DNA of 64,000 nucleotides from Janibacter cremeus. Lineage in GTDB: Bacteria; Actinomycetota; Actinomycetes; Actinomycetales; Dermatophilaceae. The position numbers and the translations under genes are program-made. The notes beneath the pieces were generated by a model, which saw only the letters and a list, made by a program, of their open reading frames with translations, did not search any database and was not told the DNA's origin. Shown here piece by piece: positions 1 through 64,000 of this stretch. Location: contig NZ_JACCAE010000001.1 in NCBI RefSeq assembly GCF_013409205.1, forward strand, positions 2,790,001 to 2,854,000. Reading direction: 5' to 3'. Position 1 is the first letter of the stretch. The number at the start of each line of letters is the position of its first letter.

Positions 1-3000
1 CCGGTCCTGTGCGTGGTGCATGAAGACCGTGCCCTCGGGCATCCGGTGGCTGACGACGGCACGTGCGGCAACGACGCCGTTGCGGTTGACCGCCTCGATC
101 CAGTCGTTGTCCTTGATCCCGATCTTGGCCGCGTCCTGGTCGGACATCCACACCGCCTGGCCGCCACGGCTGAGGCTGAGCATGAAGAGGTTGTCCTGGT
201 ACTCGCTGTGGATCGACCACTTGTTGTGCGGCGTCAGGTAGCGCACCGCGACGGACACCGCCTCGCCCTCGGCCTGGTGGGTGTCGCCGATGGGGCGTTC
301 ACCGAAGAGGCGGGTCATGTTCAGCGGTGGACGGTAGGTCGGCAACCCCTCGCCCATCGCGAGCATCCAGTCGTGATCGAGGTAGAACTGCTGGCGCCCC
401 GTGAGGGTGTGGAAGGGCTTGAGCCGCTCGATGTTCTGCGTGAAGGGGGCGTACCTGCGACCACCCGACTCGCTGCCGGACCACTCCGGTGAGGTGATCA
501 CCGGTGCCGGCCCCGCCTGGGTGTCGGCGAAGGTCACGTGGGCACCCTCGTGCTCCGCGGACAGATCGTGCATCAACTGGCCGGTGCGCTTCTCCAGGTC
601 CTTGAATCCCTCGGTCGCCAGGTGCCCGTTCGTCGTACCCGACAGGCGCAGGATCGCCTCGGCGACGTTGATGTCGGTGTCCAGCTTCGGCCGACCCGCG
701 GTGGGACCACCCCGGACCTCGCCGTTCAGTTGGCGCAACTCGGTGATCTCACGCGTCGGGTCGTACTTCACGCCCTTGGTCACCATGCCGACGTCCTCGA
801 GCAGCGGTCCGATGGCGGTCAGCTTGGCGTAGACGGCGGTGTAGTCCCGCTCGACGGCGGCGATGGTCGGCATGGTCTTGCCGGGGACCGGCTCGCACTC
901 ACCGTGCTTCCAGTCCAGGACTCGGCCGTGGACCGCCGACATCGCCTCGGGGGTGTCGTGCCACAACGGCTTCGCCACGACGTCCGTACGGGTGCCGAGG
1001 TGGTCGACGGCCATCTCGGAGAAGCGCTTGGCGATCTCCTTCCACGCCTCCCAGTCGGTCTTGGACTGCCACGGTGGCGCGATCGCCGGGTTGAAGGAGT
1101 TGACGTAGGGATGCATGTCCGTGGTGTTCAGGTCGTGCTTCTCGTACCACGTGGCCGCAGGCAGGACGACGTCCGACAGCAGCGTCGAGCTGGTCATGCG
1201 GAAGTCGATGGTCATCAGCATGTCGAGCTTGCCCTCGGGCAGCTCCTCCGGCCAGGCGATCTCCTGCGGGCGCAGGTCCTGCGGGGCCTGCTTCGCCCTG
1301 ACCGCGTTGCTCGTCCCGAGCAGGTGCTTGAGGAAGTACTCGTTGCCCTTCGCGGAGGAGCCGAAGAGGTTGGAGCGCCACAGGGAGAGCACGCGTGGGA
1401 AGTTGTCCGGGTTCTCCGGGTCCTCGATCGCGAACTGCAGGCTGCCCTCCTTCAGGGAGGAGGCGACGTAGTCACCGACGGGGACGCCGGCAGCGGCGGC
1501 CTCGTCGGCCACGGTGAGGCTGCTGCGGTCGAACTGGGGGTAGGACGGGGCCCAGCCCAGCCGGGCCGATTGAGCGAGCAGGTCCATGGTCGTGCGACCG
1601 TCGAAGGCCCCGGTGCTGCCGTTGATCTCCTCGGCGGAGAAGGTGTCGTAGCGGTACTGGCTGGTGTTGACGTACCAGTACGCGGTCTGGTTCATGTGGC
1701 GCGGCGGGCGGACCCAGTCCAGCGCGAAGGCCATCTGCTGGAAGCCCATGAGCGGGCGAACCTTCTCCTGGCCGACGTAGTGCGCCCAGCCGCCGCCGTT
1801 GCGGCCCTGGCAGCCGGTGATCGTGGAGAGGACGAGCATCGTCCGGTACGCCTGGTCGGCGTGGTACCAGTGGTTGACACCGGCGCCCATGATGATCATG
1901 CCGCGACCGTTGGTGTCGATGGCGCTCTGCGCCCACTCCCGCGCCAGGCGCACGATCTGCTCGGCGGGGACACCGCTGAGCTCGGCGCCCCATGCGGGCG
2001 TGGCCGGCACGCTCGCGTCGGTGTAGTCGCTCGGCCAGGTCCCGGGCAGGCCGTCACGGCCGACGCCGTAGTGGGCGAGCATGAGATCGAGGACGGTCGT
2101 GACCAGGTGGCCGCCGATGCGCCGCACCGGAACCCCCCGGCGCTCCTGGATCGCGGCCCCTTCGAGGTTGTCGAAGCGCGGCAGCTCGACCTCGACGGCC
2201 TCGTCGGACCCGTAGAGGCTCAGGCGGGGACGGATGTCACCGAGATCGAGGTTCCACTGGCCGACGCCCTCCTCGCCGAAGCGGTGGCCGATCGAGCCAC
2301 GCGGGATCGCGATCTCGTCGGTGCTCTCGTCCAGGACCGCCGGCTTCCACATGGCGTTCTCGCTCGTGGCCTCCGGGTGGTCCAGGTCGCCGGCCACGAG
2401 GAACTTGCCCGGACGGTAGGCGGTCCCGTCCTCGGACTGCTCCAGGCTGATCAGGTATGGCAGGTCCGTGAAGGTCTGGTTGTACTCGGTGAAGAAGTCG
2501 ACCTGCTGGTCGACGAAGTACTCCTTGAGCACGACGTGGGCCAGGGCCATCGCCAGGGCGCCGTCGGTGCCGGGAGCGGCCGCGACCCACTCGTCGGCGA
2601 ACTTCACGTTCTCGGCGTAGTCGGGCGAGACGGCAATGACCTTCTGCCCGCGGTAACGGGCCTCGATCATCCAGTGGGCGTCGGGTGTGCGGGTCAGCGG
2701 GACGTTGGAGCCCCACATGATCAGGTACGCCGCGTCCCACCAGTCACCGGACTCGGGCACGTCGGTCTGGTCGCCGAACATCTGCGGCGAGGCATTGGGC
2801 AGGTCTGCGTACCAGTCGTAGAAGGAGAGCATCGGGGCGCCGATGAGCTCGTGGAAGCGGGCACCGGAGGCGTAGCTGACCTGCGACATCGCGGGGATGG
2901 GAGAGAAGCCGGCGATGCGGTCCGGTCCCCAGCGCTTGATCGTGTAGACCTTCGCGGCGGCGACCATCTCGACGGCCTCTGCCCACGAGGCGCGCACGAG

Positions 3001-3531
3001 GCCGCCCTTGCCGCGGGCGGCCTTGTAGGTGCGGGTCAGGTCCTCGTCCTGGACAATCGATCCCCACGCGACGACCGGGTCGCCGTAGGTGGCCTTGGCC
3101 TTGCGGTACATGTCGAGCAGCACCCCGCGCACGTACGGGTAGCGCACCCGGGTCGGGGAGTAGGTGTACCAGGAGAAGGCCGCGCCGCGCGGGCAGCCGC
3201 GCGGCTCGTACTCCGGCCGGTCGGCGCCGGTGGTCGGGTAGTCCGTCTGCTGCGCCTCCCAGGTGATGATCCCGTCCTTGACGTAGACCTTCCACGAGCA
3301 CGAACCGGTGCAGTTGACGCCGTGCGTGCTGCGCACGACCTTGTCGTGGCTCCACCGGTCCCGGTAGAAGACATCACCCTCGCGACCACCCTCGACGAAC
3401 ATCGAGCGCTGGTCCTGGGAGATGCCCGCCTTGGTGAAGAAGCGTCGAGTGCCGACCAGGGCGGACGAGAGCGAGCCGTCCAGGCCTGCGGAGCGGGGGA
3501 GCTCCGAGGCGGGTCGTGGGGTGGTGGTCAT
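1..3531 (-). CDS. narG: Respiratory nitrate reductase alpha subunit (partial, C-terminus off the left edge)
   Basis: Catalytic molybdopterin subunit of the membrane-bound NarGHI complex, which reduces nitrate to nitrite on the cytoplasmic face with electrons from the quinol pool. The 1177 visible codons read open to the window edge; NarG proteins are usually about 1230-1250 residues, so roughly 60 residues are missing. Visible hallmarks are the FS0 cluster ligands H70-x3-C74-x3-C78 and C113, the YDWYADLP segment whose D229 corresponds to the Mo-ligating aspartate, and the QTDVPES segment. ATG start at 3531 is preceded by a strong AGGAGG. It overlaps the stop of the upstream regulator by 4 nt (ATGA), implying translational coupling. 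narHJI would lie beyond the left edge. Confidence 0.97.
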   Translation of the reverse strand, partial: MTTTPRPASELPRSAGLDGSLSSALVGTRRFFTKAGISQDQRSMFVEGGREGDVFYRDRWSHDKVVRSTHGVNCTGSCSWKVYVKDGIITWEAQQTDYPTTGADRPEYEPRGCPRGAAFSWYTYSPTRVRYPYVRGVLLDMYRKAKATYGDPVVAWGSIVQDEDLTRTYKAARGKGGLVRASWAEAVEMVAAAKVYTIKRWGPDRIAGFSPIPAMSQVSYASGARFHELIGAPMLSFYDWYADLPNASPQMFGDQTDVPESGDWWDAAYLIMWGSNVPLTRTPDAHWMIEARYRGQKVIAVSPDYAENVKFADEWVAAAPGTDGALAMALAHVVLKEYFVDQQVDFFTEYNQTFTDLPYLISLEQSEDGTAYRPGKFLVAGDLDHPEATSENAMWKPAVLDESTDEIAIPRGSIGHRFGEEGVGQWNLDLGDIRPRLSLYGSDEAVEVELPRFDNLEGAAIQERRGVPVRRIGGHLVTTVLDLMLAHYGVGRDGLPGTWPSDYTDASVPATPAWGAELSGVPAEQIVRLAREWAQSAIDTNGRGMIIMGAGVNHWYHADQAYRTMLVLSTITGCQGRNGGGWAHYVGQEKVRPLMGFQQMAFALDWVRPPRHMNQTAYWYVNTSQYRYDTFSAEEINGSTGAFDGRTTMDLLAQSARLGWAPSYPQFDRSSLTVADEAAAAGVPVGDYVASSLKEGSLQFAIEDPENPDNFPRVLSLWRSNLFGSSAKGNEYFLKHLLGTSNAVRAKQAPQDLRPQEIAWPEELPEGKLDMLMTIDFRMTSSTLLSDVVLPAATWYEKHDLNTTDMHPYVNSFNPAIAPPWQSKTDWEAWKEIAKRFSEMAVDHLGTRTDVVAKPLWHDTPEAMSAVHGRVLDWKHGECEPVPGKTMPTIAAVERDYTAVYAKLTAIGPLLEDVGMVTKGVKYDPTREITELRQLNGEVRGGPTAGRPKLDTDINVAEAILRLSGTTNGHLATEGFKDLEKRTGQLMHDLSAEHEGAHVTFADTQAGPAPVITSPEWSGSESGGRRYAPFTQNIERLKPFHTLTGRQQFYLDHDWMLAMGEGLPTYRPPLNMTRLFGERPIGDTHQAEGEAVSVAVRYLTPHNKWSIHSEYQDNLFMLSLSRGGQAVWMSDQDAAKIGIKDNDWIEAVNRNGVVAARAVVSHRMPEGTVFMHHAQDR

Positions 3532-4307
3532 GAGTTGCCTCCTGAAGGGGCGAAGTCCGCCCGGGTGGTGACGTGGGCCAAGCAGTGGGTCGGGCCGACG
3601 AAGGGCTCGAGGGAGACCTCGGCGTCGCGCTCGCCGAGGACGTCGAGGGTGCCGCGGATCAGCCCGCGGTGAATACCGCAGGCGACCTCGGGGTGGGCTC
3701 TGGCGAGCTGGATGAAGGGACAGTCCACGAGGTCGATCCGGGCGGTGCGTCCGGAGTCCTCGGTGCGGACGCTGGGGGTGTATCCCCACACCCGCAGGGT
3801 GTCGACGAGGCGTCCGACGGTGCTCGACCACTCGCCGGCGGTGCGTGCGGGTGCGGGTGCGTCGGGATGGGCCACGTGCTCCTGTGCCCAGGCGATGCCG
3901 ACTTCTTCAGGGCCCAGGTGTCGGCCATCCGCGTGACGGGCATCGAAGGTCTCGGTCAGCAGGGTCGCCAGCAGGCGGTAGGCCTGAAGCGGCAGGCGGT
4001 CGAGGGAACCGGCAGCAACGACGTACTTCTTCGTCGGTCGGCCGGCGCCCGGCGTGCGTACCGAGCGGCTGGTGAGCAGTCCGCCCTCGACGAGCTGGGT
4101 CAGGTGGAATCGCACGGTCGTGACGTGCAGTCCGACGAGGTCACCCAGCTCGCGGGCGCTCAGGCCCTCGGTCCGCTGCGGACCGGGCAGGTTGGCCAGG
4201 GTGTCGACGATGTCCCGCCGCACGGCCGACCGCAGCAGACCGGCGCCGGGACGACCGGCACCGGCGCTCCCGCGCGTGGACCCCTCGGAGACTGTCACGG
4301 ACGTCAC
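3528..4307 (-). CDS. Winged-helix regulator with C-terminal cysteines (SufR/ArnR-like), coupled to narG
   Basis: Predicted DNA-binding regulator of the ArsR-like COG2345/SufR type, 259 aa from a GTG start. The N-terminal winged helix spans about residues 25-95 (LSARELGDLVGLHVTTVRFH, then a GRPTKKY wing). The C-terminal part holds three spaced cysteines (DCPFIQ, then VACGIH after 13 residues, then PTHCLAH), the pattern that ligates an Fe-S cluster in SufR relatives. In Corynebacterium an Fe-S regulator, ArnR, represses the nar operon in response to oxygen or NO; equivalence here is inference from position and cysteines. It is the first gene of a unit with narG and overlaps it by 4 nt, so it probably controls nitrate respiration and itself. 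Confidence 0.85.
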   Translation of the reverse strand: MTSVTVSEGSTRGSAGAGRPGAGLLRSAVRRDIVDTLANLPGPQRTEGLSARELGDLVGLHVTTVRFHLTQLVEGGLLTSRSVRTPGAGRPTKKYVVAAGSLDRLPLQAYRLLATLLTETFDARHADGRHLGPEEVGIAWAQEHVAHPDAPAPARTAGEWSSTVGRLVDTLRVWGYTPSVRTEDSGRTARIDLVDCPFIQLARAHPEVACGIHRGLIRGTLDVLGERDAEVSLEPFVGPTHCLAHVTTRADFAPSGGNS

Positions 4308-4504
4308 TCTGCCAGATAAAGAGGAATTGACCCAGCAAGGGTCGTGTCGCCGCGTCGCGGTGAATTACGCAACAGGTTAGTGGTCTAATCCCTTGATCTC
4401 ATGGGGATTGCGGCATGGCCGGGGTCCGGCGGCGACGCGTGGCAGTCCGGGGAGTGGTATTTCCCCGGGTAGTGGAAATGGCGAATAAAAATGAAGGCCT
4501 CGGA
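4308..4504. promoter_or_regulatory. AT-enriched intergenic region with probable regulator-narG promoter and a weak tesB terminator hairpin
   Basis: This 197-bp stretch between tesB and the regulator-narG unit is clearly lower in GC than its surroundings. It holds an inverted repeat GACCC-N5-GGGTC at 4329-4343, about 22 bp upstream of the regulator start, which could be its operator. It also holds a CCGGGG-N10-CCCCGG hairpin at 4447-4468 that could terminate tesB. I could not identify a convincing -35/-10 pair or an FNR-type TTGAT-N4-ATCAA site. Confidence 0.3.
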
Positions 4505-5470
4505 TCAGTCGTCCTTGACCCGGATCATGCCTTCCTGGGCGATGGTCGTCGTGAGTAGTCCATCTCGGGTGAAGACCTTCCCGACGCCCAGCCCACGACC
4601 GCCCTGGGCGGAGGGGGACTCCTGCGAGTACAGGAGCCACTGCGCGGGGTCGACGATCCGGTGGAACCACATCGAGTGGTCGAGGCTCGCCACGCGCAGG
4701 CTCGGATCGGTCCACGTTCGTCCGTGGCGTCGCAGGACCGACTCCAGCAGGGTGTAGTCGGACATGTAGGCCAGCACCGAGGCCTGGAGGTACGGATCGG
4801 TGCCGACCTCGCCGAGGAGACGGAACCACACGTCCTGCCGGGCCCGGCGGGCGTCGCCGGGCTGCATCGTGATGTCGCCGTCGACGTAGCGGTGGTCGAC
4901 GGGGCGGCCGACGAGGTACTGGGCGCGTGGGTGGTCGATGGCCGCGAACTTGTCCGCGACCGCGGGCAGGTCCTCGGGTGCCGGGACGTCGGGCATCTCG
5001 TCGTGGTGGTCCAGGCCGTTGGCCGGGTCCTCGTAGGAGGCGCTCAGGGACAGGATCGGGCGGCCGTGCTGCATCGCGTGGACCCGACGCGCGGAGAAGG
5101 AGCGACCATCACGCATCCGCTCCACCGAGAAGCGGATCGGCTGGGTGTCGTCACCCGGTCGCATGAAGTAGGCGTGCAGCGAGTGGGGGAGTCGTTGCGG
5201 GTGCTCGTCGCGCACCGTGAGGCTGGCCGCCATGAGGGACTGGGCCAGGACCTGGCCGCCGTAGACCCGATGGTGGGGTTGCACGAGACTGTCCGCGATG
5301 TAGACGTCGGCCTCGCGGCTGCTGACGTTGTCGGTGTCGTCGATGCCGGTGACGGTGATCGTCGCGGTGCCGAGTCGCTGCAGCTCGAGGACGGACAGCA
5401 GGTCTGCCAGGGAGCGCGCCTGGCGCTCGGCGGGGGTGAGGTCGTCGGTCACGAGCCGTCTCCAATTCAT
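4505..5470 (-). CDS. tesB: Acyl-CoA thioesterase II
   Basis: Double-hotdog thioesterase that hydrolyses medium- to long-chain acyl-CoA to free fatty acid and CoA in the cytoplasm. Family signatures are visible: an N-terminal hotdog with HHRVYGGQVLAQSL, the FMRPGDD loop, SFSARRVHAMQHGRPI, and a C-terminal hotdog with SLDHSMWFHR, the LLYSQESPSAQGGRG segment and TIAQEGMIR, which carry the Asp and Gln of the TesB active-site triad. Length (321-325 aa) is slightly above the usual 285-300. The start is uncertain: ATG at 5470 or GTG at 5482, neither with a clear Shine-Dalgarno sequence. It lies 36 bp downstream of recQ on the same strand. Confidence 0.93.
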   Translation of the reverse strand: MNWRRLVTDDLTPAERQARSLADLLSVLELQRLGTATITVTGIDDTDNVSSREADVYIADSLVQPHHRVYGGQVLAQSLMAASLTVRDEHPQRLPHSLHAYFMRPGDDTQPIRFSVERMRDGRSFSARRVHAMQHGRPILSLSASYEDPANGLDHHDEMPDVPAPEDLPAVADKFAAIDHPRAQYLVGRPVDHRYVDGDITMQPGDARRARQDVWFRLLGEVGTDPYLQASVLAYMSDYTLLESVLRRHGRTWTDPSLRVASLDHSMWFHRIVDPAQWLLYSQESPSAQGGRGLGVGKVFTRDGLLTTTIAQEGMIRVKDD

Positions 5471-5506
5471 CGGGTCAGGCACGAAGGCTATGCGATGTCG
5501 GCGTCC

Positions 5507-7627
5507 TCAGCCGTCGATGCCCAGCACGAAGGGAAGGACCTCGACTGCCCCGGCGCGTCGTAGGGCCCGGGCCGCGACGGTGAGCGTCCACCGGGAGTGC
5601 GCGACGTCGTCGACGAGCAGGACCGGGCCGGACAGCCCGGGCAGCGAGGCCGCGAGCTCCGGTCCGACCTCCAGTCGCTCCCACACGCCCGAGAGTCGGT
5701 AGGCCGAGTTGCCGCCCGGCTGCCCGATGGGTCCTCCGTCGACGAGGTCGAGGGAGCCGAGGACGGGCAGTCGCCCGATCGCAGCGAGCTGCTCGGCGAG
5801 TGAGGTGACGAGTGAGGGACGACTTCGGGAGGGAATGGTGACGATGCCGGCGGGACGGGTGCCCCACCCCCACTCGGCGAGCACTCGCACGACGGCACGC
5901 ACGGTTGACTCCGGCACGGGCTGGTCGTCCGCGAGCAGTTCACGCACCCGTGGGCCCCACCCCAGGTCGGTGACGCGCGCCAGCGCTCGCCCGCGGGACA
6001 TGCCCTCCTCCGGTGGGATCTTTCCCTTGACCGGCACCCCGAGCCGGTCCATCCCCGTGGGCCACTGGGCTCGGGGGTCGAGATCGATGCCGGCCCGGTC
6101 GAGCGTGGAACGGGCCGAACCCAGGGCGTCTTCGGCGACATCGGCGTCGATCCACGGACCCGCGCAGCGGTCGCACCGCCCGCAGTCCGTCGCGCTCGGG
6201 TCGTCGAGGGTGCGCTGGAGGAAGGCCATCCGGCAACCGTCGGTGGCGATGTAGTCGAGCATGTGCTGCTGCTCGGCCTCGCGAGCGGCGGCGACGCGCT
6301 CGTACCGCTGCGCGTCGTAGACCCACGGCTGCCCCGTGCTGATCCAGCCACCGCTGACGCGCTGGACGGCACCATCGACGTCGAGGACCTTCAGCAGCAG
6401 TTCCAGGCGAGTGCGGCGGATGTCGACGATGGTCTCGAGGGCGGCCGTGGACAGTGGCTTGCCGGCCTCCGCCAAGGCGGTGAGCACCGCAGCCGCCTGG
6501 TCCTCCCGGGGCATCGACGAGGAGGCGAAGTGCTTCCAGATGGCGACGTCGTCGTGCCCGGGCAGCAGCACGACGTCCGCCCGCTCGGTGGCACGGCCGG
6601 CACGGCCGACTTGCTGGTAGTAGGCGACCGGCGACGAGGGCGCCCCGAGATGCACGACGAAGCCGAGGTCCGGCTTGTCGAAACCCATGCCCAGGGCACT
6701 TGTCGCCACCAGCGCCTTGACCTGGTTGTGGCGCAGCGCCTCCTCCATGCCGGCCCGCTCCTCCGCGTCCGAGCGACCGGTGTAGGCGGCGACCGTGTGC
6801 CCGGCGGCGGTGAGTGCCGCGGCGACGTCCTCGGCGGCACTGACGGTCAGGGTGTAGACGATGCCGCTGCCCTGGAGCCGGCCGAGGTGGGTGGAGAGCC
6901 ACGCGAGGTGGTGGTCCATCCCCGAGCGGGGCAGGACGGCCAGCCGCAGGCTGTCGCGGGCGAGCTGGCCGCGGATCGTCAGTACCTCGCTGGTGGCCCC
7001 GGCGGCCAGTTGCTCGGCCACGTCGAGCACGACGCGCTCGTTGGCGGTCGCCGTCGTCGCGAGTACCGGCGTGCCCTCGGGGAGCTCGCCGAGCAGGTCC
7101 TTGATCCGGCGGTAGTCGGGGCGAAAGTCGTGGCCCCAGTCGCTGACGCAGTGCGCCTCGTCGACGACGAGGAGGCCGCATCGGCGGGTCAGGTCAGGCA
7201 GCTGCTCGGCGCGGAAGCGGGGGTTGTTCAGCCGCTCGGGGCTCACCAGCAGGACGTCGACCTCGTCCCGGGCGAGCTGACCGCGGACCTCGTCCCACTG
7301 CTGGGCGTTCGCGGAGTTCATCGACACGGCACGCACGCCGGCCCGCTCGGCCGCCGCGATCTGGTCCCGCATCAGCGCGAGGAGGGGAGAGACGATGAGG
7401 GCCGGGCCGGCCCCCTTCGCCCGCTGCAGCCGTGAGGCGACGAAGTAGACCGCCGACTTGCCCCACCCGGTGCGCTGCACGACGAGCACCCGTGACCCGC
7501 CGCCGACGAGCGCCTCGATCGCCTCGAACTGCCCCTCGCGGAAGGTCACGTCGTCCCGACCGACGAGCCGTCGCAGGACCGTGGTTGCGTCGTCGAGAAG
7601 CGTGGTGGCCGCGGGGGAGGAGGTCAT
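5507..7627 (-). CDS. recQ: RecQ-family ATP-dependent DNA helicase with C-terminal phosphoribosyltransferase-like domain
   Basis: Superfamily 2 3'-5' helicase of 706 aa acting in recombination and fork repair. Visible parts: Walker A GWGKS (residues 54-58), the DEAH box (156-159) followed by HCVSDWGHDFRPDYRRI, helicase C motifs including ATSALGMGFDKPD and the QVGRAGRATER arginine-finger region, and a zinc knuckle with C, then CGRCDRC (about residues 480-510). The last ~130 residues lack an HRDC domain and instead end in VLLVDDVAHSRWTL, a PRPP-binding-loop-like hydrophobic-DD motif of type I phosphoribosyltransferases, with an ATG at 7627 as the best start. It diverges from the thioesterase gene at 7714. 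Confidence 0.93.
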   Translation of the reverse strand: MTSSPAATTLLDDATTVLRRLVGRDDVTFREGQFEAIEALVGGGSRVLVVQRTGWGKSAVYFVASRLQRAKGAGPALIVSPLLALMRDQIAAAERAGVRAVSMNSANAQQWDEVRGQLARDEVDVLLVSPERLNNPRFRAEQLPDLTRRCGLLVVDEAHCVSDWGHDFRPDYRRIKDLLGELPEGTPVLATTATANERVVLDVAEQLAAGATSEVLTIRGQLARDSLRLAVLPRSGMDHHLAWLSTHLGRLQGSGIVYTLTVSAAEDVAAALTAAGHTVAAYTGRSDAEERAGMEEALRHNQVKALVATSALGMGFDKPDLGFVVHLGAPSSPVAYYQQVGRAGRATERADVVLLPGHDDVAIWKHFASSSMPREDQAAAVLTALAEAGKPLSTAALETIVDIRRTRLELLLKVLDVDGAVQRVSGGWISTGQPWVYDAQRYERVAAAREAEQQHMLDYIATDGCRMAFLQRTLDDPSATDCGRCDRCAGPWIDADVAEDALGSARSTLDRAGIDLDPRAQWPTGMDRLGVPVKGKIPPEEGMSRGRALARVTDLGWGPRVRELLADDQPVPESTVRAVVRVLAEWGWGTRPAGIVTIPSRSRPSLVTSLAEQLAAIGRLPVLGSLDLVDGGPIGQPGGNSAYRLSGVWERLEVGPELAASLPGLSGPVLLVDDVAHSRWTLTVAARALRRAGAVEVLPFVLGIDG

Positions 7628-7713
7628 GCAGCCACCGTAGGTGAGCCCGGTGACCACGCCGTCCCCACCGCACGGGGTGGGGACGAGCACGACCGCGGTG
7701 CGAGGATGTGGAC

Positions 7714-8175
7714 ATGAGCGATCACCCGTCGTCCTCCTCACGGTTCACCGCCAAGATCGGCCTGCGGTGGGGGGACATGGACGCCTACGGGCACGTCAAC
7801 AACGTCCAGTACCACCGTCTCCTCGAGGAGGCGCGCATCAGGGCCTTCAGCCACTGGTTCCACGCCAGCGGCAGCGAGCGGATGCTGAGGTCCGGCGTGC
7901 TCCTCGCCCGGCAGGAGATCGAGTTCCTCAGCCAGCTGACCTACCGCCCCGAGCCGGTCAGCATCGAGATGTGGATCACCCGCATCGGCGGCGCCAGCTG
8001 GGAGATGGCCTATGACATCGGTGACCCTGACAGCGAGACGGTCTACGCCCGTGCCGAGAGCACGCTGGTTGCCTTTGATACAGCAGCACAACGACCGAGG
8101 AAGCTCGGCGAGGACGAGCGGTCGGCGTTGAGGGCCTACCTCGGCGAGCCGGCAGCGATGAGGCGACGTCGATGA
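7714..8175 (+). CDS. Hotdog-fold acyl-CoA thioesterase (4HBT/YbgC-FadM family)
   Basis: Single-hotdog thioesterase, 153 aa. The diagnostic segment RWGDMDAYGHVNNVQYHRLLEEARI (split here as RWGDMDAYGHVNN and QYHRLLEEARI) carries the catalytic Asp and the acyl-CoA-binding HVNN loop. Substrate cannot be told from sequence; relatives act on short- to medium-chain or aromatic acyl-CoAs. ATG at 7714 is preceded by GAGG at 8-nt spacing; a GTG two codons earlier is possible. It overlaps the next gene by 4 nt (ATGA), so the two are co-translated. Confidence 0.92.
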   Translation: MSDHPSSSSRFTAKIGLRWGDMDAYGHVNNVQYHRLLEEARIRAFSHWFHASGSERMLRSGVLLARQEIEFLSQLTYRPEPVSIEMWITRIGGASWEMAYDIGDPDSETVYARAESTLVAFDTAAQRPRKLGEDERSALRAYLGEPAAMRRRR

Positions 8176-8798
8176 CACTTCGGCTGGTCGACGAGGCGAG
8201 TGCCCAGGACCTGACCACCTACCTGGCGCGGGCCAGGCGGGTCGACGACTCCGGGGACGTGCGGCTGCAGGCCGTCGGTGACGTCCTGGCGGTGTGGACC
8301 TGCGTGGTCCCCGGACGCGGGCTCGGCAGTGCCGGCCTGGTGCTCGGTCTGCGAACCTTCGCGCTCGCCGAGCCGGTGACCAGTGACCGCACCGTCCCGC
8401 TCGGGGCCGTGACCGACCGCCTGGCCCGCAGCGGAACCGAGATCCCCGACCCGCCGATGACCACCCAGCCGACGTGGGGCGCGCTGAGCCCGCCCCGCTC
8501 CGGCTGGGAACCCGTCGGCGCGGTCCCGGATGCCCGGCTGGGGGAGGTGGCGCTGGCCGGCATCGAGGAGGTCGCACAGGGGGCTCCCGAGGGCTCCGGC
8601 AGCGCCGCCGTGGCGGACCTGCGGTCCCGGGTCTGGGGCCGGCACACCGACACGGTCCCGCCGGTGCCCGCGGGCACCGCCTTCGGGCTGCACGTCCTGG
8701 GCTTCCTGCGACCCGACGAGCAGTCCGCGGCAAGTGTCCACGCGGCCGGGCCGTGGACGCGTGTGGCCACCGACCGGGGCTTCGTCATCGCTCGATGA
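8172..8798 (+). CDS. Conserved hypothetical actinobacterial protein
   Basis: A 208-aa protein with no domain I recognise. It is soluble-looking, rich in Ala, Val, Pro and Gly, with no signal peptide, membrane segment or metal motif. Its start overlaps the stop of the upstream thioesterase (ATGA at 8172-8175), so a functional link to acyl-CoA metabolism is plausible but only inferred. Codon use matches its neighbours, and no competing frame has recognisable content, which supports it being real. Start is fixed by the overlap. Confidence 0.75.
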   Translation: MTLRLVDEASAQDLTTYLARARRVDDSGDVRLQAVGDVLAVWTCVVPGRGLGSAGLVLGLRTFALAEPVTSDRTVPLGAVTDRLARSGTEIPDPPMTTQPTWGALSPPRSGWEPVGAVPDARLGEVALAGIEEVAQGAPEGSGSAAVADLRSRVWGRHTDTVPPVPAGTAFGLHVLGFLRPDEQSAASVHAAGPWTRVATDRGFVIAR

Positions 8799-8810
8799 TC
8801 CCGGCCTAGG

Positions 8811-9608
8811 GTGGGCTTCGTGGACACCCTGACTGCGGACATCCCCGTCGACGTCGACGACGTCACCCTCGCCGTGGAGCTGACCAGACGTGCTGCGGGG
8901 CTCGCGGCGCGGATGCGCTCCGAGGGGCTCGCCGGTGAGCAGAAGACCTCCGTCTCCGATATCGTCACGGCGGCCGACCACGCGGCCGAGGAGCTCGTCG
9001 AGGCCGCGCTGCTGAGGTTGCGGCCCCATGACGGGATCGTCGGTGAGGAGGGTGCCGAGGCGGGGTCGGTGTCCGGGCGGACATGGGTCATCGATCCCGT
9101 CGACGGGACCTACAACTTCCTGGCGGGGCTGTCCACGTGGTGCAGCGCTCTGGCACTGCGCGACGAGGACGGTCGCGTGCTCGGAGCGGTCCACCAGGAC
9201 GCGGTCGACGAGTCGTGGGTCGGTGGGCGTGCGCTGCCGACGCGGCTCAACGGCACCGCGCTGGAGCCGCTGGTTGACCTGCCGTTGGCCGAGGTGGCGA
9301 TGGCGACCTACCTGCACCCCGCGGTCCTGCCCGATGCCGACCTGCGCGAGCCGTGGCTGGCGGCGATCTCCGGCGCTGCGACGGTGCGGATGTTCGGCTC
9401 CGGCTCGTGCGATCTGGCGTCGGTCGCGGGCGGTCGGGTCGGCGTGTGGGCCCAGCAGTCGGTCCCGGAGTGGGACTGGTTGCCCGGGGCCGCACTGGTG
9501 TCCGCCGCGGGCGGTCGGACCGAGCAGGTCGAGGTGCGTGGACACGTGTGGAGCGTGGCCGGGCGCCCCACCGCGGTCGAGCAGGTCCTCGCTGCGCTGC
9601 ATCGCTGA
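8811..9608 (+). CDS. Inositol monophosphatase family phosphatase
   Basis: Mg2+-dependent phosphatase of the IMPase/SuhB/HisN group, 265 aa. The three metal-site motifs are visible: GEEGAE (first Glu), IDPVDGTYNF (the DPxDGTxNF signature) and PEWDWLPGAAL near the C-terminus (WD.. motif). The family dephosphorylates inositol-1-phosphate, histidinol phosphate or related sugar phosphates; which one is used here cannot be decided. Start is GTG at 8811 or GTG at 8820; the GGGTGGG at 8809-8815 favours the second. It lies 12 bp after the hypothetical gene on the same strand. Confidence 0.9.
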   Translation: MGFVDTLTADIPVDVDDVTLAVELTRRAAGLAARMRSEGLAGEQKTSVSDIVTAADHAAEELVEAALLRLRPHDGIVGEEGAEAGSVSGRTWVIDPVDGTYNFLAGLSTWCSALALRDEDGRVLGAVHQDAVDESWVGGRALPTRLNGTALEPLVDLPLAEVAMATYLHPAVLPDADLREPWLAAISGAATVRMFGSGSCDLASVAGGRVGVWAQQSVPEWDWLPGAALVSAAGGRTEQVEVRGHVWSVAGRPTAVEQVLAALHR

Positions 9609-9679
9609 CGCGCGCCGGCCGTACGGCGTTGTGTGCACCCGTGTCCCGGTATTTCTCGTGACAGGCGCCGACATCGCCG

Positions 9680-10486
9680 TCAGGGACGAAGGGGGTGCCC
9701 CCGCTCGGCGAGCACGTCCCGGAGGGTGTCGATCCGGTCGGAGACGATGCCGTCGACGCCGAGGTCGAGCAGCCGGTGCATCTCCGGGGCCTCGTCGATG
9801 GTCCACACGTGGACGTGCTTGCCCAACCGGTGGGCGGTCTCGACCAGACGCCTGGTGACGACGGTGGGGGTGAGCGGTCCGATGCGGTGGGTCACGGGGA
9901 TCTGCAGGGCCTGCGCAGGGGAGCGCAGCAGGCGGGAGACGACCGAGGGCAGCAGCCGCATCGTGGCGACGTCGGTCGGGCCCGCGGACGTCGCCAGGCG
10001 GGGGCCCAGGGCCTTGCGTGCCGCGCGCAGCCGGGAGTCGCTGAATGAGCCGATGCACACGCGGTCGAGTGCGTCGTGGCGGCGGATCGCCTCGGTCAGG
10101 GGCGCGAGGGCTGCCGGCGCCTTGATGTCGATGTTGAAGCGCGCCTGCGGGAAGGTCTCGAACAGCTCGTCCATCAGCGGTACTGCGTCGGTGCCGTTGA
10201 TGCGGGCGGCGGACACCTCGCTCCACGGCAGGTCCGCGATGGTGCCGCGTCGGTCGGTGACCCGGTCGAGGACGTCGTCGTGGAAGGCGACGAGGCGACC
10301 GTCGGCGGTCGCATGCACATCGGTCTCCAGGTATCGGTAGCCCATCTCGACGGCCTCACGGAAGGCAGCGACGGTGTTCTCCCGGCCGACATTGGGCTCG
10401 TAGGTCGACCCGCCACGGTGGGCCAGCCCGATGGGCGCCCCATCGGCGAAGTAGGGAAGGCGCTCGGCCGGCAGTGCGCGGCTCAT
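9680..10486 (-). CDS. Glycerophosphodiester phosphodiesterase
   Basis: GDPD-family enzyme, 268 aa, hydrolysing glycerophosphodiesters to glycerol-3-phosphate and an alcohol during phospholipid turnover. Seen: AHRGGSTYEPNVGRENTVAAF split as AHRGG and ENTVAAF, ETDVHATADGRLVAFHDD with the metal-binding Glu/Asp and catalytic His, NIDIKAP, and a C-terminal HVWTIDE and GVDGIVSDR of the TIM barrel. No signal peptide, so probably cytoplasmic. Its ATG overlaps the stop of the dienelactone hydrolase gene (ATGA, 10483-10486), indicating one operon. Confidence 0.94.
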   Translation of the reverse strand: MSRALPAERLPYFADGAPIGLAHRGGSTYEPNVGRENTVAAFREAVEMGYRYLETDVHATADGRLVAFHDDVLDRVTDRRGTIADLPWSEVSAARINGTDAVPLMDELFETFPQARFNIDIKAPAALAPLTEAIRRHDALDRVCIGSFSDSRLRAARKALGPRLATSAGPTDVATMRLLPSVVSRLLRSPAQALQIPVTHRIGPLTPTVVTRRLVETAHRLGKHVHVWTIDEAPEMHRLLDLGVDGIVSDRIDTLRDVLAERGHPLRP

Positions 10487-11049
10487 GCCGCCTCGCCCTC
10501 GTCGAGGAAACCGAGGATGCGTTCGATCGTCGCGTCCCGGGCCGCCTCGTCGAAGTCAGGGCCCTGCGGGTCGGTGAACAGGTGTCCCCGCCCGGAGGTG
10601 ACGTGGTCCTCGAAGGGGGCGCCGCTGTCCCGCACCGCCTCGGCCAGGGCATCGACATCAGGTGGCGAGATCCATGGATCGGTGGCGTACCGGTGCACCT
10701 GCACCGGCACCCCGGACCACGGGGGCCGCGGCGCGGCGACCGAGTGCATGAGGATCGCCGCGCGTGCCCCGGGCCGCTTGGCGGCCAGGCGCTGCGCGAA
10801 AAAGGACCCGAGCGAGAACCCGGCGAGCACCGTGTCATCGGGCAGTTCGTCGGCGACGGCGCGCACGTGCTCGAAGTACTCCGGGTGCGCGTCCCGGTGG
10901 GCGATCCCCTCGGCCTCGACGTCGAAGACGTGGCCCCTGTAGAAGTCGGGCACGCTGACCTCGTGTCCGTGCCCGCGCAACCGCTCCGCGAAGTCGTGGA
11001 CCCCCGGGCGCAGCCCGAGGGCCGAGTGGAGCAGCAGGATCGATGCCAT
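10483..11049 (-). CDS. Dienelactone hydrolase family alpha/beta-hydrolase
   Basis: Small alpha/beta-hydrolase of 188 aa. Seen: ILLLHSALGLRPGVHDF (oxyanion-hole region), VPDFYRGHVFD, the nucleophile elbow GFSLGSFFAQ with Ser, and a late GRGHLFTDP that supplies the catalytic His. The usual nucleophile of dienelactone hydrolases is Cys; here it is Ser, as in many generic family members, so the substrate is unknown. ATG at 11049 is preceded by AAGGAGT. It is translationally coupled to the downstream glycerophosphodiesterase. Confidence 0.88.
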   Translation of the reverse strand: MASILLLHSALGLRPGVHDFAERLRGHGHEVSVPDFYRGHVFDVEAEGIAHRDAHPEYFEHVRAVADELPDDTVLAGFSLGSFFAQRLAAKRPGARAAILMHSVAAPRPPWSGVPVQVHRYATDPWISPPDVDALAEAVRDSGAPFEDHVTSGRGHLFTDPQGPDFDEAARDATIERILGFLDEGEAA

Positions 11050-11066
11050 GAGGACTCCTTCGTCGT

Positions 11067-12770
11067 TCAGCCGAGTGTGGCCCAGACCGTCGTGTCGGTG
11101 GGTACCTGCCGCCCGTCGAGGATGCCCGAGGCCGCGATCGCGGTGGCGCCTTCCGGCAGCTCGACGGGGGTTGTCGAGAGGTTGGCGATGACGAGGGTGC
11201 GCTCGCCGTCGGGCGCGGTGACGAGGTAGCCGAGCACGTCCGCGCCCAGGCCCTCGACCTCGGCGAGGGCGCCGCGGCCCAGCGCCCGCTCCTTGCGCAG
11301 CGCGATCAGCGAGCGGTACATCTCCAGCGTCGATCTCTCGACGCCGGTCTGCACGTCGACGGCCAGGTCTGCGTAGCTCTGCGGCTGCGGCAACCATGCG
11401 GCCCCGGTGGTGTTGAAGCCCAGGGCGCGGGCCCCCTTCGTCCACGGCATCGGCACGCGGCACCCGTCACGTCCGCGCTCCAGGCCACCGGTGCGCATGA
11501 AGGTCGGATCCTGGCGAACGGCATCGGGCAGGCTCGTGTGCTCGGGCAGACCGAGCTCCTCGCCCTGGTAGACGTAGGCCCCACCGGGCAGCGCGAGCAT
11601 CAGCGCGGTCGCCGCCCGGGCCCGGCGCAGCCCGAGCTCGGCGTCCGGCTGCGGGTCCTGCGCGCCGATTCCGTTGGGGCGGGCAGCGTCCTGGGGGAGG
11701 GCGAAGCGGGTCGCGTGGCGCAGCACGTCGTGGTTGCTCAACACCCAGGTCGCGGGTGCGCCCACGGAGTCGCTCGCAGCCAGGGACTTGGCGATGACGT
11801 CGCGCAGCGGCTCGGCCAGCCACGGGGTCTCGAGGAAATCGAAGTTGAAGGCCTGGTGGAATTCGTCCGGACGGACGTAGCGGGCCAGCCGGTCCGCCGG
11901 GGCCACCCAGGCCTCGGCGCACATGATCCGCTCGGGGACGCCGTAGGAGTCGAGCAGCTCACGCCAGGCGCGGTAGATCTCGTGGACGCCGTCCTGGTCC
12001 CAGTACGGGGCCTCGTGCGTGACCTCGAGCAGGCCGCCCGGGTGCTTGTCGTAGTTGGGCAGGCCCTCCTTCTTCACCAGTCCGTGGGCGACGTCGACCC
12101 GGAAGCCGTCCACGCCTCGGTCGAGCCAGAAGCGCAGGATCCCCTCGAAGTCGGCGCGCACCTGCGGGTTCTGCCAGTTCAGGTCCGGCTGGCTCGGGTC
12201 GAAGAGGTGGAGGTACCACTGGCCGGGCGTACCGTCGGGCTCGGTGACCCGGGTCCACGCGCCCCCACCGAAGTTGGACAGCCAGTCCGTCGGCGGCAGC
12301 TCGCCGTCCTCGCCGAGGCCGTCGCGGAACATGTAGCGATCCCGCTCGGGGCTGCCGGGCGCGGCAGCCAGCGCCGCCCGGAACCACTCGTGCTCCCAGG
12401 AGGTGTGGTTGGGCACGAGGTCGACGACGACCCGCAGGCCGAGCTCGTGGGCGCGCGTGATGAGGGCGTCCGCGTCCGCGATGCTCCCGAAGAGCGGGTC
12501 GACGTCCCGGTGGTCGGACACGTCGTAGCCCCCGTCGTTGTGGGGGGAGCGGTAGAAGGGGGAGAGCCACACCGCGTCGACCCCGAGGTCGCGCAGGTAC
12601 TCCAGCCGGGCGGTGGTGCCCGGCAGGTCACCGACCCCGTCGCCGTCGCCGTCGGCCCACGAGCGCGGGTAGATCTGGTAGATCACGGCATCGCGCCACC
12701 ATGGGGCGTCCGCTGCGGAGGCGGGGTGCAGGTCTCGGGTGGGAAGGGGGGCGGGGACCGGGGCGGTCAC
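11067..12770 (-). CDS. Glycoside hydrolase family 13 alpha-glucosidase (oligo-1,6-glucosidase type)
   Basis: Cytoplasmic GH13 enzyme of 567 aa that cleaves alpha-glucosides such as maltose or isomaltose. Catalytic residues are all present: nucleophile D226 in GFRVDVAH, acid/base E286 in MCAEAW, and transition-state D348 in VLSNHD; the DLVPNHTS motif is at 117-124. A GDGDGVGDLPG calcium-loop-like segment is at 41-51. GTG at 12770 overlaps the globin stop (GTGA), with AAGGAA upstream. Pairing of a truncated hemoglobin gene with an alpha-glucosidase is also found in Mycobacterium (glbO-aglA). Confidence 0.95.
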   Translation of the reverse strand: MTAPVPAPLPTRDLHPASAADAPWWRDAVIYQIYPRSWADGDGDGVGDLPGTTARLEYLRDLGVDAVWLSPFYRSPHNDGGYDVSDHRDVDPLFGSIADADALITRAHELGLRVVVDLVPNHTSWEHEWFRAALAAAPGSPERDRYMFRDGLGEDGELPPTDWLSNFGGGAWTRVTEPDGTPGQWYLHLFDPSQPDLNWQNPQVRADFEGILRFWLDRGVDGFRVDVAHGLVKKEGLPNYDKHPGGLLEVTHEAPYWDQDGVHEIYRAWRELLDSYGVPERIMCAEAWVAPADRLARYVRPDEFHQAFNFDFLETPWLAEPLRDVIAKSLAASDSVGAPATWVLSNHDVLRHATRFALPQDAARPNGIGAQDPQPDAELGLRRARAATALMLALPGGAYVYQGEELGLPEHTSLPDAVRQDPTFMRTGGLERGRDGCRVPMPWTKGARALGFNTTGAAWLPQPQSYADLAVDVQTGVERSTLEMYRSLIALRKERALGRGALAEVEGLGADVLGYLVTAPDGERTLVIANLSTTPVELPEGATAIAASGILDGRQVPTDTTVWATLG

Positions 12771-13171
12771 AGTCGGGTTCCTTCGTCGTCGGCGTTGATG
12801 AGGCTGTCGGCGGCCCGGCGGAAGTAGTCGCGCATGGCCGCGTCGTGTGACTCGGGCAGCTGGAGGGTGTCCATCGCGGCCAGCATGTGCCGCATCCACC
12901 GGTCGCGCTGCTCCGGCGTGACCGCGTAGTGGACGTGGCGCATCCGCAGGCGTGGGTGGCCACGCTGCTGGCTGTAGGTCGTCGGACCGCCGAAGTACTG
13001 CTCGAGGAACATCCGCAGACGCACCTCGGCGGGACCGAGGTCGGCCTCGGGGTAGAGGGCACGCAGCGTCGGGTCCTGGGCGACTCCCTCGTAGAAGGCG
13101 TGTACCAGGCGCACGAAGGTCTCGTGGCCCCCGACCTGCTCGTAGAAGGTGCCGGAAGGTTGTGCGTCCAC
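12767..13171 (-). CDS. glbO: Group II truncated hemoglobin (trHbO)
   Basis: Heme protein of 134 aa with a 2-on-2 globin fold. Recognisable residues: Tyr B10 (Y27, in HAFYEGV), Tyr CD1 (Y66, in TYSQQRGHP), proximal His F8 (H79, in RLRMRHVHY) and the Trp of the G8 position (DRWMRHML). Length matches mycobacterial GlbO. The family binds O2 tightly and is implicated in oxygen or NO handling and lipid interaction. Start ATG at 13171; 3' end overlaps the GH13 start by 4 nt. Confidence 0.96.
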   Translation of the reverse strand: MDAQPSGTFYEQVGGHETFVRLVHAFYEGVAQDPTLRALYPEADLGPAEVRLRMFLEQYFGGPTTYSQQRGHPRLRMRHVHYAVTPEQRDRWMRHMLAAMDTLQLPESHDAAMRDYFRRAADSLINADDEGTRL

Positions 13172-13186
13172 TTCTCGTCAAGCCTC

Positions 13187-14134
13187 TCAGATCGTGTGGG
13201 TGCCGCCGATGGGCGGCAGCGGGGGCCCGGCGATGCCCTCGCGGTCGAAGGCGTCCTTGACCCGGCGGCGGATCTCGCGCTGGAGTCCCCAGTTCTCGTT
13301 GGGTGCACAGGTGGCGAAGACGCGAACGCTCACGGTCCCGGCGGTGATCGTCTCGACACCGAGCACGCTCGGCGCCTCGCGCAGCTTCGGGCCCCAGTGC
13401 TCGTCCGCGTCCATCGCCGAGACCGCCAGCCGGATGATGTCGATGACGTGGTCGACGTCCTCCCGATAGGAGAAGGGCAGGTCGACCATGACCGTCGACC
13501 AGCCCTGGCTGCGGTTGCCGATGCGCAGGATCTCGCCGTTGCGCACGTACCAGACGACGCCGTCGAAGTCGCGCAGCCGCGTCACCCGGAGGGAGACCTC
13601 CTCGACGGTACCGACGGCCTCGCCGGTGTCGATGTAGTCACCGACGCCGTACTGGTCCTCGAGGATCATGAAGATGCCCGACAGATAGTCCTTCACCAGT
13701 GCCTGCGCACCGAAACCGAGGGCGACACCACCGACACCCGCGGACGCGAGCAGCGGAGACAACGGGATACCCATCAGCTCCAGCACGGTCAGCGCCGTGA
13801 TCGTACCGATGACGATCGTCGCGATGCTGCGCAGCAGGGAACCGGTCGTCAGGGCGCGTTGCCGGGAGCGCTCGCGCACGGTGTTCGCGGACATCCCCTT
13901 GGCGCGCTTGTGGTCCCGCTTGGCCTGGGCCGCCTCGCTGCGCTCGATCGACTTCTCGATGGCCTTGTTGATCGCCCGGTTCACCACACGCCGGGCCACG
14001 TAGGCCAGGACGATGGTCACGACGATCCTCAGCGGTGCCCCGAGCAGCCAATCGAGCACGGCAGCCCAGGGGAGATCGTCGAATGGCGGCTGAACGGCCT
14101 TCGGGAGGTCGATGATCGGGATACCGCTCGACAT
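13187..14134 (-). CDS. Small-conductance mechanosensitive channel (MscS family)
   Basis: Membrane channel that opens on hypo-osmotic shock. About 315 aa with an N-terminal TM helix (PLRIVVTIVLAYVARRVV), a charged cytoplasmic linker, a second TM helix (SIATIVIGTITALTVLELMG) and the pore helix/TM3 region GVGGVALGFGAQALVKDYLSG typical of MscS (quoted in part: GGVALGFGAQ), followed by the beta domain with GDYIDTG and VEEVSLRVTRLRD. The ATG at 14132-14134 overlaps the pepN stop (TGATG), so it is the second gene of that operon. Confidence 0.93.
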   Translation of the reverse strand: MSSGIPIIDLPKAVQPPFDDLPWAAVLDWLLGAPLRIVVTIVLAYVARRVVNRAINKAIEKSIERSEAAQAKRDHKRAKGMSANTVRERSRQRALTTGSLLRSIATIVIGTITALTVLELMGIPLSPLLASAGVGGVALGFGAQALVKDYLSGIFMILEDQYGVGDYIDTGEAVGTVEEVSLRVTRLRDFDGVVWYVRNGEILRIGNRSQGWSTVMVDLPFSYREDVDHVIDIIRLAVSAMDADEHWGPKLREAPSVLGVETITAGTVSVRVFATCAPNENWGLQREIRRRVKDAFDREGIAGPPLPPIGGTHTI

Positions 14135-16689
14135 CAACGGCTGTCACGCTCCTGTGCCCGCACGGCACGGGCGACGGTGTCACGGCCCTCCGCGACGAGC
14201 CGGCGCAGGCCGTCGGGGGCCTGCGGGTGCTCGTCGAGCCACGACTGGGTGGCCGTGAGCAGGTCCGGCCCGGCCAGGGCCATCGGGTAGAACCCCAGGA
14301 CGATGCCCTCTGCGATGGCGTGGGTCCGCTGCTGCCACACCTGCTCCAGGGCGTCGTGGTACCGCTGGACGAAGGGGGTGAGCAGCGCCGGGTCGTGGGT
14401 GCGGCCGAAACCGAGTCCGTGCGCGTCCACGACCGAGTTGGGTGTGTCGGTGCTGACCACACCGGCCTGCCAGGCGGCCTCCTTGGCCTGCGCGGTGGGG
14501 ATGCTCGCAGCGGCTCGCGCGGCGCGCTCACGGCCGGTGGCCGTGTTGTCCCCCTTCGCCTCCTGTGCGATGGCCTCGGCGTCGGCCTCGCCGGCGGCGG
14601 CGAGGCCGGTCAGGAGGGTCCACCTCATGTCGGTGTCGACGGCCAGCCCCGCCAAGGGGGTGCTGCCGTCGAGCAGGCCCGCGACGAGGCTGGTGTCGTC
14701 CCCCGGCGCGAGCATGCCCGAGTGCGCGGTCACCAGCTGCAGTTGCGCGTCGCTGCCGGGCGCCGCCGCCTGCGCGAGGGAGCGGTATGAGGTCACGACC
14801 TCCTCGCGCAGCGTCTCCCGGTGCTCGGGTGCGCAGTAGGTTCCCACGCACGTCGACACCTGGGACAGCAGGGTGCGCAGCAGTGTCGAGTCGTCCAGCC
14901 CGTCGAGGACCGGCAGGGCCAGCTCCACGTACTCGCGGGCGGCCATCTCGGCGTCACGGGTCATGTCCCACGCCGACGCGAGCGACAGCGACATCGGCAG
15001 CGACTCATCGAAGGCGGTCGGGTGTGCGAGCAGCGTCGCGAGGGATCGCTCGTCCAGACGCAGCTTGGCGTACGTCAGGTCGTCGTCGTTGAGCAGCAGC
15101 AGGTCGCCCTGGCGCTGGCCGACCAGCTGGGGGAGGGGCGTGTGTTCACCGTCGACGTCGACCTCGATGCGCTCGCGGCGCACAAGGGTCCCGTCGACGA
15201 GGTCGTAGAGGCCGACCGCGAGGCGGTGTGGACGCAGCGTCGGGAAGCCCTCGGCGTAGGTCTGCTCGATGACCGCGTCGACGTAGTGGCCGCGCTCGTC
15301 GACCTCCACGAGCGGACGCAGGGTGTTGACCCCGGCCGTCTCCAGCCACAGCTGCGACCAGGACCGCAGGTCCCGGCCGGAGGTGGCCTCGAGCTCGACG
15401 AGCAGGTCGTCGAGGGTCGTGTTGCCCCAGGCGTGCTTGACGAAGTAGGCCCGGATGCCTTCGCGGAAGCACTCGCGTCCCACGTAGGCGACGAGCTGCT
15501 TGAGGACCGAGGCCCCCTTGGCGTAGGTGATGCCGTCGAAGTTGACCTCGACGTCCTCGAGGTCACGGATCGGCGCGACGATCGGGTGCGTCGAGGACAG
15601 CTGGTCCTGACGGTAGGCCCAGGCCTTCTCGTGGGTGCAGAAGGTGGTCCACGCATCGGACCACTGCGTGGCCTCGGCCTGGCACGTCGTCGACGCCCAC
15701 TCGGCGAAGGACTCGTTGAGCCACAGGTCGTTCCACCACTTCATCGTCACCAGGTTGCCGAACCACATGTGCGCCAGCTCGTGCAGGACCGTCAGGGCGC
15801 GGCGCTCGACCAGCGCGTCGGGGACCTTGGAACGGAAGACGTACATCTCGTGGAAGGTCACGCAGCCGGCGTTCTCCATCGCGCCCATGTTGTACTCCGG
15901 CGTGAAGACCTGGTCGTACTTCGTGAACGGGTAGCCCTGCTGGAACTCCTCCTCGTAGAAGGCGAAACCGGCCTTGGTCAGCGCGAAGAGGTTGTCCGCG
16001 TCGAGGTACTGCGTCAGCGACCTGCGGCAGAAGATGCCCAGCGGCACCTCCTTGCCACCCGAGGTCAGCGAGTCGCGCACGACGTCGTAGGGGCCGGCGA
16101 CCAGGGCGGTGATGTAGCTGCTCATCCGCTCGGTCGGCGCGAAGGCCCAGGTGGCCAGCCCCCGGCCCGCAGCATCCTCCACGGGCGTCGGTTCCGGCGT
16201 GGGGGAGTTGCCGATGACCTGCCAGTGCGCGGGAGCGGTCACGGTGAGGGTGAAGCTCGCCTTGAGATCCGGCTGCTCGAAGACCGGGTACATCCGACGG
16301 CTGTCCGGCACCTCGAACTGCGTGTAGAGGTAGACCTCGCCGTCGACCGGGTCGACGAAACGGTGCAGGCCCTCGCCGGTGTTCATGTAGCGGCCGGTCG
16401 CGCGGATGGTCACCGTGTTGTCCGCAGCGAGGTCATCCAGGCGCACGCGGTGGTCGGCGAAGACCTCGGCGGGATCGAGGGCGGCGCCGTTGAGCACGAC
16501 CTCGTCCACGGAATCGCCGATGAAGTCGACGAAGGTGCTCGACCCTCCCTTCGCGGTGAAGCGGATCGTGCTGGTCGTCGCGAACGTCGTCTGCGAGGTC
16601 GTCAGGTCGAGCGTGATCGCGTGGTCGTCCACCGCGACGATGGCCGCACGTTCCGCGGCCTCCTCACGGGTCAGGTTCTTCCCGGGCAC
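14134..16689 (-). CDS. pepN: Aminopeptidase N (M1 family metallopeptidase)
   Basis: Zinc aminopeptidase of 851 aa removing N-terminal residues from peptides in the cytoplasm. Seen: exopeptidase motif GAMENAG, zinc site HELAHMWFGN followed by the third ligand in NESFAEW, and a C-terminal ERAP1-like helical domain of roughly 350 residues. Length is normal for actinobacterial PepN. GTG start at 16689 has AAGGAG at 6-nt spacing. Divergent from the DsbA-like gene; downstream it overlaps mscS by 1 nt. Confidence 0.96.
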   Translation of the reverse strand: MPGKNLTREEAAERAAIVAVDDHAITLDLTTSQTTFATTSTIRFTAKGGSSTFVDFIGDSVDEVVLNGAALDPAEVFADHRVRLDDLAADNTVTIRATGRYMNTGEGLHRFVDPVDGEVYLYTQFEVPDSRRMYPVFEQPDLKASFTLTVTAPAHWQVIGNSPTPEPTPVEDAAGRGLATWAFAPTERMSSYITALVAGPYDVVRDSLTSGGKEVPLGIFCRRSLTQYLDADNLFALTKAGFAFYEEEFQQGYPFTKYDQVFTPEYNMGAMENAGCVTFHEMYVFRSKVPDALVERRALTVLHELAHMWFGNLVTMKWWNDLWLNESFAEWASTTCQAEATQWSDAWTTFCTHEKAWAYRQDQLSSTHPIVAPIRDLEDVEVNFDGITYAKGASVLKQLVAYVGRECFREGIRAYFVKHAWGNTTLDDLLVELEATSGRDLRSWSQLWLETAGVNTLRPLVEVDERGHYVDAVIEQTYAEGFPTLRPHRLAVGLYDLVDGTLVRRERIEVDVDGEHTPLPQLVGQRQGDLLLLNDDDLTYAKLRLDERSLATLLAHPTAFDESLPMSLSLASAWDMTRDAEMAAREYVELALPVLDGLDDSTLLRTLLSQVSTCVGTYCAPEHRETLREEVVTSYRSLAQAAAPGSDAQLQLVTAHSGMLAPGDDTSLVAGLLDGSTPLAGLAVDTDMRWTLLTGLAAAGEADAEAIAQEAKGDNTATGRERAARAAASIPTAQAKEAAWQAGVVSTDTPNSVVDAHGLGFGRTHDPALLTPFVQRYHDALEQVWQQRTHAIAEGIVLGFYPMALAGPDLLTATQSWLDEHPQAPDGLRRLVAEGRDTVARAVRAQERDSR

Positions 16690-16779
16690 GGGGGCTCCTT
16701 CGCATCGACGGTTTCTCCCATGCTTTCACGCACCGGGCCCGGCGAGGGATCTGCCCCGTGGGTCTGCAACGATGAGGAC

Positions 16780-17385
16780 ATGCCCAAGCAGTCCGTGGAG
16801 ATGTGGTTCGACCCCCTGTGCCCGTGGGCATGGATGACCTCTCGGTGGCTCATGGAGGTCGAGCAGGTCCGTGACATCGAGGTCACCTGGTCCCAGATGA
16901 GCCTGTCGGTGCTCAACGAGGGCCGTGACCTGCCCGACGACTACCGCCTCGTGATGGAGCGCGGTTGGACGCCGGTCCGGGTCATCGCCGCAGCCCGCAG
17001 GGCCCACGGCGACGAGGTCACCAAGCCGTTGTACGACGCGATCGGCACCCGGTTGCACCTGGAGGAGCAGCAGGACTTCCGCGCCGCTGCCGCCGAGGCG
17101 CTCGCCGAGGTCTCCCTGCCGGCCGAGCTGATCGAGGCCGCCGACACCGATGAGCACGACGATTTCCTGCGCGAAAGTCACCACCGGGCCATCGACCTCG
17201 TCGGCGACGACGTGGGCACCCCGGTGATCTCGGTCGGCGAGGTCGCCTTCTTCGGCCCCGTCGTCTCCCCGGCCCCGAAGGGGGAGGCTGCCGGCGCCCT
17301 CTTCGACGGCTGCGTCCTCGTGGCCGGTACCGAGGGTTTCTTCGAGCTGAAGCGGACCCGCACCCGCGAGCCGATCTTCGACTGA
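16780..17385 (+). CDS. DsbA-like thioredoxin-fold protein (Rv2466c/mycoredoxin-2 type) with CPWA active site
   Basis: 201-aa thioredoxin-fold protein with an inserted helical domain, closely resembling the mycothiol-dependent reductase Rv2466c from start (WFDPLCPWAWMTSRW) to end (FFELKRTRTREPIFD). The Mycobacterium protein has a CPWC redox motif; here it reads C14-P-W-A17, so the resolving cysteine is absent and only a monothiol mechanism with mycothiol is possible. The cis-proline loop DVGTPVISV is intact. Next gene is rpiB, the same order as in mycobacteria. Confidence 0.92.
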   Translation: MPKQSVEMWFDPLCPWAWMTSRWLMEVEQVRDIEVTWSQMSLSVLNEGRDLPDDYRLVMERGWTPVRVIAAARRAHGDEVTKPLYDAIGTRLHLEEQQDFRAAAAEALAEVSLPAELIEAADTDEHDDFLRESHHRAIDLVGDDVGTPVISVGEVAFFGPVVSPAPKGEAAGALFDGCVLVAGTEGFFELKRTRTREPIFD

Positions 17386-17421
17386 CGTCGGCCCACCCCT
17401 TCCACACACCGGAGAGAGATC

Positions 17422-17889
17422 TTGCGCGTTCACATCGGCGGCGACCACGCGGCCTTCGAGCTCCACCAGGAGCTGCTCACCTTCCTCGCGACGGAGGGCC
17501 ACGAGGTCACCGACCACGGCCCCTTCGAGTACGACGCCGTTGACGACTACCCCGTCTTCGTGCTGCGGACCGCCCAGGCCGTGGCCGACGACCCGGGCAG
17601 CCGTGGGATCGTCCTGGGGGGCTCCGGCAACGGTGAGCAGATGGCCGCCAACAAGGTCCCCGGGATCAGGGCGGCGCTGTGCTACAACGCCGAGCTGGCC
17701 CGTCTGGCCCGCGAGCACAACGACGCCCAGGTGCTGTCGATGGGCGGCCGGATGCAGTCGCTCGCCGAGGCCAAGGAGATGGTGCAGGTGTTCCTCGCGA
17801 CCGCTTTCACGGGCGAGGAGCGCCACCAGCGGCGCATCGACATGGTGAGCGCCTTCGAGGGGGACGGCACCCTCCCGCCGCTGCCCTGA
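17422..17889 (+). CDS. rpiB: Ribose-5-phosphate isomerase B
   Basis: Interconverts ribulose-5-phosphate and ribose-5-phosphate in the pentose phosphate pathway. 155 aa, as usual. Seen: N-terminal HIGGDHAAFEL, the phosphate-binding GGSGNGEQMAANK, and HNDAQVLSMGGR. The position of the catalytic base follows the actinobacterial type, with Glu (E72) in GNGEQ rather than the Cys of other RpiB proteins. Start is TTG at 17422, preceded by GGAGAGA; no in-frame ATG or GTG would keep the first beta strand. Confidence 0.95.
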   Translation: MRVHIGGDHAAFELHQELLTFLATEGHEVTDHGPFEYDAVDDYPVFVLRTAQAVADDPGSRGIVLGGSGNGEQMAANKVPGIRAALCYNAELARLAREHNDAQVLSMGGRMQSLAEAKEMVQVFLATAFTGEERHQRRIDMVSAFEGDGTLPPLP

Positions 17890-18028
17890 GGTCGAAACCG
17901 CGCCCCTGACACGGGTGCTCACCAGGTTTCCGATCGGTCACGGCCACTTCACAGACGGCGTCTGCGCGCTTATGGTGCGGTCAGGTCCCACCACTTGGTG
18001 GGGCACAGGACGACCGGGGGAGTAGAGC

Positions 18029-19114
18029 GTGTCTGCAATCCTGCCGAGTCGCATTCCTGCGTGGGCGGAGCGGCGGTGGTTGCCGCGGTCGCTGCCAAGA
18101 GTCGAGGGGACGCCGCTGCTGCTGGCGGTCCTGACCACCGTCCTCGCGATCGCCGTCGCCCACCAGGTCTGGGCCGCCACGATCCCGCTCGTGACGCTCG
18201 TGCCCGTGTGCCTCCTGGCGACCACGTTGTGCACCCTGCAGCAGGTGCGGATGGTCTTCGGGGTTGTCCTCGCCTGTGTCGCATGGTCCTTCATCTTCTC
18301 CGGCGGCGGGATGGGAGGCGCCCTCCCGCTGATGGTCTCCCTCGCACTGATGTACGCGGTCGCCACCTCGCGCTCGCACCACGGTGCGGCCACCTTCGAG
18401 GGTGACCGCATGCTCTCGGACCTGCGCTCCCGCCTGCGTGCGATGGGTGACATCCCACGGCTGCCGTCCGGGTGGCACGCGGAGCGGTCCTTCGCGACCG
18501 CGCACGGAGACGCCTTCGCCGGCGACTTCAACATCACCTCGAGCAGTCGGTGCGGCCGTCAGCTCGAGATGGTCCTCGCTGACGTCAGCGGCAAGGGACA
18601 GGCGGCCGGGACCCGCGCGCTCGTCCTCGCCGGCGCCCTCGGCGGCGTCATCGGCTCGGCCACCCCGCACCGGGTGCTGCCGATGGCCAACGAGTTCCTC
18701 GAGCGCGACATGTGGGACGAGGGTTTCGCCACCGCCGTGCACGTCTGCCTCGACCTGGAGACAGGAGAGGCCTCGGTCGCCTCGGCCGGCCACCCGCCGG
18801 CGATGCGCTACGACGCCGGCTCCGGGCGCTGGGTCCCGCTCGAGGGCAATCGCGGCCCGGCGCTCGGGCTCATCCCTGAGGCCGAGTACCCCCAGGCACA
18901 CACCGTCCTCAACCGCGGCGACGCCCTGCTGGTGTACACCGACGGCATCATCGAGTCACGTGGCCGTGACCTCGACGACGGCATCGACTGGATGCTGGGC
19001 GCCGCCCAGGCCCGGCTCACCCGGGGCTACCCCGGGCTGGCCAAGGCCCTCGTCGACGGTGGACGTGCGGGAGCCGACGATGACCGTGCCGCCGTGATCA
19101 TCTGGCGCGACTGA
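18029..19114 (+). CDS. Membrane-anchored PP2C/SpoIIE-type serine phosphatase
   Basis: 361 aa: three to four N-terminal TM helices (about residues 28-112) followed by a SpoIIE/RsbU-like phosphatase domain (about 150-361). Metal-binding motifs are visible: GDAFAGDFNI, VLADVSGKGQAAGTRA, the SAGHPPAMRY segment, LLVYTDGIIESRG and DDDRAAVIIW. Such enzymes act on anti-anti-sigma factors or similar phosphoproteins. No sensory PAS or GAF domain is present, and no sigma-factor partner gene lies nearby, so the target is unknown. GTG start at 18029 is preceded by GGGGGAG. Confidence 0.92.
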   Translation: MSAILPSRIPAWAERRWLPRSLPRVEGTPLLLAVLTTVLAIAVAHQVWAATIPLVTLVPVCLLATTLCTLQQVRMVFGVVLACVAWSFIFSGGGMGGALPLMVSLALMYAVATSRSHHGAATFEGDRMLSDLRSRLRAMGDIPRLPSGWHAERSFATAHGDAFAGDFNITSSSRCGRQLEMVLADVSGKGQAAGTRALVLAGALGGVIGSATPHRVLPMANEFLERDMWDEGFATAVHVCLDLETGEASVASAGHPPAMRYDAGSGRWVPLEGNRGPALGLIPEAEYPQAHTVLNRGDALLVYTDGIIESRGRDLDDGIDWMLGAAQARLTRGYPGLAKALVDGGRAGADDDRAAVIIWRD

Positions 19115-19149
19115 CGGTCACTGCCTGCGGCGGGATAGCCTGTGCGGCC

Positions 19150-19869
19150 GTGAGCACCTGCGAGCCCGACCCCCACAAGGCACCCCTGACGGACACCCCG
19201 CTGACGCAGGAGGGGCGCCACCGTGCCACCGTGCGCACGTTCACCCCCCGCTGGCGGATGTCCCAGCAGATCCAGGATCGGATGGACACGCTCCTGCCGC
19301 GCTTCGCGGTCCCGACGACGCCGCTCGACTCCGCCGAGGTCTTCGGTCGGGACGTGCCGGTCGTCCTCGAGATCGGTTCCGGGTACGGGGAGTCTGCGAT
19401 CGCCTACGCACGCGAGCGGCCCGACCACGGGATCGTCGCCGCCGAGGTGCACGTACCCGGAGTCGCGCGGCTGATGGTCCGCGCCGAGGAGGAAGGTCTG
19501 GACAACGTCCGCGTGCACCGGGGGGATGCCATCGAGTACCTCGTGCAGTGCGTCGGCGCGGACCAGCTCGAGGCGGTGCACCTGTTCTTTCCGGACCCGT
19601 GGCCGAAGGCACGTCATGCCAAGCGGCGCTTCATCCAGCAGGACACCCTGGACATGCTGCTGCACCGACTGCGCCCCGGCGGCCACCTGCTCATCGCCAC
19701 CGACCACGCCGCCTACGCCGACCACGTGCGCGGTCAGCTCGAGGAGCACGGCGATGTCGTGGTGGTCGAGGGGGAGCGCCCGACCTGGCGACCCAGTGCC
19801 GGGTTCGAGGAGAAGGGCAGGGGTGCCGGCCGGTCGATCCACGAATTCCGAGTCACCGGTCAGGACTGA
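19150..19869 (+). CDS. trmB: tRNA (guanine-N7-)-methyltransferase
   Basis: SAM-dependent enzyme that makes m7G46 in tRNA. 239 aa. SAM-binding motif LEIGSGYGESAIAYA, the motif VAAEVHVPGV, the RGDAIEY acidic loop, and the family-defining HLFFPDPWPKARHAKRRFIQ (core FPDPWPK) are present, with C-terminal TWRPSAGFEEKGRGAGRSI-like tail residues including TxFExK in variant form. GTG start at 19150. It follows the phosphatase gene by 35 bp and could share its transcript. Confidence 0.94.
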   Translation: MSTCEPDPHKAPLTDTPLTQEGRHRATVRTFTPRWRMSQQIQDRMDTLLPRFAVPTTPLDSAEVFGRDVPVVLEIGSGYGESAIAYARERPDHGIVAAEVHVPGVARLMVRAEEEGLDNVRVHRGDAIEYLVQCVGADQLEAVHLFFPDPWPKARHAKRRFIQQDTLDMLLHRLRPGGHLLIATDHAAYADHVRGQLEEHGDVVVVEGERPTWRPSAGFEEKGRGAGRSIHEFRVTGQD

Positions 19870-20036
19870 CCCGGCCCACCTGACACCGTCGTGCGGCACC
19901 GGGTCGTCCCTCATACCGACCGATTCACGCTCATTGGGGGACGCGGGGACGACTGGGTCGTGTGAGTCTGGATCGCCACGCACTCGGCCAACGCCAACGC
20001 ACGGCGACCCATCCGGCTCCCACGAAGGCGATACCC

Positions 20037-21500
20037 ATGTCACTGCTCTACGTCGCCTCTCTTGGCAGCGGGTTGCTGTTGCTGGACCTGGGGCTGCGGC
20101 TCCTCGCGTTGATATACGTACCGCCCAACCGACGCCCCACGGCGGCCATGGCCTGGCTCCTGGCGATCTTCTTCATCCCGGTGCTCGGGGGGTTGCTGTT
20201 CCTGCTCATCGGGAATCCCAAGTTGCCGCGTCATCGGCTGCACAAGCAGGAGGAGATGGACGACGTCATCGCCGAGCACGCCGCGCAGTCGCCCGAGCCG
20301 GACACCTCGCAGTGGCCGGAGTGGGTGGCCGGGGTGGTCCGGATGAACGAAGAGCACACCGCCATGCCCCTGCTGGCCGACAACCGGGGCTCACTCATCG
20401 GGGACTACGCCGAATCCTTGGACGCGATGGCCCAGGAGATCGCGGGTGCGCGAACCTACGTGCACGTCGAGTTCTACATCTTGTCGCTCGACGAGAGCAC
20501 CTCCCCGTTCTTCGACGCGCTCGAAGCAGCCGTGGAGCGTGGTGTGACCGTTCGTGTGCTGTTGGACCACTGGGCCTCTTCGCACTGTCGCGACTACAAG
20601 GCGACGATCGCCCGTCTCGACGCCATGGGTGCGCAATGGCATCTCATGCTGCCCGTGCAGCCGCTCAAGGGCCGCTACCAGCGACTGGACCTGCGCAACC
20701 ATCGCAAGTTGCTCGTGGTCGACGGACGCACTGCCTTCATCGGCTCCCAGAACCTCATCGACCGCACCTACAACAAGAAGGGGAACATCTCGCGCGGACT
20801 GAAGTGGCAGGACCTCATGACCCGGATCGAGGGCCCGGTCGTCGCGTCGGTCGATCTCGTGTTCGCGACCGACTGGTACATGGAGTCGGGCGAGCGCCTG
20901 CCCGCCACGGACCCGCCGTCGGTGACCGCCACGACCCCGGCGGGCGAGCTCCTCGAGTGCCAGCTGGTGCCCAGTGGCCCCGGATACCCCGTGGAGAACA
21001 ACCTCCAGCTCTTCCTGAGCCTGCTCTACGCCGCCCGGGAGCGGGTGGCGGTCACGAGCCCGTACTTCGTCCCGGAGGAGTCCATGCTGCGCGGGATCAT
21101 GGCCGCCATCGCACGCGGAGTCACCGTGGAGCTGTTCGTGTCCGAGATCGGGGACCAGGCCCTGGTCTGGCACGCGCAACGCTCGTACTACGCGTCGCTG
21201 CTCGACGCCGGCATGCGCATCTACCAGTACCCGGCGCCGTACATTCTGCACGCCAAGCACTTCAGCATCGATGACGACGTCGCGGTGATCGGGTCGAGCA
21301 ACATGGACATGCGCTCGTTCGGCCTGAACTGCGAGGTTTCCCTCATGGTCAGGTCGCGGCACTACGTGGAGCAGATGCGACGGGTCGAGGACGAGTACCG
21401 CAGCATCAGCACCGAGCTGACCGCGCAGCAGTGGGCGATGGAACCGACCAGACGCACTGTGGTGGACGGCCTGGCCCGTCTGACCTCCGCGTTGCAGTGA
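20037..21500 (+). CDS. cls: Cardiolipin synthase (phospholipase D family)
   Basis: Makes cardiolipin in the membrane. 487 aa: two N-terminal TM helices (about 4-28 and 38-58, with the PPNRRPTAAMAWLLAIFFIP motif between them, core RRPTAAMAWLL), then two PLD domains. Both HKD motifs are intact: H222-x-K224-x4-D229 and H405-x-K407-x4-D412, each followed by IGSxN. ATG at 20037 is preceded by GAAGG. It is isolated between trmB and the LuxR-family regulator on the same strand; with the following stress-type genes it suggests an envelope-related neighbourhood. Confidence 0.95.
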   Translation: MSLLYVASLGSGLLLLDLGLRLLALIYVPPNRRPTAAMAWLLAIFFIPVLGGLLFLLIGNPKLPRHRLHKQEEMDDVIAEHAAQSPEPDTSQWPEWVAGVVRMNEEHTAMPLLADNRGSLIGDYAESLDAMAQEIAGARTYVHVEFYILSLDESTSPFFDALEAAVERGVTVRVLLDHWASSHCRDYKATIARLDAMGAQWHLMLPVQPLKGRYQRLDLRNHRKLLVVDGRTAFIGSQNLIDRTYNKKGNISRGLKWQDLMTRIEGPVVASVDLVFATDWYMESGERLPATDPPSVTATTPAGELLECQLVPSGPGYPVENNLQLFLSLLYAARERVAVTSPYFVPEESMLRGIMAAIARGVTVELFVSEIGDQALVWHAQRSYYASLLDAGMRIYQYPAPYILHAKHFSIDDDVAVIGSSNMDMRSFGLNCEVSLMVRSRHYVEQMRRVEDEYRSISTELTAQQWAMEPTRRTVVDGLARLTSALQ

Positions 21501-21612
21501 CCCTGCATGGACGAGCGACTGGTCAGCCGCGTCGTCCTGCTATACCCCGAACCACGGCCGTGATGGTAGGAAGGGCAGGACACGGTTGTCGGTCGGGGGG
21601 GGGAAGAACGCC

Positions 21613-23850
21613 ATGACGAAGTCCCACGGGGTCTCGCCCCTACTAGCGGTGAGTCCGGCGTCCGTCTCTCTGGAAGGCAAGGTCATCGTGAACCGGCCGA
21701 GCCGGGGGACGGTGACCAGGCGTCCGCTCATCGAAGCGGCGCAGCGAAGCAGTGGGCGCGTCGTCACGGTGACTGCGCCAGCGGGGTACGGGAAGTCCAC
21801 CATGGCTGCCGAGTGGGCCCACCTGGAGAACCGTCGTGTCGCGTGGGCATCACTCGACCGATTCGATGACGAGGCCGGTGCGCTGCTGACGGTCCTGGCG
21901 ATGGCCTGCAGGTCCATCACCCCACGGGCAGCGGACATCGTGCCGAAGATGCGGGGGACCGAGGTCGCCGTTCTCGGCGGGGCCGCGCCCCTGCTCGCGG
22001 CCGTGATACGCGAAGCCCCGGAACCTTTCGTGTTGTTCATCGACGACCTGCACGCCGTGGGCTCGGATGAGTGCCAGGACGCTCTGGAGGTCGCCCTCGC
22101 CGACGTACCCGAGGGCTCACAGCTCGTCCTGACGAGTCGGTACGAGCAGACCTTTGTCACGCGGCGCCGGCTGCGTGCGGACATGCTCGAGATCGGTGCC
22201 GACGACCTTCGACTCGATGCCGACGGTGCTCGGCAGATCTTCAGCGACAGCGGGGTCGTCGTGTCCGACGAAGACGTCACCGCAGCGGTTGCTCGCTCCG
22301 AAGGGTGGCCGGCCGGACTCTTCCTCTACGCATTGACCGTCCGCGCCGGAGGAGATGCGCAGTCGCTCTTCGGCGATGAGCGCGCCATCTCCGACTACCT
22401 CCACCTCGAGGCTTTCGCCCGCCTACCGGAAGATCTGAAGAGCTTCTTGCGGCGCACCGCAATTCTTGAGGAGTTGTCCGCTCCCTTGTGCGACGCGGTG
22501 GTGGGGATCTCCAACTCGTCCGCACACCTGCGACGTGTCGAGGAGCTCAACCTCTTCCTCGTTCCCCTTGACCGCCGCCGACTCCGGTTTCGCTACCACT
22601 CATTGTTCCGTGACTTCCTGGTCGCACAACTCAACCGTGATGAGGGCGAGATCGTCGGCGAGTTGCACGTGCGGGCCGCCACGTGGTTCGAAGAGCACGG
22701 TCGCCCCCAAGCGGCTGTTGATCACCTACTAGCGGCCGGGGAGCCGACCCGTGCGGCGAGACTCATCGCGGCCACGGCGGTGCCTGCCTATGCGCGGGGG
22801 GACTTCGCGGTGATCATCGGGTGGCTCTCACGAATCGAGGACGCGGTGATCCAGGCGTCGCCGGATCTGCTCGTTGTCGCGACGTGGACCGCGCTCCTGC
22901 AGGGGAAGTCGCCGAGCTCGGAACGGTGGGCTGCCGTGCTCGAGGACATCGACGAGGACACGCTGCCCGAGCGGCGCCGAGCCGAGTTCGCGTCGACCCG
23001 TGCGCTGGTGCGTGCCGTGATGTGCCTGCACGGTCCCCGTATGGCGTACGAAGACGCGGCGCTCGCTGCGGCGTACGAGCCGGAGTGGAGTCCATGGCGG
23101 GCCACCGCCCTGTACGCACTCGGGTCGACGGCCCTGCTCGTCGGCGACAGGGACGCGGCGGCAGACGCGTTCTCCCGGTCGTCGGCGTGCGCGCTCGAGG
23201 TCGGATCGTCGACGTCTGTCATGTTGAGCGAAGCCGAGCTGGCGCTCTTGGCCATGGAGGACGGGGGGTGGTCGCAGGCGGAGGCACGAGTGGACGCGGC
23301 CGTCCGGATGATCGAGGAGCACCACCTGGAGGGCTATGCCCTGTCGGCCTTCGTCTACGCGGTCGCTGCCCGGGTCGCACAGCACCGGGAGGACACGTCG
23401 ACGGCGCAGGGTCATCTGTCCCGAGCGATGCGCGCCCGTGTCGACTGCACTCATGTGCTGCCCTTCCTGGCGATCCGCGTCCATCTGCAGCTCGCCAAGG
23501 CCTTCGTCAACGACGGCAACCGCACGGCTGCGGTGCACGTCCTCCGCGAGATCGACGAGATCCTCGTCAGACGCCCCGCGATGGGAGCCCTCGTCGAGGA
23601 CATCGACCGATTCCGCAGAACGCTCGTGGACACGGTGGAGCGGGTGGCGACTGTCCCCCTCACCCCGGCGGAGCTGAGGCTGCTGCCCTACCTGCAGACG
23701 CATCTGACGCTCGCCGGCATCGGCCAACGCCTCTTCATCTCGCGCAACACCGTGAGCTCGGAGGTGGGATCCATCTACCGAAAGCTGGGCGTCACCACCC
23801 GGGGTGCCGCGGTCGACCGTGCCCTCGAAATCGGCCTGCTCGGACACTGA
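21613..23850 (+). CDS. Large ATP-binding LuxR regulator (MalT/LAL-type)
   Basis: 745-aa signal-transduction ATPase with a C-terminal LuxR helix-turn-helix. Walker A APAGYGKST is at residues 55-63 and Walker B-like FVLFIDDLHAV follows about 80 residues later. The middle (about 330-660) is helical and TPR-like, the usual inducer-binding part. The HTH occupies about the last 65 residues: LTPAELRLLPYL, then GIGQRLFISRNTVSSEV and IYRKLGV. ATG at 21613 is preceded by a G-rich Shine-Dalgarno stretch; a TTG at 21586 is possible. Ligand and targets are unknown; adjacent small membrane-protein genes are the obvious candidates. Confidence 0.93.
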   Translation: MTKSHGVSPLLAVSPASVSLEGKVIVNRPSRGTVTRRPLIEAAQRSSGRVVTVTAPAGYGKSTMAAEWAHLENRRVAWASLDRFDDEAGALLTVLAMACRSITPRAADIVPKMRGTEVAVLGGAAPLLAAVIREAPEPFVLFIDDLHAVGSDECQDALEVALADVPEGSQLVLTSRYEQTFVTRRRLRADMLEIGADDLRLDADGARQIFSDSGVVVSDEDVTAAVARSEGWPAGLFLYALTVRAGGDAQSLFGDERAISDYLHLEAFARLPEDLKSFLRRTAILEELSAPLCDAVVGISNSSAHLRRVEELNLFLVPLDRRRLRFRYHSLFRDFLVAQLNRDEGEIVGELHVRAATWFEEHGRPQAAVDHLLAAGEPTRAARLIAATAVPAYARGDFAVIIGWLSRIEDAVIQASPDLLVVATWTALLQGKSPSSERWAAVLEDIDEDTLPERRRAEFASTRALVRAVMCLHGPRMAYEDAALAAAYEPEWSPWRATALYALGSTALLVGDRDAAADAFSRSSACALEVGSSTSVMLSEAELALLAMEDGGWSQAEARVDAAVRMIEEHHLEGYALSAFVYAVAARVAQHREDTSTAQGHLSRAMRARVDCTHVLPFLAIRVHLQLAKAFVNDGNRTAAVHVLREIDEILVRRPAMGALVEDIDRFRRTLVDTVERVATVPLTPAELRLLPYLQTHLTLAGIGQRLFISRNTVSSEVGSIYRKLGVTTRGAAVDRALEIGLLGH

Positions 23851-23856
23851 CGTAGG

Positions 23857-24171
23857 TCAGCTCAACCCCGGGAGCTGGAGCAGGTCCACGTCCTCGCCCA
23901 AGGCCAGGGCCACCTTCGGTGCGGCCGCCACGACCCTGGGGCGACCCACGACCGGCAGCAGTGCGTCGAGGACGCCGAGGATCTCTGCCTCGGTCGCCCC
24001 CGCACCCACAGCCGTATCGATCTCGACCCGGATCGAGGGGACCCCGGCCAGGACTGCGACGAGAGCGCCCAAGCGTACGAGCGAACGTGTCTTGGGATCG
24101 ATCGCCCCGAGCGGAGTCAGCTCGTCGTGGTTGTCGAGGGCGAGGTGTCGAAGTTGCTCTGCGTGGTCCAT
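23857..24171 (-). CDS. Carboxymuconolactone decarboxylase/AhpD-like protein
   Basis: Small all-alpha protein of 104 aa with the CMD fold: LDPKTRSLVRLGALVAVL-like helix (here IDPKTRSLVRLGAL), then GAGATEAEILGVLDALLPVVGRPRVVAAAP. The CxxC motif of peroxidase-active AhpD proteins is absent, so antioxidant activity is not supported. ATG at 24171 is preceded by AGGAG at 10-nt spacing; a GTG at 24201 would add ten residues of poor quality. It converges on the LuxR-family gene with only 6 bp between stops. Confidence 0.85.
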   Translation of the reverse strand: MDHAEQLRHLALDNHDELTPLGAIDPKTRSLVRLGALVAVLAGVPSIRVEIDTAVGAGATEAEILGVLDALLPVVGRPRVVAAAPKVALALGEDVDLLQLPGLS

Positions 24172-24250
24172 GGGCCCTCTGCTCCTTCGGTGGCTGGCCA
24201 CCAGTCAACGCCGTGCCGTGCCTGCGCGCATCATGCAGGTGGGATGAGTG

Positions 24251-25432
24251 TCAGGCGGGTTCGGGCTCGGGCTCGGGGTCTGGCTCGTCGGGTGCGAGCG
24301 GGTGGTCGAGCTCCGGCTCGAGCTGGCCGCTGACGAGTGGTAGGAGCCATCGGCTCGCGGGGTCCGCCTCGACGACCACCGCTCGGAGCAGCAAGCTCAT
24401 CGGCACCGCGAGGATGGCCCCGAGCGGTCCGAGGATGAAGGTCCAGAAGACAAGGGAGAGGAAGGTCAACGTCGTCGACAGGCCGACTGAGTTGCCGATG
24501 TACCGCGGTTGGATGATCGACTGGATGACGAAGTTGATCACGCTGTAGACGATGATGACCGCGATCATCAGGCTCGGTCCTCCGTCAAGCAGTGCGATGA
24601 GCGCCGGGGGGACCACCCCGATGACGAAACCGATGTTGGGGATGAAGTTGGTGACGAACGCGAGTACACCCCACACGAAGGCGCCGGGCACCCCCATGAT
24701 CCACAGGGCGCCGGTGTCGATCACTGCGACGATGAGCCCGAAGACGGCCGACACGCTCAGGTAGGCCCGCGTCCCCCGAGCGAAGGAGGACATCGCCTCG
24801 ACGGCATTGGGCCGAAAACGCGCGGCGTGTGTCATGAGCCGTTCGGTCTGCGCGCCGTCGAAGGCGAGGAAGAGCAGCAGAACCACGATGAAGAAGAAGT
24901 TGGACAGCACGCCCAGCAGCGCGCCGAGTACCGAGGCCGCAGCCGATGCCACGCGTGCGGTGTTCACGGAGTCCTTCATCGTCTCCAACTGGCTCTGCGA
25001 GATCCCCCACGAGTGGAGGGTGGTTCCGATGATTGCCAGTTCCTCGTTGAGTTGAGTTTGGTATTGCGGCAACAGTTGCGCCATGCGAGCGAATGAGACC
25101 AGGAGCATCAGCCCGAGGACGATGAGCAGGAGGTAGACGCCGACGAGGACGCTCACTGATGCCAACCATCCCGGCACGTGCCGGGACAGGCGTTTGCGCA
25201 GTGGGTGAAAGACGATCGTCAACGCGAGCGCGAGCATCAACGGTCCGACGATGTCGCTGGCGGCCTTGATCGTCACAGCGAGGAATGCGATCGCCGCGGC
25301 GCCGAGCAGGAGCCTCAGCGTCCTCGTGCTGGTCACGTCCTGGAGCACCCCCGAGGGTGTGCTGTCGAGTGCTCGACTCTCCGATGCGGCGACCTGCGGG
25401 ACCACTGCTGCTGACGCGCCATCGCTGTCCAT
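24251..25432 (-). CDS. AI-2E family transporter (PerM/YdiK-type permease)
   Basis: Polytopic membrane protein, 393 aa, with about eight TM helices. Family features: an N-terminal helix pair with GPLMLALALTIVFHPL, a long soluble helical insert (residues about 130-180, QYQTQLNEELAIIGTTL), the PGAFVWGVLAFVTNFIPNIG motif (core NFIPNIG), and the C-terminal FWTFILGPLGAILAVPMSLLLR. Members export or exchange small molecules or ions; AI-2 transport is a family name only. The C-terminus is an acidic Pro/Glu repeat (PEPEPEPA). ATG at 25432 chosen because the first TM follows after 40 residues. Divergent from the 25547 gene. Confidence 0.9.
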   Translation of the reverse strand: MDSDGASAAVVPQVAASESRALDSTPSGVLQDVTSTRTLRLLLGAAAIAFLAVTIKAASDIVGPLMLALALTIVFHPLRKRLSRHVPGWLASVSVLVGVYLLLIVLGLMLLVSFARMAQLLPQYQTQLNEELAIIGTTLHSWGISQSQLETMKDSVNTARVASAAASVLGALLGVLSNFFFIVVLLLFLAFDGAQTERLMTHAARFRPNAVEAMSSFARGTRAYLSVSAVFGLIVAVIDTGALWIMGVPGAFVWGVLAFVTNFIPNIGFVIGVVPPALIALLDGGPSLMIAVIIVYSVINFVIQSIIQPRYIGNSVGLSTTLTFLSLVFWTFILGPLGAILAVPMSLLLRAVVVEADPASRWLLPLVSGQLEPELDHPLAPDEPDPEPEPEPA

Positions 25433-25546
25433 CGACACAGCCCACCACGTGCGCTGCGGCTGCACGTCACCCACATAGCATGACTCCCGCAGTCGCGGTG
25501 GGGCGGAGAATGAGGATGACTCGATCACCGCGGCGGAAGGCACCTG

Positions 25547-26071
25547 ATGATCTGGACGCTGCTGTTGATGCTGGGTGTCCCGCTGTGGCTGTGCGTCATG
25601 GGGATCTCCGTCTTCATCTTGCGAAACCGCAAGTTGCGCAAGCGCGAGGGGGACATCCCGGCACGCATCTGTCTGCCCGGCCACCATCGCTGGATGCGCG
25701 GGCACGCCGTGTGGGTCTCCGACGTTCTCGCCTGGCGTGGGAGCCCAGCAGCGTGGCGCGACGAGCACTTCCACGTCGTCGCGACCCTCGTTCGGGCCGC
25801 TGCCGATGACGAGCGGAGGGCACTGCACTGGTTGGGCGACGACCCTGCGGTCGCCGACTTGGGTACTGCGGACGGGCGCTCGCTGCGCATCGCGACGCGG
25901 ACCGAGCATCGCCCAGCGCTCTGGGGGCCGTTCTGTGCATCCCGAGGAGCCGACGGTGTGTCTGGTCCCCATGAGAGTCCGACGCCGCGATCACCCATCT
26001 CGCATGATGCGGCCGGCGATTCGCAGTGCGACGCTCGATCCTCAGCCGCCCACGACACCAGGAGCGCTTGA
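25547..26071 (+). CDS. Small membrane protein, DUF2550-like
   Basis: 174 aa with one N-terminal TM helix (WTLLLMLGVPLWLCVMGISVF) followed by a basic stretch (RNRKLRKREG) and a small soluble domain of the kind seen in actinobacterial DUF2550 proteins (HHRWMRGHAVWVSDVLAWRG). The last 45 residues look disordered. Assignment to DUF2550 is by architecture and a short segment, so only moderate. Its stop overlaps the next ATG (TGATG at 26069-26073), which makes it part of the following operon. Confidence 0.65.
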   Translation: MIWTLLLMLGVPLWLCVMGISVFILRNRKLRKREGDIPARICLPGHHRWMRGHAVWVSDVLAWRGSPAAWRDEHFHVVATLVRAAADDERRALHWLGDDPAVADLGTADGRSLRIATRTEHRPALWGPFCASRGADGVSGPHESPTPRSPISHDAAGDSQCDARSSAAHDTRSA

Positions 26072-26508
26072 TGACGCACGGAACAGCCCTCGGGCCCCTC
26101 GACTTCTTTCTCATCGAATTTCCCGAGCACGCCACCACGAGCCCTGTGGCCACGGAGTTGGCCGCTGTGCTCGACCGCGGGCTCATTCGGTTGTTCGACG
26201 TGGCCGCCGTGCGCAAGGACGACACCGGACGAGCGACACGGGTGGGCGTCAGCGACGCGGCCCCGGGGCTCGACGGTTTCGAGGCCTTCGCGGGCGCCGA
26301 GAGTGGTCTCTTCGACTCCTCGGACCTGGACCAGGCAGGCGAGGCCCTCGAGCCCGGGATGACCGGATTGCTCATCGCCATCGAGAACACGTGGGCCAGC
26401 GGGTTCGTGGCCGCCGTCGATGCCGCGGGTGGACGGGTGGCGGCGAGCGAGCGCATCCCGGCCCAGCTACTCCTGGATGCCTTGGACGCCGCTGAGTCCG
26501 AGCACTGA
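26071..26508 (+). CDS. DUF6325/DUF1269-like protein
   Basis: 145-aa soluble protein. Seen: GPLDFFLIEFPE at the N-terminus, then ELAAVLDRGLIRLFDVAAVRKDD and a PGMTGLLIAIENTWASGFVAAV segment (core LLIAIENTWA), a pattern of the actinobacterial DUF6325 family, related to DUF1269 membrane-associated proteins. Biochemical role unknown. ATG at 26071 has AGGAG at 7-nt spacing and overlaps the preceding stop. It commonly travels with SHOCT-domain genes, as here. Confidence 0.8.
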   Translation: MTHGTALGPLDFFLIEFPEHATTSPVATELAAVLDRGLIRLFDVAAVRKDDTGRATRVGVSDAAPGLDGFEAFAGAESGLFDSSDLDQAGEALEPGMTGLLIAIENTWASGFVAAVDAAGGRVAASERIPAQLLLDALDAAESEH

Positions 26509-26550
26509 CAGCCTCACCGATCAACGCCATCACCAACCCAGGAGGACACC

Positions 26551-26871
26551 ATGCCGGGACTACTTCGAGGCGTTGCACGCACGGCGGTCATCGCCGGTAC
26601 CGCGTCGGCCGCGAGTGGACGCGTGCAACGACGACAGGCGGCACGCTTCGCCGCCCAGGACGCACAGGCCTCCCCTCCGGCGGCCGAGCCACGGGTATAC
26701 GCCCCAGCCGCCGCCCCTCCACCAGTGAGTCCACCTGCGCCGGTAGCGGAGGCAGGGGGGAGTGGAGACGCGATCATCGACCGGCTCACTGAGCTGGCCA
26801 ATCTGAAGGCTCAGGGGATTCTCACCGACGAGGAGTTCGCCGCGCAGAAGGCGCGGATCCTTGCCTCGTGA
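26551..26871 (+). CDS. SHOCT domain-containing protein
   Basis: 106 aa. The N-terminus has a short hydrophobic stretch (RTAVIAGTASAASG), the middle is a Pro/Ala linker, and the C-terminus is a clear SHOCT domain (about residues 74-105: DRLTELANLKAQGILTDEEF followed by AAQKARIL). SHOCT domains mediate oligomerisation, often at the membrane. Perfect AGGAGG precedes the ATG. Third gene in a stress-type cluster. Confidence 0.92.
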   Translation: MPGLLRGVARTAVIAGTASAASGRVQRRQAARFAAQDAQASPPAAEPRVYAPAAAPPPVSPPAPVAEAGGSGDAIIDRLTELANLKAQGILTDEEFAAQKARILAS

Positions 26872-26901
26872 GGAGTCGGCCAGAGAGGAGGGGCAGCGGC
26901 C

Positions 26902-27708
26902 ATGAGCAGCCCCGAAGGAAATGCAGTGCTTCTCGTCGTCGCCTTCCTCGTGGCCTTCGCGCTGTGTGTGGGGGCCCGCAAGCTCGTCGGGGACCGAGAG
27001 GTCCACGTCAACTCGTGGGCATCGACCCTGTCGTACATCGCGACCGCCTATGGCGTCGTCGTCGGCTTCTCGATCCTCTTCCTCTTCGGCCAGTTCGCCG
27101 ACGCGCGGCAGGCGGTCGGCGCCGAGGCGACGTCGATCGGGACGGCCTACAACCAGGCTGAGCTCTTCCCCGGCTCGCGGCCCGCGGTCCAGCGCGCGCT
27201 GATCTGCTACGCCCGCTCGGTGCCGACCCACGACTGGCCGGCACTTGCGGAGCACACCGGCGGGTCCCCCGAGGTCGACGCGACGTACCTCGACCTCGTC
27301 CTCTCGCTCGGCGAGCGGGACGAGCCGGCGACAGGCGCCCTGCATGCCGCGTCGGCGACGAACCTGGCCTCGCAGATCGGCAGTATTTCCACCGCCCGAG
27401 AGATCCGCATCGTGGCTGCGGAGACGCGAATGCCCCCGATGCTCTGGGCGCTGCTCGTCGGCGGCGGTGTGTTCGTCGTCATGCTGATCTTCGCCGTGAC
27501 CCTGCCTGCACGACGCAACACGCAGGCGCTGCTGGTGTCGATGTCGAGCGTCTTCACGGTCGTCCTGCTGCTCATCGTCGTGTCCCTGGCGAATCCCTTC
27601 GGAACCGGAGGTGGACGGGTGACGCCCCGCCTCATCGAGGAGACGGCCACAGCGATGACCGGGTCCGCGTCACCCGCCGTCGGTGCGGTGTGTGCGTCGG
27701 ACCAGTGA
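26902..27708 (+). CDS. DUF4239 (bestrophin-like) membrane protein
   Basis: 268-aa membrane protein with four predicted TM helices: two at the N-terminus (AVLLVVAFLVAFALCVGA and AYGVVVGFSILFLFGQF) and two near the C-terminus (PPMLWALLVGGGVFVVMLIF and LLVSMSSVFTVVLLLIVVSL). The arrangement and the EATSIGTAYNQAELFP segment fit the DUF4239 family, which has a bestrophin-like fold; channel activity is not established. ATG at 26902 has GAGGAGG upstream. Last gene of the small cluster. Confidence 0.9.
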   Translation: MSSPEGNAVLLVVAFLVAFALCVGARKLVGDREVHVNSWASTLSYIATAYGVVVGFSILFLFGQFADARQAVGAEATSIGTAYNQAELFPGSRPAVQRALICYARSVPTHDWPALAEHTGGSPEVDATYLDLVLSLGERDEPATGALHAASATNLASQIGSISTAREIRIVAAETRMPPMLWALLVGGGVFVVMLIFAVTLPARRNTQALLVSMSSVFTVVLLLIVVSLANPFGTGGGRVTPRLIEETATAMTGSASPAVGAVCASDQ

Positions 27709-27807
27709 TCCCAAGACGCCGGCCGGTCGATCCACGTGCGAAGGCTCACCACGAACGGGCGACCGACCCCCGCGCAGCTGACCGACCGGCGGCCGGGATC
27801 ACCACCG

Positions 27808-28377
27808 TCACCAGCGGTGCGCGACGTCGATGACCAGACGGGCGCCGTCACCGGGACCGTCGAGCACGAACGTGCGGAACGGCAGTCGTGCCCGCACCCC
27901 CAGCCCGATGGTCGTGTGCCCCTCGAAGCTGCCCGCCCATGCCACCTGACGGAAGGTCCGGTAGTTCGTAACGTCCACCAGGTTGCGCGGGTGGGACGGC
28001 TGGTAGGTCGGGACGCCGTGGTTGGTGTGGGCCGGTGCTCTCAGGACGACCTGCAGGTCAGCACCTCCCCGCAACGGGACCCGGGCACCGCTGCCATCGG
28101 CGCGGACCGAGTTGACGTAGCGAACGCTGTACCCGAGGGTGCCCGGGACGTCGTCGACGTCGAGGACGAGCCGATCGAAGCACGCGTGCCGACCGGAACG
28201 CACGTCGGTCAGCGTGCCGGTCGTCTGGGTCGGGGCCGATGTGGCGGTCGACCCCCACCAGATCCCGCAGTAGGGCCCGGAGGTGCTGGCTGGTGCGGCC
28301 GCCGGTACGGCGGCGACGGTGGCAGCGGCGGCCACGGCCGCGATGCCCAGACGAGTGAACTGACGACGAGTACCCAT
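27808..28377 (-). CDS. Secreted AMIN-like domain protein
   Basis: 189-aa exported protein. The N-terminus GTRRQFTRLG with a long Ala-rich hydrophobic stretch ending PAAAPAS looks like a Tat-type signal peptide. The mature part is beta-rich and ends RLVIDVAHRW, and contains HACFDRLVLDVDD and GYSVRYV, matching the actinobacterial AMIN-like (beta-barrel, putative envelope-binding) family. Good GGGAAGAG ribosome site. It follows efeB on the same strand after 109 bp containing a hairpin, so it is probably a separate unit. Confidence 0.82.
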   Translation of the reverse strand: MGTRRQFTRLGIAAVAAAATVAAVPAAAPASTSGPYCGIWWGSTATSAPTQTTGTLTDVRSGRHACFDRLVLDVDDVPGTLGYSVRYVNSVRADGSGARVPLRGGADLQVVLRAPAHTNHGVPTYQPSHPRNLVDVTNYRTFRQVAWAGSFEGHTTIGLGVRARLPFRTFVLDGPGDGARLVIDVAHRW

Positions 28378-28447
28378 GATCTCTTCCCCTTCGGCCGGGG
28401 GCGCGGTGCCCCGCGGAGCGACGTGTGAACCACGTCATGTGGAACCA

Positions 28448-28483
28448 GACGCGCGAGGGGGGATGTGGGTTGCCTCTCGCGTC
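28448..28483 (-). terminator. Probable terminator hairpin after efeUOB
   Basis: Inverted repeat of 11 bp with one mismatch (arms 28448-28458 and 28473-28483, loop 14 nt) starting 3 bp past the efeB stop. It lacks a clear U tract, which is common in high-GC actinobacteria. Confidence 0.5.
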
Positions 28484-28486
28484 GGA

Positions 28487-29821
28487 TCAGGTGAAGAGTG
28501 CCTGCCCGATGTACTCGCCCTTCCGAGCGCCCGGGGGAATGGCGAACAGCGCCGACCCGGTGAACTTCAGGTACTCCATCATCGCGTCGCTCTTGGCCAT
28601 CGCGTTCTGCATCGGGATGAACTGCCGGTCCGGGTCGCGCACGTAGGCGAGGAAGAACAGACCGGCGTCCAGATCGCCCAGCGCGCTCGACCCGTCGACG
28701 AAGTTGTAGCCCCGCCGCAGAATCCGTGCGCCGCCGTTGTGGGACGGGTGCACCAGCCGCACGTGGGAGTCCTGGGGCATGACCGGCCCGGTGGATCCCT
28801 CCATGTCGAAGTCGGGTTGGCTGTGCTCCTTGCCTCCGGACAGTGGTGCGCCGCCGCCCTTGGTCCGTCCGATGAACTCCTCCTGGGCGCCCAGGGGCTG
28901 ACGGTCCCAGGTCTCGATGCGCATGTTGATCCGGCGCACCGCGAGGTACGACCCGCCGGCCAGCCAGTCGGCGCCGGGGTCGTCCTCGGGAGAGACCCAC
29001 ACGTGCTCGTCGAGCTCCGCATCCTCGTCGGCGGTGATGTTCATGGTTCCGTCCTTGAACCCGAAGAGGTTGCGGGGCGTTTCCTCGCCGGTGGTCGTGC
29101 TCGAGGTCTTGCCGAAGCCGAGCTGGGACCAGCGCATCCGGACCGTGCCGAAGCCGATTCTGGCGAGGTTGCGGATGGCGTGCACGGCCACCTGCGGATC
29201 ATCGGCACACGCCTGGACGCACAGGTCACCGTTGCTGCGCTCGGGATCGAGGGCATCCTCGGGGAAGTGCGGCAGTGGCGCGAGCATCGTTGGGCGGCGA
29301 CCGGCCAGATCGAAGCGGTCCACGCCCTCCTCGTCGGTGAACAGGCTCGGACCGAAACCGAAGGTCAGGGTCAGGCGGGAGGGGGGCAGCCCGATCGCCT
29401 CACCGGTGTCGTCCGGAGGCATCCGGTAGTCACCGGAGGTGGGGCCGACCGGCCCCGCGGAGTCACCGTGCATGAGCCGCTCCGCGGCCTTGGTCCATTC
29501 CCTCAGCATCTCGATCAGCTCGTCGCGGGACGCGGTGGTCACATCGAAGGCGGCGAAGTGCAGCCGGTCCTGCACCGGGGTCGAGATCCCCGGCTGGTGG
29601 GTGCCGTAGAGGTCGAAGACCGTCGGGTGGCCCTCGTCGCTGTCATCCGCGACCGCCTGCCCTGCGGCGAAGCCACCGGCCAGGCCCACGGCCCCGAGCA
29701 GTCCACTGCCCCCGAGGAGCGCAGCGCGACGGGAGGGCCGGTGGCCCGTGTCCTTGGCCTCGCCGGCCTCACTGGCCTCACTGGCCTCGTCGGGCTCGTC
29801 AGGAGATCTGCGGCGCCTCAC
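28487..29821 (-). CDS. efeB: Deferrochelatase/Dyp-type heme peroxidase EfeB
   Basis: Heme peroxidase of the EfeUOB iron-uptake system, exported by Tat and acting outside the membrane; it can release iron from heme and oxidise Fe2+. 444 aa. Twin-arginine signal at R31-R32 (PSRRAALLGGSG). Dyp hallmarks: GFKDGTMN (distal Asp motif), DSHVRLVHP with the proximal His, and RILRRGYNF. The last gene of the operon; its ATG overlaps the efeO stop (ATGA at 29818-29821). Confidence 0.96.
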   Translation of the reverse strand: MRRRRSPDEPDEASEASEAGEAKDTGHRPSRRAALLGGSGLLGAVGLAGGFAAGQAVADDSDEGHPTVFDLYGTHQPGISTPVQDRLHFAAFDVTTASRDELIEMLREWTKAAERLMHGDSAGPVGPTSGDYRMPPDDTGEAIGLPPSRLTLTFGFGPSLFTDEEGVDRFDLAGRRPTMLAPLPHFPEDALDPERSNGDLCVQACADDPQVAVHAIRNLARIGFGTVRMRWSQLGFGKTSSTTTGEETPRNLFGFKDGTMNITADEDAELDEHVWVSPEDDPGADWLAGGSYLAVRRINMRIETWDRQPLGAQEEFIGRTKGGGAPLSGGKEHSQPDFDMEGSTGPVMPQDSHVRLVHPSHNGGARILRRGYNFVDGSSALGDLDAGLFFLAYVRDPDRQFIPMQNAMAKSDAMMEYLKFTGSALFAIPPGARKGEYIGQALFT

Positions 29822-30987
29822 AGGATCGCTCCCGTCAGCTTCGACAGCGGCTCGGACAGGGCGCTGACGTCATCGGCGAGTGCCTGCACGTCGGAGTCGG
29901 ACAGCTCGGTGTAGAAGACGAAACCGTCCTTGCCCGTGCGGTGCCGGTCCAGTTCCTTCTGGAGTGCCTCGAAGCGCCTGTCCAGCTCGGTGGCCAGCTG
30001 CTCGTCCTTGGCCTGGAGAACGGGTCGCACACCTTCGTAGGCCACGCGGGCCCCGTCGACATTCGCCTGGAAGTCCCACAGGTCGGTGTGGGACCAGATC
30101 TCCTCCTCGCCGGTGATCTTGCCCATGGCAACCTCCTCGAGGAGACCGATCGACCCGTTGGAGATCTGGTCGATGGTGAAGGTCATGTCCTGCAGGCGCG
30201 TGTCCAGCGTCGTGGTGGTCTCCAGCAGATCATCGGCGACGGTGGCGCGCTCCGCATCGGTCAGCGGGGTGTAGTCCTGCGCGTCCTGCGGCCACAGGTC
30301 CTTCTCGATGCGGTGCCAGCCGGTCCACTTCTGGCCCTCCTCGAGGTCGGCCTCACGGGCGTCCAGCTTCGGGTCGATGTCACCGAAGGACTCGGCGACC
30401 GTCTCGATGCGCTCCCAGTGGACACGTGCCCGCGGGTACAGGTCCCTGGCCTCGTCGTCCGTGCCGGCCTTGTACAGCTCGACGAACTCCTGTGTCGTGG
30501 TCAGCAGCTGATCGGACTGGTCCTTCACGTAGGTGGCGTAGTTGGCCTCGGCCTGCGTGACGGTGGCTTCGTCGGCCACCGGGACCTCGCCCTCCTCGGA
30601 CTTCGCGACGGTGAAGTCCGCGCGGATGCCCTCGCCCTTCATGCCCGGCTTGCATGCTGTCGTGTAGGCACCGGCAGGCACGTTGACCACGAGTTCGCGG
30701 GAGAGCTGCGGGCCGATGTTCTCGACCTCACCCAGGATGCGCAGGCCGTCCTCACCGAGGAGGTAGAACTCCGTGACCTGCGAGCCCTCGTTGGTCACGT
30801 CGAAGGTCAACGTGCCGGCCGGCACCTGGGTGGAGGAGACGTCGCAGGCGTCCTGCGTGGAGGTGACGGAGATGGCCCGGTCGTCTCCCCCTTCGTCCTG
30901 CGCGGGCGCTGAGTTGCTGGTGCAGGCGGCCAGGGTGGGGATGAGCAGGGCAACGGAGGCACCGGTGGCGAGGTGTCGCAGGTTCAT
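29818..30987 (-). CDS. efeO: Iron-uptake lipoprotein EfeO (cupredoxin plus M75 domain)
   Basis: Surface lipoprotein that binds iron and passes it to EfeU. 389 aa. Signal peptide with lipobox LAAC (lipidated C22), then a cupredoxin-like EfeO-N domain (about 40-135) and the M75/imelysin-type helical domain (about 150-385) containing the HxxE metal motif GWHRIEKDLW. ATG at 30987 with AAGGAA upstream. Located between efeU and efeB, overlapping efeB by 4 nt. Confidence 0.95.
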   Translation of the reverse strand: MNLRHLATGASVALLIPTLAACTSNSAPAQDEGGDDRAISVTSTQDACDVSSTQVPAGTLTFDVTNEGSQVTEFYLLGEDGLRILGEVENIGPQLSRELVVNVPAGAYTTACKPGMKGEGIRADFTVAKSEEGEVPVADEATVTQAEANYATYVKDQSDQLLTTTQEFVELYKAGTDDEARDLYPRARVHWERIETVAESFGDIDPKLDAREADLEEGQKWTGWHRIEKDLWPQDAQDYTPLTDAERATVADDLLETTTTLDTRLQDMTFTIDQISNGSIGLLEEVAMGKITGEEEIWSHTDLWDFQANVDGARVAYEGVRPVLQAKDEQLATELDRRFEALQKELDRHRTGKDGFVFYTELSDSDVQALADDVSALSEPLSKLTGAIL

Positions 30988-31001
30988 CGGTCGGGTTCCT
31001 T

Positions 31002-31859
31002 CTAGGCAGTGGTGACGGGGGTGGCGTGCGAAGGGCGGGGTGTCCGCCGGCGGGCACCGAGGACGAAGAGGGTCAGGACGGGGACGACGTAGGCCACCCA
31101 GCCGATGGCCTGCAGGACCGTGGTTCTCGGGGTGAAGTTGAAGATCCCCTTCAGCAGCGTGGCGTACCAGGTGTTCGGGTCGATGATGTGGGAGACGTCG
31201 AAGGCGAGGGTGTTCAGTCCGGGCAGGAAGTGCGCCTCCTGCAGGTCGTGGATGCCGTAGGCGAGGACGCCGGCTGCGACGAAGATGAGGAAGGCCCCGG
31301 TCCAGGTGAAGAAGGTGGACAGGTTGATCGAGATCGCGCCGCGGTAGATCAGCCAGCCGAGCAGGACTGCGGTGGCGATGCCGAGTGCGGCTCCGACGAG
31401 GGGTGTCCAGGTGGAGCCGCCGTCGCTGCTGACCGCGCGGGAGGTGGCCCACAGGAAGAGCGCGGTCTCCAGGCCCTCCCGTCCCACGGCGAGGACGGCG
31501 ACGACGACGAGCCCCCAGGCGTGCTGGCCTCCGGCGGCCTCGTCGATGCGGCCGCGCAGCTCCCCTGCGAGCCCGCGGGCGGTGCGGGCCATCCAGAAGA
31601 TCATCCACGTGACGAAGCCGACGGCGATGATCGACAGGCTGCCGCCGATCAGCTCCTGGGCCTCGAAGGTCAGGCCGCGAGGACCGAAGGTCAACAGCGC
31701 CCCGAAGGCGAGACTGATCAGCACTGCCAGCGCGACCCCGGTCCAGATCCGCGACAGGAGGTGCCGCCGCTCGGACTTGACCAGGTAGGCGATGAGGATG
31801 CTGACGACGAGGGCGGCCTCGAGGCCCTCGCGCAGTCCGATCAGGTAGTTGGCAAGCAC
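31002..31859 (-). CDS. efeU: Ferrous/ferric iron permease EfeU (FTR1 family)
   Basis: Polytopic permease of 285 aa with seven TM helices. The two RExxE iron-coordination motifs are present: R10-E-G-L-E14 at the N-terminus and GREGLETALFLW in the middle. Start is GTG at 31859, directly before the first helix (MLANYLIGLREGLEAALV; start residue as Met). First gene of efeUOB. An iron box lies 21-39 bp upstream, so iron repression by a DtxR/IdeR-type protein is expected. Confidence 0.95.
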   Translation of the reverse strand: MLANYLIGLREGLEAALVVSILIAYLVKSERRHLLSRIWTGVALAVLISLAFGALLTFGPRGLTFEAQELIGGSLSIIAVGFVTWMIFWMARTARGLAGELRGRIDEAAGGQHAWGLVVVAVLAVGREGLETALFLWATSRAVSSDGGSTWTPLVGAALGIATAVLLGWLIYRGAISINLSTFFTWTGAFLIFVAAGVLAYGIHDLQEAHFLPGLNTLAFDVSHIIDPNTWYATLLKGIFNFTPRTTVLQAIGWVAYVVPVLTLFVLGARRRTPRPSHATPVTTA

Positions 31860-31879
31860 GGGGAGGACTGTACTCCTAC

Positions 31880-31898
31880 TTTGGAGAGCCTCACCTAA
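31880..31898 (-). promoter_or_regulatory. DtxR/IdeR-type iron box upstream of efeU
   Basis: On the minus strand the site reads TTAGGTGAGGCTCTCCAAA, matching 15 of 19 positions of the actinobacterial iron-box consensus TTAGGTTAGGCTAACCTAA. It lies 21 bp upstream of the efeU start, a position where a bound repressor would block transcription. Confidence 0.8.
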
Positions 31899-31933
31899 GC
31901 GACCGTGTCCTGTCGCAGATCGCCGCGGACAGA

Positions 31934-32007
31934 TGGAGCGGGTGACGGGAATCGAACCCGCGTAGCCAGTTTGGAAGACTGGGGCTCTACCATTGAGCTA
32001 CACCCGC
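31934..32007 (-). tRNA. tRNA-Gly (anticodon TCC)
   Basis: 74 nt with encoded CCA. Acceptor arms GCGGGTG/CACCCGC pair over 7 bp; the D arm (TAGCTCAATGGTAGAGC), anticodon stem CCAGT/ACTGG with loop CTTCCAA (anticodon TCC) and T arm with GGTTCGATTCC are all present. Discriminator base is U, as for Gly. Confidence 0.97.
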
Positions 32008-32097
32008 GCGCCCTCCGTGAGTCGGCCTGGGGCGCAACGGCCGGAGCGGCAGGGGTTAGCCTAGTGCCCGCACACGGCCCGAGCGCAATCGGGTCAA

Positions 32098-32174
32098 CGG
32101 GGTATGGCGCAGTTTGGTAGCGCGTCCGCTTTGGGAGCGGAAGGCCGTCGGTTCGAATCCGGCTACCCCGACCA
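32098..32174 (+). tRNA. tRNA-Pro (anticodon TGG)
   Basis: 77 nt with encoded CCA. Acceptor arms CGGGGTA/TACCCCG pair over 7 bp; anticodon stem TCCGC/GCGGA encloses loop TTTGGGA, giving anticodon TGG. The T arm contains GGTTCGAATCC, and discriminator base is A. It is divergent from tRNA-Gly and lies 50 bp upstream of the antiporter gene. Confidence 0.97.
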
Positions 32175-32224
32175 CGGTGGCCATCATTTGGTGCGCGCCA
32201 CTGCCGGGATGGCAGTCTGTCGCC

Positions 32225-34048
32225 GTGATCACCGACCCGGCGAGCTACCTCGCGCTCGTGACCGCACTGGCGGTGGCCTGCCAGGTCATCGCGTGGGCCG
32301 TGCGAATCCCCTCGATCCTCATCCTCCTCCTCGTCGGCTTCGGCCTCGGCCAGGTGGTCACCCCCGACGCGGTGCTCGGCAGGGACGTCCTCTTCGGCGG
32401 CGTCAGCCTGGCCGTCGGGGTGATCCTCTTCGAGGGCAGCCTGTCGCTGAGGTTCAAGGACATCGCCGATCTTGGGCGCAGCACGGTGCGGCTGTGCACC
32501 GTCACGGTCCTGGTGGCCTGGACACTGATCACCCTGACGGGGTGGCTGCTCGGATTCCCCATCGAGCTCGCGCTGCTCGTCGGGGCCGTCCTCGTCGTGA
32601 CCGGACCGACCGTCATCGGGCCGATCCTGCGTCAGCTGCGCCCGACCCGGCGGATCGCAGCCCTCCTGCGTTGGGAGGGCATCGTCGTTGATCCGATCGG
32701 CGCGATCCTCGCGGTCCTCGTCTTCCAGGCCGTGCTCGCCGGCGCCTCCGCCGACCCCGTCAGTGCGGTCCTGACCTCCCTCGGGACGACCATCGTCACG
32801 GCCGTGGTCATCGCCCTCGTCCTGGGTGCACTGCTCGAGTTCGCCATCAAGCGCCACCTCGTGCCCGACTTCCTCCACGGCGCGGTCTTCCTCTCCGCCG
32901 CAGTGGGGTCGTTGGCCCTCTCCAACGCCATCGCGTCGGAGAGCGGGCTGCTCACGGTGACGATCCTGGGCGTCTACCTCGCCAACCGGCCCAACCTCCA
33001 CCTCGAGCACGTCGCCCAGTTCCAGGAGCACCTGCAGGTGCTCTTCGTCGGGATCCTCTTCATCGTCCTCGCCGGCCGGGTCGCGCCCGACGCGGTCCTC
33101 CAGGTCGCGCCCGTCGCGGGGATCTTCGTCCTGGCGCTCGTGCTCGTCGTGCGCCCCGTGAGCATCCTCCTGGGGCTCCTGGGGACCGGCTCGACGAAGG
33201 AGGAGCGGCGCCTGCTTGCCTTCATGGCGCCGCGAGGCATCGTCGCCGCCGCGGTGACGAGCGTCTTCGCGCTCGAGCTCACCCACGCGGCGGATCGCGT
33301 GTCCGACCCCGAGCACGCGGCCCGGCTGAGTCAGCTCGGGGAGCAGGCCGGCCAGATGGTGCCGCTGGTCTTCCTCGTCATCGTCGCCACGGTCGCCATC
33401 TACGGACTCGGCGTCGGACGGCTCGCGGAGCGTCTCGGCCTGGCGACGACCTCGCCCCAGGGGGTCATCCTCGCCGGGGGTGACGAGTGGATCGTGCGGG
33501 TGGCCAAGGCACTCGGTGAGGAGGGTGTCGACGTCGTCATGGTCACCGTCTACCGCGCGGCGCTCCACCGGGCCCGGATGGCCGGGGTGCGGGTCGAGAT
33601 GGCCAACCTGCTCAGCGACTACGTCGTGCGCGACATGGACATGGCGGGCCTGAAGACCTTCGTCGCGGCCACCGACCAGGACGAACGCAACACCATCGCC
33701 GCCCGCGAGTTCTCCCACGTGCTCGGCCGGGCGCACGTCTTCCAGCTGGCCCCCGCGGCCCTCGAGCACGTCGGTGCCGACCGCACGGAGACGGCCTCCC
33801 ACCTGACCGCACGCACCCCCTTCGCACCCGTCCTGGAGTACAAGGAGCTCACCGACCGGGCGAAGGGCATGGACGTGCGCCGCACCTCACTGACGGCGAA
33901 GTACACCTACAAGCACTTCCAGAAGATGTACGACGGCAAGGCCATCGCCCTGTTCACCGTGCGCGGTGACGAGGTCGGCGTCGTCACCGAGAAGTCGTCG
34001 ATCGAGGGCGAGCTCACCCTCATCTCGCTGGTGCCGCGCCAGGACTGA
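32225..34048 (+). CDS. CPA1-type cation:proton antiporter with cytosolic NAD-binding (RCK-like) tail
   Basis: 607 aa. The N-terminal ~400 residues form about 12 TM helices with the GVILFEGSLSL segment, VVTGPTVIGPIL (core TGPTVIGP) and EGIVVDPIGA motif typical of Na+/H+ exchangers of the NhaP/CPA1 type. The C-terminal ~190 residues have a Rossmann-like TrkA-N-type region starting GVILAGGDEWIVRVAKAL and containing ATDQDERNTIAAREF, suggesting nucleotide or redox gating. GTG at 32225 is chosen since longer frames would run into the tRNA-Pro gene. Exact cation is unknown. Confidence 0.92.
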   Translation: MITDPASYLALVTALAVACQVIAWAVRIPSILILLLVGFGLGQVVTPDAVLGRDVLFGGVSLAVGVILFEGSLSLRFKDIADLGRSTVRLCTVTVLVAWTLITLTGWLLGFPIELALLVGAVLVVTGPTVIGPILRQLRPTRRIAALLRWEGIVVDPIGAILAVLVFQAVLAGASADPVSAVLTSLGTTIVTAVVIALVLGALLEFAIKRHLVPDFLHGAVFLSAAVGSLALSNAIASESGLLTVTILGVYLANRPNLHLEHVAQFQEHLQVLFVGILFIVLAGRVAPDAVLQVAPVAGIFVLALVLVVRPVSILLGLLGTGSTKEERRLLAFMAPRGIVAAAVTSVFALELTHAADRVSDPEHAARLSQLGEQAGQMVPLVFLVIVATVAIYGLGVGRLAERLGLATTSPQGVILAGGDEWIVRVAKALGEEGVDVVMVTVYRAALHRARMAGVRVEMANLLSDYVVRDMDMAGLKTFVAATDQDERNTIAAREFSHVLGRAHVFQLAPAALEHVGADRTETASHLTARTPFAPVLEYKELTDRAKGMDVRRTSLTAKYTYKHFQKMYDGKAIALFTVRGDEVGVVTEKSSIEGELTLISLVPRQD

Positions 34049-34059
34049 GTGCCGGCGCA

Positions 34060-34089
34060 TTCGGTCTGTGGGAGTCCAGCCGATACAGT
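34060..34089 (+). promoter_or_regulatory. Candidate promoter for tig
   Basis: A TTCGGT -35-like hexamer (34060-34065) is separated by 18 nt from TACAGT (34084-34089), which fits the actinobacterial TANNNT -10. It is about 118 bp upstream of the tig start, with a small GTCCCGG/CCGGGAC hairpin (34100-34117) in the leader. Confidence 0.35.
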
Positions 34090-34206
34090 GGTTGCTCGTG
34101 TCCCGGACAGCCGGGACGGTGCGTGCGCGCCCAAGGGTCGATAGTCCGACCGGAAGGCCAGCGCCCCAACCCCCGTCGTCGTCAAAGATCGTGTGGAGTG
34201 CCTGCA

Positions 34207-35550
34207 GTGAAGAGTGCCGTCGAGAACCTCAGCCCGACCCGGGTCAAGCTGACCGTCGAGGTCCCGAGCGAGGAGCTCCAGCCGCACGTCGACGCGGCCC
34301 TGAAGTCCATCGGTGACCAGATCCAGGTTCCCGGATTCCGCAAGGGCAAGGTGCCCGCGCGGATCATCGAGCAGCGCGTCGGCAAGGGCGCGGTCATCCA
34401 GGAGGCAGTCAACGAGGCCCTCCCGGAGTTCTTCGGCAAGGCCGTCGACGAGACCGAGATCGACCCGATCGGCCAGCCCGAGGTGGACATCACCGAGGTG
34501 CCGATGACCGACGAGGAGAACCTGAAGTTCACCGTCGAGGTCGACGTTCGCCCGGAGGTCGTCCTCCCGGACTACGACGGCCTGCAGATCCAGGTGGACA
34601 ACCTCGAGGTCACCGACGCCGACGTCCAGGAGAAGCTCACCGAGCTGCGTGAGCGCTTCGGCACCCTCGTGGGCGTCGACCGCACCGCCGAGAACGGCGA
34701 CTTCGTCTCCATCGACCTCAGGGCCGAAGCCGCTGGCGAGGAGGTCGACTCCGTCGAGGGCGTCTCCTACGAGGTCGGCTCCGGCAACATGCTCGAGGGC
34801 ATCGACGAGGCGCTGCTGGGCATGAGCAAGGGGGAGACCAAGAACTTCTCCGCCCCGCTCGCCGGTGGCGACCAGGCCGGGACCGTCGCCGACTGCACCG
34901 TGACCGTCCAGTCGGTCAAGGTCCGCGAGCTGCCCGAGGTCGACGACGAGTTCGCCCAGATGGCCAGCGAGTTCGACACCGCCGCCGAGCTGCGTGAGGA
35001 CGTCGCGAAGCAGGCCGAGCAGGCGAAGAAGTTCGAGCAGGGCATCCAGGCCCGGGACAAGGTCCTCGAGCACCTCCTGGAGAACACCGACATCGCCATC
35101 CCCGAGGGCATCGTCGAGACCGAGGTGCACAACCACCTCGAGCAGGAGAGCCGCCTCGAGGACGACGAGCACCGTGCCGAGGTCGACGAGCAGACCCGCA
35201 AGGCGCTGAAGACCCAGTTCCTCCTCGACGCCATCGGCAAGGCCGAGGAGGTCGAGGTCGGTCAGCCCGAGCTCATCGAGTACCTGATGATGCAGGCCCA
35301 GCAGTACGGCATGGAGCCCAACCAGTTCGCCCAGATGCTCGACCAGCAGGGCCAGGTCGAGGGCATGGTCGGTGAGGTCGCCCGCCGCAAGGCCCTGGCC
35401 GCTGCGCTCGACAAGGCCACGATCGTCGACGCCGACGGCAACGCGGTCGACCTCGAGGAGATCACCCCCGGTGGGGACGACGGTGCGGACGAGGTCGTCG
35501 AGGACGAGTCCGCCGAGGCGTCCGAGACCACTGAGGACGAGCAGGCCTGA
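34207..35550 (+). CDS. tig: Trigger factor (ribosome-associated chaperone)
   Basis: Binds nascent chains at the ribosome exit tunnel; also a peptidyl-prolyl isomerase. 447 aa. N-terminal ribosome-binding domain with the signature GFRKGKVPARIIEQRVGKG (core FRKGKVP), a central FKBP-type domain (about 150-245, ENGDFVSIDLRAEAAG), and a C-terminal helical chaperone domain. The tail is acidic (EDESAEASETTEDEQA). GTG at 34207 gives the conserved KSAVENLSPTRVKL start. It precedes the clp region as in many actinobacteria. Confidence 0.97.
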   Translation: MKSAVENLSPTRVKLTVEVPSEELQPHVDAALKSIGDQIQVPGFRKGKVPARIIEQRVGKGAVIQEAVNEALPEFFGKAVDETEIDPIGQPEVDITEVPMTDEENLKFTVEVDVRPEVVLPDYDGLQIQVDNLEVTDADVQEKLTELRERFGTLVGVDRTAENGDFVSIDLRAEAAGEEVDSVEGVSYEVGSGNMLEGIDEALLGMSKGETKNFSAPLAGGDQAGTVADCTVTVQSVKVRELPEVDDEFAQMASEFDTAAELREDVAKQAEQAKKFEQGIQARDKVLEHLLENTDIAIPEGIVETEVHNHLEQESRLEDDEHRAEVDEQTRKALKTQFLLDAIGKAEEVEVGQPELIEYLMMQAQQYGMEPNQFAQMLDQQGQVEGMVGEVARRKALAAALDKATIVDADGNAVDLEEITPGGDDGADEVVEDESAEASETTEDEQA

Positions 35551-35566
35551 CCGCTCCCACCCCACG

Positions 35567-35607
35567 ACGAAGGGGGTCATCGCCCACGGGTGGTGACCCC
35601 CCTTCGT
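35567..35607 (+). terminator. Terminator hairpin after tig
   Basis: Arms ACGAAGGGGGTCA (35567-35579) and TGACCCCCCTTCGT (35594-35607) pair with a single bulged C, loop about 14 nt. It lies 17 bp after the tig stop. There is no U tract. Confidence 0.65.
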
Positions 35608-35672
35608 GGTTCGGGCCCGGGGGCCCTCACGCCTCAGGACACCGCCTTCGTCGTGCCCGCAACGCGGTTTTC

Positions 35673-36875
35673 GTGACCTTCGCGGTCAACGGTTTCGGCT
35701 TCGCCTCGTGGGCATCGCGCATCCCCGACATCAAGTCCGACCTCGCGCTCACCCCGGGGGAGCTCGGCCGCACGTTGCTCGCCGGTGCGCTCGGGTCCGT
35801 GCTCGCGCTGCCGATGGCCGGCCGGATCATCACCGCCCTGGGCGCTGCCCGCACGACGATCATCGGCATCCTCGTCGCTGCCCTCGGCCTCGTGGGCCTC
35901 GGCGCCGGACTCGACCTCGCCGGGCGGGCCGGGGCAACTGCTCTGGGACTCCTCGTCTTCGCCATCGGGGTCTCGCTGTGGGACGTGGCGATGAACCACG
36001 AGGGCGCCGCCGTCGAGCAGCGTCTCGGCCGGACCGTCATGCCGCTCTTCCACGCCTGCTTCTCGGGCGGGACGGTCCTGGGTGCCCTCGTCGCGACGGT
36101 GCTGGTGGCCCTGCACGTGCCCGTCCTAGTACACCTCGCCGGTGCCGGGCTCCTCGTCCTGATGCTGGGGCTGCCCACGGCGCGCGCCTTCCTGGCCACC
36201 GGGGACCAGCCGACCGGCGAGGCGAGGGCCACCGCCGTGTGGGGGAGTGCCTGGCTCGAGCCACGCACCCTGGTCATCGGCCTGGTCGTCCTGGTGGCCG
36301 CGCTCACCGAGGGCACGGCCAACGACTGGATCGCCGTCGCCGTCACCGACGGCCATCAGCAGCAGGGCTGGGTCGGTGTCCTGGCCTTCGCCACCTTCCT
36401 CGGCGCCATGACCTGCGGGCGCCTGGCCGGAGTGATACTCCTCGACCGCTTCGGTCGGGTGCCGGTACTCCGCGGGCTCTTCGCCCTCGCCGGTGTCGGC
36501 TCCCTCCTCGTCGTCCTCGGGTCGACCCCGTTCGCCTTCGCCGGGATCGTGCTCTGGGGGGTCGGAGCCAGCCTCGGCTTCCCGGTGGGCATGAGCGCGG
36601 CCGCGGACGACCCGGCGCGTGCGGCCGCCCGGTTGTCGGTCGTCTCCACGATCGGGTATCTCGCCTTCATCGTCGGGCCGCCCCTGCTCGGCCTGCTGGG
36701 GGACCACGTGGGCGTGCTGCGTTCCCTGCTGGTCGTGGGTCTGCTGTCCCTGCCGGCTCTCGTCGCGGTGGCCGCCGTGCGCGAGCGGTCGTTCGCCCAC
36801 GCCGTGGCCGTTGCCTCCGCGCCCTCGTCGTTGCACACTCGTTCAGTACCCGCCCACCAGGAGGACCACCCATGA
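35673..36875 (+). CDS. MFS transporter
   Basis: 400-aa major facilitator permease with about 12 TM helices. Family signatures: SRIPDIKSDLALTPGELG after TM1, GRIITALGA, MNHEGAAVEQRLG, and GRLAGVILLDRFG in the second half; this is the group of YfkF/FsrB-like exporters with no known substrate. The only in-frame start is GTG at 35673, within the first helix region; ten upstream in-frame residues (RLRRARNAVF) also look like family sequence but have no start codon. Its stop overlaps the next gene (ATGA). Confidence 0.88.
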   Translation: MTFAVNGFGFASWASRIPDIKSDLALTPGELGRTLLAGALGSVLALPMAGRIITALGAARTTIIGILVAALGLVGLGAGLDLAGRAGATALGLLVFAIGVSLWDVAMNHEGAAVEQRLGRTVMPLFHACFSGGTVLGALVATVLVALHVPVLVHLAGAGLLVLMLGLPTARAFLATGDQPTGEARATAVWGSAWLEPRTLVIGLVVLVAALTEGTANDWIAVAVTDGHQQQGWVGVLAFATFLGAMTCGRLAGVILLDRFGRVPVLRGLFALAGVGSLLVVLGSTPFAFAGIVLWGVGASLGFPVGMSAAADDPARAAARLSVVSTIGYLAFIVGPPLLGLLGDHVGVLRSLLVVGLLSLPALVAVAAVRERSFAHAVAVASAPSSLHTRSVPAHQEDHP

Positions 36876-37588
36876 CCGACGGCGTCTTCGCCTCTCCCGC
36901 CACCGTCGAGGACCCGGACGCGCTCGCGGCCACCGAGCAGGCCCAGGGTGACCTCGCCGTGAGCCTTCGGGAGATGGTCGATGCGTGCGTGCGCACGCGT
37001 GTCGATGACGACACGCTGACGGCCGTCGCGCAGGAGGTCCGGACGCTGACGCAGCGGCTTCTCGTACGGGCCCAGAGCGAACCTCTCGGTCTCGAGACCA
37101 CGAGTGGGGGGCGTTTGCGTGATCACGGCAACCCGATGGCCGGCATGCGCAACCCCATCGCTCCACCCCTGGCGGTCACGGGCGACACGGAGGGCACGAT
37201 GAGCGCCACCTTCTGCCTGGGTGCCGGCTACGAGGGCCCCCCGGGGTGCGTCCACGGAGGGATGATTGCGGCCGTCCTCGACCAGGTCGTCGGTTCGGCG
37301 CCGGCGAGGGTCGGGCGCCCGGGGTTGACCGCCTACCTCAACACCACCTACCGACGTCCGACGTTGCTCGGGATCGAGCACGTCGCCCGCGCCTGGGTCG
37401 AGGAGGTGGACGGATGGAAGGTGCGTGCCCGCGGCGACATCCGCGATCCGCAGGGTCGGGTCACGGCTGAGGCCGACGCGCTCTTCGTGGTGCCGCGGTG
37501 GGCCCGTGAGCACCTTGGTACGCCGACCGGGGACGCTGGCGGGGTCGATCCGGGGGACACGGCAGCGCACGACGTCGCCACGTCGTAG
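36872..37588 (+). CDS. PaaI-family hotdog thioesterase
   Basis: 238-aa protein with a helical N-terminal extension (about 100 residues, [20 protein letters not shown]) and a hotdog domain. The active region [20 protein letters not shown] (core [12 protein letters not shown]) is the PaaI/HGG motif, and [10 protein letters not shown] follows. Substrate unknown. ATG at 36872 has AGGAGG upstream and overlaps the MFS stop by 4 nt. The next gene starts 11 bp later. Confidence 0.9.
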
Positions 37589-37598
37589 CGTTGGCGCC

Positions 37599-39848
37599 AT
37601 GAGCGAGCTCGACGACGATCCGCCCGAGGCACCCGAAGCGCTCGAGGTCGAGGACCCCGGAGAGCCCAACTTCGCCCGGATCTTCTTCCCGGCACGGCCG
37701 AAGGCCCTGCGTCCCCGGGCCCGGCTCCGCTCCCAGGCATCGCCCTCGTCGGCACAGCAGCGCTCGGGCGATCCGGTCGGGTCCAACCCGGTCTACGTCG
37801 ACTGGCTGCGCAGTCAGTCGATGCTCCAGGACGCCAAGGACATCTCCAACCAGTTCAGCGGTCTGGGCTCCATGTGGCAGAACCCCTACGCCCGCCCCGA
37901 CCCGCGGGCGGCGGTGCAGACGGCCTCGGTGTGGTTCACCGCCTACCCGATCTCGATGATCACCCGACGCGGGGAGTCCTTCCTCGCCACACTCGCCGAC
38001 CCGGAGCTGTGGGCCGCCTTCGAGCAGATCGGCATCCACGCGGTGCACACCGGACCGGTCAAGCGAGCCGGAGGTCTGTCCGGGTGGAACCCGACGCCGA
38101 GCGTCGACGGGCACTTCGACCGCATCGGGACGCACATCGACGACCTCTTCGGCACCGAGGAGGACTTCCGGGAGATGTGCCGGGTCGCCGCCGAGCACGA
38201 GGGCACCGTCATCGACGACGTCGTCCCGGGACACACCGGCAAGGGTGCCGACTTCCGTCTCGCCGAGCTCGGCGTGGACGACTACCCGGGGATCTACCAC
38301 ATGATCTCCATCCCTGCCGATGAGTGGCACCTGCTCCCGGAGGTCCCCGAGGGCAGGGACTCGGCGAACCTCGACGAGGTCGACGAGATGGCCCTCACGG
38401 AGGCCGGACACATCATCGGCGAGCTGCAGCGGGTGATCTTCCACGTGCCGGGGGTCAAGGACACCAACTGGTCGGCCACGGCGCCGGTCACGGGTCCCGA
38501 CGGCGTGACCCGCCGCTGGGTCTACCTGCACTACTTCAAGGAGGGGCAGCCCTCGGTCAACTGGCTCGACCCCACCTTCGCCGGGATGCGCCTGGTCATC
38601 GGGGACGCCCTCCACAGCATCGGCGACCTGGGCTCCGGGGGTTTGCGGTTGGACGCCAACGGCTTCCTCGGGGTGGAGCGCACCCTCGAGGTCGGCCCGG
38701 CCTGGTCCGAGGGGCACCCGCTCTCGGAGGCCGCCAACCAGCTCATCGGCTCGATGGTGCGCAAGGTGGGTGGCTTCACCTTCCAGGAGCTCAACCTCTC
38801 GATCGAGGACATCAGGGACACCGCGGCCGGCGGCGCCGACCTGTCCTACGACTTCATCACCCGGCCCGCCTACCACCACGCGCTCGCCACGGGGGACACG
38901 GAGTTCCTGCGGCTGACCCTGCGCGAGGCGCAGCGCCTGGGCGTCGACGCGGCCGGGCTGGTGCACGCGCTGCAGAACCACGACGAGCTGACCTACGAGC
39001 TCGTCCACTTCGCCAGTCGCCACCGCGAGGACGTCTACACCTTCCGCGAGGAGGAGGTGACGGGGGAGGAGCTGGCCGAGACGGTCCGCGGGGAGCTGAC
39101 CGACGCGCTGACCGGGGACGCAGCTCCCTACAACCTCGTCTTCACGACCAACGGCATCGCCTCGACGACCGCGTCCGTGATCACCGCGGCGCTGGGGATC
39201 ACCGATCTCGACACCATCACCGACGAGCAGGTCGAGCAGGTGCGTCGTGCCCACCTCCTGCTCGTGATGTTCAACGCACTCCAACCCGGCGTCTTCGCGC
39301 TGTCGGGGTGGGATCTCGTCGGGGCGCTGCCGATCGCGGCGGAGGAGATCGAGGGTCTCCTGCACGAGGGCGACACGCGGTGGATCCACCGGCCGGCCTA
39401 CGACCTGCTCGACGTCGCGCCGGACGAGCAGGGGTCGACGTCAGGCATGCCCCGGGCACGCAGTCTCTACGGACCGGTCGACCGACAGCTGCAGGAGCGC
39501 GACTCCTTCGTCACCCGCCTGCGCGAGATCCTCCACCTGCGCGGCTACTTCGCGATCGCCACGACCCGTCAGGTGGACATCCCCGACGTCGCCCACGAGG
39601 CGATGCTCGTCCTGGTGCACGAGTACGAGCAGGTCCCCGGACAGCTGCAGGTGACCGTGCTCAACTTCTCCGCCGAGCCGGTCGCCGGGACGGTGATCAG
39701 CGAGTGTCTCGAGCCCGGGTCGCGCCTGATGGACCTGGGTGACGGGTCGGCGTTCGGCGAGGTGGACCAGCTGCACGGCTTCCACGTCGAGCTCGATGGC
39801 TTCGCCGGTCTCGCCCTCCTGGTCAGCCCGCCCGAGCAGGCGCCGTGA
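37599..39848 (+). CDS. Unusual GH13 alpha-amylase-family protein (possible trehalose synthase/maltose glucosyltransferase)
   Basis: 749-aa TIM-barrel protein. Catalytic GH13 positions can be placed: nucleophile Asp in [12 protein letters not shown], acid/base Glu in FTFQELNLS, and the third Asp in [11 protein letters not shown]. However the usual N-terminal region I (DxxxNH) is replaced by [17 protein letters not shown], and the loop around it differs, as in GH13 trehalose-synthase-like groups. The ~75-residue N-terminus is acidic and low-complexity. Activity cannot be fixed from sequence; interconversion of maltose and trehalose is the best guess. ATG at 37599. Confidence 0.8.
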
Positions 39849-39896
39849 GCGAGCTGCCTGGTGTGCGCAGCCACACCCCCTTCGCTGCATGCGTTG

Positions 39897-39910
39897 CGCT
39901 CACGGCGAAC
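39897..39910 (-). promoter_or_regulatory. ClgR-type operator upstream of clpP1P2
   Basis: The minus strand reads GTTCGCCGTGAGCG, an exact match to the published actinobacterial ClgR motif GTTCGC-N5-GCG. It sits 15 bp upstream of the -35-like element of the clpP1 promoter, a good position for an activator. A one-mismatch copy occurs before clpX. Confidence 0.75.
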
Positions 39911-39924
39911 ACGTACCGAGGACG

Positions 39925-39950
39925 GGAAACAGTCCGGGCCGACGAGCGTT
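39925..39950 (+). promoter_or_regulatory. Candidate SigR/SigH-type promoter of clpP1P2
   Basis: GGAAA (39925-39929), an 18-nt spacer, then GTT (39948-39950) resembles the thiol-stress sigma factor consensus GGAAT-N18-GTT with one mismatch. The start codon is 71 bp downstream. A TAGGGT at 39950-39955 is an alternative TANNNT -10 for a housekeeping promoter. Confidence 0.4.
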
Positions 39951-40020
39951 AGGGTCAGTGAAAAGGACAGTCAGGTACAGGCCATTGATCGAAGGCACCG
40001 CCGTCACGGCGGAGAAGCGA

Positions 40021-40653
40021 GTGAGCGTGAGCAACAGCAGCGAGATCGTCGCGGCCGGCCCGCAGGGCGGGATGGGACTCGACGACCACATCTACCAGCG
40101 CCTCCTGAAGGAGCGCATCATCTTCCTCGGGTCGGACGTGCGCGACGACAACGCGAACGCCATCTGCGCCCAGATGCTGCTCCTGGCCGCGGAGGACCCC
40201 GAGCAGGACATCTGGCTCTACATCAACAGCCCCGGTGGTTCGATCTCTGCGGGCATGGCGATCTACGACACGATGAAGTGGATCCCCAACGACGTCGCCA
40301 CCGTCGCGATGGGTCTGGCCGCCTCGATGGGCCAGTTCCTCCTGTCGGCCGGCACGCACGGCAAGCGGTACGCGACCCCGCACGCACGGGTGATGATGCA
40401 CCAGCCCTCGGGTGGCATCGGTGGTACGGCCTCCGACATCAAGATCCAGGCCGAGCAGATGCTGTTCGTCAAGACCCAGATGGCCGAGCTCATCGCCGAG
40501 CACACCGGGCAGACGCAGGAGCAGATCCACATCGACTCCGACCGTGACCGTTGGTTCGGCGCGCAGGAGGCCAAGGAGTACGGCTTCGTCGACCACGTCT
40601 TCGAGCGCTCCGATCAGGCCGGTCGCGGGGACGCCAACCCCGTCAGCGACTGA
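40021..40653 (+). CDS. clpP1: ATP-dependent Clp protease proteolytic subunit 1
   Basis: Serine protease subunit of the heteromeric ClpP1P2 complex. 210 aa. Catalytic triad visible as S102 (GLAASMGQF), H127 (RVMMHQPSG) and D176 (SDRDRWF); the hydrophobic INSPGGS loop is at 69-74. GTG at 40021 is chosen for its GGAGAAG Shine-Dalgarno sequence. It is followed by clpP2 after 31 bp, the two forming an operon under the ClgR-type site. Confidence 0.96.
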
Positions 40654-40684
40654 GCCCCTTCCCCGCGAGCCACCAGGAGACACC

Positions 40685-41359
40685 ATGAACTTCGACCCCC
40701 AGCTCCGTACCAATCAGCCGGGTGGCGCCCCGATGCGTCCCGGCCCGTCGAACCGCTACGTCCTGCCGCAGTTCGAGGAGCGCACCTCGTACGGCATGAA
40801 GCGCACGGATCCCTACACCAAGCTCTTCGAGGACCGGATCATCTTCCTCGGGGTGCAGGTGGACGATGCCTCCGCCGACGACGTCATCGCCCAGCTGCTC
40901 GTGCTCGAGTCGATGGAGCCCGAGCGCGACATCCTCATGTACATCAACAGCCCCGGCGGCTCGTTCACGGCCATGACGGCGATCTACGACACGATGCAGT
41001 ACATCCGTCCGGACATCCAGACCTTCGTCATCGGCCAGGCGGCGTCCGCGGCTGCCGTGCTCCTGGGCGCCGGCACGCAGGGCAAACGCTTCGCCCTGCC
41101 GAACGCCCGCGTGCTCATCCACCAGCCGGCGCTCGCCGGCGGTGAGTACGGCCAGGCCAGCGACATCGAGATCCAGGCCAACGAGGTGCTACGGATGCGC
41201 ACCTGGCTCGAGGAGACCTGGGCGAGCCACTCGGGCAAGACCGCCGCGGAGGTGCGCGAGGACATCGAGCGCGACAAGATCCTCTCCGCCGAGGAAGCCA
41301 AGGAGTACGGCCTCATCGACGAGGTGCTCAGCCCACGCAAGGCCTCCCTCGAGGACTGA
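40685..41359 (+). CDS. clpP2: ATP-dependent Clp protease proteolytic subunit 2
   Basis: Second ClpP subunit, 224 aa, with a longer N-terminal extension (about 50 residues, NRYVLPQFEERTSYG) than ClpP1, as in other actinobacteria. Catalytic residues S121 (GQAASAAAV) and H146 (VLIHQPALAG); the Asp lies in ERDKILSAEEA. ATG at 40685 with AGGAG upstream. A strong terminator follows, so clpX is transcribed separately. Confidence 0.96.
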   Translation: MNFDPQLRTNQPGGAPMRPGPSNRYVLPQFEERTSYGMKRTDPYTKLFEDRIIFLGVQVDDASADDVIAQLLVLESMEPERDILMYINSPGGSFTAMTAIYDTMQYIRPDIQTFVIGQAASAAAVLLGAGTQGKRFALPNARVLIHQPALAGGEYGQASDIEIQANEVLRMRTWLEETWASHSGKTAAEVREDIERDKILSAEEAKEYGLIDEVLSPRKASLED

Positions 41360-41368
41360 GCGACCACC

Positions 41369-41406
41369 AGCACGAGGGGCCCCGGACCACCGGGGCCCCT
41401 CGTGCT
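41369..41406 (+). terminator. Strong terminator hairpin after clpP2
   Basis: Perfect 17-bp stem (41369-41385 with 41390-41406) and a 4-nt loop ACCA, starting 9 bp after the clpP2 stop. Confidence 0.9.
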
Positions 41407-41430
41407 GCTCGGGCCCGGTCACCACCGTTG

Positions 41431-41444
41431 CGCTCATAGCGGAC
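41431..41444 (-). promoter_or_regulatory. ClgR-like box upstream of clpX
   Basis: The minus strand reads GTCCGCTATGAGCG, one mismatch from GTTCGC-N5-GCG. On the plus strand it shares GTTGCGCTCA..GCG..AC with the clpP1 site, which supports a common regulator. It lies 116 bp upstream of clpX, ahead of a TACCGT -10-like hexamer at 41503-41508. Confidence 0.5.
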
Positions 41445-41559
41445 AAGGAGGACGTGCGCCCGTCCGGGGGTGTCGAATGGGGGTCGAGACACCCCGTTTG
41501 GGTACCGTCGACACACAGGCGACCGGACGGGTCGACCCACCAGGCAGAGAGGACCGGAC

Positions 41560-42837
41560 GTGGCACGAGTCGGAGAGAGTGGCGACCTGCTGAAGTGTTC
41601 CTTCTGTGGCAAGTCGCAGAAGCAGGTCAAGAAGCTCATCGCCGGTCCGGGCGTGTACATCTGCGACGAGTGCATCGACCTGTGCAACGAGATCATCGAG
41701 GAGGAGCTGACCGACTCCGGTGACCTCGGCCTCGAGGAGCTGCCCAAGCCGCGCGAGATCTTCGACTTCCTCGAGACGTACATCGTCGGTCAGGACAAGG
41801 CGAAGAAGGCGCTGGCGGTCGCGGTCTACAACCACTACAAGCGCATCCAGGCCGACGACGGTGCTGCGGCCAAGCGCGACGAGGACCACGTCGACATCGC
41901 CAAGTCGAACATCCTGCTCATCGGCCCGACCGGGTGCGGCAAGACCTACCTCGCCCAGACGCTCGCACGGATGCTGAACGTCCCCTTCGCCATCGCCGAC
42001 GCCACGGCACTGACCGAGGCCGGTTACGTCGGCGAGGACGTCGAGAACATCCTGCTGAAGCTCATCCAGGCGGCCGACTACGACACCAAGAAGGCCGAGC
42101 AGGGGATCATCTACATCGACGAGGTCGACAAGGTCGCCCGCAAGTCGGAGAACCCCTCGATCACCCGGGACGTCTCCGGTGAGGGCGTGCAGCAGGCGCT
42201 GCTGAAGATCCTCGAGGGCACGACCGCTTCCGTCCCGCCGCAGGGTGGACGCAAGCACCCGCACCAGGAGTTCATCCAGATCGACACCACGAACGTCCTC
42301 TTCGTCGTCGGCGGTGCCTTCGCCGGCCTGGAGAAGATCATCGAGTCGCGCGTGGGCAAGAAGGGGCTGGGCTTCGGCTCCGAGCTGCACAAGTCCACGG
42401 ACCTGGCCGAGGCGATCACCGAGGTCATGCCCGAGGACCTGATGAAGTTCGGCCTCATCCCGGAGTTCATCGGGCGCCTGCCGATCATCACCACGGTCAG
42501 CCCGCTCGACCGCGAGGCCCTGGTGGAGATCCTGTCCGAGCCGAAGAACGCACTGGTCAAGCAGTACCGCAAGATGTTCGACATCGACGGCGTGGAGCTG
42601 GAGTTCACCGATGATGCCCTCGAGGCGATCGCCGAGTCCGCGATCGCCCGCGGGACCGGTGCCCGCGGTCTGCGTGCGATCCTCGAGGAGGTGCTCCTCC
42701 CGGTGATGTTCGACGCCCCGAGCGACGAGGGCATCAAGCAGATCGTCGTCACCGAGGAAGTCGTGCGCGACAACGTCCTGCCGACGATCGTGCGTCACGA
42801 GGAGAGCGGCAAGCGCAAGCACAAGCGCTCCGCCTGA
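41560..42837 (+). CDS. clpX: ATP-dependent Clp protease ATP-binding subunit ClpX
   Basis: AAA+ unfoldase that feeds substrates to ClpP1P2. 425 aa. N-terminal zinc-binding domain with C13-x2-C16 and C35-x2-C38; Walker A GPTGCGKT at 122-129; Walker [11 protein letters not shown]; pore loop GYVGEDVE; sensor-2 [11 protein letters not shown] at 41560 gives the conserved start ([17 protein letters not shown]). C-terminus is basic (KRKHKRSA). Immediately followed by the 42859 gene. Confidence 0.97.
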
Positions 42838-42858
42838 CCCACCTGACAGGATGGACGG

Positions 42859-43608
42859 GTGAGCGCACCCTTCCGGTTGACGACCGGGTCATCGGGCCCT
42901 CGACAGCAGAGCCCGACGACCTGTGGCTCGGCGTGCGCGACCGTGGCGCGGATGCTCGTCGACGCGCCCTTCGCTCGGTGGGTCGTCCATGGTGAGGGGC
43001 ACCCGGTCCCCGGCGCGGAGGGCAGCACGCAGGCCGAGCGCTTCGCGTCCTGGGAGCGCACCGTCCAGGCCCGCACGAATGGCTGGGCGACCCCGGGCGG
43101 GGGACTGGCCATGGCTTGGCCGCGGGCTCTGGGGACACCTCCGTGGGGCCTGAAGCACGAGCTGGAGCACGGTTCCTCACGGGTCGGGACGCGCTATCGG
43201 CTGGTCTCGGTCCGTGGCCACTCGCAGGAGTCGCTGCGCGCCCGGTACCGACGGCTGACCGACCTCGTCGTCGACGGGGAGCCGGCTGCCCTCTACGTGG
43301 GAAACACCCTGCTGCCGCGCCACATCGTCCTCGTCGTCCCGGGTGCACGTCCCGGCGAGCTGATGGTGTACGAGCCGAGCTCCGGCCGGGTGCTGGCCCT
43401 GGCCGAGGACGCGTTCGCCCGGCGACGCCTCGACCTGGGCGGCTGGCCGGTCCCATGGATCCTGATCCAGCCCACCGGGCACCGTCGGGCGGGCGCCGGG
43501 GTGCCGGCCACGGCCCCGTGGCGGGTGCCGCAGCTGAGTCCCGATCCGACTCCGGAGGCGCTGCGCCGGGCGCCGGTCGGGGGGACGCTCAGTTCTTCTT
43601 CGGCTTGA
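42859..43608 (+). CDS. Putative papain-fold (peptidase C39-like) protein
   Basis: 249 aa, no signal peptide. The N-terminus has QQSPTTCGSACATVARML, the arrangement of a C39-like catalytic Cys after a Gln oxyanion residue, and a later RHIVLVV His followed by MVYEPSSGRV, where an Asp/Asn would be expected. I infer a cysteine-peptidase-like fold; the usual Asp is replaced by Glu/Pro here, so activity is uncertain. It follows clpX by 21 bp and converges with valS, the 3' ends overlapping by 20 bp (43589-43608). Confidence 0.7.
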   Translation: MSAPFRLTTGSSGPRQQSPTTCGSACATVARMLVDAPFARWVVHGEGHPVPGAEGSTQAERFASWERTVQARTNGWATPGGGLAMAWPRALGTPPWGLKHELEHGSSRVGTRYRLVSVRGHSQESLRARYRRLTDLVVDGEPAALYVGNTLLPRHIVLVVPGARPGELMVYEPSSGRVLALAEDAFARRRLDLGGWPVPWILIQPTGHRRAGAGVPATAPWRVPQLSPDPTPEALRRAPVGGTLSSSSA

Positions 43609-46210
43609 CGAAGGGGATGAGCTCGACGTCGCGCAGCTCGATCTCCTCGCCCTCGGCATGCCCGAAGGACCCGGTCAGTCGCCCCGCGCTGCGCAGGTCG
43701 GCCTCACCGACCCGGACGAGCTCGGCCGTTCCGGCCGGGGCGACGAGCGTGGCCGAGGTGACCTCGCTGCGCATGCCGACCTTGGCATCGGACTTGGCCT
43801 TGCGGACCTGGCCGAGGGCCTCGCCGACGGCGCCGAGGACGGCCGGGTTGCCGCCGGTAGGAAGCTCGTCGGCGGTCGGCCAGGTGGCGCGGTGCACCGA
43901 GCCCTCGTGCCACCAGGACCAGACCTCCTCGGTGGCATAGGGCAGGATCGGCGCGAGCAGGCGCAGCAGGGCATCGAGCGCCAGGCGCAGGGCGGCGCGC
44001 GCGGAATCCGTTCCCGCCGGGTCCCGTCCGTCCCCGCCGTGGGCACGGTCCTTGACCAGCTCGATGTAGTCGTCGCAGAAGGTCCAGAAGAAGGTCTCGG
44101 TCACCGAGAGGCTGCGCGTGTAGTCCCAGCCCTCGAAGCCGGCCGTCGCGTCGGTGATCACCCGGGCGAGCCCGGCGAGCATCGACTGGTCCAGCGGGTT
44201 GGTCACGGCGGCCACGAGGTCACCCTCGACGGTGCCGAACCCGAGCGCGAACTTGCTCGCGTTGAGCAGCTTGATCGCCAGTCGGCGGCCGATCTTCATC
44301 TGACCGGTGTCGTAGGCGGCGTCGGTACCCAGGCGCCCGGAGGCGGCCCAGTAGCGCACCGCGTCGGCGCTGTGCTCGACGACGACGTCCTCGGGCGTGA
44401 CGACGTTGCCCTTGGACTTGCTCATCTTCTTGCGGTCGGGGTCGAGGATCCAGCCCGAGATCGCGGCGTTCTTCCAGGGGGCGCTGCCGTGCTCGAAGTG
44501 CGCACGCACGACGCTCGCGAAGAGCCACGTGCGGATGATGTCGTGTCCCTGTGGGCGCACGTCCATCGGGAAGACCTTGTCGAAGAGGTCGCTCTCGCCG
44601 CGCTCGGTGCCCAGCCAGTCGCCGGCGATCTGCGGCGACAGGGAGGAGGTGGCCCAGGTGTCCATGACGTCCGGGTCACCGGTGAATCCACCCGGCTGGT
44701 CGCGCTGGTCCTGGGTGTACCCGCTCGGCACACTCGCCGTCGGGTCGATCGGCAGCTGCGACTCCTGGGGCACGAGGGGTGACTCGTACTGCGGCTCGCC
44801 GTCCGCGTCGAGGGCGTACCAGACGGGGATCGGCACGCCGAAGAAACGTTGGCGGGAGATCAGCCAGTCGCCGTTGAGGCCGGCGACCCAGTTCTTGTAG
44901 CGCGCCTTCATGAAGTCCGGGTGGAAGGCGATCTCATCGCCCCGGGACTGGAGGGTCTCGTTGAGCTGCGCGTCGCGGCCGCCGTTGCGGATGTACCACT
45001 GGCGCGAGGTGACGATCTCCAACGGCTTCTCACCGCGCTCGTAGAAGTTCGCCTTGCGTTGGGTCTTCTCCGGCTCGCCGATGAGGTCGCCGGACTCGAT
45101 CAGGGCGTCCACGACGACCTGGCGGGCGGAGTGGACGGTCTTGCCCGACATCTCCTGGTAGACCCGCGTCCCGGTCGCGGATGCGACCCAGCCGGGAACC
45201 TCGGCGGCGATCCGTCCGGCGCGGTTGACGACCGAGCGGGTCGGCAGCTGCAGCTCGCGCCACCAGATGACATCGGTGAGGTCACCGAAGGTGCAGCACA
45301 TCGCGATGCCGGCGCCCTTGTCCATCTCGGCGCCGCGGTGGGCGACGACCGGGACCTCGACCCCGAAGATCGGGGACGTGACGCTCGAGCCGAAGAGCCC
45401 CTGGTAGCGCTCGTCGTCCGGGTGCGCGATCAGCGCCACGCACGCCGGCAGCAGCTCGGGACGGGTGGTCTCGATGTGCACGGGCCCGCTCGGGCCGTGG
45501 AAGGCGATGCGGTGGTAGGCGCCGGGGTGGTCGCGGGCCTCGAGCTCGGCCTGGGCGACCGCGGTCTGGAAGGTGACGTCCCACAGGCCCGGGGCCTCGG
45601 CGGTGTATGCCTCACCGCGGGCGAGGTTGCGCAGGAAAGCCGTTTGGGCCGTCGCGCGGGAGTGCTCGTCGATGGTGCGGTACTGGATGTTCCAGTCGAG
45701 GCTGAAGCCCAGCCGACGGAAGAGGGACTCGAAGGCCTCCTCGTCCTTGACCGTCAGCTCGTCGCACAGCTCGATGAAGTTCTGCCGGCTGACCGTGACC
45801 TGGTCGGCGGCCTTGATCGTCTTCGTCGTCCCGGCGAAGGGGGGAGTGAAGTCCGGGTCGTGGGGCAGCGAGGAGTCGCCCCGGACGCCGTAGTAGTTCT
45901 GCACCCGCTTCTCCGTCGGCAGGCCGTTGTCGTCCCACCCGATCGGGTAGAAGACGTTGAACCCCTGCATGCGCTTGTAGCGCGCCATGCAGTCGGTGTG
46001 GGTGTAGCTGAAGACGTGCCCCATGTGCAGCGACCCGCTCGCGGTCGGCGGAGGGGTGTCGATGGAGAAGACCCGCTCGCGCCCACCAGCCTTGTCGAAG
46101 GCGTACGTCTCCTGCTCGCGCCATACCGCTGCCCACTTCTCCTCGAGCCCGTCGAGGGAGGGACGCTCCGGGATGCGGGCGGCGTCAGGGGCCAGGGAGT
46201 GCTCGGTCAT
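43589..46210 (-). CDS. valS: Valine--tRNA ligase
   Basis: Class I aminoacyl-tRNA synthetase of 873 aa, the length of the actinobacterial form. HIGH signature appears as HMGH (62-65), KMSKS is intact (DRKKMSKSKGN), the CP1 editing domain is present (HIETTRPELLPACVALIAHP, core ETTRPE), and a tRNA-binding anticodon domain follows. The C-terminal coiled coil is short. ATG at 46210. Its 3' end overlaps the convergent C39-like gene. Confidence 0.96.
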   Translation of the reverse strand: MTEHSLAPDAARIPERPSLDGLEEKWAAVWREQETYAFDKAGGRERVFSIDTPPPTASGSLHMGHVFSYTHTDCMARYKRMQGFNVFYPIGWDDNGLPTEKRVQNYYGVRGDSSLPHDPDFTPPFAGTTKTIKAADQVTVSRQNFIELCDELTVKDEEAFESLFRRLGFSLDWNIQYRTIDEHSRATAQTAFLRNLARGEAYTAEAPGLWDVTFQTAVAQAELEARDHPGAYHRIAFHGPSGPVHIETTRPELLPACVALIAHPDDERYQGLFGSSVTSPIFGVEVPVVAHRGAEMDKGAGIAMCCTFGDLTDVIWWRELQLPTRSVVNRAGRIAAEVPGWVASATGTRVYQEMSGKTVHSARQVVVDALIESGDLIGEPEKTQRKANFYERGEKPLEIVTSRQWYIRNGGRDAQLNETLQSRGDEIAFHPDFMKARYKNWVAGLNGDWLISRQRFFGVPIPVWYALDADGEPQYESPLVPQESQLPIDPTASVPSGYTQDQRDQPGGFTGDPDVMDTWATSSLSPQIAGDWLGTERGESDLFDKVFPMDVRPQGHDIIRTWLFASVVRAHFEHGSAPWKNAAISGWILDPDRKKMSKSKGNVVTPEDVVVEHSADAVRYWAASGRLGTDAAYDTGQMKIGRRLAIKLLNASKFALGFGTVEGDLVAAVTNPLDQSMLAGLARVITDATAGFEGWDYTRSLSVTETFFWTFCDDYIELVKDRAHGGDGRDPAGTDSARAALRLALDALLRLLAPILPYATEEVWSWWHEGSVHRATWPTADELPTGGNPAVLGAVGEALGQVRKAKSDAKVGMRSEVTSATLVAPAGTAELVRVGEADLRSAGRLTGSFGHAEGEEIELRDVELIPFVKPKKN

Positions 46211-46288
46211 GAGCCGAATCTTCCCATCCGCGCCGACTGCGCTGCCAGTCGGGGCCACCCTCGGGCGCAGACGTCGTACTCTGTCGGC

Positions 46289-47056
46289 ATGCGTGCACCC
46301 GAGCCCTTGTACCGGTTGATCATCATCGTCGCCCGGGCCCTCTTCCTCATCAACGGTTACCGCTTCACCATGAAGGGTGAGGCCCACGTCCCGCGCCGTG
46401 GTGGTGCCGTCATGGCGATCAACCACACCGGGTACATGGACTTCGTCTTCGCGGGGCTGGGTGCCCGCAAGAGCAAGCGGTGGGTGCGCTTCATGGCCAA
46501 GAAGTCGATCTGGCAGCACAAGGTCGCCGGCCCGATCATGCGCGGCCTGAAGCACATCCCGGTCGACCGTCACGCCGGCGCCGGCGCCCTCGTCGAGGCG
46601 ACCCAGCGGCTGCGTCAGGGACAGATCGTCGGTGTCTACCCGGAGGCGACGATGTCCCGTTCCTTCGAGATCAAGGAGTTGAAGTCCGGCTCCGCACGCA
46701 TGGCCCAGGACGCCGGCGTGCCGATCCTGCCGACCATCGTCTGGGGGGCGCAGCGCATCTGGACCAAGGACGTGCCCAAGCGGCTGGGCCGGACCGGCAC
46801 GCCGATCCACATCACGATCGGGGACCCCATCCACATCGGCCCGGACGACGACGTCGCCGAGGTGACCACCCACCTTCGCGAGGTGATGAAGCGGATGCTC
46901 GACGAGACCATCGCTGCCTACCCGGAGCCGACGGGGGAGGCGCTGCGCTTCCACCCGGCCCGCCTCGGCGGCACGGCACCGACGTACGAGGAGGCCCACA
47001 CCAAGGACTTCAGCGACATGCGTCGCAAGAAGGACCAGTTCAGCAGGAAGAAGTAG
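46289..47056 (+). CDS. 1-acyl-sn-glycerol-3-phosphate acyltransferase family protein (PlsC-like)
   Basis: 255-aa acyltransferase. Block I is NHTGYMDF (the NHx4D catalytic motif), block III is VGVYPEATMS in place of the usual EGT, and block IV is around VPILPTIVWG. The N-terminus has a short hydrophobic segment (LYRLIIIVARALFLI). Probably makes phosphatidic acid or acylates another glycolipid. ATG at 46289, divergent from valS by 78 bp. Confidence 0.9.
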   Translation: MRAPEPLYRLIIIVARALFLINGYRFTMKGEAHVPRRGGAVMAINHTGYMDFVFAGLGARKSKRWVRFMAKKSIWQHKVAGPIMRGLKHIPVDRHAGAGALVEATQRLRQGQIVGVYPEATMSRSFEIKELKSGSARMAQDAGVPILPTIVWGAQRIWTKDVPKRLGRTGTPIHITIGDPIHIGPDDDVAEVTTHLREVMKRMLDETIAAYPEPTGEALRFHPARLGGTAPTYEEAHTKDFSDMRRKKDQFSRKK

Positions 47057-47065
47057 GCGGGCGGC

Positions 47066-47605
47066 TCAGAAGCCGCTGTGCCCCAGGTGCGCCAGCGCCT
47101 GCTGGAGCAGCGCGCCGTGCCCTCCGGCCATCTCGGCCTGCAGACCGGTCTCGCCGGCCTCCTCCGGCGTGAGCCACGCGAGGTCGAGGGCGTCCTGCTG
47201 CGGGGCGCAGTCACCGCGTACCGGCACGATGTAGCTCAGCGCGACCGCGTGCTGGCGCGGGTCGTGGAAGGGCGTGACCCCCGGCGTGGGGAAGAACTCC
47301 GCGACGGTGAAGGGCACCGGTGATGCGGGCACCGACGGCAGGGCCATCGGTCCGAGGTCCTTCTCGAGGTGACGCACGAGGGCGTCGCGCACCTGCTCGT
47401 GGTAGTTGACCCGCCCGGCGATCAGCTCACGATCCATCGTCCCCGTGTCCGAGGCCCGTAGGAGTAGCCCGACGCGGGTCACCGAGCCGTTGTCGGCCAC
47501 GCGCACGGGGACGGCCGCGACGTAGAGGATGGGCACCCGTCCGCGGATGTTGTCCAGGTCCTCGCGGCTGAGCCACGCTTCATGTCGGTCGAGGTCCGTC
47601 GGCAT
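47066..47605 (-). CDS. NUDIX-hydrolase-like protein (DUF4916 type)
   Basis: About 179 aa. The protein resembles actinobacterial DUF4916/NUDIX-family members: WLSREDLDNIRGRVPILYV near the start and HAVALSYIVPVRG, EALDLAWLTPEEA-like (here DALDLAWLTPEEA) towards the end. The canonical Nudix box GX5EX7REUXEEXGU is not clear, so hydrolase activity is doubtful. ATG at 47605; a GTG at 47626 is alternative. Convergent with the acyltransferase gene. Confidence 0.78.
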   Translation of the reverse strand: MPTDLDRHEAWLSREDLDNIRGRVPILYVAAVPVRVADNGSVTRVGLLLRASDTGTMDRELIAGRVNYHEQVRDALVRHLEKDLGPMALPSVPASPVPFTVAEFFPTPGVTPFHDPRQHAVALSYIVPVRGDCAPQQDALDLAWLTPEEAGETGLQAEMAGGHGALLQQALAHLGHSGF

Positions 47606-47666
47606 GGTCGCGATTCTCGCAGACACCGCAGTTGTGTGCTTCGCGTGGGCCCCGGTGGGAAGGCCG

Positions 47667-48446
47667 TCACCGTGGGGAGAAGGAGGCCCGGCGGGCGGAG
47701 CGGCGCAGTGCGGCGAGGATCGGCCGCCCGGTGAGGGAGATGAGCACGACGTTCGTCAGTGACCGCCCGAGGTCCCACCCCAGTGAGGTGGCGAGCGAGA
47801 AGGCGAAGAAGCGGGTCAGGTTCTCCCGCACCGGATCACCGGGGACGAAGGAGAGCGACTCCTCGCCCTGGACGGTGAAGGGCCAGAAGGAGAAGTTCAG
47901 TGCGACGCCGTAGAGCAGACCCGTGACGGCCCCGTAGGTGCAGAGCAGGGCGATCTCGCCCGCCCCGCGCAGGCGCGGGAGCATCCCTGCCCCGAGACCG
48001 ACCCACGCCGCAGCCAGCATCTGGAAGGGCAGCCACGGCCCGACGCCGGCCGTGAGCAGGGCGCTCGATGCCAGCGTCGTCGCGCCGAGGATGAAGCCGA
48101 ACCCCGGCCCGAAGACCCGTCCGGCGAGGATGAGCAGGAAGAAGACCGTCTCGAGGCCGGCGGTGCCCGCCCCGAGGGGGCGCAGGGCGGCACCGACCGC
48201 AGAGAGCACCCCGAGCATCGCCACCGCCTTCGTGTCCAGTCCGCCGTCGCTGACCTCTGCGAGGACGACCGCGAGGACACCGACGAGGATTCCGGCGAAT
48301 ACGAGCGGAGCATCGCCGGAGTGGGCCAGTGCCGCATCCTCGGAGATGAACAGGGGCCAGAGGAAGGCGACGATCCCGGCCACGCTGGTCAGGCCGATCG
48401 CGACCAGTGCTCGGGGGCGCAACTCGATCGCCGTCGAGCGACTCAT
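47667..48446 (-). CDS. ECF transporter S component (predicted cobalamin)
   Basis: Substrate-binding membrane subunit, 259 aa, with about six TM helices and a GRVFGPGFGFILGATTLASS-type segment (core FGPGFGFILGA) plus AAWVGLGAGMLPR, as in ECF S components of the CbrT/ThiW-like class. Substrate is inferred as vitamin B12 because the operon starts at a cobalamin riboswitch. Its ATG overlaps the ATPase stop (ATGA). Last gene of the five-gene operon. Confidence 0.85.
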   Translation of the reverse strand: MSRSTAIELRPRALVAIGLTSVAGIVAFLWPLFISEDAALAHSGDAPLVFAGILVGVLAVVLAEVSDGGLDTKAVAMLGVLSAVGAALRPLGAGTAGLETVFFLLILAGRVFGPGFGFILGATTLASSALLTAGVGPWLPFQMLAAAWVGLGAGMLPRLRGAGEIALLCTYGAVTGLLYGVALNFSFWPFTVQGEESLSFVPGDPVRENLTRFFAFSLATSLGWDLGRSLTNVVLISLTGRPILAALRRSARRASFSPR

Positions 48447-50099
48447 GAGAGGTTCCCTTCGCCCGTCCGCCGTGCGGCCAGCGCGGCCCGGACGTCATCC
48501 ACGGTGAGCAGCGGCGCGGGCGCGAGGACCTTGGCGACCTGTGGGGCGAAGGCGGGGGAGGAGACGACGACCTCGGCCGTCGCGCCGTCGGTGATGACCT
48601 CACCGTCGGCCATGATGACGACTCGGTCGGCGGCCTCGGCGACGAACTCCACGTCGTGGGTCGACAGCAGGACCGTGCGTCCGCGGGCGGCGAGGCCCTG
48701 CAGGGCCCGGTGCAGCGCACTCTTGGCGGTGTAGTCCAGGCCTCGGGTCGGCTCGTCGAGCAGGAGAACCGGGGGGGTCGGCTGTGAGCTGGACGGCCAG
48801 CACGAGGGCCAGTCGCTGCCCCTCCGACAGGTCGCGCGGGTGCCGATCGGTGGGGATGCCCGGTGCGATCTGCTCGAGCAGATCGGCGCAGGTGCCGTCG
48901 GTGACCGCGGAGTCGGCATCGGCACGCGCGCACTCCGCGCCCACCGTCTCGAGATAGAGCAGGTCACTGGCCGTCTGGGGCACCAGCCCCACCAGCTCGC
49001 GGCGCTCGGCCGGCTTGAGCTGTGCTGGGTCGAGGTCGCCCTCCGGGGCCGTGACGGACACGGTGCCCCGGGTCCGGGCCCCGGAGCCCTGCAGAGCCCA
49101 CAACAGGGAGGACTTGCCGGCCCCGTTGCGGCCCATGAGTGCGGTGATCGTCCCGGGCCGCAGCGCCAGGTCGATGTCGTCGACGGCGACCAGCCGTCCG
49201 TGGGTGACGGTGACCCCCTTCGCCTCGAGACCACCGGACCGAGCCGGCGGGGGAGTGGGGGGCGCCACCTCACCGAGCTGACGGCGCAGCGGCCCGGCAG
49301 CCCGGCGAGCATCCCGCACGGACAGGGGCAACGGGGACCAGTGCTCCAGCCGCCCCAGGTCGACCACGGGCGGCGCGACGCTCGAGCGCGCCATGATCTG
49401 CGCCGGGCTGCCGTGCTCGACGCGTCCGTCGGCGACGTGGACGACGGAGTCGGCGTGGTGGATGACGCGCTCGATCCGGTGCTCCGCGACGACGACGGTC
49501 GTCGACAGGTCGTGCACGAGTCTGGAGATCGCGGCGAGCACGTCCTCCGCGGCCGTCGGGTCGAGTGCGGACGTCGGCTCGTCGAGCACGATGATCTGGG
49601 GGTGCTGGGTCAGCACGGAGCCGATGGCCACCCGCTGCTGCTGGCCCCCCGAGAGGTCGCGCAGCGGCGCATCGCGCAGCTCTGCGATGTCCATGACGTC
49701 CAGGACTTCCTCGACCCGGCGGCGCATCGTCGCGGGCGGCAGGCCGAGCTGCTCCATGCCGTAGGCCAGCTCGGTCTCCACGTGCTCGGTGACGAATCCG
49801 GCGAGCGGGTCCTGCCCGACGACCCCCACGACATCCGCGAGGTCGCGCGGGCGGTGGGTGGCGGTGTCCCGTCCCGCGACGAGCACGCGACCGTCGAGGT
49901 GGCCGCCGGTGAAGTGCGGCACGAGGCCGTTGATCGCCTGCAGCAGCGTCGACTTGCCGGAGCCGGTCCGGCCGATGACGAGGACGAGCTCGCCCTCCTC
50001 GACCGCCATGTCGACCCCGGTCAGCGCCGGGGTGGCGGCACCGTCGTAGGTGATCGTCACGTCCTCGAAGAGGATCGAGTGGTCCGGCGCCCAGGTCAT
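48443..50099 (-). pseudogene. ECF transporter double ATPase (A-A' fusion), frameshifted in a homopolymer
   Basis: Two ABC ATPase domains in one chain, energising the ECF transporter. Domain 1: Walker A GRTGSGKST, signature LSGGQQQRVAIG, Walker B IIVLDEPTSALD. Domain 2: Walker A GRNGAGKSS, signature LSEGQRLALVLA. Then the frame breaks: 7 Gs at 48771-48777 (plus strand) shift reading by one, and the Walker B PVLLLDEPTRGLD, the H-loop STHD and the rest continue in another frame to 48443. Deleting one G gives a normal protein of about 551 aa. Whether this is a sequencing error, a genuine null or a slippage site cannot be told here. Both ends overlap neighbours by 4 nt. Confidence 0.85.
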
Positions 50100-51232
50100 G
50101 CCGGACTCCCTTCGCTCTCGCAGGGGTCCACGCGGCGTCGCGGCCGGTCACGCACCCGGGCCAGCGGGGGTGGTGGGGTGAGCACTGCGGGGAGTGCGGC
50201 GACGAGCAGGCCGGCAGTCATCAGCCACGGCAGTGGTGGTGGCCCGATGGGGTTCAACGGCATCGTCAGCGCACTCGGCTCGCACCTCAGGCTGGCGAAG
50301 GCGGCGGCTGCGGCGAGCAGCCCGCAGGCCGCGGTGAGAGTCTCCGGCGCCCGCCACGGTGACGGGCGGTACACCGTGCGGGAGACGGCCTTCGAGCCGA
50401 GGGCCAGGCCCAGGCCGCCGAGGCCGATGCCGACGAGGAGGAGCGGAAGGCCGACCCAGTCCGGGCTCTCCCGGTCGAGCAGGCCATAGCTGCCGACGGA
50501 CATCCCGAGCAGGCCGCCGAGGGTGAAGATCCCGGTCAGATGGTCCTGACCGCGCGAGACCTCACCTCGTCGCCCGTACCCACGGGAGTCCATCGACGCG
50601 GCCAGGGCCATGGACCGTTCGAGGGTGTCCTCGAGGACGGGCATCGCGACGCGGCGAAACGCGCGCAGTCCGCGGGCGGAGTCCCCGCGCAGCAGGCGTG
50701 CCCGATGCACCCGCTTGACCGACTGGGCCAGCTGCGGGGCGACGCTGATCGCGACGATGACGGCCGTGCCGATCTCCTGCAGGGCACCGGGCAGGGCGGC
50801 GAGCATCCGCTTCGGGTCGGCCAGCGCATTCGCCGCACCGACACACAGGATCATCGTGGCCAGCCGCATGCCTTCGAAGACCGCGGCGAGCAGACCCTCG
50901 AGGCCGACGTCACCGAGCAGGTTGATACCCGAAGCCCAGCTGGGCAGCTCGATCAGCGGCAGCGGCAGGATCGTGATCTCGCCCCACTTCAGGCCGACGA
51001 GGACGTGCAGGATGACGCGCAGTCCGATGATGAAGGCCCCGAGGACGGCGTAGAGCTTGAATGCGCGGGCCCACGGGGAGTCCGAGCGCCGACTGACCAC
51101 GACGAAGGTGACCACCCCGGCCGCGATGAGCAGCACGAGCGGGTTGGTCGTCTGCGACACCGCCACTGCGAGTCCGATGGCCCAGAGCCACCAGGCCCCG
51201 GGGTGCAGCGCTCGGGGGGTCGACGAGGACAC
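50096..51232 (-). CDS. ECF transporter T component (CbiQ family)
   Basis: Membrane-coupling subunit, 378 aa, with N-terminal TM helices, a cytosolic coupling helix region, and further TM helices. EcfT features: the RARLLRGD and SMDSRGYGRR motifs (Arg-Gly signatures that contact the ATPases) and PQLAQSVKRVHRAR. The C-terminal ~130 residues add extra TM helices not usual in short CbiQ proteins. GTG at 51232 is 8 bp after the DUF4430 gene; stop overlaps the ATPase ATG (ATGA). Confidence 0.9.
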   Translation of the reverse strand: MSSSTPRALHPGAWWLWAIGLAVAVSQTTNPLVLLIAAGVVTFVVVSRRSDSPWARAFKLYAVLGAFIIGLRVILHVLVGLKWGEITILPLPLIELPSWASGINLLGDVGLEGLLAAVFEGMRLATMILCVGAANALADPKRMLAALPGALQEIGTAVIVAISVAPQLAQSVKRVHRARLLRGDSARGLRAFRRVAMPVLEDTLERSMALAASMDSRGYGRRGEVSRGQDHLTGIFTLGGLLGMSVGSYGLLDRESPDWVGLPLLLVGIGLGGLGLALGSKAVSRTVYRPSPWRAPETLTAACGLLAAAAAFASLRCEPSALTMPLNPIGPPPLPWLMTAGLLVAALPAVLTPPPPLARVRDRPRRRVDPCESEGSPA

Positions 51233-51240
51233 GAAGAGGG

Positions 51241-52212
51241 TCAGGCTCCGCGTCGTCGGGCCACCACGAGGGCAGCTCCGCCCAGGGGGACCAGCAGAGC
51301 GACGCCGACGAGGGTCGGCACGAGGGCGCCGCCACCGTCATCGGCTGAGTCGGACGTGCTGGATGCGTTCGCGGTGTCGGTGGGGTCGCCACCGGAGGTC
51401 GAGGACTCGCTGGCCGCGGTGGTGCTCGACGACGAACTCGTGCTGCTCTTCTCGGCCTTCTTTTTCTTCTTCTCGTCGGCCTTCTTCTTGGCTTCAGCCT
51501 TCTTCTTCTTGGCCTGGGATGTGCTCGACGCGCTGGCGTCCTTGGACGCACTCGAGGATGAGGCCGCCGGAGACGACGGCTTGGCGCCGTCCCCGCCCGA
51601 GGGCGTCGCTCCACCGGCGGCAGGTGAGCTGCTCGGCGCGCTCGACCCCGGGCCGTTTGATGACCCTGAGCCCTGTGTTGCCTTCGGCTTGGCGGGCGCC
51701 GAGGGCTTCGCCGGGGGACTCGGCTTGGGCTTGGGCTTGGGGTTTGTGCTCGGCTTGGGGGGTGCTGGAGCGGCCACCTTCGGAGGGGCGATGCTCGGCG
51801 CTCCTCCGGATCCCAGCTTGAAGCCGACGACCGTGCCCGGCGCAGGGTCATAGGCGTAGATTCCGGTGTTGGAGTAACTCCACGACCCGCCGGCCGGCGC
51901 GTGGAAAAAGGCCCAGTACTGGCTCTTCGGCGGCATTCGCACGCAGGGGGTGTCCGGCAGGCCGTTGATCTTGCAAACGGCGCCGGGCTGGGTCTGGACC
52001 TGCTCGACGGAGAAGCCGGCGGCTACCAGGGCGTCGCGGGCCGACGGGTGGTCGCCGGAGGCACACCGGACATCGGCGCCGGAACCGCTCTGGACGACGA
52101 CGGTCACGCCGCTCGTACCGGTGCAGGCCGCCGCCTGGGCCGGGGCGGTCATGGACAGACCGCCCCCGGCCAGCAGGGTGGCCAGGCCCAGACGAGCGAC
52201 GAGACGGCGCAT
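51241..52212 (-). CDS. Secreted DUF4430 protein (transcobalamin C-terminal-domain-like), membrane-anchored
   Basis: 323 aa. Signal peptide (cleavage near APAQA|AAC), then a DUF4430-like domain of about 100 residues (SGVTVVVQSGSG, DALVAAGFSVEQVQT, YWAFFHAPAGGSWSYSNTG), the fold of the C-terminal beta domain of vertebrate transcobalamin and intrinsic factor. A long Pro/Lys/Ser/Ala spacer with a Lys-rich segment (KKKKAEAKKKADEKKKKK) leads to a C-terminal TM helix and RRRGA tail, so it is displayed on the surface. No LPxTG motif. ATG at 52212 overlaps the preceding stop (TGATG). Confidence 0.85.
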   Translation of the reverse strand: MRRLVARLGLATLLAGGGLSMTAPAQAAACTGTSGVTVVVQSGSGADVRCASGDHPSARDALVAAGFSVEQVQTQPGAVCKINGLPDTPCVRMPPKSQYWAFFHAPAGGSWSYSNTGIYAYDPAPGTVVGFKLGSGGAPSIAPPKVAAPAPPKPSTNPKPKPKPSPPAKPSAPAKPKATQGSGSSNGPGSSAPSSSPAAGGATPSGGDGAKPSSPAASSSSASKDASASSTSQAKKKKAEAKKKADEKKKKKAEKSSTSSSSSTTAASESSTSGGDPTDTANASSTSDSADDGGGALVPTLVGVALLVPLGGAALVVARRRGA

Positions 52213-53507
52213 CAGTGGCGCTGCTCGGCCAGACGCCGACGGGCCACGAGAATGGCGCCTGCGGCCAGGACGCCGAGACCGGCGCCCCCGAGAAGCATCG
52301 GGGTGCTGGAGCCCGCAGCGGAGCCACCGTCGGTCTGCACGACTCCCGGACGGACCGGGGCGCTCGCGTCGTCGCTCTGGCCGTCGTCGCCCGTCTGCTC
52401 GGCCTCGTCCGTGGGCTCGGAGGTGCCTGGCTCGGGGTCGGTCGGGGTCGAGGCGCTGTCACAGTCGATCACCGGGGTCGCGGCGGCTTGACCCTCGTTC
52501 GTGACCGCGGCGTAGGACGTCCCGGTCACGCCGATGAGTGCCTGCGCCGTGGCGCGGGTCGTGATCGCGTCGGACTCGGAGTCGGCCCCCATCGCGTCGA
52601 AGGAGGCCTGGTCGTAGGCGATACCGCCGGCAACCTGAGGGGTCTCGCAGCCGAGTGTCAGCGACTCGAGGTAGCCGAGGGCCTTGCTGCGAGCCGCGTC
52701 GCGGCCGGCCAGGCCGAAGGCCACGGACGCCAGGCCGGTGCTGTTGGCGTTGCTCGCCTCAGTCGACGTGCCGCCGCCGACACCGCCGGCACCGTCCTGG
52801 TTGTCCTCGAGGAAGGTTGCCGCGGACTGCACCTCGGTGTCGTGGCCCCCGACGGCATCGAGAGCCTGGACGGCGAGGGAGGTCGCGTCCGGGTCGGAGA
52901 CGCATTCCACGCCCTCTTCGCCTTCGTCCGGGTAGTCGAGGACGAAGCCACCGTCAGAGCACTGCTGGGACAGCAGGCTCTCGACGGACTCGGTCGAGGG
53001 GTTGACCCCCGCGCGCTTCAGACCGATGAGGCCGAAGGACTGGCCGAGGGTGTTGGAGAAGTCGCCGTACTCGGACTGGTCGGTGAACTGGCCGTTGGCC
53101 TGCTCGAGACCCTGCAGCTGCGCGACGAGGTCGACCCCGTTGACGTCCTTCGGGTTGAGGCCGCGGGCGCCGGTGAAGGTGAGCATCTTGCCGGTGGCCG
53201 AGGCGTAGATCTCGTCACCGGCGCCGGTGTACGCAGTCACGTTTGCGACGAGGTAGTCAGCGGCGGCGGCCGAGGCGTCGCCACCGGTGCCGGCCGCGGT
53301 CATCCCGAGGACGGCATCGATCGTCAGTCCGAGGTCGTCGAAGGTCTGTCCGCCGCCTGAACCCGTGAGTCGGTCGCCGCCGGCCTCGAGCTCAGCGGCG
53401 AGGTAGGCGACGGAGTCGTCCGGGCTGGCCGCGGACGCGGCCGGGGCGAGCGCCAGGCCCACGACGCCGATGGAGGCGGTGAGGGCCAGGGTGGGCAGAG
53501 AACGCAT
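52212..53507 (-). CDS. Secreted alpha-barrel protein (prenyltransferase/intrinsic-factor-like fold), membrane-anchored
   Basis: 431 aa. Signal peptide (cleavage near AASA|AS), about 320 residues of helical repeats with [24 protein letters not shown] and [12 protein letters not shown] motifs, resembling the alpha6/alpha6 barrel of squalene/prenyltransferases and of the N-terminal domain of cobalamin-binding transcobalamin and intrinsic factor. Then an acidic Thr/Asp/Pro linker, a TM helix ([20 protein letters not shown]) and a basic tail RRRLAEQRH. First gene behind the cobalamin riboswitch. B12 binding is inferred from context. Confidence 0.85.
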
Positions 53508-53509
53508 GT

Positions 53510-53551
53510 CGCGACCTTTCGAGCTGGGACTGGTGCCTACACCCGGTCGCG
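53510..53551 (-). promoter_or_regulatory. RBS-sequestering hairpin downstream of the cobalamin riboswitch
   Basis: On the minus-strand RNA, CGCGACC (complement of 53545-53551) can pair with GGTCGCG (complement of 53510-53516). The second arm overlaps the GAAAGG Shine-Dalgarno region just ahead of the ATG at 53507. This would let the riboswitch control translation, with no U-tract terminator required. Confidence 0.5.
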
Positions 53552-53574
53552 GTCTGCGTCGGGCTCGACCCGCT

Positions 53575-53720
53575 GTCCTCGACGGGTTGTGGTGGAGCCT
53601 CGCGTCGACTCAGGTTTTCCGACTCGCCCGGTGGGCTCACGGTTGCGGGACAGCGCCGGAATTCCACCGGCTTCCCCTGAGGCGCGCGACTGCCTCGCGG
53701 CAGTGCTGGGCCTCATCGTA
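53575..53720 (-). promoter_or_regulatory. Cobalamin (AdoCbl) riboswitch
   Basis: Conserved core elements occur in order on the minus strand: GGTGGAATTCC (53658-53668), CTGTCCCGCAACC (ending 53641), GTGAGCCC, and GAGTCGGAAAACC (53613-53625), followed by CCTGAG that can pair with upstream CTCAGG. These are the defining motifs of B12 riboswitches. A TACGAT -10-like hexamer lies at 53715-53720. It precedes the alpha-barrel gene and thus the whole ECF operon, which is expected to be shut off when B12 is plentiful. Confidence 0.93.
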
Positions 53721-53786
53721 CTCCGTGTGGACTCGGGGCTGCGTCCGCGGCACGCAGTGGCATCTCAGCCTTCGTTCGCGCTGCCC

Positions 53787-54000
53787 TACACTGGTGACCA
53801 CAGGCGTTCGAGCCGTCATCAGCGGCGAGCCTTCCGGAAGAACGGGTGCTGGGCAGCCCAGCAGCACACGCACCTCACTAGACCCGGACGGATGGTCACG
53901 TCACGACCGATCGACCAAGAGCGGTCTCCTCCCTTCGCGCGAAGGGGGTGGACAAGCGGGGTGGTACCGCGGTGGCCGAGCCATCGTCCTCGTGGCAGAC
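53787..54000 (+). promoter_or_regulatory. T-box leader of ileS (isoleucine-specific)
   Basis: The T-box core GGGGTGGTACCGCGG is at 53958-53972. The specifier ATC (Ile) is at 53818-53820 inside a GAGCCGTC/GGCGAGCC stem and is followed by a purine, as required. A stem II-like GTGCTGGG/CCCAGCAG pair and a CCCTTCGC/GCGAAGGG palindrome (53931-53946) lie between. No U tract follows, so control is probably translational, as in other actinobacterial ileS leaders. A TACACT -10-like element starts at 53787. Confidence 0.9.
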
Positions 54001-54039
54001 AACGAGTTGACCACGCCGAGCACCCCCGGAGCCGCCGCG

Positions 54040-57000
54040 ATGACCTACCCCAAGGTCTCCACCACCGACGCGACCACTGTCGCCTCCTCCCCGTCCTTCC
54101 CGGACATCGAGCAGCACGTGCTCAGGTACTGGGAGGACGACGGCACGTTCCAGGCCTCGGTCGATCAGCGCGACCCCGGCACGGACGGGACGAACGAGTT
54201 CGTCTTCTACGACGGGCCTCCCTTCGCCAACGGGCTGCCGCACTACGGCCACCTGCTCACCGGCTACGTCAAGGACGTCGTCCCGCGCTATCAGACCATG
54301 CGCGGCAAGCGCGTCGAGCGGCGCTTCGGCTGGGACACCCACGGCCTGCCCGCCGAGCTGGAGGCGATGAAGCAGCTCGGTCTGAAGACCACGGACGAGA
54401 TCCGCGAGCTCGGCATCGAGAAGTTCAACGCCAAGTGCCGCGAGTCGGTGCTGAGGTACACCGGTGACTGGCGCGAGTACGTCACCCGCCAGGCGCGCTG
54501 GGTCGACTTCGACAACGACTACAAGACGCTCAACCCCGGCTTCATGGAGTCGGTCATCTGGGCCTTCAAGTCGATGTACGACAAGGGCCTGGTCTACGAG
54601 GGCTTCCGCGTCCTGCCCTACTGCTGGCAGGACGAGACCCCGCTGTCCAACCACGAGCTGCGGATGGATGACGAGGTCTACCAGCAGCGGCAGGACCCCG
54701 CGGTCACCGTCGGCGTGCAGATGGACACCACCGGCGAGGACCCCGTCCTGGACGGGGCACGCCTGCTGGTGTGGACGACGACCCCGTGGACCCTGCCGAG
54801 CCACCTCGCGGTCATGGTCGGCTCCGAGATCGACTACGTCGTCGTCGAGGCGCCCGTACCCGGCGTCGAGGGCGCGAGTGCCAAGTACGTCCTCGCGCAG
54901 GCCCGACTGGGTGCCTACGCGCGTGAGCTCGGTGACGAGCCCACGATCGTCGGTCGCTACACCGGTGCTCAGCTCGTCGGTCGTACCTACACGCCGCCGA
55001 TGTCGTACTACGCGGGGCACGCCAATGCCTTCCGGGTCGTTGCTGCCGACGACGCCGTGACGACCACGGACGGTTCCGGGCTGGTCCACACCGCCGGCGC
55101 CTTCGGTGAGGTCGACAAGGAGGTCACCGACCGCGAGGGCATCGAGGCCGTCATGCCGGTGGCCAAGGACGGCACCTTCACCGCGCCGGTCACCGACTAC
55201 GCGGGCCTGCTCGTCTTCGACGCCAACGGTCCGATCATCGACGCGCTCAAGGCGACCACGCGTGGGGAGCAGGCCGACTCGATCAGCCCCGGCACGATCC
55301 TGCTGCGCCGTGAGTCCTACGAGCACTCCTACCCGCACTGCTGGCGCTGCCGCCAGCCGCTGATCTACAAGGGCGTCGAGTCCTGGTTCGTCGAGGTCAC
55401 GGCGATCAAGGACAGGATGCTCGCCAACAACGAGCAGATCACCTGGGTGCCCGAGCACGTCAAGCACGGCCAGTTCGGCAAGTGGCTGGAGAACGCCCGC
55501 GACTGGTCGATCACCCGCAACCGCTTCTGGGGCAGTCCCGTCCCAGTGTGGAAGTCCGACGACCCGGCCCACCCGCGCCTGGACGTCTACGGCTCCTTCG
55601 AGGAGATCGAGCGCGACTTCGGCCGGCTGCCCGTGGACTCCGAGGGTGAGCCGGATCTGCACCGTCCCTTCATCGACGACCTCACCCGGCCCAACCCCGA
55701 CGACCCGACCGGCAGGAGCACGATGCGCCGCGTCGAGGACGTGCTGGACGTGTGGTTCGACTCCGGCTCGATGAGCTATGCCCAGGTGCACTACCCCTTC
55801 GAGAACGCGGAGTGGTTCGAGCACCACTTCCCGGGCGACTTCATCGTGGAGTACATCGGCCAGACGCGCGGCTGGTTCTACACGCTGCACATCCTGGCGA
55901 CCGCGCTGTTCGACCGGCCGGCCTTCTCCTCCGTCGTCAGCCACGGCATCGTCCTGGGCAACGACGGGCAGAAGATGTCGAAGTCCCTGCAGAACTACCC
56001 CGACGTCAACGAGGTCTTCGACAGGGACGGCGCCGACGCGATGCGCTGGTTCCTCATGTCCAGCCCGATCCTGCGCGGTGGCAACCTCGTCGTCACCGAG
56101 CAGGGCATCCGGGAGGGCGTGCGCCAGGTCCTCATCCCGCTGTGGAACAGCTACTCCTTCTTCTCCCTCTACGCCAACGCACTCGGGTCCGGCTACGAGG
56201 CGACGTGGTCGACCGACTCCACCGACCCGCTGGACCGCTACCTGCTGGCCAAGCTGCGCGAGTTCGTCGAGGAGGCCACCGCGCGCCTGGACGAGTACGA
56301 CATCGCCGGTGCCTGCGACAGCACCCGTTCCTTCACCGACGTGCTGACGAACTGGTACATCCGGCGCAGCCGGGAGCGGTTCTGGGCCACCGATGCAGCG
56401 GATGCCGACACCGTGTCCGACTCGATGGCCGACGCCAAGCGTGCCTGCGACACCCTCTACACGGCACTGGAGGTGCTCTGCCGGGTCTCCGCCCCCCTTC
56501 TCCCGCTGACGACCGAGGAGATCTGGCGGGGCCTGACGGGGGAGCGCTCCGTGCACCTCGCCGACTGGCCGGACGCGACCCAGCTGCCCGCCGACCACGA
56601 CCTCGTCCAGGCGATGGACGCGGCGCGGGAGGTCTGCTCCGGAGCGAGCGCGCTGCGCAAGGCCAACAAGTTGCGCAACCGCCTGCCCCTGCGTGACCTC
56701 ACGGTCGTCGTACCGGAGGCGGCCGCGCTCGCCGACTTCGGTGCGATCGTCGCGGATGAGGTCAACGTGCGTCAGGTGAGCCTGCTCGACATCACCGACC
56801 CGGCCGCCGAGGAGTTCGGCGTGAGCCAGAAGCTGGCCGTCAACGCCCGCGCCGCCGGCCCGCGTCTGGGCAAGCAGGTCCAGGTGGCCATCAAGGGCTC
56901 GAAGTCGGGGGACTGGTCGGTCGCCGAGGGCGGCACCGTCACCTCCGGCGGCATCGAGCTGGTCGAGGGCGAGTACGCGCTCGAGACCGTCGCGGCGGAT

Positions 57001-57363
57001 GACGAAGGGAGCCAGCGCGCCACCGCGATGCTGCCCGCCGCCATCGGTGGCTTCATCGTCCTGGACACCGAGGTCACCGACGAGCTGGCCGCCGAGGGCC
57101 TGGCCCGCGACGTCATCCGCGCGGTCCAGCAAGCTCGTCGTGATGCCGGCCTGGACGTCTCCGACCGGATCAGCCTGACGATCACCGGCAGTCAACCGGT
57201 CTGGGAGGCAGTCGCCACGCACCAGAACCTCGTCCTCGAGGAGACGCTCGCGAGCCAGTTCGGCTCCGCGCCGAACCTCGAGGCGTTGGCGCTGGGTGAC
57301 GGTGTCACGCAGGCCGACCTCTCCGGCAGCGAGCCCGTGCGGATCAAGGTCAGCAAGATCTGA
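54040..57363 (+). CDS. ileS: Isoleucine--tRNA ligase
   Basis: Class I synthetase, 1107 aa, the long eukaryote-like form common in actinobacteria. Seen: PHYGH (HIGH equivalent, 67-71), KMSKS ([13 protein letters not shown]), the editing domain with [13 protein letters not shown], and WFDSGSM. The zinc-binding HCWRCRQPL is present. ATG at 54040 has CGGAG upstream; an in-frame GTG at 53992 inside the T-box would add 16 residues and is less likely. Regulated by the T-box leader. Confidence 0.96.
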
Positions 57364-57402
57364 GCCGTCGAACGAGCGGAGACGACTTGTGACAATGGCC
57401 CC

Positions 57403-57780
57403 ATGATCAACGGCGCGCTGTGGGTGCTCGGGTGCCAGCTCGTGGGCGAGGTGGTGGCTCGCTGGCTCGACCTGCCCGTCCCCGGCCCGGTCCTGGGCAT
57501 GGTGCTGCTCTTCGGGGTGCTGTCCGTGCGCCGTCCCGGTCAGCAGTCGGGGACCCTGCGCGTGGCCGACGGCCTGCTGCGCCACCTGCAGCTGCTATTC
57601 GTCCCGGTGACGGTGGGGATCATGGTGCACGCGGGCACGATCCGGCAGGAGTGGTTGCCGGTGACCGGTGGGCTGGTCCTGTCCTGGGCCGCCGGGCTGG
57701 TGACGGTGGCGGGTCTGGCGACGCTGCTCGTGCGTCGCCGCGGCGCAGCGGATGAGTCCCTGTCCGGGGAGTCGTCGTGA
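57403..57780 (+). CDS. lrgA: CidA/LrgA family membrane protein
   Basis: 125-aa membrane protein with four TM helices. Motifs PVPGPVLGMVLLF (core PGPVLGM) and LLFVPVTVGIM are diagnostic of LrgA/CidA, a holin-like family that influences murein hydrolase export and central-metabolite traffic. ATG at 57403, 39 bp after ileS. Overlaps lrgB by 4 nt (GTGA). Confidence 0.92.
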   Translation: MINGALWVLGCQLVGEVVARWLDLPVPGPVLGMVLLFGVLSVRRPGQQSGTLRVADGLLRHLQLLFVPVTVGIMVHAGTIRQEWLPVTGGLVLSWAAGLVTVAGLATLLVRRRGAADESLSGESS

Positions 57781-58481
57781 GTGTTGCTCTGGACTACCTG
57801 CGTACGTCGCCGTTGACGTGGATCTTCGTCACGCTGCTGGCCTACCGTGCCGGGGTCTGGCTGCGGGATCGCACGGGCGGCCACCCGCTGGCCCAACCGG
57901 TCTTCATCGCCGCCGGCCTCGTCATGGCGCTGCTTGCCGCCGTCGACGTCGAGTACGAGACGTACATGGAGGGCGGGTTGCTCATCCACGTACTGCTCGG
58001 TCCGGCGACCGTGGCCCTGGCGGTCCCGCTGCACCGTCAGGCGCACCACCTGAAGGAGATGCTCGTGCCCCTCCTCGTGGCCCTGCCGGTCGGCGCCATC
58101 GTCTCGATCGGCTCCGCCGTGCTGACGGTCCGGGCGCTGGGCGGAGATCGGGCGCTCGAGCTCACCGTGGCGCCCAAGTCCGCGACGACACCGGTGGCGA
58201 TCGGTATCGCCGATCAGATCGGGGGTGTGCCGGCGCTGGTCGCGGTCTTCACGATGCTCGCCGGGCTGCTCGGTGCGGTCCTGGGGCCCGGCCTCCTCGA
58301 CCGCCTGCGCATTCGGGACCACCGCGCCCGGGGGCTGGCCCTGGGCGCCGTCTCGCACGGGGTCGGCACGTCGCGGGCCCTGCACGACCACCCCACGGAG
58401 GGCGCCTTCGCCGGGCTGTCGATGGGTCTGACGGCGTTGCTGACCAGCCTGCTCGTCCCGGTGGTCATCGCCCTGCTGTGA
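57777..58481 (+). CDS. lrgB: LrgB family protein
   Basis: 234-aa integral membrane partner of LrgA with about six to seven TM helices. Family signatures: LLGPATVALAVPLHRQ, the APKSATTPVAIGIA segment, and AVSHGVGTSRALHDH near the C-terminus. GTG at 57777 overlaps the lrgA stop. The 3' end overlaps the convergent TPR gene by 17 bp (58465-58481). Confidence 0.94.
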   Translation: MSVALDYLRTSPLTWIFVTLLAYRAGVWLRDRTGGHPLAQPVFIAAGLVMALLAAVDVEYETYMEGGLLIHVLLGPATVALAVPLHRQAHHLKEMLVPLLVALPVGAIVSIGSAVLTVRALGGDRALELTVAPKSATTPVAIGIADQIGGVPALVAVFTMLAGLLGAVLGPGLLDRLRIRDHRARGLALGAVSHGVGTSRALHDHPTEGAFAGLSMGLTALLTSLLVPVVIALL

Positions 58482-60456
58482 GGTCCTTCGTCGCCCAGCT
58501 CACCGGTGCCGCCGGGTCGGGTTCGTACCAGCAGTAGCTGCCCGTACGGATTCGGGAACGCAGGTGCGCGGCGGCTTCGGGGTGGTGCTCCGCCAGTGCC
58601 TTCATGGCGTACTTGATCGTGCGAGTCACGCTGGTTCGGGCCCGTTCGGTGGTGCCTCCGGTAGTTCGATCGCGCCCACCCAGACCAATGGCTCGGGACA
58701 GCTCCCCGACAAGGTACTCACGGTCCGCGTGAGCCTGCTCGGAGCCGTCCGCGTCGCCTCGCACGTCTGCGTCGGCGATGTCCGCATCGATCTCGGCCAG
58801 ACGGCGTCGGTAGGCCGCTCGTGCCTGGTCGTCCAGAACGGGCAGTCCGGCGTCCGGGCCGTGCCGGGCCGTCAACTCCCCGTGGTCGCAGGAGACGGTC
58901 CGACCAGGACTCGCCTCGACCAGGTCGATCGCCGAGATGTGCCTCCCGGGCACCTCCAGCAAGCGGCCGATGGCGCGGTACCCGGTGAGATCACGGACGA
59001 CGACCTCACGGCCGAGGAACTCGACTGTCCGCTGCCCGCCGGACGCGGTGAATGCTCCGGTCTGGACCGGCCCGGTGCGGATCGGGACCGACCCCTCGCG
59101 GGGCATGACAGGTCGCGTCAGCGAATGCGCCCAGTACGAGGGTCCGAACTGCGCGAAGCCCGCGGACGCCGCGGCCCACATCTGCTCTGCGCCCTCGTCC
59201 CCGAGCATCGCCAGTGCCTGTCCCAGGACGCCTCTCGCACAGCTTGACTGGAAGGTCTCCTCCGCCTGGTCGAAGAGCCGTACTGCGCTCAACGCCCGGT
59301 CCCGTGCCCTTTCGGGGTGTCCCGTGACGAGCTCGACCCTGGCGATGGCGAGCGCGAGGGCTGCCTCGCGTCCGAGGCTGGGGAACCGTCGTGCCGTATC
59401 GGCGAGATGTCGGGATGCAGCAACTGCTGTCGCGGTGTCCCCCTGCAGCGCGGCGATCTCCACCTGCGCCTCCAGCAGGGGAGCCAGCCGCAGCTCGCCG
59501 AAGGGAGGCTGCTCCTTCGAGGGGACGCGCGCTGGTGCAGCCAGCGCCCCGGCGATCTCCCGTGCGGCGGCGTCAGGATCCCCACCGGCCATTGTCAGGA
59601 GGGCCGCCCCCGGCTGAGGGGCCCAACCGTGGTCATCGGCCGCGTCGAATGCCTCCATCGCCCCGGTGATGTCACCCCGCCGGAGCCGGATGGTCCCCAG
59701 CTCGGTCAACGGCCAGCCGAACTCACGACGCATCCAGGGGCGCAGCTCCGCGCACGCGGCCAGTGCCTCGGCCTCGGCTGCGCTACCGGGTCCCGACTGA
59801 CGAAGCAGCTCGGCCTTGTGCAGACGGCACCGGCCGTGGATCGTGCCGAAGCCGCGCTCGCCACGCCACTCGTCCATGATCAGGGTCCACTCGCGGGCCC
59901 GCTCGTGGTCACCGATGCCTTGGGCAGCGCAGATCACCTCGCACATCAACATCCCGGACGCGAGGTCGTCGACCTCACCCGACATCAGTGTCGAGCCCAC
60001 CTCGTCGAGCAGCCTCAGGCCCTGTGCGACCTCACCGGTCAGGATCGTCAGGCGCGCCTGGGCCAGCCGCCCGAAGGCGAGCGGCAGCGACAGCCCGAGC
60101 CGGGATCCCAGGTCAACGGCCACCCGGGCGTGACGTGCGGCTGCCTCGCGGTCCCCGGACAGGAAGCGCTCGTAGGTGAGCACCGCGGCCATCATCGCGC
60201 TCGCCCCGCTCGGCTCGCGGATGTCCTCGAGCGCGCGGCCCGCGCGGGCCACCCACCCACGGACCGGTGCCATCAGGCCGGTGTCGATGAGCAGGAAGAG
60301 TGCCGCGTTGGTGGCGGCAGTGGCCGCGCCGACGGGATCGCCGTGCTCGAGCCGCAGGGCATACAACTGCTCCCACGCCCCGACGCACCCCTCGAGGTCG
60401 CCGGCCCCGTAGGCCGCCTGCGCGCGCAGCTCCACGTCGGACCACTGGTCTGCCAT
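58465..60456 (-). CDS. Large TPR-type protein with C-terminal actinobacterial regulatory module
   Basis: 663 aa, helical repeats over about residues 1-430 (WEQLYALRLEHGD, HARVAVDLGSRLGLSLPLA, RAREWTLIMDEW), resembling the TPR part of LAL/BTAD regulators but without an NTPase domain. The C-terminal ~150 residues hold a module (AAYRRRLAEIDADIADAD, RARTSVTRTIKYAMKALAEH, SRIRTGSYCWYEPD) that I have seen appended to other actinobacterial ATPase-type regulators; its function is unknown to me. ATG at 60456 has GGAGGGG. It is divergent from the cupin gene across a TGTCAC-repeat region, suggesting it may regulate that gene. Confidence 0.78.
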   Translation of the reverse strand: MADQWSDVELRAQAAYGAGDLEGCVGAWEQLYALRLEHGDPVGAATAATNAALFLLIDTGLMAPVRGWVARAGRALEDIREPSGASAMMAAVLTYERFLSGDREAAARHARVAVDLGSRLGLSLPLAFGRLAQARLTILTGEVAQGLRLLDEVGSTLMSGEVDDLASGMLMCEVICAAQGIGDHERAREWTLIMDEWRGERGFGTIHGRCRLHKAELLRQSGPGSAAEAEALAACAELRPWMRREFGWPLTELGTIRLRRGDITGAMEAFDAADDHGWAPQPGAALLTMAGGDPDAAAREIAGALAAPARVPSKEQPPFGELRLAPLLEAQVEIAALQGDTATAVAASRHLADTARRFPSLGREAALALAIARVELVTGHPERARDRALSAVRLFDQAEETFQSSCARGVLGQALAMLGDEGAEQMWAAASAGFAQFGPSYWAHSLTRPVMPREGSVPIRTGPVQTGAFTASGGQRTVEFLGREVVVRDLTGYRAIGRLLEVPGRHISAIDLVEASPGRTVSCDHGELTARHGPDAGLPVLDDQARAAYRRRLAEIDADIADADVRGDADGSEQAHADREYLVGELSRAIGLGGRDRTTGGTTERARTSVTRTIKYAMKALAEHHPEAAAHLRSRIRTGSYCWYEPDPAAPVSWATKDLTAGR

Positions 60457-60485
60457 GTCCCCTCCAAGGAGCCACACCCCGCCTT

Positions 60486-60512
60486 GTCACAGTGTGACAG
60501 CGGTGTGTCACG
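60486..60512. promoter_or_regulatory. Inverted/direct TGTCAC repeats between the TPR gene and a cupin gene
   Basis: A perfect inverted repeat TGTCAC-AGT-GTGACA spans 60486-60500, and a third TGTCAC half-site follows at 60507-60512. It is 30 bp upstream of the TPR start and about 60 bp upstream of the cupin start, the typical position of a shared operator. Confidence 0.55.
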
Positions 60513-60571
60513 CCCATCAGGTGCCAACACACACCGCCTCGCCAGGGCGGGGCACCAGGGAGATGACGATC

Positions 60572-60955
60572 ATGCACATTCTCAAGGACAAGATTCCCGT
60601 CCACATCGACGCACCCGGTGCGGTGGCCCGGCAGCAGGGTGACTTCGGTGCGGCCTCGGGCACCATGGCCGCGGAGTACTTCTCGCTCGCCACCGGGACC
60701 GACATCGCGCCGCTGCTGAAGGGGCTGAAGAACGACCTGTGCTACGCGCCGCACTGGGGGTACGTCCTCGCCGGTGAGGTCGAGGTCAGCTACGCCAACG
60801 GTGAGTCCGAGCGCTGCTCCGCCGGCGATGCCTTCCACTGGCCAGGGGGGCACAGCGTGCGGGTCATCACCGACGCAGAGGTCATCCTCTTCAGCCCGGC
60901 CGAGTTGCACGGCGAGGTGATCGACCACATGAAGGGGGCCATGGGGCTTGCCTGA
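60572..60955 (+). CDS. Cupin-domain protein
   Basis: 127-aa single-domain cupin: PHWGYVLAGEVEVSYANGE (motif 1, with H and E positions) and GDAFHWPGGHSVRV (motif 2). Possibly metal-binding; no enzyme is implied. ATG at 60572 has AGGGAG at 9-nt spacing; an ATG at 60563 is too close to it. Divergently arranged with the TPR gene; a strong terminator follows. Confidence 0.87.
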   Translation: MHILKDKIPVHIDAPGAVARQQGDFGAASGTMAAEYFSLATGTDIAPLLKGLKNDLCYAPHWGYVLAGEVEVSYANGESERCSAGDAFHWPGGHSVRVITDAEVILFSPAELHGEVIDHMKGAMGLA

Positions 60956-60972
60956 ATCGCACCCACCCATGC

Positions 60973-61015
60973 GCGAAGGGGGTGGGTCACCGCAGCGGTG
61001 ACCCACCCCCTTCGC
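60973..61015. terminator. Bidirectional terminator hairpin
   Basis: Perfect 21-bp inverted repeat (60973-60993 with 60995-61015) with a single central base, so the real loop is 5-7 nt. It lies between the convergent cupin and SRPBCC genes and can serve both. Confidence 0.88.
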
Positions 61016-61021
61016 CCATGG

Positions 61022-61531
61022 TCAGGAGGTGGCGGAGGCCTGCCGCTCCCACACTCCGGACTCCATCGGCTCGCCAGTCTCCAGCACGGTCTTGATGCCG
61101 GAGAGGACCCACGGCCAGCCGCCGCCACCGTCGGCCATCGGGTCGGGGTTGCCGGCGACCTGCTCGGCCGTCGTCGGACGACCCGTCAGGTCGTGGGTCA
61201 GGGTCAGGCGGGTGGCGCCGTCCGCGGTGGGCTCGATGTCCCAGGTGAGCGTGCCCGGCTCCTCGTCCTCGATCCACACCGGGCCCCAGGTCTGCACGAG
61301 GCGACGGGGCGGGTCGGACTCGAGGACCTCGCCGGTGACGACGACCTCGGGCATGCCCATTGAGAGCATCTCCGCACTCGCCCGGTGCTCGTAGTGGCCA
61401 CCCGGGGTGAGGTCGTAGGAGACGTCGCCGGTATAGCCGTAGAGACGGCTGAACTCCGGGGTGGTGATCGCCTGCCAGACCTTCTCCGGGGTGGCGTCTA
61501 TGAAGATGCGGTGAATCTGTGTCTCGCTCAT
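61022..61531 (-). CDS. SRPBCC/AHSA1-family protein
   Basis: 169-aa hydrophobic-cavity protein: IFIDATPEKVWQAITTPEFS (start of the Bet v1-like fold), GGHYEHRASAEML, and LTLTHDLTGRPTT. Typical members pair with ArsR regulators and act in stress or ligand binding, mostly uncharacterised. ATG at 61531 overlaps the ArsR stop (ATGA), so the two genes form an operon. Confidence 0.92.
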   Translation of the reverse strand: MSETQIHRIFIDATPEKVWQAITTPEFSRLYGYTGDVSYDLTPGGHYEHRASAEMLSMGMPEVVVTGEVLESDPPRRLVQTWGPVWIEDEEPGTLTWDIEPTADGATRLTLTHDLTGRPTTAEQVAGNPDPMADGGGGWPWVLSGIKTVLETGEPMESGVWERQASATS

Positions 61532-61860
61532 GACTCGTCCTCCAGTGCTCTCTTGAGATCGAGCAGCGCGGAGGCCCGCGCTGCCGTGTACTTGTCGATC
61601 CAGCGCTCGTGGATCGCCTGGATGGGGACGGCGTTGAGGAAGTGCCGCTTGCTCCGCCCCTCCTTGCGGGGGAGGACGAGGTTCGCTTCCTCGAGCAGCC
61701 GCAGGTGCTTGGCCACCCCGAACCTGGTCATCTCCGTGTGCTCCTGGACGACCTCCTCGAGCTCGGACTGGCTGCGCCCGTCCTGCTCGAAGAGCGCGTC
61801 CAGCAGCGCCCGGCGAGTGGGATCCGCCAAGGCCTTGAACACGAGGTCGTCATCAGACAC
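61528..61860 (-). CDS. ArsR-family winged-helix regulator
   Basis: 110-aa regulator. VFKALADPTRRALLDALFEQ, the recognition helix MTRFGVAKHLRLLEEANLV (core FGVAKHLRLLE) and the wing RKEGRSKRHFLN are clear. No metal-binding Cys motif, so it probably senses a small molecule or none. GTG at 61860 is preferred; a GTG at 61890 would place the operator inside the gene. It likely represses its own operon via the palindrome just upstream. Confidence 0.92.
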   Translation of the reverse strand: MSDDDLVFKALADPTRRALLDALFEQDGRSQSELEEVVQEHTEMTRFGVAKHLRLLEEANLVLPRKEGRSKRHFLNAVPIQAIHERWIDKYTAARASALLDLKRALEDES

Positions 61861-61874
61861 GTCAACGACGATAG

Positions 61875-61890
61875 GTGACCAAATGGTCAC
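61875..61890. promoter_or_regulatory. Palindromic operator of the ArsR/SRPBCC operon
   Basis: GTGACCA-AA-TGGTCAC is a perfect 7-bp inverted repeat. It lies 14 bp upstream of the ArsR start and 24 bp upstream of the divergent cupin start, so one repressor could control both directions. Confidence 0.7.
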
Positions 61891-61914
61891 ATGTCAACGG
61901 GCTAACCTCGGGTC

Positions 61915-62250
61915 ATGGACACGACACTGCACCACGTGGACGGCCTGCTGGACCTGCCTCCGGAGGGCAGGGGGGCCCGACCGGGAGTGAAGAAGGCACT
62001 GGTGGGTCACGGCGCCCGGGTGGTGATGTTCCGCTTCGCCGCCGGCCAGGTCCTCGACGAGCACAAGGCGAACTTCCCGATCCTCGTCCAGTGCCTGCGC
62101 GGCACCGTCGACTTCGTCGCGGGCGACCAGACGGCAACCCTCGGCCCCGGGGGACTGGCCAACCTCGACGCGTTGGTCCTGCACGAGGTGCGGGCGGTGA
62201 CCGACGCCGTCTTCCAGCTGGTCATGCTCGACCCCGCGGCCAGCCCCTGA
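61915..62250 (+). CDS. Small cupin-domain protein
   Basis: 111-aa cupin: FRFAAGQVLDEHKANFPILVQCLRGTVDF (motif 1 split: AGQVLDEHKA and LRGTVDF), then GPGGLANLDALVLHEVRA (motif 2 with His). Substrate unknown. ATG at 61915, divergent from the ArsR gene; the shared palindrome suggests co-regulation. folC begins 25 bp later. Confidence 0.88.
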   Translation: MDTTLHHVDGLLDLPPEGRGARPGVKKALVGHGARVVMFRFAAGQVLDEHKANFPILVQCLRGTVDFVAGDQTATLGPGGLANLDALVLHEVRAVTDAVFQLVMLDPAASP

Positions 62251-62275
62251 GCCGCGCGGCTGCGACAATCAGCCC

Positions 62276-63718
62276 ATGAGCCCAGCCCCCGATGCCAAGC
62301 AGCGACAGGCCGCCGAAGAGCTCGAGCTGCGCAAGCGGATGCGCGAGGTCGAGGACGGGATCCTCGCCCGCGCGCCCGAGCACGACCTGCAGCCCAGCCT
62401 CGAGCGCATCCGGGCGGTCATGGACCTGCTCGGGGAGCCACAGCGGGCGCTGCCCGTCATCCACATCACCGGCACCAACGGCAAGACCTCGACCGCGCGG
62501 ATCATCGAGTCGATCCTGCGCGAGTCCGGCCTGAAGACCGGCCGCTTCACCTCCCCGCACCTGCAGGACGTCCGTGAGCGGATCACCATCGGCGGTGAGC
62601 TGATCACGCGAGAGGCCTTCCTCGACGCCTGGGCGGACATCGCGCCCTTCGTCGACGCGGTCGACACCCGCTCGGCCTCGCAGGACGGGCCGCGGATGAC
62701 CTACTTCGAGGTCCTCGTCGCACTCGCCTACACCGCCTTCGCCGACGCCCCCGTCGACGTGGCGATCGTCGAGGTCGGCATGGGCGGGTCCTGGGACGCG
62801 ACCAACGTCGTCGAGGCCGAGGTCGCCGTGATCGCCCCGATCGGGGTGGACCACCAGCACTTCCTCGGTGACTCGGTGCAGGACATCGCCCACGAGAAGG
62901 CCGGGATCATCCACCCCGACGCCATCGCGGTCTCGGCGCCCCAGGACCCGGACGTCGCCGCGATCCTCGCCGACCGGGCCGAGGAGGTCGGCGCCCGGCT
63001 CGCCGTCGCGGGCATCGACTTCGGGGTGCTGGAGCGCGACGTCGCCGTCGGCGGGCAGATGGTCTCCTTCCGCGGCCTCGCCGGGGACCACCGCGACCTG
63101 CTGCTCCATCTCCACGGCGCGCACCAGGCGGACAATGCCGCGCTCGCCGTCGCAGCCGTCGAGGCCTTCCTCGGCGGCGGTGAGCAACCGCTGGCCGAGG
63201 AGGTGCTCGCCGCCGGTCTTGCCGCGGCCACCTCGCCCGGTCGCCTGGAGATCGTGCGCCGCAGCCCCACGGTCATCGTCGACGCCGCCCACAACCCGCA
63301 CGGGGCGGCCGTGCTCGCCGAGGCGCTGAAGGACTCCTTCACCTTCGGTCGGCTCGTCGGGGTGGTCTCGATCTTCAGCGACAAGGACGTCGTCGGGATC
63401 CTCGAGGCCCTCGAGCCGGCGCTGGACGAGGTCGTCATCACCCGCAGCACGTCACCCCGGGCGATGCGCCCCTCGCGCCTCGGGGAGATCGCTGCCGAGG
63501 TCTTCGGTGACCACCGCGTCACCATCGTCGACGAGCTGCCCGATGCGCTGGACCACGCGGCCCAGCTGGCGGACGAAGGGGGCGTGTCGGGCGGCGTCGT
63601 CGCCACCGGCTCGATCGTCACGGTCGGCGAGGTACGCCTGCTCCTCGGGGTGACCGAGGTCGAGGTACCGGTCAAGCAGCCGGAGGTCCAGCCACTCGAG
63701 CTGCCGGACCAGGACTGA
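62276..63718 (+). CDS. folC: Bifunctional folylpolyglutamate synthase/dihydrofolate synthase
   Basis: Adds glutamate to folates and forms dihydrofolate from dihydropteroate. 480 aa. P-loop ITGTNGKT at 65-72, SPHLQDVRERI loop, EVGMGGSWDATN, and DAAHNPHGA of the C-terminal domain. Mur-ligase fold. ATG at 62276. The order folC then DUF4233 is common in actinobacteria and supports both calls. Confidence 0.96.
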   Translation: MSPAPDAKQRQAAEELELRKRMREVEDGILARAPEHDLQPSLERIRAVMDLLGEPQRALPVIHITGTNGKTSTARIIESILRESGLKTGRFTSPHLQDVRERITIGGELITREAFLDAWADIAPFVDAVDTRSASQDGPRMTYFEVLVALAYTAFADAPVDVAIVEVGMGGSWDATNVVEAEVAVIAPIGVDHQHFLGDSVQDIAHEKAGIIHPDAIAVSAPQDPDVAAILADRAEEVGARLAVAGIDFGVLERDVAVGGQMVSFRGLAGDHRDLLLHLHGAHQADNAALAVAAVEAFLGGGEQPLAEEVLAAGLAAATSPGRLEIVRRSPTVIVDAAHNPHGAAVLAEALKDSFTFGRLVGVVSIFSDKDVVGILEALEPALDEVVITRSTSPRAMRPSRLGEIAAEVFGDHRVTIVDELPDALDHAAQLADEGGVSGGVVATGSIVTVGEVRLLLGVTEVEVPVKQPEVQPLELPDQD

Positions 63719-63759
63719 CCGATGTGGCCGACGGCGGTGCGCGACATACCCTGTCGTCC

Positions 63760-64000
63760 GTGACTTCCGACAGCACCCCACCCGGGCGGACTCGCCCGCA
63801 GGGCAAGTTCATGTGGCGCATGCTCGCCGCCGTCCTCGGTGGCCAGGCGCTGGTCATCTTCTTCGGTGCCCTGACCGGCCGCGGGCTGAACCCGGACCAG
63901 GGCCCGGTCATCGCTGGTCTACCTGTCCTGACCCCCTTCGTCCTGATGAGCGCGCTGGCGGTGCTCGCAGTCATCGCCGCCGGTCTGATGAAGCGTCCCT
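63760..64000 (+). CDS. DUF4233 family membrane protein (partial)
   Basis: Only the first 80 codons are in the window. Basic N-terminus (RTRPQGKFMWRML) then two hydrophobic segments (AAVLGGQALVIFFGAL and PVLTPFVLMSALAVLAVIA). Position directly after folC matches the DUF4233 family. GTG start at 63760. Confidence 0.85.
   Translation, partial: MTSDSTPPGRTRPQGKFMWRMLAAVLGGQALVIFFGALTGRGLNPDQGPVIAGLPVLTPFVLMSALAVLAVIAAGLMKRP

Follow-up and report, generated by a model that had tools for sequence, protein, structure and literature searches.

A cobalamin riboswitch-headed actinobacterial operon for an ECF transporter and two putative surface corrinoid-binding proteins

Uptake of vitamin B12 at the Gram-positive cell surface is poorly known. 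In animals, transcobalamin, intrinsic factor and haptocorrin are each a single chain in which a toroid precedes a beta domain, whereas two genes encode the predicted counterparts in the operon described here. BtuB/BtuG of Bacteroides is a Gram-negative outer membrane system whose folds are unrelated to those of our two proteins, P1 and P2. A surface protein of that system is reported to capture B12 ahead of the transporter, as proposed below for P1 and P2 (PMC6143338; PMC10404256). ECF-CbrT of Lactobacillus delbrueckii is, like the transporter of our operon, an ECF-type importer, with B12 shown as its substrate; unlike our operon, it uses a shared module and has no known surface binder (PMC5997447). 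Bacterial B12 scavenging was predicted by Burroughs et al. (2007; PMC1796856), who assigned it to secreted SLBB/toroid proteins whose genes lie with those for CbiO and CbiQ. The idea advanced in an earlier note on this DNA, that Gram-positive bacteria capture B12 at the surface, is therefore not new, and a search of open-licence papers found no work that tests the proposal of 2007 that bacteria have transcobalamin-like scavengers.

The window analysed here is a stretch of 64,000 nucleotides from Janibacter cremeus. Its open reading frames and an Rfam scan place five minus-strand genes (P1, P2, EcfT, EcfA and S) behind an RF00174 riboswitch, much as the earlier note had described (Table 1). P1 and P2 overlap by 1 nt, an 8-nt gap separates P2 from EcfT, and overlaps of 4 nt join EcfT to EcfA, which starts at 50099, and EcfA to S. 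The riboswitch match, which covers only the core of the model, exceeds the gathering score of 31.5 bits, and a second scan agrees. Riboswitches of this family allow expression when intracellular cobalamin is low. A weak T-box match also turned up. Because relatives keep both the gene order and the upstream riboswitches, the arrangement is far from chance; Streptomyces-type homologues (L135–L137) have the same order, P1-P2-EcfT-A-S. As read from their translations, P1 and P2 each begin with a signal-peptide-like stretch and end with a hydrophobic stretch followed by RRR, which bears out the earlier description of two apparently secreted proteins with C-terminal anchors.

Table 1. Features of the operon, in window coordinates
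Feature	Position	Strand	Basis
Cobalamin riboswitch aptamer core (RF00174, model positions 46-168)	53613..53676	-	41.5 bits, E 4.6e-7
P1, predicted secreted alpha/alpha-toroid protein, 431 aa	52212..53507	-	NCBIfam SCO2321_fam below cut-off; family profile vs squalene-hopene cyclase
P2, predicted secreted, 323 aa: SLBB-type domain, Pro/Ser/Lys-rich linker, C-terminal hydrophobic stretch	51241..52212	-	Translation
P2 domain, predicted transcobalamin-beta-like (SLBB), residues 26-150	51763..52137	-	
EcfT (CbiQ family), 378 aa	50096..51232	-	PF02361, 2.2e-11
EcfA, two ATPase domains, frame broken in this assembly	48443..50099	-	ABC_tran and ECF_ATPase models
Seven-base homopolymer (G on + strand), site of EcfA frame shift	48771..48777	-	
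S component, 259 aa	47667..48446	-	PF12822, 2.3e-6, under cut-off

P1 is predicted to be an alpha/alpha toroid from its family profile and from the folded model of a fused relative. Neither a Pfam search with P1 nor a PDB sequence search with P1 alone gave a match, but the family profile matches the solved toroid of squalene-hopene cyclase (6.2e-21), and P1 itself matches NCBIfam SCO2321_fam at 3.4e-32, its 111.8 bits lying below the cut-off of 300. The model of the fused relative folds as a toroid and, with a pTM of 0.60, says nothing firm about a clamp. Among the alignments built, A8 was folded, and A3, A7 and A10, which put SLBB rows onto the toroid, were left unfolded. Because terpene cyclases outrank transcobalamin and haptocorrin (ranks 32–43) in a Foldseek search with the fused relative, P1 appears from the model to be not specifically transcobalamin-like, but a generic toroid nearer to terpene cyclases than to the transcobalamin alpha domain. 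Transcobalamin is also absent among the 50 VIA matches listed for the fused model, although a missing row there proves nothing. Of the transcobalamin-like alpha barrel first proposed, the toroid is thus retained and the particular kinship weakened.

The comparison of predicted structures with transcobalamin is kinder to P2, whose domain is predicted to resemble the beta domain of transcobalamin and intrinsic factor, its modelled beta-grasp being closest to that of transcobalamin. Short strands at residues 44-46 and 54-57 of the P2 model follow a helix at 33-39 and, judged by secondary structure only, would form a beta-hairpin insert; such an insertion after the helix is a feature of the transcobalamin-like SLBB clade, as that clade is described in the section of Burroughs et al. 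concerned (PMC1796856). Foldseek with the domain model returned nothing at E <= 0.001 (best 2.3e-3), PDB sequence searches with P2 and with its profile gave no match, and a literature search for a paper on transcobalamin contact residues found none of use. A query of residues 26-140 retrieved 249 homologues at E <= 1e-3. No Pfam model matched P2, DUF4430 (PF14478) included, and a set of 23 diverse P2 domains gives no PF14478 match even at E <= 1. Profile comparison with canonical DUF4430 domains gave weak probabilities of 73% and 51%, and the NCBIfam SCO2322 family scored 17.3 bits against a cut-off of 85. The name "DUF4430 protein" therefore holds as a kinship by predicted structure and, weakly, by profile comparison, but not as membership by the Pfam model; open-licence papers offered nothing of use on DUF4430 with cobalamin.

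Among relatives, P1 and P2 stand together at 29 of 34 named loci, a set that was retrieved by patterns drawn from close relatives and is biased toward them. P1 and P2 as a pair form the core unit, since the pair also occurs under its own B12 riboswitch without ECF genes nearby, is duplicated as a pair, and is fused in four natural proteins, SLBB before toroid. Another candidate fusion, P0205, has the P2 signal peptide in mid-protein and looks like a frameshift artefact, and was therefore left out of this count. The two-part clamp is nevertheless not obligatory, because P1 was not found at 1e-10 in 19 of the 33 genomes with P2 in the order sample, a search that scores only part of the first-look candidates and includes some incomplete genomes, so that some P1 may have been missed. 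One of the 19, G253 (locus L110), is not confirmed as P2-bearing either, and in G102, G134 and G284 the P1 match and P2 are on separate contigs. A P1 profile at 1e-3 matches 66 of 149 phylum-sample genomes, many through the anchor tail or a generic toroid, so the stricter search of the order sample was used to decide which genomes have P1.

B12 riboswitches lie upstream at 22 of 34 named loci and at 24 of 59 loci in two sets that overlap, L079 and L143 being on contigs of equal length (273001), so the counts are not summed; at 12 and 35 loci, respectively, no upstream riboswitch exceeds the curated score. The riboswitch usually precedes P1 (20 of 22 and 16 of 24 riboswitch-headed loci), the others being P2 loci without P1 (2/22 and 8/24). 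Since B12 riboswitches precede these genes at this many loci, the association of the homologues with them passes the refuting condition set in the earlier note, that homologues would occur mainly without B12 riboswitches.

The ECF module is complete within the operon, comprising a CbiQ-like T component, two ATPase domains (Pfam recognizes two ABC_tran stretches) and S. The "double ATPase" of the earlier note is right as to domains but not as to frame: EcfA is not one intact frame, because the frame shifts at the seven-G run, and its second ATPase domain falls partly in ORF 48600-50099 and partly in ORF 48443-49312. Such a break inside a domain could mean that the transporter is dead and the operon decayed in the present strain, the more so as the frame is unbroken in three of five relatives (L143, L144 and L145, those in which the motif was found). 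We consider this quite unlikely, as a homopolymer run is a usual site of sequencing indels and the remaining four genes are open; decay would in any case be compatible with other readings of function. S scores 28.2 bits against ECF_trnsprt PF12822, under the cut-off of 30.7, and 31 of 41 operon S homologues match that model at E <= 1e-3. Neither S nor its 41-row profile has a PDB sequence match, and so no sequence link to a solved S component was found.

P1 and P2 are probably secreted and are likely binders of B12 or a related corrinoid outside the cell, which they would hand to the adjacent ECF transporter. The riboswitch would permit expression of the operon at low intracellular cobalamin, and P1 and P2 appear to be exported and tethered by their hydrophobic tails. 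First binding of the corrinoid would fall to the P2 domain; the toroid of P1, in genomes that have it, would then cover the opposite face, in the manner of transcobalamin's two domains. From there the ligand would pass to the S component, with EcfT and the two ATPase domains driving import, as is the way of this transporter class; lineages that lack P1 would presumably have to manage with P2 alone. A stronger version, in which the corrinoid clamps two tethered proteins into a naturally split transcobalamin, and the closed pair docks on S so that the assembly is both trap and delivery signal, is possible but doubtful. Somewhat unlikely, too, is an arrangement without any clamp, in which P2 by itself binds corrinoid and feeds the ECF module while P1 holds P2 to the wall, binds glycan or shields the site. 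The generic fold of P1 and the P2 genes that accompany ECF genes without P1, riboswitch-headed loci included, would suit it; the adjacency, paired duplication and fusion of P1 and P2, and the riboswitch mostly before P1, would not.

The nature of the cargo admits two further readings. The host carries cobN, a BluB-CobT fusion and cobA, and so probably makes B12, which counts against the capture reading above; it also has a second riboswitch-headed ABC importer, resembling the BtuC and "F420-0" families. Both observations would fit salvage by a B12 producer of a precursor or other cobamide, such as cobinamide, rather than B12 itself. Nothing in the present data separates corrinoids, and human TC-beta binds cobinamide just as it binds cobalamin (PMC5599065); we rate this reading as distinctly improbable. 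Most improbable is a cobalt importer for B12 synthesis with P1 and P2 as accessories. EcfT is CbiQ-like, the host makes cobaltochelatase, and cobalt importers are often under B12 riboswitch control, but the S homologues of relatives match PF12822/PF07155, with no cobalt S family among the matches, the predicted fold of P2 is transcobalamin-like, and some P1-P2 pairs follow a B12 riboswitch yet lack neighbouring ECF genes.

Surface capture of a corrinoid by P1 and P2, the reading we prefer, brings the operon close to the SLBB systems of Burroughs et al. (2007), as far as the sections used here describe them (PMC1796856): secreted and often anchored proteins, toroid with SLBB, and a CbiO-like ATPase and CbiQ-like membrane protein in the operon. 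It departs from them in placing toroid and SLBB on two chains, in an SLBB too divergent for Pfam DUF4430, in its riboswitch link, in a host that is seemingly a B12 maker, and in that host being actinobacterial, where those sections name low-GC Gram-positives, planctomycetes and some euryarchaea. With the Streptomyces families SCO2321/SCO2322, named in NCBIfam without function, it shares the gene order, although the window P1 and P2 fall under both cut-offs; a search of open-licence papers for SCO2321-SCO2325 gave none on the subject. Together with its relatives, the operon supplies defined ectodomains, a B12 riboswitch link, stand-alone pairs and natural fusions, and the 2007 prediction is therefore directly testable. 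The bacterial fusions place SLBB first, the reverse of animal transcobalamin, and the toroid appears not to be specifically transcobalamin-like; if the reading is true, actinobacteria, Streptomyces and Micromonospora relatives included, would share the two-domain trick of animals, played on two chains.

The window carries an operon in which two apparent surface proteins and an ECF transporter follow a cobalamin (B12) riboswitch. This association is real and widespread, and its role is most likely corrinoid capture and import. The earlier note's reading of a riboswitch ahead of five same-strand, mostly overlapping genes is borne out by an above-threshold riboswitch match and the minus-strand frames: adjacent genes share 1 or 4 nt, with the sole exception of P2 and EcfT, which are separated by 8 nt. 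P1 is predicted to fold as an alpha/alpha toroid and P2 to contain a transcobalamin-beta-like, SLBB-type domain. In translation, both have signal-like N-termini and end in a hydrophobic stretch followed by RRR, features consistent with export and tethering.

Features of the operon and its surroundings in the window
Feature	Position	Strand	Remarks
Cobalamin riboswitch	53613-53676	minus	RF00174, 41.5 bits (gathering 31.5); upstream of P1
P1	52212-53507	minus	first gene behind riboswitch
P2	51241-52212	minus	second gene
EcfT	50096-51232	minus	CbiQ match
EcfA	48443-50099	minus	two ABC_tran stretches
S component	47667-48446	minus	ECF_trnsprt match slightly below cut-off
NUDIX/DUF4916 gene	47066-47626	minus	~40 nt past S gene, same strand
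T-box-like match	53816-53994	plus	weak: 19.4 bits (gathering 93), E 0.056; precedes ileS-like frame, strand opposite to operon

The double ATPase that had been claimed is recognizable in its two domains but not as one intact frame: EcfA is shifted at a seven-G run (48771-48777) within the second ATPase domain. Of five relatives examined, the surrounding motif was located in three (L143, L144, L145), and in all three the frame is intact. The break may reflect either a genuine mutation or an indel introduced by sequencing. Apart from this run, the window has just one homopolymer of seven or more, a G9 run at 21595-21603.

The pairing extends well beyond Janibacter, the source of the nearest named homologues of P1. 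Among 34 named loci, from genera including Janibacter, Knoellia, Phycicoccus, Pedococcus, Micromonospora, Actinokineospora, Kitasatospora, Streptomyces and Aeromicrobium, 29 have P1 no more than 1,200 nt upstream of P2, and 26 have all three transporter components. A set of 59 loci drawn from order-wide and phylum-wide samples has P2 by profile in 58, P1 upstream in 35, and the complete transporter in 47. Many P2 relatives bear the Pfam accession PF28005 in precomputed annotation. Eight loci contain two pairs each; mean identity is high among first copies (P1 0.81, P2 0.88) and among second copies (0.70, 0.80) and far lower between them (0.39, 0.56), which argues that the pair diverged as a unit. 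Distances of P1 and P2 correlate across 37 pairs (r 0.90, a value reached in none of 1000 permutations), in part through shared ancestry. Four proteins (P0088, P0092, P0103, P0241) join SLBB and then toroid in one chain, P0241 aligning across both parts. In Actinokineospora, two P2-type domains are closely spaced behind P1 (L164 5995-6803, L165 6007-6803).

The earlier note would have counted it as a refutation if homologues occurred mainly without B12 riboswitches. This is not the case: riboswitches above the Rfam gathering score directly precede 24/59 sampled and 22/34 named loci, although about half of the sampled loci have no detectable one. The remaining 35 and 12 loci have none above that score directly upstream. 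The riboswitches counted (RF00174, or RF01689 in L087, L088 and L089) are all on the same strand, 60-507 nt ahead of the first P1 or P2 domain match; L155 and L159, with a riboswitch solely on the opposite strand, were left out. As background, such riboswitches number five in the 3.3-Mb, single-contig host genome and are common in the phylum (129/149 genomes). L157 has two pairs, both with a riboswitch of their own. The pair at L166, L167, L169 and L171 also has its riboswitch, but there the 5.3-6.0 kb available downstream gave no same-strand T, A or S match. In more distant genomes (L175, L178), a riboswitch precedes an operon that combines a canonical DUF4430 (PF14478) gene with a toroid gene and a gene for a double-domain ABC ATPase. 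Riboswitch-headed DUF4430, ECF and toroid operons at L175 1074-4799 (G112) and L176 1449-4124 (G079) include a beta-propeller protein (PQQ_2 plus DUF5719), and the L176 operon also has CbiQ.

The host probably both makes B12 and salvages corrinoid. One of its riboswitches stands ahead of cobN (TIGR02257), with a BluB-CobT fusion behind that gene, and one ahead of a putative cobaltochelatase with cobA after it. Another (G000:C1:1857587-1857784; L139 4588-4785) heads an ABC importer resembling BtuC and 'F420-0' families; the families matched by its permease and its binding protein are called 'putative F420-0 transporter', but B12 riboswitch control suggests a corrinoid substrate rather than F420-0. 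A further B12 riboswitch (90.8 bits; G000:C1:1446819-1446994, minus; L138 4820-4995) precedes, by ~44 nt, a gene (L138 3940-4776) with a weak match to siderophore-iron reductase FhuF (7.5e-10, below cut-off), possibly a corrinoid reductase.

Whether P1 and P2 form the two-part clamp that the earlier note proposed is a separate matter. A clamp on corrinoid is plausible because separately made human transcobalamin alpha and beta domains assemble only upon cobalamin addition, the beta domain binding cobalamin alone (PMC5599065). On this reading P1 and P2 would enclose the corrinoid and hand it off to the transporter. The arrangement is not fixed, however: across the 149 genomes of the order sample, P2 occurs in 33, P1 (at 1e-10) in 16 and both in 14, leaving 19 P2 genomes without P1 at that threshold (P2 unconfirmed in one), and P1 is missing from 8/24 sampled and 2/22 named riboswitch-headed loci. 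P1 is evidently dispensable for P2 plus ECF.

Much of this was foreshadowed by Burroughs, Balaji, Iyer and Aravind, who defined the SLBB superfamily in 2007 (PMC1796856). They describe bacterial toroid-SLBB fusions in either order, note anchors as well as operons that include CbiO and CbiQ, propose B12 scavenging, and place the transcobalamin-like clade in low-GC Gram-positives and planctomycetes and more rarely in euryarchaea. No paper on the actinobacterial pair was among the open-licence papers listed; publication elsewhere is possible. The window operon is a variant of the kind of system predicted in 2007, one in which the toroid occupies its own chain and the P2 SLBB domain is too divergent for the standard model.
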